Assembly (NCBI GenBank): GCA_015061885.1
Contig: SUVS01000030.1
Span: 1-35,816 of the forward strand
Reading direction: 5' to 3'
Length of the DNA stretch: 35,816 nucleotides
Source of the DNA: Lentisphaerota bacterium
GTDB lineage: Bacteria; Verrucomicrobiota; Lentisphaeria; Victivallales; Victivallaceae
Made by a program: the position numbers and the translations under genes. Each line of letters begins with the position of its first letter. Within the stretch, counting starts at the first letter, position 1. Below the pieces are notes generated by a model. That model made no database searches. It had not been told where the DNA came from and saw only the letters and a list, made by a program, of their open reading frames with translations. This document shows, one piece after another, positions 1 through 35,816 of this stretch.

Positions 1-105
1 ACGCCCATCCGGTTTGCGGTCGCGTTTACCGGGCATTGTTACATCATCTGCCGCAGGAAAAACATTTTCACGCTGCGGCGGTATTGTTTTGTCAATATCT
101 TCCAT
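1..105 (-). CDS. N-terminal fragment of an unknown protein (runs off the left edge)
   Basis: A reading frame opens at the ATG read leftward from 105 and stays open for all 35 codons to the window edge. The protein begins MEDIDKTIPPQRENVF and continues with a hydrophilic, proline- and arginine-rich stretch, so it has no signal peptide or membrane segment and probably begins with a flexible cytoplasmic tail. The start is supported by a purine-rich AAAAGGGGACC element just upstream and by a near-consensus promoter (TTGCAA, 17 bp, TATATT) at 141-169 pointing the same way. I do not recognise the family from this fragment. An alternative longer frame on the same strand (39-341) lacks this support. 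Confidence 0.6.
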   Translation of the reverse strand, partial: MEDIDKTIPPQRENVFPAADDVTMPGKRDRKPDGR

Positions 106-140
106 CGGAGGTCCCCTTTTATAATTTCATTCAACCGAAT

Positions 141-169
141 AATATAGCATTTATCACTCTGATTTGCAA
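141..169 (-). promoter_or_regulatory. Sigma70-type promoter for the left-edge gene
   Basis: Read on the minus strand: -35 TTGCAA (164-169), 17-bp spacer, -10 TATATT (141-146), about 36 bp upstream of the ATG at 105. The same TTGCAA-17-TATATT pattern recurs at 2316 and 4216. Confidence 0.6.
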
Positions 170-406
170 TCCGCAATCTGCGGAATGTTAGAGATTTAAA
201 ATTTTTTTCAGTCATCTTATAACTTTTGCTTATTCCTGCATTTAATCTAAACCGAGGGAGTTTAACTTCAAATAAACTTGAACATAAAATCAGGGATTTG
301 GCAAAAATTGGTGAAGCGTTTTTAAGAAAATTTCTGCTCAAACAATATTCCCAAACACTATTTTTACAAAATTATGGGATTTTTTTGAAAAAAATATATA
401 AAAAAG
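170..406. other. AT-rich intergenic region
   Basis: This AT-rich stretch separates the divergent left-edge gene and tRNA-Cys. I see only the two promoters at its borders. The reading frames that cross it are compositionally biased and lack ribosome binding sites. Confidence 0.5.
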
Positions 407-434
407 TTGTTTTTTATAAAAAGTGCAGTATAGT
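407..434 (+). promoter_or_regulatory. Candidate promoter of tRNA-Cys
   Basis: -35 TTGTTT (407-412), 16-bp spacer and -10 TATAGT (429-434), ending 21 bp before the tRNA. An overlapping TAGTAT (431-436) is an equally good -10. Confidence 0.45.
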
Positions 435-455
435 ATAGAACAGTTCTCTTAACGA

Positions 456-529
456 GGCGTGGTAGCCAAACGGTTAGGCAGCGGTCTGCAAAATCGCCTA
501 AATCGGTCCGACTCCGATCCACGCCTCCA
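456..529 (+). tRNA. tRNA-Cys (anticodon GCA)
   Basis: A complete cloverleaf can be drawn. The acceptor is GGCGTGG (456-462) with CCACGCC (519-525), the D stem GCC/GGC, the anticodon stem GCGGT/ATCGC with loop CTGCAAA (anticodon GCA), and the T stem ATCGG/CCGAT with loop TCCGACT. The discriminator base is T (526), as expected for cysteine tRNAs, and CCA is encoded at 527-529. A T-tract follows immediately and may serve in termination. Confidence 0.95.
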
Positions 530-720
530 TTTTTTTTGCTTCATATCGTGGCACATCTCGTGCCTTACGGCGTCACTCACTGCGGTCGTGTACGGGGGTA
601 CACTCCCTTGTTCGCTCCTTGTAAAACACGACCTGTGCTCACGCTATTTCGCAAAAATTGTCGGCTGGCGGACGGGGGCTTGCGGCTTGCTTCGCTCGCC
701 GCTTGCGATTTTGCTGGGGG
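530..720. other. Intergenic region with degenerate half-units of the adjacent repeat
   Basis: Noncoding stretch with short inverted repeats and the words GCTTGCTTCGCTCGCCG and CTCGTGCCTTACGGCG. It resembles worn copies of the tandem unit that begins at 721. Confidence 0.4.
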
Positions 721-1310
721 ATAGACACCCGGCAGGTGCCGGGACGGCTTGCTTTGCTCGCCGAGTTCGCACCTTGCTTCGCTTGGTGCTCGCGTTTTTT
801 CAGGAATAGACACCCGGCAGGTGCCGGGACGGCTTGCCTTGCTTGCCGGGTTTGCACCTTGCTTCGCTTGGTGCTCGCGTTTTTTCAGGAATAGACACCC
901 GGCAGGTGCCGGGACGGCTTGCCTTGCTTGCCGGGTTTGCACCTCGCTTTGCTTGGTGCTCGCGTTTTTTCAGGATAGACACCCGGCAGGTGCCGGGACG
1001 GCTTGCTTTGCTCGCCGAGTTCGCACCTTGCTTCGCTTGGTGCTCGCGTTTTTTCAGGATAGCCCCCCGGCAGGTGCCGGGACGGCTTGCTTTGCTCGCC
1101 GGGTTCGCACCTTGCTTCGCTTGGTGCTCGCGTTTTTTCAGGATAGACACCCGGCTTGTGCCGGGACGGCTTACTTTGCTCGCCGAGTTCGCACCTCGCT
1201 TTGCTTGGTGCTTACATCTTACAGGAATAGACACCCGGCAGGTGCCGGGACGGCTTGCTTTGCTTGCCGGGTTTGCACCTTGCTTCGCTTGGTGCTTTCG
1301 TTTTACCCGG
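721..1310. repeat. Tandem array: seven copies of an 84/85-bp hairpin unit
   Basis: Units start at 721, 806, 891, 975, 1059, 1143 and 1227, so the periods are 85, 85, 84, 84, 84 and 84. Each unit carries two inverted repeats, CCCGGCA-GG-TGCCGGG and GCACC...GGTGC, then the word TGCTCGCGTTTTTTCAGGA or a variant. Copies differ by single bases; unit 6 has CTTGT in place of CAGGT and unit 5 has AGCCCCCC in place of AGACACCC. Because 84 is divisible by three, several frames on both strands stay open and spell 28-residue repeats, but no start signal supports translation. It resembles an amplified REP-like extragenic element. It is not CRISPR, because there are no unique spacers. Confidence 0.9.
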
Positions 1311-1346
1311 CTTGCTTCGTTTGCCGCGTGCTGTTTGTTGTTTTGA

Positions 1347-2204
1347 TTATCTGGTCAGGCTCCAGATTTCTGTGTGGGTGGCTTCTTCGTTCTCTTTGAT
1401 CTTCAGCATTGGGGAAAGTGATTCACATTCCAGAAAGCCCGGCATGGTGAAAAATTCGCAGTTGCAGTTCATATCCGGATAAACAGCGTCTCTTTCGTTC
1501 GGAAATTCTTTACAGAACGTTTCGCCGTTGAGTTCGTAATATGCTTTGCCGTATTCATTGAACATTCCAACTTTGAGCTTACCGGGATAAGCGTCGTTCT
1601 GGTGCATCTCAAAGAATTTGTCGCCCCAGACCAGACGAGGATCGTTCATCGGCGTATAGGGCCAGATAACTATATTGCGGGCCGGATCAAAAGTTTCATC
1701 CGGGCCGCTGCCGTGATTGATGAACTTCGGCTGCTGAATTTTCAAGACCCCACCGGGTGCCATGACCGTCAGGCACCAGATCGAGGCTTCTATCGGCCAC
1801 AACCCGATATTTTTCAGGGTGTGTTTTACTGTAACTTCTGTGGTATCGCCGCTCATGGTGATGACGATCTTTTTGCCGATCCCGCGGGATTTTTCATCCG
1901 GGCAGAGCAATGTCAAATCGCCATTGCTGAAATCCCATTCCACCGGGTCGTTGTCGGGGTAATAGGTGCGGTGTGCCGCTTCCGGAGCGTACCACAGCCG
2001 GTGGCCGCCGTAATTGTGCCATTCGCCGTCGCGGATGGGGGCGGATTCATTTTCAAAAACTTTGAGGAAATTCTGTCCGTTTGTGTAGCCGTAAAAAAGA
2101 ATCCGCGGACCAATATCGGTCGTAACAATAAGTTTGACGATTCCGTTGTTAAGTTCCAACGCATTTTTAAAACCGTAAAAATCCACCTGTTTAAGTTCAA
2201 CCAT
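1347..2204 (-). CDS. Galactose-mutarotase-like fold protein (DUF4380-like)
   Basis: This 285-residue soluble protein has no signal peptide. It resembles the mutarotase-fold/DUF4380 group: a beta-rich N-terminal half with DIGPRILFYG at about 30-39, then GGHRLWYAPE at about 66-75. The His/Arg-rich patch and following loops (PDNDPVEW near 83) are where aldose-epimerase-type proteins bind sugar. Substrate and catalysis cannot be read from sequence, and it may be a sugar-binding relative rather than an epimerase. The start is set by AAGGAG 7-8 bp upstream and a promoter at 2245-2273. It is divergent from the membrane protein at 2452, and the stop codon lies only about 37 bp from the hairpin array, so the array sits in its 3' flank. 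The neighbouring oxidoreductase and sugar-type regulator fit a carbohydrate role. Confidence 0.7.
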   Translation of the reverse strand: MVELKQVDFYGFKNALELNNGIVKLIVTTDIGPRILFYGYTNGQNFLKVFENESAPIRDGEWHNYGGHRLWYAPEAAHRTYYPDNDPVEWDFSNGDLTLLCPDEKSRGIGKKIVITMSGDTTEVTVKHTLKNIGLWPIEASIWCLTVMAPGGVLKIQQPKFINHGSGPDETFDPARNIVIWPYTPMNDPRLVWGDKFFEMHQNDAYPGKLKVGMFNEYGKAYYELNGETFCKEFPNERDAVYPDMNCNCEFFTMPGFLECESLSPMLKIKENEEATHTEIWSLTR

Positions 2205-2244
2205 TTTCTGCTCCTTAATTATCTGTTTTTGGCTTTTGTTACTA

Positions 2245-2273
2245 ACAATAACAGCTCAAAAGGTTTTTTTCAA
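2245..2273 (-). promoter_or_regulatory. Promoter of the mutarotase-like gene
   Basis: On the minus strand: -35 TTGAAA (2268-2273), 17-bp spacer, -10 TATTGT (2245-2250). Confidence 0.5.
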
Positions 2274-2283
2274 GCAGAATAAA

Positions 2284-2368
2284 GCATATTTATAAAAAAA
2301 ATTGTGAAAAAATATTTGCAACGGTTGTTGATTCATGTTATATTCGCGGCAGGCAGCCTGATGAACTT
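2284..2368 (+). promoter_or_regulatory. Duplicated promoter/operator module, copy 1
   Basis: -35 TTGCAA (2316-2321), 17-bp spacer, -10 TATATT (2339-2344). Upstream is an A/T tract TATAAAAAAA and downstream the word AGCCTGATGAACTT (2355-2368). The block aligns without gaps to 4184-4268; by hand I count 67 identities over 85 positions. An imperfect dyad TGCAA-CGG-TTGTT overlaps the -35. A LacI-type sensor regulator is encoded nearby, so this is a plausible operator. Confidence 0.65.
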
Positions 2369-2451
2369 GGGCGATTGCAATTTTGTACTTGGCAAAACTC
2401 AAAAATTGTAAAATTTTGTTGTGAAGTGTCTGCTGTTGGAGCATTATTTGT

Positions 2452-4170
2452 ATGGATATGGAAAAAGCAAACTTATTTGGTGATTCGCCCGGTTGCGATA
2501 TTTCTGCATCGCTGTCCGGAAAAAAATTTTATTGTACTTTTATTGCAGTAAATATTATTTTGATTTGTTGCGGCATCCTGTTTTCTGTTTTTGCCGGAGA
2601 ACTAACTTCGCTGGTTTGCAAAAAAGGCTGGGATGCCAGGATATATTACCACGATCAATTTTTATTTTTCGGACGAATGGCATTGGCGGCGGTTGGGGTA
2701 TTGAACTTGTGGCTGTTTCTGCTGAAAAAGAAAATATCTCTGGTGCAAAGCCTTATAATATGTGCAATCGCCAGCGGGTTTATTTTGCAGATAGACAGCT
2801 ATTGCCGCCGTTTCTTCTGGAATGACACTCTGGCTCTGGCGGTTTATCTGAAATATTACAGCTGGAAAGAATTATTTTTGCCGGGATTCCATAACCCATA
2901 TTCGCAATCAGCTCCCCCGGCATTTCTTTTTATCAGCAAACTGATTGGTGAAATTCTGGGTTTTAACAAATGGACTTTGACCTTTCCGGCACTGTTATTT
3001 TCGCTGGCGGCTTTATTGGAGTACCGGAAATTCACTGCCAAATTGCTGCCGCCGTGGGCTTGTGCCGCGGCGATGTGGCTGTTTGTACTTAATCCGGGCG
3101 TATGGGTATATGCCGGCGAGTTCAAGCAGTATTGTTGTGATTTTTTCTTTACCATAGCTGTTGTATCTGCCGCAGTTGATTACACAAAAGATGAAGAAAA
3201 AGCATGGAAACGCCTGCTGGTACTGGGGATCTTTGCTCCGTTTTTCTCGCACGCGATGTTTTTTGTACTGCCGTCAGTTGGTTTTGCTTTGCTTGTACAT
3301 TATCTGTGCAATAACAAACATAAATCTTTTTGGATGATTGCAGTGTGCTGGTTTGCGGTCGTATTGGGAATCGCCGCTTATACAAAAATGATGATGCCAT
3401 CGGATATGTATGTGCATGAACACCACATCAAAGGTTTTGCCCCTTTGCCCGATTCATGGGAAAATATCAAGTGGTATTATCACAGTCTGACTTCGCTGTT
3501 TATCGCTCCGTGGGGACTGGCTTGGCGATACAGCATATTGATTATTTTTCCCTTTATCGGAATGTGTATCGGAATAAGAAAAATCTGGAACAAGCATCAT
3601 CTGCCCGTTATTGCCGGCGGGGTGATTTTATTACTGCTGTATATAGCTTCAGCTCTTCATCAGTATTCAGTGGCGTCCGGTATGCCATTTGCCAAAGGCA
3701 GACTTATTCTTTTTACCATACCGCTGGCAATTCTTATTTTTTGCGGAAGTCTGGAGCGGAAGAAGGCTTTATATTGGGTGATCCCGGTTATTTTATCGGC
3801 ATTTTTGAATTGTTGTACTGCTGTAATACCTTTCGGGGCACCGAAATCTGCGGTCAAAGAACTGTTGAGCCGCTATCAGAAAGGTGATCTGGTTTTAGTT
3901 GCCAAAGGCATTTCCCACCTGTCAATTCTGCTTTATGCTCCGGAGTTTAAGGATATACAGCTTTTTGATCTGAAAAAATTTCCTGAAAAATTGAAATCTG
4001 CAGATTTTATTCATGTTTTCATAGCCGATCTGCCTCATGGGGAACTGCCGCTACCTGAAAACTATACCGTGCAGAAAGTCAGTGCTTTTGCTTTTTCGGA
4101 AATAATAACTCTTAAAAGAAAGGAAAACCGCAGCCAGTCATCAGCCGGAGGTACAGCTCCCGGCCAATAA
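2452..4170 (+). CDS. Polytopic membrane protein, probable GT-C-type glycosyltransferase (ArnT/PMT-like)
   Basis: The 572-residue protein has around ten hydrophobic segments from residue 27 to about 450, then a C-terminal soluble part. The layout, with many helices and a large loop after the first pair, fits GT-C transferases that move sugars from polyprenyl-phosphate donors to lipid or protein acceptors outside the cytoplasmic membrane. In that fold an acidic DE or ExD motif sits in the first large external loop. Here the candidate is FFWNDT at 121-126, with one acid only, so catalysis is uncertain. The start has GGAG 10 bp upstream; a second in-frame ATG follows two codons later. It is transcribed from the duplicated promoter module and followed by the regulator 115 bp downstream. 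The hydrophilic tail (RSQSSAGGTAPGQ) looks non-conserved. A membrane protein of another class remains possible. Confidence 0.55.
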   Translation: MDMEKANLFGDSPGCDISASLSGKKFYCTFIAVNIILICCGILFSVFAGELTSLVCKKGWDARIYYHDQFLFFGRMALAAVGVLNLWLFLLKKKISLVQSLIICAIASGFILQIDSYCRRFFWNDTLALAVYLKYYSWKELFLPGFHNPYSQSAPPAFLFISKLIGEILGFNKWTLTFPALLFSLAALLEYRKFTAKLLPPWACAAAMWLFVLNPGVWVYAGEFKQYCCDFFFTIAVVSAAVDYTKDEEKAWKRLLVLGIFAPFFSHAMFFVLPSVGFALLVHYLCNNKHKSFWMIAVCWFAVVLGIAAYTKMMMPSDMYVHEHHIKGFAPLPDSWENIKWYYHSLTSLFIAPWGLAWRYSILIIFPFIGMCIGIRKIWNKHHLPVIAGGVILLLLYIASALHQYSVASGMPFAKGRLILFTIPLAILIFCGSLERKKALYWVIPVILSAFLNCCTAVIPFGAPKSAVKELLSRYQKGDLVLVAKGISHLSILLYAPEFKDIQLFDLKKFPEKLKSADFIHVFIADLPHGELPLPENYTVQKVSAFAFSEIITLKRKENRSQSSAGGTAPGQ

Positions 4171-4183
4171 ATCACTCCATTTT

Positions 4184-4268
4184 GAATATTTATAAAAAAA
4201 TTTGTGAAAAAATGTTTGCAAAAGTTGCATAGGCATATTATATTTACATTAAGAAGCCTGATGAACTT
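4184..4268 (+). promoter_or_regulatory. Duplicated promoter/operator module, copy 2
   Basis: -35 TTGCAA (4216-4221), 17-bp spacer, -10 TATATT (4239-4244), then AGCCTGATGAACTT (4255-4268). Every element sits exactly 1900 bp downstream of copy 1. The -35 overlaps a perfect dyad TGCAA-AAG-TTGCA, a candidate operator for the regulator encoded immediately downstream, which would give autoregulation. Confidence 0.65.
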
Positions 4269-4285
4269 AAAGGATTTTCCTGAAA

Positions 4286-5266
4286 ATGGCAATGAATGAT
4301 ACCCGTTACCGCAAGATAACCTCGGAGCTGGAAAACCGTATCCGGGGCGGTATCTACACGCCCGGCTCGGCACTTCCGCCCCGCGTGGAGCTTATGGCGG
4401 AATTTTCGGTTGCACGGGCAACCATCGACCGCTGCATCGGTGAATTGCGGCGGCGTGATCTGGTGATTTCGCGGCACGGGTCGGGAACATTTGTCAAGGA
4501 TGAACTGCACCACCCTTATCATGTGGCGTTGGTGAATTCTCATAAGATAGAGTATAAACTGCCCGATGCGTGGGAGGTCAAGTCCATATCCGGAAAGAAT
4601 TTGCAGCAAAAGTCCGACTGGCAGCAGCTCCTGGACTTTGACGGCGTGATCTGGGTGCGGCCCGGCAGAAATATGCATCCGGCAATAGCGTTTCTGCATA
4701 ACGAGGTGCCGCAGGTGATAATCAACCGTACATTACCCGGCGAGGTGTGTGTTTCCACCGATCACCGGGGAGCGTATTACGAAATAACCCGCGAGCGGTT
4801 GGATCATCTGCCGACAAGTCAGGTCTATTTATTGCAGACCAATGAGGTATCCGATCCCACCAGCTATCGGGAAGCCGGATTTATTGACGCCTGCCGCACG
4901 GCACAGCGGTTTTACGAAGTCTGGCAGATGCCTGATAATTTTGAAGAAAAACTTGCCCGGCTTGAGGCGTTGGAAATCGACAGCGGCAAACCCCTGCTGC
5001 TGATCTCTACAAGCATGAGCAATACCGGAGCAGTTATGTGGTTTGCCCGGATGCACAACCTGAAGTGGGGCAAAGATATTTTTTACAGCGATTTTGACAA
5101 TGATCTTCCTGCAAGCTGCTGGGGAGTGAAAGTAACAAGTTTTATACAGGACAACTCTGCATTGTTTGACGGAGCAGTTTCAGAGCTGGAAAGTTTGCTG
5201 GAAGGCAAACTCGGCGGTGAACGCCACACTTTGATTTTTCCGCAGCGGTGTCAGGGCGATACATAA
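4286..5266 (+). CDS. GntR-type winged-helix regulator with LacI-like sensor domain
   Basis: The 326-residue protein has a GntR winged helix at about 8-72. It shows the family words PGSALPPRVELMAEFSV, ARATIDRCIGEL and the wing RHGSGTF. A periplasmic-binding-protein-like (LacI/GalR) effector domain follows from about residue 80. Such fusions usually respond to a small sugar. AAAGGA lies 11 bp upstream of the ATG. The gene has its own promoter, which repeats the promoter of the upstream membrane-protein gene, so it may control both and itself. It ends 47 bp before the oxidoreductase start, suggesting co-transcription. The effector is unknown. Confidence 0.85.
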   Translation: MAMNDTRYRKITSELENRIRGGIYTPGSALPPRVELMAEFSVARATIDRCIGELRRRDLVISRHGSGTFVKDELHHPYHVALVNSHKIEYKLPDAWEVKSISGKNLQQKSDWQQLLDFDGVIWVRPGRNMHPAIAFLHNEVPQVIINRTLPGEVCVSTDHRGAYYEITRERLDHLPTSQVYLLQTNEVSDPTSYREAGFIDACRTAQRFYEVWQMPDNFEEKLARLEALEIDSGKPLLLISTSMSNTGAVMWFARMHNLKWGKDIFYSDFDNDLPASCWGVKVTSFIQDNSALFDGAVSELESLLEGKLGGERHTLIFPQRCQGDT

Positions 5267-5313
5267 AAAAACATCAACCAACCCTTAACACTTCAAATAA
5301 AAGGAGAAGAAAA

Positions 5314-6399
5314 ATGGGTAAAGTAATTACAGTGGCGATTGCCGGACAGGGCCGCAGCGGCTGGGGTATCCATACCAAATACCTGCGTACCAACAGCAAC
5401 TTCAAGATCGTTGCAGTTGCCGACGAACTGCCGGAACGCCGTCAGCAGGCGATCGACGAACTCGGTTGCGAAGCGTATTGCAACTATCAGGAACTGCTGG
5501 ACAAGGGTCCTGCCGTTGATCTGTTTGTCAACGCCACCCCCAGTGCTTTCCATGTGGAAACCAGCATGGCTGCCATGAAGTCCGGCAAGATCAAATATCT
5601 TGTTACCGAAAAACCCACAGCTACCACGGTCGAAGAATTTGATATGCTCGTGGAAACTGCCAAAGAAACCGGCGTATTGCTCTACCCCTTCCAGAACAGC
5701 CGTTTCTACCCCATGTTCACCAAGATCCGCGAGATCCTCGCCTCCGGCGTACTGGGCAAGATCGTTTACATCCGTTCCAACTGGAGCGGTTTCGGCCGCC
5801 GTTGGGACTGGCAGACCCGTCAGGATCAGAAAGCCGGTAACTTGTTCAACACCGGTCCGCACCCGGTTGACCAGGCGGTCGTGCTGTTCGGTGAAGAATA
5901 TCCGACCGTGAACGCCGTGTTCGCTTCCGAACACTGGGATCTCGGCGGCGACGCAGAAAACATGGCTCTCGTCCGTCTGACCGGCCCGAACAATCCGACC
6001 ATTGATATTGACATCAGCAGTCTGCAGGCATACAAAATCGGCAATATGTATAATATTTCCGGTACTTACGGCGGTTTGATCGCCGATGCCAACAAGATCC
6101 AGTGGAAGTATTTCAACCCCGAAGAAGCCCCCAAACAGGAATTCTGGAAGCCCTGGAGCAAAGACCGTCAGTATTGCGGCGAACAGCTCAAGTGGACTGA
6201 AATGACCTGGGAATGTGCCAATGCCAACAGCAACGCCACCGGTTTCTCCGAAATCGTACATCTGCTTTACAAAGACTTCTACGCCGTAGTCACCGAAGGC
6301 AAAGCTCCTGAAATCACTCACGATCAGGTACGCCGTCAGGTTTACATCATGGAAGAAGCCCACAAGCAGAATCCGCTTCCGAAAAAGCCCCTCAAGTAA
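5314..6399 (+). CDS. Gfo/Idh/MocA family NAD(P)-dependent oxidoreductase
   Basis: The 361-residue protein has an N-terminal Rossmann fold with VAIAGQGRSGWGIH at about 7-20, the family EKP motif (VTEKPTA) at about 99-101, and the catalytic GPHPVDQ motif at 181-187 with His183 and Asp186. The family oxidises or reduces sugars and cyclitols at a ring hydroxyl or keto group, and the substrate here cannot be assigned. I chose the ATG at 5314 because AAGGAGAAGAAAA precedes it; the frame extends upstream to 5248 but would then overlap the regulator. It is in the same orientation as the regulator, 47 bp downstream, and is closed by a strong terminator at 6422. The context suggests a regulated sugar-modification unit. 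Confidence 0.88.
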   Translation: MGKVITVAIAGQGRSGWGIHTKYLRTNSNFKIVAVADELPERRQQAIDELGCEAYCNYQELLDKGPAVDLFVNATPSAFHVETSMAAMKSGKIKYLVTEKPTATTVEEFDMLVETAKETGVLLYPFQNSRFYPMFTKIREILASGVLGKIVYIRSNWSGFGRRWDWQTRQDQKAGNLFNTGPHPVDQAVVLFGEEYPTVNAVFASEHWDLGGDAENMALVRLTGPNNPTIDIDISSLQAYKIGNMYNISGTYGGLIADANKIQWKYFNPEEAPKQEFWKPWSKDRQYCGEQLKWTEMTWECANANSNATGFSEIVHLLYKDFYAVVTEGKAPEITHDQVRRQVYIMEEAHKQNPLPKKPLK

Positions 6400-6421
6400 C
6401 AGCTTTTTCTGAATACAAAAA

Positions 6422-6456
6422 ACAGCCGGAAAGTAAAACCTCCGGCTGTTTTTTTA
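6422..6456 (+). terminator. Rho-independent terminator after the oxidoreductase
   Basis: Stem ACAGCCGGA (6422-6430) with TCCGGCTGT (6441-6449), loop of 10, then seven T. An A-tract on the left side could let it also act on the minus strand. Confidence 0.85.
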
Positions 6457-6488
6457 TGGCGATGGGGTGTGTTGCATTCTCCGCATAA

Positions 6489-6659
6489 GCGGGCAGTAGG
6501 ATAGATGGCGGCTTTTTATGAGAGAGTATGGGAGGTTTTGAGAAATTTTGGGAAGGTTTGGGAGAAAATTTCCTTGCCGCCTTTTTCCGCATTTGCCCGC
6601 CTCCGTTGCACTGCGGCGTGGCGAGCGGGCAGTAGTGTGTGTGGGCGGCTGGTGCCGCC
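6489..6659. repeat. Dispersed intergenic repeat, copy A
   Basis: The convergent gap between the oxidoreductase and hrpA holds two copies of GCGGGCAGTAG (6489 and 6625). The second is part of a 35-bp core (6625-6659) that recurs at 22390-22424 with about two mismatches. The core ends in a GGCGGCTGGTGCCGCC hairpin. Between the copies lies the G/T-rich word GGGAAGGTTTGGGAG, whose reverse complement has a relative at 22505-22530. No gene is supported here. Confidence 0.7.
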
Positions 6660-6692
6660 TTTTTCGTCTTACGACAGCCCCTTCTCTCACTC

Positions 6693-9600
6693 TTATACTC
6701 TCAAATCGTTCCATTTCTGTTTCAGTTTTTCCAGCGAAACTTTTTCCAGCGGACGCACCTCCGGAGCAAATATTGAGAGCCGCAATTCCTGCATGAAAAG
6801 CACAAATTCGCAGAGCATCGGAGCTAATGCCAGTTCCGGAATGTTGTTCAGTGCCAGATCCATGCGTTCCACATAATCTTCCAGCGGTGCAAGTTTGTTT
6901 TCATCCTGTTGGGGATTGGCTATTGCCCGCTGTAAACGCAGTTCCAAACCGCGCAGATAGCGTTTGTAACGCTCGTGCCAGAAACTGTACCGCAAAAATC
7001 CGGGCCGGAAATAAAAATCAAGTTCACACTCTATATCGCTGGCGGTCAATGAGTTGGATGGCAGTTTCTTCAAAAGCGACCGCACTTTGCCGGCACTTTC
7101 AAAATTATCTTTCAGCGTGGCAAAAAGTTCCTCTCCCGTGGCGGCAAAACGCCCCCGGGCGGCTTCTCTGGCACTGTCGCATGCCGCTTTACTGCGGAGC
7201 TGCCACCGGCGGTCTTCACTGCCCAGAGCTTTAAGTATGGCACTGTTTAAGAGATCATCTTTCCAGTTGAACTGCATGTGTTCACTGCTGACTTTGAAAT
7301 AGCGTTTTTCAAGTTCGTTGGCGAGCTTGAAATCTCTGCGGATGGCGGTGAACAATCCCGGCAACTGCTGACGCATCAATGCACACAAACCCTGATCGTG
7401 CCGGAAATATGCTTCTGCCGCTTTCAGATAACAGGCACAGCCCACATTGCCTTCATCGTCTGCAAAGAGTGCCGGGTAGGCTTTTTCGTTGGATTTACTG
7501 CCGACATTGGCAAATTCCGGCAGTGCCGGCACCATCGGAAAACCTTTGCCCGCTTCGGCGTAAAAGTCTTTGGCTCCCGGCAGAACTGCACTTAATTTGG
7601 AGGTGCTGCGTTCAGGGGCGGGAACTTCGTAGAGATATTCAGCTTCTTCGCCTTCTTCATTTAATATCAGCAGTTTCATTTTAAGGTATTCGGGCAACGG
7701 CACATCGTCGAACGCATTGCTGTTGACCACTACTGCGTGTTTGCTCAATTCATCAGCAAGTGCATCGGCTAAAGGCTGATCGTTGAAGATCCTGCCCGAC
7801 TTCCAATTCCGGCAGAATTCCTGAATAAATCCGTGCAGAGGGGCAATTTTCTGCCGGTCACTGCGGGGCAGGCTTTTGAGGTAAAACTCCAGTTTTTCGC
7901 CCAGAAAACCCGGCACGAGGGCATCCAGTGCATAGACGGGCAGAAGTTTTACGCTTTCCTGATCGGCAATCAAGGTCATGCCGTCGCGTTCTTCGCCGGG
8001 GGCAAAGGTGTATTCGAGCGGAAATTTTACATTGCAGAAGGTCAATTCATCCGGATAATCCGTTTCGGGATCGCCGGACAGTTCTTCCGGCGAAAAGAGC
8101 AGTTCTTCCGGCACAAAAAAGTTTTTGTGAAAACGCTTCCAATGTTCTTTTATTTCCTGAATACTGTAAAATCTTTCCGGCAGATTTTTTTCAAAAAATT
8201 CCGTCAGACCTTCTTCGTTGAAAAGCAGCTCGGGGCGACGCATTTTAAGCTCAAACTTCCGTACTTTTCTGGCACTTTGCACATATTGCTCCAGCCATTT
8301 TATGTGCCGTATCTGGTGTTCGCTGATCTGATTGGCTATCAATGCATCTTTAATGAATATTTTCCGGGCTTCGACCGGATTTACCGGTCCGTAATGCCGC
8401 TGACGCCCCGGATGGATAAGCAAGCGGCCGCAGGTTATGCGTTCGCGTGCCGATACAAAACCTGATTGCGGCGAATAGTGTGCCTGATCGTAAACTGCCG
8501 TGCAGAGTGCCGGTGCCGCACTCATCAGCCACTCCGGCTTGACTTCGGCACAGGTGCGGGCAAAGACCTGACTGGTTTCCACCAGAGCAAAACTCAACAG
8601 CCATTGCGGCATGGTTTTGCGTTTGGATAAACCGGAGCCGGGGAAAATCTTGAACCTTTTGCCGGACATGTCAAAGTAATTCTTCTGCTCGCGGTCAAAA
8701 CACCCCAGCTGACGGGGCAGACCGGAGAGGAGTGCCATGTGCAGTGCATCGTAATCAAATTCATTCAAAGGACTGCTGCCGATAGCACTTTCCCATGAAC
8801 GCTCCCGGACTATCACACTCAAATCCTCCACCAGATTCCGCCACTCCCGCACCCGGCGGTAGTTCAGGAAATTCTGCTGGCAGTATTTACGCAGAGCAGT
8901 GTAGCTTGAGCGTTCATTATAAATATGTTCCAACGCGTCATACAAATTCACTGCGGCGGCAAAATCGCTTTTTTCCGACGCCCACTGTTTGTGTGCTGTA
9001 TCCGCCGCTGAAGTCTTTTCAAAGGGTCTTTCGCGGGGATCGGGTATGCTTAAATAGGCGGCGATCACCAGCATTTGCTTGAGGACTTTCCGCTTGAAGG
9101 CACTTTCGAGCATCTTGCCTAATTGCGGGTCAAGCGGCATACTGCTCAAATCCCAGCCGCAGGGCGTTAAACTGCCGTGTTCATCGATCGCACCCAGATC
9201 GGAGAGTGTGCGGTAGCCATCGCGGATAAGTCCGGGGGCAGGCGGATCGACCAGCGGAAAACTCTCTATTTTTCCGAGTTTGAGCGATGCCATCTGCAAG
9301 ATCACGCCTGCCAGCGACGAGCGTTTTATTTCCGGATCAGTATAAGGCTGGGCATTTTTGGCATCGTCTTCGCTGTAAAGGTGTACGCAAATACCGTCTT
9401 CCAACCGTCCGCATCGGCCGCGGCGTTGGCGGATACTGCTCTGGGCAATGAATTCCACCTGCAATTCCTGGATCCTGGTGCGTGGATTATAGCGGGAAAG
9501 CCGCACCAGACCGCTGTCGATAACATAGCGTATGCCGGGAATGGTCAGCGAGGTTTCCGCCACATTGGTCGCCAGCACGATCCGGCGTTGTCTTGACGGT

Positions 9601-10640
9601 GAAAAAATCCGGTTCTGTTCAGCAGAACTCAATCTGCCGAATAGCGGAACCAGTTCGGTGCGGGCAAGCTGTCTGCCGGTCAAGAGTTCGTTGGCATCGC
9701 GGATCTCCCGCTCGCCGGGCAGAAAAACGAGTATATCGCCGCGGGGATCAAGTTCGGTAATAAACTCCACGGCACGGGCAATGTGTTCGGAAAGCTCCTC
9801 ATCCTTATATGGCTCCATGTAATAATCTTCGATCGGATAGGTTCTGCCTTCGATCTCCACGAAAGGTGCATCGTTGAAAAACTCTGCAAAACTCTGACTT
9901 TCCAGCGTTGCCGACGAAATTATCAGCTTGAGATTGCGGCGTTTCTGCAAAAGTCTTTTCAAATATCCCAGCAGGAAGTCTATATTCAGACTGCGTTCAT
10001 GCACTTCGTCGAGCATAATGCAGTCGTATTGCAGAAGATCAGGATCGTCGCGGGTTTCGGCAAGCAATATGCCGTCGGTCATGAACTTGACTACGGTATT
10101 TTCGGATGTATGATCGTCAAACCGCACCTTGTAGCCGACTTCGCAACCGAATTCGGCTTGCATTTCTTCCGCCGCCCGGTGTGCCAGACTGGATGCCGCC
10201 AGCCGCCGGGGCTGGGTACAGCCGATCCGTCCGAGTCTGCCGCAACCGGCGGCAAGAGCCATTTTCGGCAGCTGGGTGGTTTTGCCCGAGCCGGTGGCTC
10301 CGGCAACGATCAACACCTGATTGTTGCGGATAAGCTCCTCAATTTCTCCGGCACGGGCGGCTACAGGAAGATTTTCCGGATAAGTTATATGGAGTTTTTC
10401 GGCAAAAGGTTCCAAAGAACGCTCTTGAGCTTTTTCTGACCGCTCAAGGAGTTTTTTTACGCTCACAAGCCGGGTGCCTTCCAGAACGGTATCGGGAGCA
10501 AGATCACGCAAATTCAGGTGGTTCCACTCGCGTTTGAGCCGTACACTGTCGCTCAAGCGGGCATAGCGGAGATTTTTTTCGAGCAGATTCCGGGCGTGTT
10601 TTACACTTAAAGTTTGGTCGTTCATCATGCTTATTGTCAT
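6693..10640 (-). CDS. hrpA: ATP-dependent RNA helicase HrpA
   Basis: From the chosen start this is 1315 residues, close to the roughly 1300 of bacterial HrpA. Helicase motifs are clear: Walker [10 protein letters not shown] (114-122), Ia CTQPRR (141-146), II DEVH (211-214), III SAT (243-245) and [10 protein letters not shown] (405-412). The HA2/OB region and the long C-terminal region typical of bacterial HrpA follow. The protein unwinds RNA with NTP hydrolysis and is linked in other bacteria to ribosome rescue and mRNA processing. Motif II reads DEVH, not the usual DEAH. The ATG at 10640 overlaps the upstream pseudopilin stop (ATGA), pointing to translational coupling; ATGs at 10628 and 10625 are alternatives, and no start has a good Shine-Dalgarno. 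It is the last gene of a seven-gene run. Confidence 0.92.
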
Positions 10641-11275
10641 CTGCCGTAGGGGTTGCTTTCCAGCCACTTGGAAAACCGGTCGGAATAATAGGTTATACTG
10701 TTGAAATCATATTTTTTCAGCCGTTCAGCGTGGCAGTCGCCGAACAATACGGCAAAACCGTTGTGCCGGTCGGGGTCTTTGGGTTCGGTATCCTGCGTGT
10801 AGTTATCCTGATCGCAGTCAGTTTCCGAAAACATACTTGTATCGCTTTCTTCCACAAGTATTATGGATGAAGCCCCCGAAGTCGTGCGGTCGAGATACAC
10901 CCGGTTCCAGCTGGCAAATTTATCCCCCGCCCGCTGAAACGGTTCGCGGTAGTTTATCGAATAAGAAAACTGCCGACGCTCTTCCCGCGGGCAGATAAAG
11001 ACATTTTTGGGCGTATCCTGCGAATAATGCAAAAGATTCGCCCAGCCTTTTTCGGCTCCCCACGCCGGATCGACATCGGCTATCGGGTAAAAACCTTTGT
11101 TTTCGTCGGCATAAAGACCGGTCGCCAGCCCGATCTGCCGCATATTGCTTACGCAGTTTATCGCTATTGCAGTATTGCGGGCTTCGGACAACGCCGGCAG
11201 CAGCATCGCTGCCAATATTCCTATAATTGCAATAACAACAAGCAGTTCGATCAAGGTAAAGCATTTGCTCTTCAT
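10637..11275 (-). CDS. Prepilin-type N-terminal methylation-motif protein (type II pseudopilin-like)
   Basis: The 212-residue protein starts [19 protein letters not shown]. This is a short basic leader, a prepilin peptidase site before Phe6, Glu at +5 and a hydrophobic helix. The globular part has the CP...Y.Y pattern and a late FGDCHAERL segment typical of the large pseudopilin families of Planctomycetes and Lentisphaerae. The residue before the cleavage site is Cys rather than Gly. Start choice: ATG at 11275 with AAAGGG 9 bp upstream; ATG 11281 and GTG 11284 are in frame. It sits between an AraC regulator and hrpA with no other pilus gene nearby. It could be a secretion-system minor pilin or a surface protein using the pilin route. 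Confidence 0.85.
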
Positions 11276-11287
11276 ACCCATCACCCT

Positions 11288-12184
11288 TTACAACACCTGA
11301 TTTTCGTGGCGTTTCCGCCGGAATTCCGACGGCGAACATTGATAGATTTTTTTAAACGCGTGGCAAAAATGTGAACTGTCAAAAAATCCCCACTTGGCGG
11401 CGACTTCTTCCACCGCCATATTACTCGTGGCTATATCTCTTGCCGCCTGACTTATCCTTGCCCGTGCCGCAAACTGCCCGAAACTGCTGCCCAGTGCCTC
11501 CCGGAAAAGTTCGCTGAAACGGCTGGCACTCAAACTGCACGCCTTTGCCGCTTTGGCAAGCGTTACCGGCTCGGCATCGCAGGAGCGTGCCAGCTCGATC
11601 GCCGGACGCAAACGGGCGAATTTATCGCCTGTTACCGCCTGTCCGGCAACAACATCATGAATACAGTTGAGCTTGCTTACCGCTGTGAGCAGCAAATCAT
11701 TTATCAGCAGCCAGCTTTTTTGCTGCCAATAGGCGTTGCGGCGGCTGTTCCAGTGAAAAAGTTTTCTGCCCGCCGCCAGAAATTTCATGCGTTCATCATC
11801 ACTGTCCGGCACATAACGTTCTTCCGGCGGCAGAGTAAAAGGCATCAGCCAGTGACAACCGCCGAAGGGGTCGATCGAACCGAGGGCGTTGAGTTCCAGA
11901 TTCACCGCCACAATAAATGAGCGTTTTTCCAGCACTTTGAGTGCGTGCGGCTCCCAGCACATCGTCCACCAGCAGTCGCCTGGGCGGCAGATGCGTGAAT
12001 AATTGTCGTAAACGATCTCTGCCGAACCGGTCAGCTGAATACCCAGCTGCAACGCGTAGTGTATATCGCCGGAATAGCCGCTGGAGGGCTTCCGGGCGTA
12101 CACATGATCGATATTGAAAGGACTTTCCGCTGATAATGTGGGGTGTTTCTGCTTTTCGATGGCGATCAAACTCAAATCCGGCAT
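11288..12184 (-). CDS. AraC-family transcriptional regulator
   Basis: The 298-residue protein has a cupin-like N-terminal sensor region (about 30-120, with RPGDCWW and HALKVLE) and a C-terminal double helix-turn-helix at about 200-290. The second helix pair holds the family signature AAKWGFFDSSHFCHAFKKIY followed by SPSEFRR. AAGGAG lies 9 bp before the ATG. The stop codon overlaps the Shine-Dalgarno of the downstream pseudopilin (TAAAGGG), so the two are tightly coupled. AraC regulators with such sensors often answer to sugars; the ligand is not predictable here. Being inside a housekeeping-like operon is unusual and suggests that its targets lie elsewhere. Confidence 0.9.
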   Translation of the reverse strand: MPDLSLIAIEKQKHPTLSAESPFNIDHVYARKPSSGYSGDIHYALQLGIQLTGSAEIVYDNYSRICRPGDCWWTMCWEPHALKVLEKRSFIVAVNLELNALGSIDPFGGCHWLMPFTLPPEERYVPDSDDERMKFLAAGRKLFHWNSRRNAYWQQKSWLLINDLLLTAVSKLNCIHDVVAGQAVTGDKFARLRPAIELARSCDAEPVTLAKAAKACSLSASRFSELFREALGSSFGQFAARARISQAARDIATSNMAVEEVAAKWGFFDSSHFCHAFKKIYQCSPSEFRRKRHENQVL

Positions 12185-12202
12185 AACGCATTACTCCTTA
12201 AA

Positions 12203-13228
12203 TTAAAAGAGAGTTCCCTGTTGGGGTACGGCGGGGTTTTCAGTTGGTTTTTCTGCATCTTTTCCGGCTTTATTCAGCTTTTCGCCCCAGCTGAAAAGAT
12301 CGCCGGAACTTGCTTGAGTTTCTGCTTCAACTGCAATGGTTTCAGATTCGGCGGCGGCGTATTCCTGCGGAATATCTTTGAGAATACTTTTCAGCTCGTA
12401 TGTGCGGGCAAATTCAGCGATCTTCCGCCAGTCGGGAGCATGTTTTTTCAGTCGGTCATCCAATGCCCCCAACTCTTTTTCCGGCCATTGTGTACGCAGA
12501 GTTATCAACTTTATATTGCGTAAAATACGCTCTTTGTTTTCCAGCAGTTTGAGCTGTTGTTTTTCATTTTTAAGCGATCCGGCTCCGGCAAAAAAGTTTT
12601 CCAGCGAACCGCACTCATTGAGGATATTTGCCGCCGTTTTCGGCCCGATACCCGGCACGCCTTCTATAACATCGGAGCTGTCGCCGAGCAGTGAAAGATA
12701 ATCTACGATCTGTCCGGGGGAAACGGCAAACTTTTCCAGCGTTTTTTCCGCATCACGCACTTCAAAACCGCCGCCGGAACGGTTGGGTATCAGCATAATG
12801 CACTTATCGTCGATCAACTGCGACAAATCTTTATCGGACGATATTACCGCCGTGGCAAGTGAACTGTTTTTTGCCGCCGCTCCGATCAGATCGTCGGCTT
12901 CGTAATTTGTACACTCGCAGACCTGCCAACCGAAAAGTTCTGTCAATTCCCGCAACAGCGGCATCTGTTTTTTAAGATCTTCAGGCATGGGGGGGCGGTT
13001 GGATTTGTATTCCGGAGCCAGCTCCAGCCGGAACGCCGGTTTGCCGCAGTCAAAAAACATGGCTCCGGCACTTGGAGCGTAATCTTTTTCTATCTGCATA
13101 AGCAAACGGGCAAAGCCGAAAAGTGCATTGGTTGGGAACCCATCTTTTCTGCTCAAGTGCATTATGGCGTAAAAAACCCGGAATATCTGCGAATATGCGT
13201 CGATTAAAATGGCTCGGTCGCTGGTCAT
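12203..13228 (-). CDS. Stand-alone 5'-3' exonuclease (DNA polymerase I exonuclease-domain family)
   Basis: The 341-residue protein matches the 5'-nuclease (FEN-like) domain of Pol I without the polymerase. Acidic metal ligands appear at D10, D60, EADD (110-113) and SSDKDLSQL (130-138), and the helix-hairpin-helix reads GDSSDVIEGVPGIGPKTA near 182-199. It should remove RNA primers and 5' flaps. After a low-complexity linker, the last five residues are QGTLF, which fits the QxxLF-type sliding-clamp binding consensus. I prefer the ATG at 13228 because GGAG lies 7 bp upstream; an earlier in-frame ATG at 13246 overlaps the speE stop (ATGA) and would add six residues. Whether a full polA exists elsewhere cannot be seen. 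Confidence 0.85.
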   Translation of the reverse strand: MTSDRAILIDAYSQIFRVFYAIMHLSRKDGFPTNALFGFARLLMQIEKDYAPSAGAMFFDCGKPAFRLELAPEYKSNRPPMPEDLKKQMPLLRELTELFGWQVCECTNYEADDLIGAAAKNSSLATAVISSDKDLSQLIDDKCIMLIPNRSGGGFEVRDAEKTLEKFAVSPGQIVDYLSLLGDSSDVIEGVPGIGPKTAANILNECGSLENFFAGAGSLKNEKQQLKLLENKERILRNIKLITLRTQWPEKELGALDDRLKKHAPDWRKIAEFARTYELKSILKDIPQEYAAAESETIAVEAETQASSGDLFSWGEKLNKAGKDAEKPTENPAVPQQGTLF

Positions 13229-13242
13229 GATTTTGCTCCAAC

Positions 13243-14085
13243 TCATTCAAACCACGGTTTGGTGAAAGCCGGCAGAACAAATGCCGCTTCGTGGATTTCG
13301 GGCGTGTAATACTTCAACACCTTTTTCAAATCTTCATCCATCTGCCGCAACGGTTTTTTCACCGGATTGGCTTTGGAGGCTACGCATACACCAATAGAAC
13401 CTGCCGGATAGGTCGGTACGGCAATAAATGCGTAGCCGTTGTACTTGAAAAGCTCTCTGGTAAAACCGTAAAGCCGCTTGACAATATCCGGATAGAGGAA
13501 TATGGATTCCGACTGCGATGCCACCACTCCGTCAGCTTTGAGTGCGGCGTGTACCGATTCGTAAAACTCTCTGCCGAACAGCACTTCACCCGGCCCGATC
13601 GGGTCGGTGGAATCCACGATTATTACATCGTATTCATTTTTACGCTGTTTGACAAATTCCAATCCGTCGCCGATGGTCAAATGCATACGCTTGTCATCAA
13701 AGCCGCACGCGGTGGAGGGTATATACTTCCGGCACAATTCCACGACCTCTCCGTCGATTTCGCACTGATCTATATGTTTGACCGTTTTGTGCCGTGCCAC
13801 TTCCCGTGCCACGCCGCCGTCGCCGCCGCCGATTATCAATACCTTTTCCGGATTCGGATGCACAAGCAGAGCCGGGTGAGTCATCATTTCCTGATAAGCA
13901 TATTCGTCAAATTCGGTCAGCTGAATAATATCATCGAGCATCAGCAGTCTGCCCAGATTGGCTGTTTCGTAGATCTTGATACGCTGATAACGGCTTTTGA
14001 TATTGCACAATATGCCGGTGATCTCCACGGTGTTGCCGAACCCCTGATCTATTTCGCTGACATAACGCTGAAATTTTTCGTCCAT
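13243..14085 (-). CDS. speE: Spermidine synthase (polyamine aminopropyltransferase)
   Basis: The 280-residue protein has the typical family length. It shows an N-terminal beta-domain, the Rossmann glycine-rich IIGGGDGGVAREV (84-96), a CEID strand end (108-111) that binds the nucleoside, and the catalytic VDSTDPIGPG (157-166). It transfers aminopropyl from decarboxylated AdoMet to putrescine to make spermidine. It follows speD by 19 bp, so the two enzymes of the pathway are paired. GGGAG lies about 10 bp upstream of the ATG. The stop overlaps a possible start of the exonuclease. Acceptor preference (putrescine against a longer polyamine) is not settled by the sequence. Confidence 0.93.
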   Translation of the reverse strand: MDEKFQRYVSEIDQGFGNTVEITGILCNIKSRYQRIKIYETANLGRLLMLDDIIQLTEFDEYAYQEMMTHPALLVHPNPEKVLIIGGGDGGVAREVARHKTVKHIDQCEIDGEVVELCRKYIPSTACGFDDKRMHLTIGDGLEFVKQRKNEYDVIIVDSTDPIGPGEVLFGREFYESVHAALKADGVVASQSESIFLYPDIVKRLYGFTRELFKYNGYAFIAVPTYPAGSIGVCVASKANPVKKPLRQMDEDLKKVLKYYTPEIHEAAFVLPAFTKPWFE

Positions 14086-14104
14086 TGTCTGTTCTCTCCC
14101 GGAG

Positions 14105-14920
14105 TTATTGCCGCATTGCCACCTGCAAACGGTAGTAGCTGCCGTTAAGTGTATTTATCAAAGTTTCCGATGCTTTCCGGGGATCAAAAAATCTGCCCAG
14201 AAAAATGTCGCAATAGAAAGTTTTGCGTTCCAAAGAATATCTGCCGGTAATGGTTCCGGCATCCAGCATACGGGTAAAACGCAAACCGCCGCCCTTGCCG
14301 GGATCGGTAAATTCCGCACAGCAGCCTTTGCCGCAAAACTCCGTTTTCAGAACATCCGACAGATCTTCCAGCACCGCAGAGATATTACCGGCGGTCAGCA
14401 ATTCGGCGGCACATTCGTAAACATCTACGCTTGCAAGCATTCCCCAGGCATCGGCACTTTCGTAACGCTGCTGCCAGCTTAATGTGCCCTCTACGGTGTT
14501 TTCAGAAGGTTTTTCATGCAGAACCGCCCCGTTCTGACCGATCAGACCGCGGCTCAAAGCGTTGCTTATGACCATGGAACGGCTGGAAAGTTTTTCCCGT
14601 AAAGCTGCCGCCGCCAACTCAAAGTCGATCTGGTCGCCGCAAGTAAAAATATCCACCGCCGCGTAATCATGTTCCGGCCAGGCGTGTACGGCAAAATGCG
14701 ATTCGCAAATCACCACTATGCCGCTGACACCTTGCGGGTGAAAAGCGTGAAAACTCGATTCCAGCACCGTTGCACCGCTGATTTCGGCGGCTTCAACAAA
14801 AATCTTTTTCATACCCTCCACATCGGCAAGGGTATGGGCGTTGCAGTCGTAATACTCGATGGTCAAATGCCGTCCCAGAGCAAGAGCCTGAAAAGTTATG
14901 GGTTGTTCAAGTACGCTCAT
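14105..14920 (-). CDS. speD: S-adenosylmethionine decarboxylase proenzyme with extra C-terminal domain
   Basis: The first ~120 residues are a complete class-1 SpeD. Glu73-Ser74 is the self-cleavage site that makes the pyruvoyl group, with His79 and Cys94 at the conserved +5 and +20 spacings and the words HAWPE and AAVDIFTCG. It should supply decarboxylated AdoMet to the adjacent SpeE. The protein is 271 residues, twice the small class-1 enzymes. Residues ~150-271 look like a second, degenerate SpeD-like half (GTITGRYS...FYCDIFLGRFFDP) without a processing serine. GGCGG before the ATG is a modest ribosome site. Some SpeD homologues act on arginine or ornithine, so AdoMet specificity is inferred from context. 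Confidence 0.88.
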   Translation of the reverse strand: MSVLEQPITFQALALGRHLTIEYYDCNAHTLADVEGMKKIFVEAAEISGATVLESSFHAFHPQGVSGIVVICESHFAVHAWPEHDYAAVDIFTCGDQIDFELAAAALREKLSSRSMVISNALSRGLIGQNGAVLHEKPSENTVEGTLSWQQRYESADAWGMLASVDVYECAAELLTAGNISAVLEDLSDVLKTEFCGKGCCAEFTDPGKGGGLRFTRMLDAGTITGRYSLERKTFYCDIFLGRFFDPRKASETLINTLNGSYYRLQVAMRQ

Positions 14921-14942
14921 TTGACCGCCGGAAATCTTTTAC

Positions 14943-16604
14943 TTACTCTGCAACCGCCTGGGCTTCAGCACTCTGGGCGTATTTTTTGCAGTTGCTGTTC
15001 AAATAATTTTCGTATTCCATCTGCTGCATCTGGCTTTTGTAGTTGCGGCACATGGCTTCCATCATCGGATCAGCAGTGTAGCCTTTGGCGGGAACTTTGC
15101 GGGAAACCAGCAGCAGGAGCTGGGTACCGGCAGGAGTCTGCACGGGTTCGGAAAGCTCGCCAGCCACCAGTTGGGTGACAGCACCGGCGGCATAGCCCAG
15201 CTCCGGAGAGCCGCTCATGAGAGTGAACTTTTTGACCGGCTTGAATTTGAACGGTTCTGCCAGAGCTTTGGCTTTGGCAATACGGTCTTTGGCGGCAAGT
15301 TTGCTGTATTGGGCAACCAGATCACCGGCATATTTGCGGGCGGCTTTGGCGGCTTCAAGCTGAATGAAATCAGCAGTCACTTTGGCACGCACTTCTTTGA
15401 GTTCAGCATTGCGGCTGGGGATCAGTTTGATCACATACCCCACATAAGCGGCTGCTTTGCCCGGTACGGCATTGGAAACCGGCACATCGGCAAAGACTCC
15501 GGCAAGTTCGCTGACCAGAGCTTCTTCTTTGACCGTACCGGCAGCTTTGCTGTCGGCGGCAAAAAGACCGGTATTTCTGGCGGTAAGTTTATTGGCTGCA
15601 AGCAGTTTCTTGAAAGTTGCCAGACGCTGTTCTGCCGGAACATTACCGACTTTTTCGTAGGCATCGACCCCAAACCTCTGTGCCGCATTGACTGCCATAT
15701 CTTTAGCGGCGGCGGCAATGGCTGAAGAACGCACCTGATTTTTCACCTTTTCAAACTCCTGCTCAACGACTTTGCCGTCTTTGACAACGCTGAAAAGCTG
15801 TTTGTTCTGTTCGTAGAAGGCTTTGACCTGGGCATCTTTCACGCTCTTGATCGCCTGTGAACGGTACTTGCTGTACGGATATTCCACCACCAGAGCCTGC
15901 ACCTGGGCGGGAATGATATACTTACTGCGGTTGGCATCAAAATACGCCTGTAATGCCTTGCTGTCAACCTTGACATTTTTAACAAAGTCAGCGGTTTTGA
16001 ACTCGCCTTTAAGCACTTCAAACTCCTCGTTGAGCATATTGTAAAAACTCTTTACTTCGTCGGGAGTCACCACCACTGCCGCCGCCTGACTGTTGCGGAA
16101 TTTGGCAAGTGTAAGGTACTGACGGGCGGCGTTGTTGAGGTCGTCTTCGCTGTAGCCTTCGCCGGCAAGGTAGTTGTTTACAAAGTTCCGGTAGGCTTCC
16201 ATATTGAACTTGCCGGTTTCGTCGCGGAAATAGTTGCGGAGAAACTTGCCTACTTCTTCATCGGAAACAGTGATCTTTTCCTGACGGGCGGCGGCAAGGA
16301 TCGCCAGATTGTAGAAACTCTGATTTTCCAGAGCTTCACGCATACTCTGATTTACCGGAGTATTCATAAAGACCTGAAAAATGAGCATATCGGTGCGTAT
16401 CTGATCGCCCAGTTCGGCATAAGTAACTTTTTTGCCGAAGATCTCGCCGACCGCCTGACTTCTGCCGTTGCCACGGAAGGCATCAATGATCCCGGTGCCC
16501 GGAGTCAGAAAGTCGGTGAATGCAATGATGATGATGACCGAAAATACACCGAAAATGATCCGGTGATGTTTGGCAAAGACAGTGTTCAGCTTGGAAATAG
16601 CCAT
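14943..16604 (-). CDS. PpiD/SurA-like membrane-anchored periplasmic chaperone
   Basis: The 553-residue protein has a single N-terminal membrane anchor at about 15-33 preceded by basic residues, then a periplasmic SurA-N-like helical domain (about 50-190) and a long C-terminal part. That part contains segments resembling the PpiD layout (parvulin-like then return helix), with no clear intact parvulin active site. It likely assists folding of outer-membrane or secreted proteins. GGAG lies 8 bp before the ATG, and it is the first gene of a run of seven, with a promoter at 16688-16716. It is alanine- and lysine-rich, as in related chaperones. Peptidyl-prolyl isomerase activity should not be assumed. 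Confidence 0.75.
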   Translation of the reverse strand: MAISKLNTVFAKHHRIIFGVFSVIIIIAFTDFLTPGTGIIDAFRGNGRSQAVGEIFGKKVTYAELGDQIRTDMLIFQVFMNTPVNQSMREALENQSFYNLAILAAARQEKITVSDEEVGKFLRNYFRDETGKFNMEAYRNFVNNYLAGEGYSEDDLNNAARQYLTLAKFRNSQAAAVVVTPDEVKSFYNMLNEEFEVLKGEFKTADFVKNVKVDSKALQAYFDANRSKYIIPAQVQALVVEYPYSKYRSQAIKSVKDAQVKAFYEQNKQLFSVVKDGKVVEQEFEKVKNQVRSSAIAAAAKDMAVNAAQRFGVDAYEKVGNVPAEQRLATFKKLLAANKLTARNTGLFAADSKAAGTVKEEALVSELAGVFADVPVSNAVPGKAAAYVGYVIKLIPSRNAELKEVRAKVTADFIQLEAAKAARKYAGDLVAQYSKLAAKDRIAKAKALAEPFKFKPVKKFTLMSGSPELGYAAGAVTQLVAGELSEPVQTPAGTQLLLLVSRKVPAKGYTADPMMEAMCRNYKSQMQQMEYENYLNSNCKKYAQSAEAQAVAE

Positions 16605-16687
16605 TTAATTTTCTCCATTCGTTTTGTATTTTAATTTTTTCGATATTTTCCACAAAAAAGCAATACCGTCAGGGTATAACGGCTATT

Positions 16688-16716
16688 AAGATAACTCTAT
16701 TATATAAAATATGCAA
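16688..16716 (-). promoter_or_regulatory. Promoter of the seven-gene minus-strand operon
   Basis: On the minus strand: -35 TTGCAT (16711-16716), 17-bp spacer, -10 TATCTT (16688-16693), about 80 bp upstream of the first ATG. Confidence 0.5.
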
Positions 16717-17021
16717 TCAAAAAAAAATTTTTTTTGCGTTTTTCTCCGGCTTTTTCAGTTAATGGTTCAAATTTTTGTAAAACCGGTGTGTTGAATCATA
16801 TCATACACAGCCGTTATCAGGTGTAAATATACCACACAAGTCATGATTTGTCAAAAACGCCAAAACTGTTGTATGCTACCGCCAGGCAAGGTTGGAGTTT
16901 GAGCAGTTGTATTGCTATATACCCCAAATACCACCGTTAAATTTTTTTTGCAAGTATATTGGCATATTCATTAACCATTCAGTATATTAATGAATGTAAC
17001 TGTCAAAAGTCCAGCTTTGTC

Positions 17022-17050
17022 TTGCGGCATACTTTTGTCAGCTGTATCTT
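17022..17050 (+). promoter_or_regulatory. Promoter of the CE7-type esterase
   Basis: -35 TTGCGG (17022-17027), 17-bp spacer, -10 TATCTT (17045-17050), 44 bp before the ATG. Confidence 0.5.
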
Positions 17051-17094
17051 AATTACGGTTCTGTGAGACTGATAAATCAGGAGAAAGGCTTTTT

Positions 17095-18405
17095 ATGAAG
17101 AAGATTTATTCAACGATCTTGCTGTTGATGTTGTCGGTGGTGCTTGCTGCCGCCACCATCGAGATCCGCCCGGTTGCCGACAAAATCTGGAAAGTTGGCG
17201 AAACGGTCGATTTTACCGCCACAGTTCTGGATGAAAATGGCGGCAAGCTCACTGCCGGAACTTACACTTTGCGAGTCAATAACTCCGGCGGTAAAGAGCT
17301 GTGCAAACCTTATGTGGTCGATGTGGCAAAAGACAATCCCTTCCGATTTTCTGCCAAACTTGATACGCCCGGTTTTATTATGGCACAGACCAGTACTTAT
17401 ACTCCGGCGGGCGGCAAGCCCGGAAAGTGGGCAAACAATCTCGCCGCCAACCCGCCTTATTGCGGCGTACCGGTGGAACCGGAAAAAATCCGTGCCGGAT
17501 TGCCCGCTCCGGATGACTTTGATTTGTTCTGGCAAAATGGTATTGAGAAATTCAAAAAAGCCCAAGTTACCATCACCCCGGCAGAAAATGTGATCAAAAA
17601 GCACTACCGCGTCAGCAAAGTCCATGTGGAGTTTCCTGAAAAAGACGGTTTTATTGAAGGTTTTCTGGCGGTTCCGGAAAAAAGCGGCAAATATCCGTTG
17701 GTCGCCGGAGTTCCCGGTGCCGGTCCCGGAGCGACAAACGCTATTCCTGCCTATACTCCGGGCAAACCGGCAGTTATACTGTGGATGAATGTGCATAAAT
17801 TCCCGGTCGCCGCGACTGCTGCCGAACAGAAAGAGCGTTATCAAAAGTACAATAAAACTTTTGCCGATAAAAAGGTGTATTCGCACAGTATGGCTTATGA
17901 CCGGGAAAAGTATATTTTCCGCAATGTCTGGCTGGCGGTGAACCGTGCCGTGGAGCATGTAGTTGAAAATATCAAAGAGTTTGACAACAGACATATAGCA
18001 TTTGTCGGCAGCAGTCAGGGCGGCGGTTCGGCATTGGCTTTGAGTTACCTCAACAAAAAAGTTACCTGCACAGTGGCAAATGTTCCGGCGTTGTGCGACC
18101 ACTCCGGCTGGAAGCTCGGACGGCGCCCCGGCTGGCCCCGACTGCACAACGCCTGGCGGGGCAAAGCCGATGAATCCGCCCGTTATTTTGACGGGGCAAA
18201 CTTTGCCTTGCGGATCAAAACCCCGGTAATGATGGCAGTGGGGTTCGCTGATTTGACCTGTTCGCCCTCGTCGGTTTATGCCGCATACAACAATTTGCAG
18301 GGCAAAAAGAGTATGTTCCACATGCTCCGTGCCGGTCATTACGGCGATAAGGAATTTGCAGGAGAGGTACGCAAATTTCTGGATAAAGAACTGTTTGCAG
18401 AGTGA
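17095..18405 (+). CDS. Secreted acetyl xylan esterase-like alpha/beta hydrolase (CE7/AXE1 type)
   Basis: The 436-residue precursor has a Sec signal peptide (about 1-20, KKIYSTILLLMLSVVLAAA). A beta-sandwich-like N-terminal region runs to about 110, then an AXE1-type alpha/beta hydrolase domain. The catalytic triad can be placed at Ser307 in GSSQGG, Asp386 in GFADLTC and His415 in AGHYG. The words APDDFDLFW and YPLVAGVPGAG match the family. CE7-type enzymes remove acetyl groups from xylan and short oligosaccharides. An AGGAG-type site precedes the ATG. It is transcribed alone, with a dyad upstream of its promoter, so it may be induced by substrate. The stop is TGA; it converges on galK with only 33 bp between. 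Confidence 0.87.
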   Translation: MKKIYSTILLLMLSVVLAAATIEIRPVADKIWKVGETVDFTATVLDENGGKLTAGTYTLRVNNSGGKELCKPYVVDVAKDNPFRFSAKLDTPGFIMAQTSTYTPAGGKPGKWANNLAANPPYCGVPVEPEKIRAGLPAPDDFDLFWQNGIEKFKKAQVTITPAENVIKKHYRVSKVHVEFPEKDGFIEGFLAVPEKSGKYPLVAGVPGAGPGATNAIPAYTPGKPAVILWMNVHKFPVAATAAEQKERYQKYNKTFADKKVYSHSMAYDREKYIFRNVWLAVNRAVEHVVENIKEFDNRHIAFVGSSQGGGSALALSYLNKKVTCTVANVPALCDHSGWKLGRRPGWPRLHNAWRGKADESARYFDGANFALRIKTPVMMAVGFADLTCSPSSVYAAYNNLQGKKSMFHMLRAGHYGDKEFAGEVRKFLDKELFAE

Positions 18406-18438
18406 ACCGTTCTGTCAGATGCAACTGCCGGGACGGTG

Positions 18439-19581
18439 TCAGCAGGCTCCCGCTCCGGGATGACAGATGATGGTTTCCGGCTCAATATCGCAACAGCTTT
18501 TATAAAGCTCTCTGATCGTTTGTTGGTATTCGCTTAAAAAGCTGTTGCGGACAAGGTGTACGGTTATGCCGCCGAAGCCGCCGCCGGAAAGTCTGGCACC
18601 CAAAGCTCCGGGGAGCTGATGCGAAAACTCTATGAGCTTATCCAGTTGCGGCGTGGAGTTTTCAAAGTTCACCCGGCTGCTTTCGTGCGAATCCCACCAG
18701 AGTTGACCGAATGCAGTCAAATCGCCATCTTCCAGCAGTTTTACGGCACTGCTTACGCGTTCACACTCCTGCACGACATGTTTGGCACGCAAATATTCAA
18801 TATTGCTCAATACGGATTTTTCTTCTTCCAGGAGTCCGCTTGATACATCCCGCAGAGTTCTGACATTACTGTGGCGGGCGGCAAGTTTGGCGGCGGCACT
18901 TTCACAGGCGGCACGCCGGACATTGTATTCGCTGTCAACGAGATTGTGTTTCTGCATACTGTTGACTACCAGAATGGAGGCTCCTTCGGGCATGGCGACG
19001 GTTTTCAGCACTTCCACGGTGCGGAAGTCGGAAAGGATAAAGGCGTTTTCGGCTCCGAAAATACTGCTGAACTGGTCAAGCAGACCGGTTTTGACCCCCA
19101 GAAAATTATTTTCCACACCCTGACCTATCCTTGCGGCATCGGCAGGAGCTATATCAAGCGAAAAAAGTTTTTTCAGGGCAAAGAGTATGGAAATTTCAAA
19201 TGCCGCCGAACTGGACATGCCCGCCGAAAGCGGTACATTGCTGGAAATTGCCGCATCAAAGCCCTCAATACCAAACCCCCGTGCCGTCAACTCCGAAATC
19301 ACCCCCGCCGGATAATTCGCCCATTTGGGTTTGAGAGTATTCACAAGATGGTCAATATCAAATTCAGCACTGGAATCCGCCCGCAGATCGTACAATCTCA
19401 CATAGCGGGAGTTGTTTTTTGCCGCCGCCACGGTGGTTTTCTGATCGACGGCACAGCTCAAAACGATGCCTTCGTTGTAATCGGTGTGATTGCCGAGAAT
19501 CTCCAGCCTGCCGGGGGCGGAAGCTGTTGTTTCGCAGGGACGGTTGAATTTCTGTTCAAATATTTCAGATATATTACTCAT
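18439..19581 (-). CDS. galK: Galactokinase-like GHMP kinase
   Basis: The 380-residue protein has all GHMP motifs: motif 1 PGRLEILGNHTDYNEG (23-38), the ATP loop VPLSAGMSSSAA (116-127), the catalytic Asp169 in GLLDQF and motif 3 LSGGGFGG near the C-terminus. Galactokinase phosphorylates galactose at C1 as the entry to the Leloir pathway. The motif normally reads GEHTDYNGG; here Glu is replaced by Asn31 and the second Gly by Glu37, at positions that contact the sugar, so substrate preference could differ. It starts 2 bp after the ispH stop, with its Shine-Dalgarno (GAGGAG) inside the ispH end, so the two are co-translated. Confidence 0.87.
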   Translation of the reverse strand: MSNISEIFEQKFNRPCETTASAPGRLEILGNHTDYNEGIVLSCAVDQKTTVAAAKNNSRYVRLYDLRADSSAEFDIDHLVNTLKPKWANYPAGVISELTARGFGIEGFDAAISSNVPLSAGMSSSAAFEISILFALKKLFSLDIAPADAARIGQGVENNFLGVKTGLLDQFSSIFGAENAFILSDFRTVEVLKTVAMPEGASILVVNSMQKHNLVDSEYNVRRAACESAAAKLAARHSNVRTLRDVSSGLLEEEKSVLSNIEYLRAKHVVQECERVSSAVKLLEDGDLTAFGQLWWDSHESSRVNFENSTPQLDKLIEFSHQLPGALGARLSGGGFGGITVHLVRNSFLSEYQQTIRELYKSCCDIEPETIICHPGAGAC

Positions 19582-19583
19582 TT

Positions 19584-20477
19584 TTACTCCTCATAAGGCT
19601 CAAAGTTATGTTGTTTCTGCAATATTTCCAATGCCTGAAGCAGCAGTTCTTCCGGAGCCGATGCCCCGGAGGTTATGCCCAGACGGATGACTTTACTCAA
19701 ATCCAGATCGGCAATCTCCTGCGGGTCGTCGATCAGTTGAGCAGATACACCGCATTTTTCTGCCGTTTCGCAGAGCCGTCTGGAGTTGGAACTGTTGGGC
19801 GAACCGATCACTAAAATGTGTTCAACGCAGTGATTTTTTACCAACTCTTTTACCGATTGCTGACGCTCGTTGGTGGCGTAGCAGATGCCGGAAAGCAGTT
19901 CCAACTGCGGATAGCGTTTCTTCAGCACTTCAACGATTTTTTCCACATCTTCACTGCAAAGTGTAGTCTGGGTCAGCACGATTATTTTACGCTGTAAGTC
20001 AAACTCCGGCAATGCTCTGCAATCTTCAACACTGCTTACCAATGCAATATCGCCGCAACCGAGTACGCCGATGGTTTCCGGATGGTTTCTGTGCCCGATA
20101 AAGATCACAGCATCACCGGCCCCGGAGTGTCTGGCGGCAAGGTCGTGGAGCTTCTGTACCAGCGGGCAGGTGGCATCCACGCAATGCAAATCTTTTGCCC
20201 GGGCCGCTTTTACCAGCTGCGGCGGTACGCCGTGGGCACTCCAGACAACTGTACTGCGGGGAGGAATATGCTCAAGATTGCTTGCAAATTTTACTTGCAT
20301 GTTTTTTAAATTATTAACCACAAATGTGTTATGTACTATTTCGTTGTAAATATACAGTTTGCCGGCATGTTCCGGCAGCAGGTCATGCACGCACTTCAAT
20401 GCCCGCCGGACACCGTTGCAGAAGCCGTGGGCAGGGGCAATAAAAACTTTTTTGCAGTTGTCGGCTTTTACAGTCAT
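19584..20477 (-). CDS. ispH: 4-hydroxy-3-methylbut-2-enyl diphosphate reductase
   Basis: The 297-residue protein has the family length. The three cysteines that hold the iron-sulfur cluster are Cys20 (AHGFCNGV), Cys104 (DATCPLV) and Cys199 (GICYATNERQ). Substrate-binding His49 (EIVHN) and His82 (SAHGVPP), the TQTTL segment and PNSSNSRRL are present. It performs the last step of the MEP pathway, giving isopentenyl and dimethylallyl diphosphate. I place the start at ATG 20477. The longer frame from TTG 20537 is unlikely because a promoter (-10 at 20517-20522) would lie inside it. No Shine-Dalgarno is visible, so a very short leader is likely. It is divergent from recJ and co-transcribed with galK. 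Confidence 0.92.
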   Translation of the reverse strand: MTVKADNCKKVFIAPAHGFCNGVRRALKCVHDLLPEHAGKLYIYNEIVHNTFVVNNLKNMQVKFASNLEHIPPRSTVVWSAHGVPPQLVKAARAKDLHCVDATCPLVQKLHDLAARHSGAGDAVIFIGHRNHPETIGVLGCGDIALVSSVEDCRALPEFDLQRKIIVLTQTTLCSEDVEKIVEVLKKRYPQLELLSGICYATNERQQSVKELVKNHCVEHILVIGSPNSSNSRRLCETAEKCGVSAQLIDDPQEIADLDLSKVIRLGITSGASAPEELLLQALEILQKQHNFEPYEE

Positions 20478-20516
20478 AACAGAAAAAATATTTACATTGT
20501 TCAAGTATTGCTGCGT

Positions 20517-20545
20517 AATATTGCTCCGATATTTCAATATTGCAA
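20517..20545 (-). promoter_or_regulatory. Promoter of ispH-galK
   Basis: On the minus strand: -35 TTGCAA (20540-20545), 17-bp spacer, -10 AATATT (20517-20522). Its position decides the ispH start. Confidence 0.5.
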
Positions 20546-20596
20546 CCCGGAAAGGCTTTTTTTGTTAAAAAAAATGCAATATTGTCTTTTAAAAGA

Positions 20597-20625
20597 TTGC
20601 CTTGATGTTAAAACAGTGTTATATT
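20597..20625 (+). promoter_or_regulatory. Promoter of recJ
   Basis: -35 TTGCCT (20597-20602), 17-bp spacer, -10 TATATT (20620-20625), 33 bp before the ATG. Confidence 0.55.
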
Positions 20626-20658
20626 GACTTTATGAAGTTTTAAATTTAAGGATTGAAA

Positions 20659-22374
20659 ATGGGCTCTAAAAAATGGAAATTGATACGGGCAAATATTTCA
20701 AGCGAAGTTGAAGAGTTAAGACGGCAGCATAATCTGCCCCGTCCGATCGCGCTTTATTTTGCCGCTCGCGAGATCACGCCGAAACAAGTGGCGGGGTTCC
20801 TGAACCCCCAGTTACGCGACTTGAGCGATCCCTACCGGTTCCCCGGGATCGAAAAAGCTGCAGAACGCATTTGGCAGGCAATCAAAAACAACGAACACAT
20901 TCTTATCCACGGTGATTACGATACCGACGGTATCACCGGCAGTGCATTGCTGTCGCTGGTGTTGCGGCGTAACGGGGCGAAGGTCAGCAGTTTTATTCCG
21001 CACCGCTTTGACGACGGCTACGGCTTCACCCCGGAAAGTCTGCAAAAAGCACTTGCTTTGTTCGGCCCCTGTCAGGTGCTGATAACTGTTGACTGCGGTA
21101 TCACCAGTGTAGATGCGGTTGCCGAAGCTGTGAATATGAATATTGACACGATCATTACCGACCATCACGAAGCCGGTAATGAATTGCCCAAGGCCCTGGC
21201 AGTGATCAACCCCAAGATCTATCCGGAACTGGAAGATATGCACATACTTTCCGGGGCGGGTACGGCATTCAAACTTTCGCACGCATTCATCAAATACGGC
21301 AGAGAACACAATCTCGGCGGCTTTACCACGCATCTGGAAGATGTGCTGGACTATGTGGCACTGGGTACAGTGGCGGATATTGTGCCGCTTTTGGGCGAAA
21401 ACCGCATTATGGTCAAATACGGTATAGATATACTCAAAAAGCAGTTCCGTCCGGGAATCCGGGCGTTGATCGAGTCAAGCAAGCTCAAGAGCGATCTTTC
21501 GCCGTCGGATATAACATTCAAACTGGCACCGCGGATCAATGCCGCCGGCCGGGTGGGCGACGCCAATGTGGCACTTTCGCTGTTGGAATCCGATAATATT
21601 GTGGAAGCCTACCGGTATGCTTCGGAGTTGGAAAACTTCAACCGCAACCGTCAGGATAAAGAACAGGAAATATATCAGGAAGCCCGGACGCAGCTGGAAA
21701 ACAACGGTCAGCTGCAGGAAAATTACGCCTTGCTGGTTGCCGGAAAAAACTGGCATCAGGGAGTCATCGGTATTGTGGCATCGCGTCTGGCACGCGATTT
21801 CAACCGCCCGACCATTGTTTTGAGTATTCAGGACGATGGCGTGGCATACGGTTCCGGCCGCAGTATCGGCTCGCTGAATCTGGTGGCGGCTCTGACCAAA
21901 ACAGCACCGTTGCTGGAGCGTTACGGCGGCCACCCCATGGCTGTAGGTATCGGGGTGCGGGCAGATCTTATAGAGCAGTTCTATGAAGAATTTGAACAGC
22001 ATGTTCGCGAACAGATGAGCGAATCTGATCTGGAAGAATTCACCGCCTACGACGGCGAGTGTTCCATACAGGAGCTGGACAGCGAATTTTTTGATTACCT
22101 TAACGAACTTGCACCGTTCGGTCACGGCAATCAGAAGCCGGTTTACCGGTTCAATGAGCTGGAAGTTGTACGGGCGTTCCCGGTGGGGCAACGGCATACC
22201 CGTGGTATATTGCAGGATAGATTCCACAATCAGATAGAATTTATCGCATTCAAATTCCAGCCGGAAGAATTCATGCACGGGACGGTGGATGTACTTGCAA
22301 CGCCGCAACTCAACAATTACATGAATACCGACCGCATACAGCTGAACATCTGCGATGTAAGACTTTCGTATTAA
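20659..22374 (+). CDS. recJ: Single-stranded-DNA-specific exonuclease RecJ
   Basis: The 571-residue protein has the usual RecJ length. DHH-family metal motifs are intact: GDYDTDG (85-91), TVDCG (143-147) and DHHE (168-171). The DHHA1 domain carries GGHPMAVG near 423-430, and a C-terminal OB fold follows. RecJ degrades single-stranded DNA 5' to 3' in recombination and base-excision repair. The start at 20659 is supported by AAGGA 6 bp upstream; an in-frame TTG at 20653 is less likely. It is divergent from ispH, with its own promoter. No odd residues were noticed in the catalytic motifs. Confidence 0.94.
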   Translation: MGSKKWKLIRANISSEVEELRRQHNLPRPIALYFAAREITPKQVAGFLNPQLRDLSDPYRFPGIEKAAERIWQAIKNNEHILIHGDYDTDGITGSALLSLVLRRNGAKVSSFIPHRFDDGYGFTPESLQKALALFGPCQVLITVDCGITSVDAVAEAVNMNIDTIITDHHEAGNELPKALAVINPKIYPELEDMHILSGAGTAFKLSHAFIKYGREHNLGGFTTHLEDVLDYVALGTVADIVPLLGENRIMVKYGIDILKKQFRPGIRALIESSKLKSDLSPSDITFKLAPRINAAGRVGDANVALSLLESDNIVEAYRYASELENFNRNRQDKEQEIYQEARTQLENNGQLQENYALLVAGKNWHQGVIGIVASRLARDFNRPTIVLSIQDDGVAYGSGRSIGSLNLVAALTKTAPLLERYGGHPMAVGIGVRADLIEQFYEEFEQHVREQMSESDLEEFTAYDGECSIQELDSEFFDYLNELAPFGHGNQKPVYRFNELEVVRAFPVGQRHTRGILQDRFHNQIEFIAFKFQPEEFMHGTVDVLATPQLNNYMNTDRIQLNICDVRLSY

Positions 22375-22613
22375 GAGCAAGCCGCCTACGCGGGCAGTAG
22401 TGTGTGTGGGCGGCTGATACCGCCAAGTGTTGTTGGCTGGCTGTACGCCGGGTGTTGCTTGCCGGTTAAGAGCGTCAAGTGGCTGTTGGCGGGTATTGCC
22501 CGCCTCCCAAAGCCTCCCAAACCTTCTCAAATCTTCTCAATTTATCGTGCGGCAGACAGGTGTTCGCCCTGCGATAGCATACCGTATGCTATATTGGCAG
22601 TATGCTCTGACGG
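22375..22613. repeat. Dispersed intergenic repeats, copy B
   Basis: No gene is supported in this convergent gap. It holds the 35-bp core GCGGGCAGTAG...CCGCC (22390-22424), shared with 6625-6659, and a 25-bp core GCGGCAGACAGGTGTTCGC with flanks (22543-22567), shared with 25878-25902 at one mismatch. It also holds a perfect odd palindrome ATAGCATAC-C-GTATGCTAT (22574-22592). C-rich words CCTCCCAAACC are the reverse complement of the G/T-rich words near 6530-6565. Confidence 0.7.
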
Positions 22614-22657
22614 CAGAAAAAAAGCTGTTGCAAAACTTAAACTTTTGCAACAGCTTT
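22614..22657 (-). terminator. Strong intrinsic terminator after the ceramidase-like gene
   Basis: A perfect 15-bp stem, AAAGCTGTTGCAAAA (22621-22635) with TTTTGCAACAGCTTT (22643-22657) and a 7-base loop. Read on the minus strand it is followed by a run of T, which fits termination of the gene ending at 22675. Confidence 0.9.
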
Positions 22658-22674
22658 CCGGTGAGCGGATTGTT

Positions 22675-23997
22675 TTATCTGGTCAGATTTGCCACTGCCG
22701 CTTCGATGATCGCTTCAGCCGCTTCCGGAGCTACCGAGTTGATCTGCGGCTGAACTTCGTAACCGCCGCGTTCAAAACATTCTTTCATCGGCACATAGCC
22801 GGAAACCGACTGGGCAAGCGACACCACAAAAGTCTGTTTGAACGGACTCTTTTCGCGGATGGCACGGGCTATGCCGTTAAAAGGTTCGCCGGGCAACGAA
22901 ACAAAAGCCAGATCTTTGCCGATGGTAATGGCTGTAAGTCTGCCGTCGTGTGAGGGCGTACTCTGGGCGTGACAGTTCAATGCCGCCTGGGCAAACAAAC
23001 GCAATGCGGCAGGTACTTTATTTGCCAGATCCTGACTTTCCAGATCGCCTTCTTTGGGAATATCCGGCACGGTGTCAAGTACATGCTGTGCGGCGGCGAC
23101 TTCTTCGGCGGTCAGTTTGCGGTGCGGAATCGTAACGGTACCGGTTTTGATGCAGACTTCTTCATCAGCCACCGGTGCGAGATTTGCCAGAGCATCAACC
23201 ACGATTCTGGCATATCCTCTGCCGATACGGGCGGCTTCGGCGGGCGAAGTCTGCTTTATATCCTGCCGGAAGTCAAAGTGGTTGATGTCGCCGGAGCAAT
23301 CGTCCAGCACCAGTACCGGCAGACCGCTTTTGAGTTCATGCTGTATTTCGTGGGCAAAATGGCCGAACCAGTCTGCTGAAACAATATCGCCGCCGACGGT
23401 GTCGCCGTGATTGGCAATGTTGCAGAGCAATGCGGCGATCCGGCCGTACTGTCTGACCGCCAGAATGTTGATGGTGCGGTCAAAGTCGCTTTCGGGCTTA
23501 TCAATGTCAGGATTACGCCAGCCGGGGTTGGTGATCACAGTACCGTTTTTCATAAAATAGCGGCGGACAAACCCGTAGGGATTGTTGTAAACCGAAGTAC
23601 TTTCCAGTGCGGCTTCCTGCAAATTCATAAAAGCACGGCGGACGGCACGGAATGTTGCCTGGGCGGTTTCTTCCAGAGCGAACAATGTCAGGTCGTCAAG
23701 ATTTCTGCGGTATTCCGGACCGGTATGTGTGTGAGTTGTACAAATAATCAGTGATTCATAAAAATCCCTGCCGTAAGCATCGCCAATGAGTTTTTCCAAT
23801 TTTTCCCACAATGCCGGTGCGACATTGCAGAGGTCAAAACTGACAAAACCGAACTTTTTGCCGTCGCGTTCCAATGCCACAACTTTAACATAAAGTTCGT
23901 CGTAATTCCCCCGGTTGGGGCGTTTGTTGGCGTAACCGGCAAGACCGACTCCGATCGGCGGAGTAATGATTTCCTGGGCAAAACCTGCTTTGAACAT
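22675..23997 (-). CDS. Neutral/alkaline non-lysosomal ceramidase-like protein
   Basis: The 440-residue protein resembles the N-terminal catalytic domain of neutral ceramidases. It starts MFKAGFAQEIITPPIGVGLAGY and has CTTHTHTGPE (86-95), whose histidines would bind zinc, followed by NIANHGDTVGGD..SADWFG (about 200) and DDCSGDINH. Ceramidases cleave the amide of ceramide. Lentisphaerae and Planctomycetes have many members of unknown substrate. It lacks a signal peptide, unlike secreted ceramidases, so it may act on a cytoplasmic amide. The start at 23997 is set by AGGAG 7 bp upstream; a longer frame from 24111 lacks one and would cross the promoter. It is monocistronic with promoter and terminator. 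Confidence 0.8.
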   Translation of the reverse strand: MFKAGFAQEIITPPIGVGLAGYANKRPNRGNYDELYVKVVALERDGKKFGFVSFDLCNVAPALWEKLEKLIGDAYGRDFYESLIICTTHTHTGPEYRRNLDDLTLFALEETAQATFRAVRRAFMNLQEAALESTSVYNNPYGFVRRYFMKNGTVITNPGWRNPDIDKPESDFDRTINILAVRQYGRIAALLCNIANHGDTVGGDIVSADWFGHFAHEIQHELKSGLPVLVLDDCSGDINHFDFRQDIKQTSPAEAARIGRGYARIVVDALANLAPVADEEVCIKTGTVTIPHRKLTAEEVAAAQHVLDTVPDIPKEGDLESQDLANKVPAALRLFAQAALNCHAQSTPSHDGRLTAITIGKDLAFVSLPGEPFNGIARAIREKSPFKQTFVVSLAQSVSGYVPMKECFERGGYEVQPQINSVAPEAAEAIIEAAVANLTR

Positions 23998-24048
23998 AAT
24001 AAAACTCCTGTATTTAGCTTGGAATGTTGTATTTGAGTTTATTGCATT

Positions 24049-24076
24049 AATATATAAGCAGAAAACTCTTTTACAA
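24049..24076 (-). promoter_or_regulatory. Promoter of the ceramidase-like gene
   Basis: On the minus strand: -35 TTGTAA (24071-24076), 16-bp spacer, -10 TATATT (24049-24054). Confidence 0.5.
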
Positions 24077-24171
24077 ATTTTTTTACGGTGTAAATTCAAG
24101 AGATACGGCATACTTTGGTCATTTGCATCAATATATTTTTATATTTTTTGCAGTTTTCATCTTTTTATGGT

Positions 24172-24199
24172 TTGAAAAAACTTTTCGTGATGCTATTAT
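24172..24199 (+). promoter_or_regulatory. Promoter of the double-thioredoxin gene
   Basis: -35 TTGAAA (24172-24177), 16-bp spacer, -10 TATTAT (24194-24199). This predicts a roughly 100-base leader before the ATG at 24305. Confidence 0.5.
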
Positions 24200-24304
24200 A
24201 CATAGTCAGATGCAGGGAACTTGAGAGTTTGTTTACAGGTCTCTGTCTGTGGAGCAATATAAACTTATTCAAGCCGGTGTACCGGCAGAAAGCAGATTTT
24301 TCAG

Positions 24305-25795
24305 ATGTTTATAAGATGTTTTTTGAAGGCGGTTTTTGTTCTGGCGGTATGCAGTTTGTACAGTTCAACTGATGAGCAGCAAATATATAGTTCGCAACAG
24401 GTCTGTGCGGCAAAACTGCAAGCTCTTGCCGGAGCATTGAATAAATTTGCCCCGCTCAATTCCGGCAAATACCCCTACGGCAATGACGCTTCCGGCTGGG
24501 AAGAATTGCGGCGGCTGAATCTGATAAGCGGCAATGATGATTATATTTGTCCGCAAAGTGGTATAGCTTTCAATTATATCGGCGGCAAAAGCACCACATC
24601 AAATCCGGAAGCTCCGATCGCCTGGTGTGCAACCCATCACAAGGGGGATAAGTTGAGCAATGTATTGCTGGTAAGCGGCAAAATCATTGCCATGGCTTCG
24701 CCCATGACTTATATACCGGCAATGAAAGTATCTTCAGATACATTCCCCAACGCAACGACTCCGCAAGCTCCGGCGGTTCCGGCAAATAATGATGTATTGC
24801 CGTCAGCTCCGGAACCGGCAGTAGTAAGCAAAACCCCTGTTCACTGGGTGAAAGGCCCCGATGCAAATTGGTTTGTGCATTATGATGATGCCCTTGCCGC
24901 CGCCCGGCGTGAAAACAAAAAAATACTTTTACTGCATACCGGTTCGGATTGGTGCGGCTGGTGCAAACGCCTGGTAAGAGATGTTCTGGAAAAAGAAGAA
25001 TTCAAGCGATTTGCCCGCAACAACCTTATACTGCTTTATTTTGATTCGCCCAGCAGACGACATCCGATGAGTGCAGACCAGCGGGAACATGTCAAGCAAG
25101 TCGAAAGCAAATTGAATGTTTCCGGAGGTTATCCCGGAACATTTATTTTCGATACCAACGGACAGCGCGTCGGCAAAATAAGCGGTTATCGCAAACTTGA
25201 AGGATATTTGAGCGAACTTAAAAAGCTCGTCGGCGACCGGAGCGAAAGCTACGAAACGGCAGCAACCGTAACTTCTGCGGTAACAACTGCAAAAACTCCC
25301 GGTTGGATAACTGTATCAACAAGTAAAGATTCGATCCATAATGCCCCATTGCGCAGTCGTATTCAGGAAAGGAATCAGCCGGACAAAACAGTTGCACCGG
25401 CCCACTGGCTCAAAGGTCCCACAAATGATTGGTACATCCACCTGGAAGACGCCAAAGCCGCCGCCAAACGCACCGGCAGAAAAATCTACGCTTTGCATAC
25501 CGGTTCAGATTGGTGTCCGCCCTGTATGAATTTGGAAAAGACGATATTGAGTACCGCTGAATTCAAGCAATTTGCTCAAGAAAATATCATACTGCTTTTT
25601 GTGGATTCGCCGCGAAGAAAGCCGATCCCGGACGATCAGAGAGCTTATAACCGGCAACTTGCCAGGCAGTTGAGATTCGGCAACAGCGTGCCGTCAATAC
25701 TGCTGTTGGATTCGGACGGCAAACCCATCACCCGTATCGGCGGCAGAAGAGATGTCAATACCCACATAAGTGCCATAAAAGATGCAATAAAATAA
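24305..25795 (+). CDS. Exported protein with pilin-like head and two thioredoxin domains
   Basis: The 496-residue protein begins with a short hydrophobic export segment (FLKAVFVLAVCSLYSS, about 6-21). A globular domain at about 30-135 has the cysteine and aromatic pattern of pseudopilin bodies (YPYG...WEEL...YICP...YIGG). After a proline/alanine linker come two thioredoxin-like domains, each introduced by HW(V/L)KGP..W. The first has CGWC (217-220) in GSDWCGWCKRL, the second CPPC (404-407) in GSDWCPPCMNLE. The domains are similar, indicating internal duplication. They should act in periplasmic thiol-disulfide exchange; direction and partner are unknown. No clear Shine-Dalgarno precedes the ATG, so the start is uncertain. 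It is divergent from the ceramidase-like gene and monocistronic. Confidence 0.75.
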   Translation: MFIRCFLKAVFVLAVCSLYSSTDEQQIYSSQQVCAAKLQALAGALNKFAPLNSGKYPYGNDASGWEELRRLNLISGNDDYICPQSGIAFNYIGGKSTTSNPEAPIAWCATHHKGDKLSNVLLVSGKIIAMASPMTYIPAMKVSSDTFPNATTPQAPAVPANNDVLPSAPEPAVVSKTPVHWVKGPDANWFVHYDDALAAARRENKKILLLHTGSDWCGWCKRLVRDVLEKEEFKRFARNNLILLYFDSPSRRHPMSADQREHVKQVESKLNVSGGYPGTFIFDTNGQRVGKISGYRKLEGYLSELKKLVGDRSESYETAATVTSAVTTAKTPGWITVSTSKDSIHNAPLRSRIQERNQPDKTVAPAHWLKGPTNDWYIHLEDAKAAAKRTGRKIYALHTGSDWCPPCMNLEKTILSTAEFKQFAQENIILLFVDSPRRKPIPDDQRAYNRQLARQLRFGNSVPSILLLDSDGKPITRIGGRRDVNTHISAIKDAIK

Positions 25796-25972
25796 TGGCG
25801 GTTTCAGCAAAGATGCAACCCACCGAAGTCCAGCGAGGTCTGGCGGCGGATGCCGCCAGACCATGCTTTCCCATATCTATCGAGCGGCAGACAGGTGTTC
25901 GCTTTACAACACCATATTGTATGCCATGTTCTCCGCATGTTCTGCTCCTGCAACTTTTTTAACTTTCAAAAC
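25796..25972. repeat. Intergenic hairpin and dispersed repeat, copy C
   Basis: A perfect 11-bp stem GGTCTGGCGGC/GCCGCCAGACC (25837-25862, 4-base loop) is followed by the 25-bp core at 25878-25902 that is shared with 22543-22567. The hairpin may act as a terminator-like or REP-like element, but it has no T-tract. Confidence 0.65.
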
Positions 25973-26000
25973 TTGCAAACCCGCTCAAATGTGGTATAAT
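25973..26000 (+). promoter_or_regulatory. Strong promoter of the amidohydrolase
   Basis: -35 TTGCAA (25973-25978), 16-bp spacer, perfect -10 TATAAT (25995-26000). Confidence 0.7.
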
Positions 26001-26026
26001 ATTGTCAGACAAGCAAGGCTGGTTCA

Positions 26027-26140
26027 ATGAGCAATATCCTTTTTGAAAAAATCCGCTACGATGGTTCGCGCTATGCCGATTTATCAGCCGAAATGCAAGT
26101 TGTAAATAACAATAAGGAGCCGGAAAATGAAATACATTGA
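26027..26140 (+). CDS. Possible 37-residue upstream reading frame
   Basis: An ATG 27 bp after the -10 opens a frame MSNILFEKIRYDGSRYADLS... that ends at a TGA 11 bp inside the amidohydrolase gene, so the two frames overlap. Its composition is protein-like, but no Shine-Dalgarno precedes it. It could couple translation to the amidohydrolase, or be chance in a 125-base leader. Function unknown. Confidence 0.25.
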   Translation: MSNILFEKIRYDGSRYADLSAEMQVVNNNKEPENEIH

Positions 26141-27044
26141 TTTTCACGCCCACGCGTACCGCAAGCCGATACCGTTTGTTACTCGGTTCTGCACTCCCGC
26201 TGAACTTATTGACCGTTACGACCGTTACGGCATCGAAGCGGGGTTTGTGCTGCCGGTAGTCAATTCGGAAATATATCTGCCGCAAGCCAACGAAGATATT
26301 CTGGATATGGCTGAAGCCTATCCCGGACGGCTTTTTCCTTACTGCAATGTTGACCCCCGGGCTCTTATCAACCGTGCCGATGCCCGACTGGATGAAGTTT
26401 TGCAATATTACAAAGATCTGGGGTGTTTCGGCGTGGGCGAGATCATGCCCAATATGTCTATGGATGATGAACGCGTGCAGAACCTTTTTGCCTGTGCCGA
26501 AAAAGTGGGCTTGCCGGTTACGACCGACGGCTCCGACCGTTTGAGCGGCGATTTCGGATTGTACGATGCCCCGGGATTGCCTTATCTTGAGCATACACTC
26601 CAGCGGTTCCCCGATTTGAAATATGTTGCTCATGGTCCGGTTTTCTGGGCGGAATGTACTGTCCGCCCCCGTCCGGCACTGTGCAAGGCGGTCTTCCGGC
26701 AGAATGGTTTGCAGTACGGTTCACCGCGGCCCACCGGCAAGATCACCGGAGAAGGTGTTGCCCAACAGTTACTGCGTTCTTTTCCCAATCTTTACGCCGA
26801 GCTTTCGGATGCCATGCAATATTTGCGGCGGGATGAAGATTTTGCAGTCAACTTGCTGTGCGAATTTCAGGACAAACTCTTTTTCGGCACCGACTGTTGT
26901 AACAGCGAAACCGAATGTCAGTTTGAAGGCAAACTCTGGTTTGACCGTATGCACGAAAGCGGCAAACTGCCCACCGAAGTCTGGAAAAAGATCTGCCGCA
27001 ACAATGCAATCGACTTTTTCAACCTCGATCTGGAGAAGGCATAA
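26127..27044 (+). CDS. Amidohydrolase-family (amidohydrolase-2-like) metal-dependent hydrolase
   Basis: The 305-residue TIM-barrel protein has the metal-binding DFHAHAY at residues 5-11 (His7, His9), a later conserved His (VAHGP, about 171) and the metal Asp in GTDCC (254-258). The family hydrolyses or decarboxylates small substrates, such as lactones and 2-carboxylic acids; the substrate here is not identifiable. AAGGAG precedes the ATG and a strong promoter lies at 25973. It ends in TAA with a 20-codon frame overlapping its stop that I do not consider a gene. No further gene shares the transcript. Confidence 0.85.
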   Translation: MKYIDFHAHAYRKPIPFVTRFCTPAELIDRYDRYGIEAGFVLPVVNSEIYLPQANEDILDMAEAYPGRLFPYCNVDPRALINRADARLDEVLQYYKDLGCFGVGEIMPNMSMDDERVQNLFACAEKVGLPVTTDGSDRLSGDFGLYDAPGLPYLEHTLQRFPDLKYVAHGPVFWAECTVRPRPALCKAVFRQNGLQYGSPRPTGKITGEGVAQQLLRSFPNLYAELSDAMQYLRRDEDFAVNLLCEFQDKLFFGTDCCNSETECQFEGKLWFDRMHESGKLPTEVWKKICRNNAIDFFNLDLEKA

Positions 27045-27155
27045 TGGCTGAAATCAGCAATAGCCAACACAGTGAAAGCCGGTCTGACAAAAGAGTAACA
27101 GCATAACCGCAATATACAAAAACAGAACAATTATTTAAAAACAGCCCGTCTGAAT
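27045..27155. other. Short intergenic stretch after the amidohydrolase
   Basis: Nothing recognisable. A 20-codon frame from 27044 may be a remnant of a lost downstream gene. Confidence 0.3.
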
Positions 27156-27183
27156 TTGCATTGGCAATAAAACACGCTATATT
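27156..27183 (+). promoter_or_regulatory. Promoter upstream of the AAGC-tract region
   Basis: -35 TTGCAT (27156-27161), 16-bp spacer, -10 TATATT (27178-27183), followed 39 bp later by a G7 run and an ATG. Confidence 0.5.
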
Positions 27184-27236
27184 AGTTGCTATTCAGTATT
27201 AAAACAATACAATATTACTACGGGGGGGTGTTGATT

Positions 27237-27689
<453 letters not shown>

Positions 27690-27702
27690 TTTTTTTCATT
27701 TG

Positions 27703-27742
27703 ATCCGATTTATGCCGTTGGGGGGCATGGTCGGATTTTTTT
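27703..27742 (+). terminator. Intrinsic terminator before the giant gene
   Basis: ATCCGA...TCGGAT outer arms (27703-27708 and 27731-27736) with an inner TATGCC/GGCAT pairing, followed by TTTTTTT. It would separate transcripts from the AAGC region from the gene at 27870. Confidence 0.7.
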
Positions 27743-27869
27743 ATACTTATTTGATATTGTATTCCATCATTCCTTTTACTTGAAAATGCTGATTAAAAAA
27801 ATGATTTTTTGAATTTTATTTGCCGAAACACTCTTTAAAACAAACACAACAAACAAAAGGAGAGAAAAA

Positions 27870-30800
27870 ATGGCTGTTTTTATTTCAAGCAAATTTTCCA
27901 AAGGTGCCGCATGTCAGTATGATGGCGTAACTTTGAACTACGGTGTAAACGCTTTCAGCAGCGTGGCTGAAGCATACGCTGCCCTCGATGGAATTTATGA
28001 CGCAGTAGTTTTTGCCGATTCCAAAGTTACCCTTTCGGCGGAAGAAATGGCAATGCTTCTCAATGTATCCGGTATTTACGGTAAAGCAGAAGTTTATAAG
28101 GACGAGGCTGGAGATGAGGTTTATCTTAAGGTGTTATTCGCTAATATCAAGGCGGCAAATACTTTGATCATAAAAGATGCTCCCGCCAATGATTACACCA
28201 AATATGTTGAACATCTCCATAATTACGAATTCAACAAGGTTGAAGTTACCAATTCCATTGCCGGTAATATTTCCAAAAGTGTTTATTACACCAGTAAAGT
28301 AAGCAACGAAGATAAAAATGGCATGGTAACAGAAACTACTGCCTATAAAGCTGACGGCAGTGTTACAGTCAAAAATTCCTCTGTCGGCATAATCGCAAAT
28401 TATGCCACGGTCAATCTGACCAATGCTTCAACCGGTGCGATCATCTGCAAACAGTCTTATAAAGCAGAGGATTACGGTTATTGGTATAGCGATGACTGCG
28501 ACAGCTATGTTGACACCTATGTGGAAGGCGGCAGTAGTGATATTGATTACACTGCCGGCGGTACTTTGAATATTGTTCTTGATAAAAATGCCGAAAAAGA
28601 TGCCGTTTATAATATCGGCGAGGGTGATTACTGGTACGGAGGCGAGGAAAGTTATAGTTATCGTACTTTCGGCGTGATCGACGGTTACAACAAAGTAACC
28701 ATTACCGGTCTGGATGGTGTCAAAAATCCTGACAATGCCGCTTATATTCGCGTAAATGGTTCGATCGTCGGCGGCAATCGCGATATGGATTATTATTACG
28801 GCGAATACCATCTGGATTATTATTACGGCGAATACCATCTGGATATGGAGTCTTCCGGTACAGTAAAAATCAGCAATGGCGTTGATGTATATGGTGCAGT
28901 AGCTTATTTTAACAGTGTAACGATTGCATCTGACAGTCATACCGGAGCGATCGTAAACGGCGACGGCAAAGTTGCGGTAAAATATAAATTCGGCAAGGAA
29001 GAAGCCGAAGACTATTATGAGTCAGACTTCATATTCATATATACCATGAATGTTACCGAAACAATAACGCTTACCGGCAGTGTAACAGTAAGCGATTCCG
29101 AAGTCGGCAACATTACTGATTACAAAACAGTTAAGATCACCAACTCCGATGCCGGAAAAATCAAGCTGGATACCCTGACTGAACAAGTTGTTGAATATCG
29201 CAGTGAATACGAACTGGATAAAGATTCTGAAAATAGTAATATGCCTTCACAATATGGTGCTTATTACACTGCAGACGGTTCACTGGTGGTAAAAATCGAC
29301 AAAAATGCAGATAATGATTCTTACACCATCGGCAAATCAACCGAAGACGATGGCAGAGGCGGTTTTGAAGGAGTGTACGACGGCAGCGATGAATACAGTC
29401 TTTATAGCGAAATGGCAGAAAATGCGGCTGTTCTGGGCTATAAAAAAGTCGATATTGCCGGTTATACGGACAAGAAAAATTCCGATAACAACAAGCGTGT
29501 TTATGTAAATGGCAATATTATCGGCGGCGATGCCACTTCATTGTATAATAACTATGAAGGAACTACAAATACCGTATTTACAGCCGGCGGTTCTGCCACA
29601 TTGAGCAATGTTTCTGCCGGAAGTATAAAAGGCTACACCACAGTCAAACTTACCGACAGTGATGTCAGCAATGTTGATAAGCTCACTGACAAATCTGTTG
29701 TAAAAGAAAAATATGAAACTCAAAAATGGTCTGATGGCGAAGGTTACGATAAATATTTGGTTGTTACCGAAACATTTAAGAAAGATGGTTCGCTTACCGC
29801 AAATAATTCAACCGTCGGCGATGTTACCAATTATCAGACCGTAAATCTGCTCAACAGCAATGCCGGAAGAATTGAACGCAATACTCTTGCAAGTACTGAA
29901 ACAAGATACCTTGTAGAGGAATATCAGGACGGCGAGTATATTGATCGGGAGTATTGTTCGTCAGTGTCCGAATACCAGGCAGCCGGTTCTGTAACTGTAA
30001 AACTTGACAAAAATGCTCTGTCGGGCAGCACCGTAGGGGATATTTCCGGTTACGCCAATGTAACTCTTACCGGCTACACCGATAAGAAAAATTCCGACAA
30101 CAACAAAAAAGTCTCGGCAGTAAATATTACCGGCGGCAATTACGAATATGAATATTTTTACGAATATGAACATGAAGATGAGTACATCTATGATCAGATT
30201 GTTACCGGCTCGGTAAAACTTGATAATGCATCGGCAGAGAATATTAGCGGTTTCAAGACAGTTTCGCTTAATAATGCAGAAAGTGCAAATATTACTGCTG
30301 TTCTCTGTCTTGATGTAAACGGTAATGACAGGTACATTGGCTCTTCGGAAGGCGATTACAGCTACAAATCCGGCGATACATTTTACAAATGTTCGTATAA
30401 AACAACTTACAAATTGGCCGATAAAGTTACTGTTGCTCAAAGTACGGTAAACGGAATGATCGCCGGTTACGGCAATGTAACTTGCTCTGGCGGTAGTACG
30501 GTGATGGGTTCCATTATTGCTGGAGACGCTTATAATTATGAATATAAAGAAGAAGCCAAAGAAAGAGGAGAGGATTTTACTTATACTGCAAAAGAAACTT
30601 ATACCACAACTAAAAAGGCATCTGTAACGCTCAAAAATTCCTCTGTCGGCTCCGAAATAGTTGGTTTTTCCAAAGTTGCATTGGTAAACAGCAATGTGAG
30701 CGGCGGCATCAGCCAGGATGGGCTGACATTTACTTATGAAGAAAACGACGAAGAAAGTTACAGCAAGTTGGAATACAAAGCCACCGGCTCCATCAGTATC

Positions 30801-31823
30801 ACAGCCGATAAAAATGCTGAATCATCACTCTATCAAACCGGCTCTATCAGTGGTTACGAAAAAGTGACCATCAGCGGCTATGAGGGTAAAGACGGCAAAG
30901 ATGTATTTATTACCACCGGCAGTATTTATGGCGGTGTTTCCATCTATGAAAGTGATGAAGAATATTACGATTATATGAATCCTCCCACAACAGAACCTGC
31001 TGTCCGGAAAACCTCCGGTTCGGTTACACTCAAAAACAATGTTACAGTCGATGGCAGCATCTGTGGTTATGATAAAGTAACTCTGACAGATGTAACAGTT
31101 ATCGGCGGAATCATGGCAATGGAAGATTATGGCAGCTCGGAAAATCTGCCCGTGGGGAATTCCGTAATTTTGAATGGTGCCGGGGTAGAATATATATCCG
31201 GTTACAAAAATGTGAGTATTGCCAAGGACTGTAATTATGTAGGCGACTATTACGGCTCTTCCGACGCTGATACGCTGACAGTTGCCAAGGGTGCAACTTT
31301 GAATATCGGCAATCTCTCTCTGGGCGATGGTGATAAACTGGTTGTCAAGGGCACGGTAGTATGGGCTGGCGGCTCTTGGGATGTTGAAGCGGAACAAATC
31401 AGCGGTTCCGGCGAAATCGCCGCTTCCGAAGCCAGTCTGGATAGTATAGATCTTGGCTCTTCTTCCAAAGTCAAGCTGGTCAATCTGGGCGACACCGCAG
31501 AAGGTTTTGTCAGCTCGGCTTCTGAAGCTGCTGACAATACCGAGAAAAAAGCAGTCAAGTGGGATGGCTCCGAAGAGTACAACGGCTGGCTCTCCGGCGG
31601 CGGCGACGGCGTGTTGGAAGATACTGTGGACTACATCAAACTTGCCGCACAGAATGACGGTACGCTCTCATTCAGTGCTGCTTTCGGCGAAAGCGATAAG
31701 CTCTGGATCAACGGTAAAAAGTGGGATGGTTCGAATTACAACATATCTGCCGGAACAACCTATACCATTAAACTTGAACGCAACGAAGGCAATTCAATAA
31801 GCTATGAATTGAGTCTGGCGTAA
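27870..31823 (+). CDS. Giant repetitive acidic/tyrosine-rich protein without a signal peptide
   Basis: The 1317-residue protein is preceded by AAGGAG. The first ~110 residues form a unique N-terminal region (MAVFISSKFSKGAACQYDG...). Then come about four modules of ~240 residues. One part of each reads like SVTVKNSSVGxIxxYxTVxLTNSxAG (about residues 164, 404, 640 and, more diverged, 850-917). The other reads like LDKNA...GYxKVTIxGYxDKKNxDN...VNGxIxGG (about 233, 472, 709, 975). Tyr/Asp/Glu-rich insertions follow each. The short glycine-turn strands suggest a beta-helix. The C-terminal ~70 residues (WDGSxYNISAGTTYTIKLE...SYELSLA) form a distinct end domain. No Sec leader, LPXTG, TAT or autotransporter barrel is visible, so secretion, if any, would need a type I-like route. 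Function unknown; adhesin or matrix protein is an inference. Confidence 0.8.
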   Translation: MAVFISSKFSKGAACQYDGVTLNYGVNAFSSVAEAYAALDGIYDAVVFADSKVTLSAEEMAMLLNVSGIYGKAEVYKDEAGDEVYLKVLFANIKAANTLIIKDAPANDYTKYVEHLHNYEFNKVEVTNSIAGNISKSVYYTSKVSNEDKNGMVTETTAYKADGSVTVKNSSVGIIANYATVNLTNASTGAIICKQSYKAEDYGYWYSDDCDSYVDTYVEGGSSDIDYTAGGTLNIVLDKNAEKDAVYNIGEGDYWYGGEESYSYRTFGVIDGYNKVTITGLDGVKNPDNAAYIRVNGSIVGGNRDMDYYYGEYHLDYYYGEYHLDMESSGTVKISNGVDVYGAVAYFNSVTIASDSHTGAIVNGDGKVAVKYKFGKEEAEDYYESDFIFIYTMNVTETITLTGSVTVSDSEVGNITDYKTVKITNSDAGKIKLDTLTEQVVEYRSEYELDKDSENSNMPSQYGAYYTADGSLVVKIDKNADNDSYTIGKSTEDDGRGGFEGVYDGSDEYSLYSEMAENAAVLGYKKVDIAGYTDKKNSDNNKRVYVNGNIIGGDATSLYNNYEGTTNTVFTAGGSATLSNVSAGSIKGYTTVKLTDSDVSNVDKLTDKSVVKEKYETQKWSDGEGYDKYLVVTETFKKDGSLTANNSTVGDVTNYQTVNLLNSNAGRIERNTLASTETRYLVEEYQDGEYIDREYCSSVSEYQAAGSVTVKLDKNALSGSTVGDISGYANVTLTGYTDKKNSDNNKKVSAVNITGGNYEYEYFYEYEHEDEYIYDQIVTGSVKLDNASAENISGFKTVSLNNAESANITAVLCLDVNGNDRYIGSSEGDYSYKSGDTFYKCSYKTTYKLADKVTVAQSTVNGMIAGYGNVTCSGGSTVMGSIIAGDAYNYEYKEEAKERGEDFTYTAKETYTTTKKASVTLKNSSVGSEIVGFSKVALVNSNVSGGISQDGLTFTYEENDEESYSKLEYKATGSISITADKNAESSLYQTGSISGYEKVTISGYEGKDGKDVFITTGSIYGGVSIYESDEEYYDYMNPPTTEPAVRKTSGSVTLKNNVTVDGSICGYDKVTLTDVTVIGGIMAMEDYGSSENLPVGNSVILNGAGVEYISGYKNVSIAKDCNYVGDYYGSSDADTLTVAKGATLNIGNLSLGDGDKLVVKGTVVWAGGSWDVEAEQISGSGEIAASEASLDSIDLGSSSKVKLVNLGDTAEGFVSSASEAADNTEKKAVKWDGSEEYNGWLSGGGDGVLEDTVDYIKLAAQNDGTLSFSAAFGESDKLWINGKKWDGSNYNISAGTTYTIKLERNEGNSISYELSLA
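28788..28841 (+). repeat. 27-bp tandem duplication inside the giant gene
   Basis: Two perfect copies (28788-28814, 28815-28841) encode DYYYGEYHL twice, a recent in-frame expansion of a tyrosine-rich insertion. Confidence 0.95.
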
Positions 31824-32005
31824 AAAGTTATTCAGACAAGGTAAACGCATGTTGGCCGTTCTCAAAGCAAAAACATGCGTTTACCTGATATACACACCAG
31901 ATAAAACAAATAAAAACAAGGGCAGAAAAATCCGGATAAAACCCGTTTCTGCTCTGATTTTTATCACAAAAACGCAATTTTTCTATTGAATAATATAAAA
32001 AAAAC
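31824..32005. other. Intergenic region with a long hairpin
   Basis: A perfect 14-bp stem GGTAAACGCATGTT (31840-31853) / AACATGCGTTTACC (31872-31885) follows the giant gene. There is no T-tract, so it could protect mRNA ends or work with the weaker GCAGAAA/TTTCTGC hairpin at about 31922-31952, which has CTGATTTTT after it. Confidence 0.6.
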
Positions 32006-32033
32006 TTGATTTTTTCCAAAAACGGTGTATTTT
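32006..32033 (+). promoter_or_regulatory. Candidate promoter of tRNA-Arg
   Basis: -35 TTGATT (32006-32011), 16-bp spacer, -10 TATTTT (32028-32033), 33 bp before the tRNA. Confidence 0.4.
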
Positions 32034-32066
32034 ATATGAGTTGTCAGCAATGACGCACAAAGAAGT

Positions 32067-32143
32067 GCACCCATAGCTCAATTGGATAGAGCGTCTGGCT
32101 ACGGACCAGAAGGTTTGGGGTTCAAATCCCTATGGGTGTACCA
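32067..32143 (+). tRNA. tRNA-Arg (anticodon ACG)
   Basis: Acceptor GCACCCA/TGGGTGT (one G-U), D stem GCTC/GAGC, anticodon stem TCTGG/CCAGA with loop CTACGGA, T stem TGGGG/CCCTA with loop TTCAAAT, discriminator A, CCA encoded. The ACG anticodon needs A34-to-inosine editing to read CGN codons. Its 3' end is duplicated at 32357. Confidence 0.96.
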
Positions 32144-32160
32144 TTTTTTTTGCCTTTTTC
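32122..32160 (+). repeat. tRNA-Arg 3'-end direct repeat, copy 1 (att-like)
   Basis: TCAAATCCCTATG...TACCATTTTTTTTGCCTTTTTC, overlapping the last 22 bases of the tRNA. It is matched by 32357-32395, apart from a short mismatched segment in the middle. Confidence 0.85.
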
Positions 32161-32202
32161 AGCGGTTGACAAAGAGTCCGCTTACAGATATTCTAAAAAA
32201 AT

Positions 32203-32236
32203 CCAGCTTCGAAAAAAATTTCGAGCTGGCTTTTTT
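32203..32236 (+). terminator. Terminator downstream of tRNA-Arg
   Basis: CCAGCTTCGAAA / TTTCGAGCTGG with one bulged T, then TTTTTT. Confidence 0.75.
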
Positions 32237-32261
32237 GTATAATCTCTGCCGCTGACGCGGT

Positions 32262-32353
32262 GGGAAGCGAAAATTATTTCGCTTCCCATAGGGACTTTTT
32301 ATTCGGGGTTGCCAGACGGCTGTGCCGTCTGGCTCTGCGGCGGCTTTGCCGCC
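32262..32353. repeat. Cluster of three perfect hairpins
   Basis: GGGAAGCGAAA/TTTCGCTTCCC (32262-32287, 11 bp), GCCAGACGGC/GCCGTCTGGC (32311-32333, 10 bp, 3-base loop) and GGCGGC/GCCGCC (32339-32353). Together with the terminator at 32203, they fill the segment between the tRNA-Arg 3'-end repeats. Confidence 0.85.
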
Positions 32354-32356
32354 TTG

Positions 32357-32395
32357 TCAAATCCCTATGAAGAGTACCATTTTTTTGCCTTTTTC
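32357..32395 (+). repeat. tRNA-Arg 3'-end direct repeat, copy 2 (att-like)
   Basis: TCAAATCCCTATG-AAGAG-TACCATTTTTTTGCCTTTTTC, 235 bp after copy 1. It repeats the T-loop/acceptor end, the CCA and the following T-tract, but cannot form a tRNA. Confidence 0.85.
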
Positions 32396-32792
32396 CGGTG
32401 TTTTGAGTTCAAACTTACGACATCGGATTTTTTATACCATTCTTTCGGATTCTAACGGTAAATATCCTGTAAAAAAGATGGTGATATACTCTGGTTCGCG
32501 AACTTGTAAAGAAGGTGTTACATTATTCTGATGTAGAATACTGTTTACATTGACTCCGCATGGAATGCTTGCCGCTTGGAATGATTTAAGTGAAGCAGAA
32601 CTGAACCCGTCAGGTATTTGACAGAATACATTGCCGAGCGTGAATGGTATTGAGTGCATAGGCAATTTATCAGAGGAACAAATTTGTAAAACAATGTTTG
32701 ACAGCCATCTTGTGCAGGTTATCAAAAACGACAGCGGCTTGCGTTTTTCGTTTGAAAAAATGTTAAAGCGTGCTATCATAATAGAACAATAG
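32396..32792 (+). pseudogene. Decayed or recoded frame with two in-frame TGA codons
   Basis: One frame runs about 130 codons and is broken only by TGA at 32529-32531 and 32619-32621, ending at TAG. The three pieces read like protein: KKMVIYSGSRTCKEGVTLF, then FTLTPHGMLAAWNDLSEAEL, then GNLSEEQICKTMFDSHLV...FSFEKMLKRA. The surrounding genes use TGA as a true stop, so the simplest reading is a foreign gene inactivated by two point changes (for example TGG or CGA to TGA). The opposite strand has an uninterrupted 153-codon frame (32432-32893), which weakens the case. I do not recognise the family, and the original start is unclear. Confidence 0.35.
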
Positions 32793-32833
32793 GATTTTTT
32801 CGGGCTTTTTTTATAAAAATTCTTTCTGAAGAC

Positions 32834-32862
32834 TTGACATTGACGATATATTCGCATATATT
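32834..32862 (+). promoter_or_regulatory. Near-consensus promoter for the beta-helix gene
   Basis: -35 TTGACA (32834-32839), 17-bp spacer, -10 TATATT (32857-32862). The best promoter in the window; it predicts a leader of about 155 bases. Confidence 0.75.
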
Positions 32863-32913
32863 TAGGTTGGCGATAGAAAACGATACATTGCAAACCTTAC
32901 AAAAGGATGGGGT

Positions 32914-32949
32914 ATGAACAGGGTTGCTGAACATTTCAAGCCGGGATAA
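32914..32949 (+). CDS. Possible 11-residue leader peptide
   Basis: AAAAGGATGGGGT precedes an ATG that opens MNRVAEHFKPG and a TAA, inside the leader of the beta-helix gene. The sequence is too short for an assignment and no attenuator structure is evident. Confidence 0.25.
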   Translation: MNRVAEHFKPG

Positions 32950-33024
32950 AAATTACGGGTTTTGCTTTCTGTATATAACTGTCTGATAAATTATCCTTGA
33001 TATTCTTAAAAAGGAAAGTTCAAA

Positions 33025-34350
33025 ATGAATATCGTCAAAAAAGTTTCGCTGTTGCTGGTCGCTTTGACCGCACTCACCACATTGTCGGCAAAGGATATTT
33101 TTGTATCGCTTTCTACCGGCAAAAACAAAAATCCCGGCACTAAAGAAGCTCCGTACAAAAATCTCTGGAAAGCTATCTCTGTTGCCAAAGATAACGATGT
33201 GATCCATATTGCCGAAGGTAATTACCCCGGCAGAATGAAATGCGGGTGGTTCAAACTGGAAAAACCCGTTTCGCTTTTCGGCGGTTATTCTGCTGATTTT
33301 ACCCAACGCGACCCGTTGAAGTTCAAAACCATGTTCCAGCCCAAAAACGAAAATAACGACAAAAAATCCGGAGCGTTGGGGCTTTTGCACATTGAACTTG
33401 AAAAAAGCCCCATGCGGGCTCCTAAAGGCTTCCACATGGTCATCGACGGTATTATCTTTGATGACGGCTTCGCTTCCAGCTATCATGCGGTCAAAGGCAA
33501 ACCCGCCGGTTTTGATACGGGTATGTGGCTGGAAGGCCCCGCTAAAAACATTAAAGACAAGTTCCCCAGTGCCAACCGTTACAGCATCTATTCGGCAACT
33601 GCATCACGCGGCGAAGGCGATTTGACCATACGCAACTGTACTTTTGTCAATGGTTCCAATTATGCGGTGAATGTCAACTGGTTCAAAGGCAAGGTTGCGA
33701 TCGTGAACAATGTTTTCTGCAACAACCGTATGATTTCAGTAAATGTAACATGTTCCAACGGCCGCGAAAAACTTGATTGGGAATGTGCGTACAACACAGT
33801 TCTTTTCACCTGGAGCCGCCTCAACGATCTGGCTGACATGGGGTTTGCCATCCGCAACAACACCAACTGCAATGCCAATATCCACAACAACATCATCGGC
33901 TTGAATGTGCTGACCGGATTTGATAACACCAAAGGTAATCCCAAACAGAAAAAGACCAAACTTGACAATAATATCTTCTTCCTGAACCGCGAATCTGATG
34001 TGCAGATGACAGTTTCGCCTTCTATTGCCAAAGTCCGCGTTGACGGTTTTGAAGATATTGAAGAGGTGGACGGTATCGAGTCTATTGAAGGCAATATCGA
34101 CCTCAAAGATCCCAATATTTTCAAAGGCCGCATCAATCCGCAGTATCTCAATGCGTTTCTTTCCATGAAATATTCGGAAAAGACCAAACTTGATCCGGGC
34201 AAATGCAATGCTCTGCGCAGTGTTCTCGGTTTGCCGCTTCAGGGCACTATCAAAACAACTTGCGATATGTATGCCAACCGTTATCCCCAGGAAGATGCCC
34301 TGAAACTTTTCGGTGCAGTCAAAGACTACGGTGCCCAGATGCCGCAATAA
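33025..34350 (+). CDS. Secreted right-handed beta-helix protein (DUF1565/pectate-lyase-like fold)
   Basis: The 441-residue precursor has a Sec signal peptide (MNIVKKVSLLLVALTALTTLSA, cleavage after about 22). It is followed by the DUF1565-type start of a parallel beta-helix: FVSLSTGKNKNPGTKEAPYKNLWKAI..A...DVIHIAEGNY. Later rungs show the alternating N/G/V pattern (LTIRNCTFVNGSNYAVNV, IVNNVFCNN, IHNNIIGLN). Such proteins bind or cleave polysaccharides; no catalytic set can be fixed here. An AAGGAAAG-type site precedes the ATG, and it is driven by the strong promoter at 32834. The DUF805 gene follows by 43 bp and is probably co-transcribed. Confidence 0.82.
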   Translation: MNIVKKVSLLLVALTALTTLSAKDIFVSLSTGKNKNPGTKEAPYKNLWKAISVAKDNDVIHIAEGNYPGRMKCGWFKLEKPVSLFGGYSADFTQRDPLKFKTMFQPKNENNDKKSGALGLLHIELEKSPMRAPKGFHMVIDGIIFDDGFASSYHAVKGKPAGFDTGMWLEGPAKNIKDKFPSANRYSIYSATASRGEGDLTIRNCTFVNGSNYAVNVNWFKGKVAIVNNVFCNNRMISVNVTCSNGREKLDWECAYNTVLFTWSRLNDLADMGFAIRNNTNCNANIHNNIIGLNVLTGFDNTKGNPKQKKTKLDNNIFFLNRESDVQMTVSPSIAKVRVDGFEDIEEVDGIESIEGNIDLKDPNIFKGRINPQYLNAFLSMKYSEKTKLDPGKCNALRSVLGLPLQGTIKTTCDMYANRYPQEDALKLFGAVKDYGAQMPQ

Positions 34351-34393
34351 GAACATCATCTTTACTATTTTATTATAAACAAAGGAAAAGAAA

Positions 34394-34750
34394 ATGGACA
34401 TTAAAGCAATCATCAACAATTACATTTCAACTGTTACCAAGAAATATTTCTGCTTTGAAGGCAGAACCGGCAGAAAAGCCTTCTGGAGTTTTGTGCTGGT
34501 CAACTTTGTGGTCAATTTTGTACTCGGTCTGATCCCCGGCGTGGGTAAAATTCTCGCCGCTGTCTGGGGATTGGCAGTCCTTTGCCCCTCGTTGGGTATC
34601 ACTGCCCGCCGTCTTCATGATACCGGCAAAACCGGCTGGCTGCAGCTGATTCTGGTGATTCCTGTGATCGGTGCGATCGTACTGCTTATCATCTGTGCCC
34701 AGGCAGGTGCCGGTGAAGCCAACAAATATGGTGATGCCGCCGCAGAATAA
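34394..34750 (+). CDS. DUF805 small integral membrane protein
   Basis: The 118-residue protein fits DUF805. It has the N-terminal FEGRTGRKAFWSF (about 21-33), a membrane segment, the signature ARRLHDTGKTGW (71-82), a second hydrophobic segment (LILVIPVIGAIVLLII) and the terminal GEANKYG. The function of the family is unknown; it is an inner-membrane protein. AAAGGAAAAG precedes the ATG. It sits 43 bp after the beta-helix gene and is closed by a terminator at 34762. Confidence 0.9.
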   Translation: MDIKAIINNYISTVTKKYFCFEGRTGRKAFWSFVLVNFVVNFVLGLIPGVGKILAAVWGLAVLCPSLGITARRLHDTGKTGWLQLILVIPVIGAIVLLIICAQAGAGEANKYGDAAAE

Positions 34751-34761
34751 GTTCAAGTTTA

Positions 34762-34792
34762 CCCGCCGCAGAACTGCGGCGGGTTTATTTTT
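34762..34792 (+). terminator. Intrinsic terminator after the DUF805 gene
   Basis: CCCGCCGCAG/CTGCGGCGGG (34762-34783), loop AA, followed by TTTATTTTT. Confidence 0.92.
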
Positions 34793-34905
34793 CTGTTGCA
34801 ATGTTTGAACCTTGAATCTCAACGCAGAACCGGCAGCAACGGGCAGTTTATGGCTGCCGGGTTGCCATGAACAATATTTCCGAACGCTCAAGGAGGGGGA
34901 GTCGT

Positions 34906-35619
34906 ATGAAAAATAAAGTAAAAATTTTGCCGATAGCATTGACAGGATGTTTTTTGGCCGGATGCACCTGTTACAATACTCATGTTCCCGGCCGTTATAT
35001 CAACCACGGAGCAACTCCCGGCGGAATAGATATTTTTTTCTGTAATCTTGACTACATACTTTTCCCGCCGCAACGGGGGTATGTGGCGGCACCTCCTCCC
35101 CCGCCGCCGGCTCCAGTGCCGGTGGCAGTGGCTCCTGCTCCCCGACCGGTTGTGGTGGTACCTCCTCCCCCGCCGCCGGCTCCAGTGCCGGTGGCAGTGG
35201 TTCCTGCTCCCCGACCGGTTGTGATCATTAATAATAAGGGGCATAATCACGGAAAACACGGATCATACCATAAACCGGCTCCGTCTCATAAACCCGCTCC
35301 CACGCACAAACCGAAACCTTCTGCAAGTGTTCCCAGCCGTCCGTCAACTGTAAGTCGTCCGTCAACTGTAAGTCGTCCGTCAACTGTAAGTCGTCCATCG
35401 ACATCGCGCCGTCCTTCAACGGTCAGCCGTCCATCGACATCGCGCCGTCCTTCAACGGTCAGCCGTCCATCGACATCGCGCCGTCCTTCAACGGTCAGCC
35501 GTCCATCGGCATCGGGGCGAAATTCGACATTCAGCAGCCACCGGGCAAGTTCATCCGGCTCAACAAGCGGCGGCAGAGTTTCTTCTGTGGCAGGAAAGAG
35601 TCAGTATATGGAGGACTGA
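34906..35619 (+). CDS. Repeat-rich lipoprotein with proline and Ser/Arg/Pro repeats
   Basis: The 237-residue precursor has a lipoprotein leader ending LAGC (Cys20); a second possible lipobox LTGC (Cys15) is five residues earlier. The mature protein has a short unique part (about 20-62), two 23-residue proline/valine repeats (PPPPPPAPVPVAV..PAPRPVV), a His/Lys/Pro linker, then SRPSTV/SRRPSTV repeats and a Ser/Gly tail. It looks like a surface or periplasm-spanning stalk of unknown function. I use the ATG at 34906 because AAGGAGGGGGAG precedes it and gives a proper leader; the frame extends to 34867. TGA stop. Confidence 0.8.
   Translation: MKNKVKILPIALTGCFLAGCTCYNTHVPGRYINHGATPGGIDIFFCNLDYILFPPQRGYVAAPPPPPPAPVPVAVAPAPRPVVVVPPPPPPAPVPVAVVPAPRPVVIINNKGHNHGKHGSYHKPAPSHKPAPTHKPKPSASVPSRPSTVSRPSTVSRPSTVSRPSTSRRPSTVSRPSTSRRPSTVSRPSTSRRPSTVSRPSASGRNSTFSSHRASSSGSTSGGRVSSVAGKSQYMED
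35091..35228 (+). repeat. Two 69-bp direct repeats in the lipoprotein gene
   Basis: Copies start at 35091 and 35160 and are nearly identical; they encode the 23-residue Pro/Val repeat. Confidence 0.9.
35333..35512 (+). repeat. 18-bp and 36-bp tandem repeats in the lipoprotein gene
   Basis: CCGTCAACTGTAAGTCGT is repeated about three times. A 36-bp higher-order unit with CCATCGACATCGCGCCGTCC and TTCAACGGTCAGCCGT follows, also three times. All are in frame. Confidence 0.85.
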
Positions 35620-35697
35620 ACTGCATATCCATAAAAGGTATCTTTTTTTATTTTTCCGGCTCAACGCTATAAAAAATTACAGTTAAAAGAAGATATT
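35620..35697. other. Intergenic, nothing recognised
   Basis: AT-rich spacer with T-runs; no gene or convincing promoter. Confidence 0.3.
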
Positions 35698-35728
35698 ATG
35701 AGAGACACAAGAGGTCTCTCATTTTTTA
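35698..35728 (+). terminator. Intrinsic terminator near the right edge
   Basis: ATGAGAGAC/GTCTCTCAT (35698-35722), loop ACAAGAG, then TTTTTT. It probably ends the lipoprotein transcript. Confidence 0.85.
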
Positions 35729-35773
35729 TGTCTAAAAACAAAAAGTGGTTTGCCTCTTGATAAAAATGGATTT

Positions 35774-35816
35774 ATGTTAAATCCGAGAACAAACCGAAGT
35801 CGTATAGTACGCTTCA
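35774..35816 (+). CDS. Possible start of a frame running off the right edge
   Basis: ATG at 35774 opens MLNPRTNRSRIVRF to the window end, with the frame also open upstream (SGLPLDKNGF). No Shine-Dalgarno is present and the fragment is too short to judge. Confidence 0.2.
   Translation, partial: MLNPRTNRSRIVRF

Follow-up and report, generated by a model that had tools for sequence, protein, structure and literature searches.

A leaderless predicted beta-helix protein with a PPC-type end in Victivallaceae and its putative export by type I secretion

Introduction

How a repeat protein of 1317 residues might reach the cell surface without a Sec leader is the question raised by P0001, which is encoded in a 35,816-nucleotide stretch of DNA from an uncultured Lentisphaerota bacterium of the family Victivallaceae (GCA_015061885.1, contig SUVS01000030.1; the whole stretch is called the window). 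The window's genome, G000, spans 2.96 Mb in 98 contigs and is 89.11% complete and 5.48% contaminated. From sequence and structure models, P0001 is probably a leaderless surface adhesin exported by an HlyB/HlyD-type type I secretion system, working in the manner of the large type I adhesins but with an export end of another kind.

Gene and protein architecture

The features of the locus are as follows (window positions).

27545..27624, forward strand: (AAGC)20 tract, 245 bp upstream of the P0001 gene, candidate phase-variation element
27859..27862, forward strand: ribosome-binding site GGAG, 7 nt 5' of the ATG, read off the printed sequence
27870..31823, forward strand: open reading frame of P0001, leaderless modular protein, 1317 aa
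27870..28229, forward strand: N-terminal region, residues 1 to about 120, start of the common platform (BLAST, aligned starts, model)
28347..29063, forward strand: module 1, residues 160-398
29064..29777, forward strand: module 2, residues 399-636
29778..30494, forward strand: module 3, residues 637-875
30567..31154, forward strand: module 4, residues 900-1095, continuing into the C-terminal beta-helix
31014..31487, forward strand: predicted C-terminal beta-helix, residues 1049-1206
31521..31820, forward strand: predicted C-terminal PPC/collagen-binding-type sandwich, residues 1218-1317, proposed export end

P0001 is a repeat protein with nine cysteines and no meaningful sequence match in Pfam, NCBIfam or PDB. 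The original prediction, made from the letters of the DNA, had described about four modules of ~240 residues each and no Sec leader; the modules could be assigned the coordinates above, and no leader was found.

Predicted fold

P0001 is predicted to fold into a long beta-helix with a PPC-type sandwich closing its end. The N-terminal model reaches pLDDT values of 78-93 up to residue 80, and structure comparison matches the modelled helix to the beta-helices of Vag8, antigen 43 and pertactin, in support of the beta-helix fold that had been suspected. The last domain models as a PPC/collagen-binding-type sandwich whose nearest solved folds include collagenase collagen-binding/PPC domains (5iku, 1nqd, 5sv5). 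The end of P0001 is predicted to share the fold of these domains and of those of PF04151; it differs in that the Pfam PPC model PF04151 gives no match to P0001 at E up to 10, and in that the fold here closes leaderless giants. The C-terminal end had been called conserved and possibly a new sorting tag: conserved it is, but it is not a new fold.

A family with a common end

Six proteins of G000, P0001 included, have their last ~220 residues in common, and the five paralogues are 32-38% identical to P0001 over this shared C-terminal region.

Contig C66: 861 aa
Contig C65: 1258 aa, AIDA stalk repeats (PF16168, E 2e-16)
Contig C25: 1380 aa
Contig C43: 308-residue piece, cut by the contig end
Contig C77 (L018 1866-8789): 2307 aa, N-terminal peptidase C10 (PF01640, E 2e-11) and, by eye, several Ig-like repeats

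The N-terminal region of P0001 recurs in four of these paralogues, with a direct BLAST match to the C66 protein and with chained BLAST matches plus aligned starts tying in those of C65, C25 and C77. In the C65 and C77 proteins this region comes after other front parts, which most naturally suggests a shared platform to which front domains can be added. Contig C77 also holds, at 22536-22700 on the reverse strand, a 65-residue open frame with a 42% match to P0001 residues 1259-1314, perhaps a gene remnant.

The beta-helix fold is shared with the passengers of AIDA-I, antigen 43 and Vag8, and the AIDA stalk (PF16168) recurs in the C65 paralogue; such stalk repeats in paralogues, together with the helix matches described above, are what speaks for export as a type V autotransporter or through some other beta-barrel. 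P0001 differs from those passengers in having neither a Sec leader nor a C-terminal barrel (PF03797), and was rejected as an autotransporter on both counts. No barrel appears among its Pfam matches, its model terminates in the sandwich, and PF03797 at E<=1e-10 occurs in 2 of 137 Victivallales genomes, neither of them G000 or a carrier of the C-terminal domain. The barrel's absence, also part of the original prediction, is thereby borne out, and a type V route is scarcely credible.

Distribution across genomes

Fourteen database proteins (P0001 included) match the C-terminal region, six of them with PF16168. A C-terminal profile, A1, matches 32 of 137 Victivallales genomes at E<=0.001 (the carriers) and eight at E<=1e-30 (the strong carriers G000, G020, G021, G098, G115, G120, G121 and G123); many of the remaining matches are weak and partial. 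G020 belongs to Victivallaceae, the family of the window's genome, and Victivallaceae fall within Lentisphaerota, which bears out the phylum assumed in the original prediction. Across the phylum, A1 matches 22 of 387 drawn genomes, one of the 22, a weak match, lying outside the order. The family, which the original prediction did not recognise, still has no name, but it is not isolated: relatives occur in G000 and in other genomes. Both the fold and the family of P0001 are well supported.

In members whose C-terminus is visible, the domain is the extreme C-terminus, whatever the front part. G115, with 11 matches to the domain, encodes a 4882-aa leaderless family member (L152 541-15189) with no Pfam match at E<=0.001.

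According to PMC8277102, large substrates of type I secretion are usually marked by RTX repeats. Canonical GGxGxDxU repeats number zero in the 20 family entries scanned (19 distinct proteins). P0001 was therefore not classed as an RTX protein: it is leaderless, as RTX proteins are, but has no such repeats.

Type I exporters in relatives and in G000

Of 137 genomes, 92 score above the cut-off of the type I adaptor model HlyD (TIGR01843), and 93 match it at E<=1e-30. The adaptor is found in 28 of 32 carriers against 65 of 105 non-carriers and, among high-quality genomes (completeness of 90% or more, contamination of 5% or less), in 17 of 17 carriers against 30 of 44 non-carriers (one-sided Fisher p 0.004 and 0.005, respectively, with relatedness ignored). 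Six of the seven strong carriers other than G000 have it. Within the 78 genomes of Victivallaceae, by hand count, HlyD is present in 25 of 29 carriers and 38 of 49 non-carriers, no clear enrichment. The carriers without HlyD (G000, G096, G119 and G120) are all at most 89% complete, the last three 61-78%.

In the window's genus, the HlyB/HlyD pair is present in four of four other genomes (G001-G004), with an rsmE-type gene (PF04452), 71-78% identical among them, a few genes from the exporter. Searches run without a positive-control query found neither an HlyB/HlyD-type exporter nor this rsmE-type neighbour in G000, an 89%-complete metagenome-assembled genome. Because the neighbour is missing too, we read the exporter's absence as an assembly gap, the two having been lost from G000 as one missing stretch.

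Beta-helix and PPC folds are typical of extracellular proteins. This weighs against P0001 being a cytosolic protein or inclusion, as does the fact that other members carry the same end behind AIDA stalks or a peptidase C10 domain. The lack of a recognisable leader, the nine cysteines and the lack of a visible exporter in the G000 assembly would all suit a cytosolic protein; taken together, we consider that location quite improbable.

Related proteins beside hlyB

Five of 28 hlyB/hlyD loci examined, several of them cut by contig ends, have a related protein or protein end beside hlyB, and the other 23 have no matching protein adjoining hlyB. In G035 the neighbour, a leaderless protein of 784 residues, ends ~550 bp before hlyB and contains PF16168 (E 1.2e-6) as well as four PPC domains (E 6e-24); its end and that of P0001 are 30% identical over 119 columns (plain BLASTP, E 0.003 for two sequences). 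The proteins beside hlyB in G002 and G004, of 2306 and >2377 residues, are divergent but likewise leaderless, and both have PPC-type ends. The neighbour in G024 is a contig-cut protein of 741 residues with a weak domain match (E 4e-4), and in G039 a 39-codon fragment at the contig start, ending ~170 bp before hlyB, matches the family tail profile (E 7e-9). In G076, ~5 kb separate hlyD from a contig-cut piece whose tail is of the family type (E 3e-8).

The ends of the family and of the giant proteins can also be compared as profiles. A profile of 19 family ends matches one of six PPC-type domains, taken from four giant proteins (G002, G004, G028 and G035), two of them exporter-linked, with a probability of 96.2, as opposed to at most 1.3 in 30 column shuffles and 0.9 when reversed; the sequences of both profiles were excised about similar motifs, so that some bias towards a match is built in.

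A type IX route requires a Sec leader. The case for a type IX-like route, in which the C-terminal domain would be the sorting domain, starts from PF18962 (Por_Secre_tail), which in G035 matches the ends of two proteins (E 9e-14 and 1e-12). One of these two adjoins hlyB, and P0001, rejected as a type IX substrate, has neither a Sec leader nor a PF18962 match at E up to 10; such a route is highly improbable.

In other proteins, PPC-type domains are collagen binders or are trimmed off, and the PPC-type end may for that reason serve binding or capping and not carry the signal. The shared sandwich would then serve ligand binding or capping in a surface protein exported by another part or route, consistent with the collagenase collagen-binding/PPC domains among its closest solved folds, the absence of RTX repeats from the family, and the absence of any full-length strong family member beside an exporter in the fetched stretches. 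We hold this to be unlikely, given that the sandwich sits at the extreme end whatever the front part and that PPC-type domains also terminate the hlyB-adjoining proteins of G002, G004 and G035.

For the preferred reading, export by an HlyB/HlyD-type system, the C-terminal end had been named a possible type I secretion signal and a search for a linked exporter advised. The support is indirect: relatives do have the pair, adjoining related proteins at the five loci above; none was found in the incomplete G000.

HlyB-type pumps of relatives

The relatives' HlyB-like proteins are ~850 aa long, and three that were scanned score 641-660 bits against TIGR01846, below its cut-off of 725.55. PF03412 (C39) matches all four scanned, and a second PF03412 stretch in two of the four suggests doubled C39-like domains in some pumps. 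Seven HlyB-like proteins have Ser or Thr at the presumed catalytic Cys position, placed by aligning the motif by eye. In this they resemble the HlyB-type exporters with a C39-like domain treated in part of PMC8277102, where such domains are associated with large cargo having C-terminal signals and with RTX cargo. They differ from those exporters in falling under the TIGR01846 cut-off and in having ~140 more N-terminal residues, as in L072 5578-8130 (G001) and L070 2525-5077 (G024).

A proposed export platform

In the mechanism that we propose, the C-terminal beta-helix and PPC-type sandwich would form the end handled by the exporter, and the last ~220-250 residues would serve the whole family as an end for export and display. 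The front parts joined to this end would vary: an AIDA stalk, a peptidase C10 with Ig-like domains, or the ~240-residue modules. The chain would pass in one step via ABC pump, adaptor and TolC-type channel, then fold outside as a long, acidic, Tyr-rich fibre. The PPC-type domain itself is proposed to carry the export signal.

LapA-like type I adhesins, such as Desulfovibrio vulgaris DVU1012 and DVU1545 as described in part of PMC5646257, are likewise large and acidic, with repeats and few cysteines. P0001 differs from them in having no canonical RTX repeats and a predicted PPC-type sandwich end, and in that no pump is seen in G000. Substrates can lie away from their pump, since DVU1545 is exported by the pump encoded beside DVU1012 (same part of PMC5646257).

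More broadly, and with considerable doubt, Victivallaceae might run an RTX-free type I platform in which adhesins and proteases are swapped freely in front of a beta-helix and PPC-type end for export and display, this end is read by HlyB pumps with doubled C39-like domains, and (AAGC)n tracts switch some of the adhesins and proteases. If P0001 is indeed such a substrate, a leaderless beta-helix and PPC-type family would widen the range of substrates that type I pumps accept, offer a tag by which hidden surface proteins of this little-studied phylum could be found, and provide an end whose use in displaying adhesins and proteases could be tested.

(AAGC)n tracts and other repeats

The (AAGC)20 tract upstream of the P0001 gene is a possible phase-variation element. 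G000 has three (AAGC)n tracts of at least five copies: this one, one at C65:47067-47178, which precedes the co-oriented C65 paralogue by ~720 bp with a single small open reading frame separating the two, and one at a contig end (C47:10320-10407). A similar hairpin follows both readable tracts, those of the window and C65. Tracts of at least eight copies occur in 20 of 78 Victivallaceae genomes, 10 of which carry the domain.

Elsewhere in the window, positions 34867-35619 hold a 250-aa open reading frame without a Pfam match, overlapping tandem repeats of 18, 36, 69 and 72 bp, and positions 719-1304 hold seven 84-bp tandem copies that are 91% alike.
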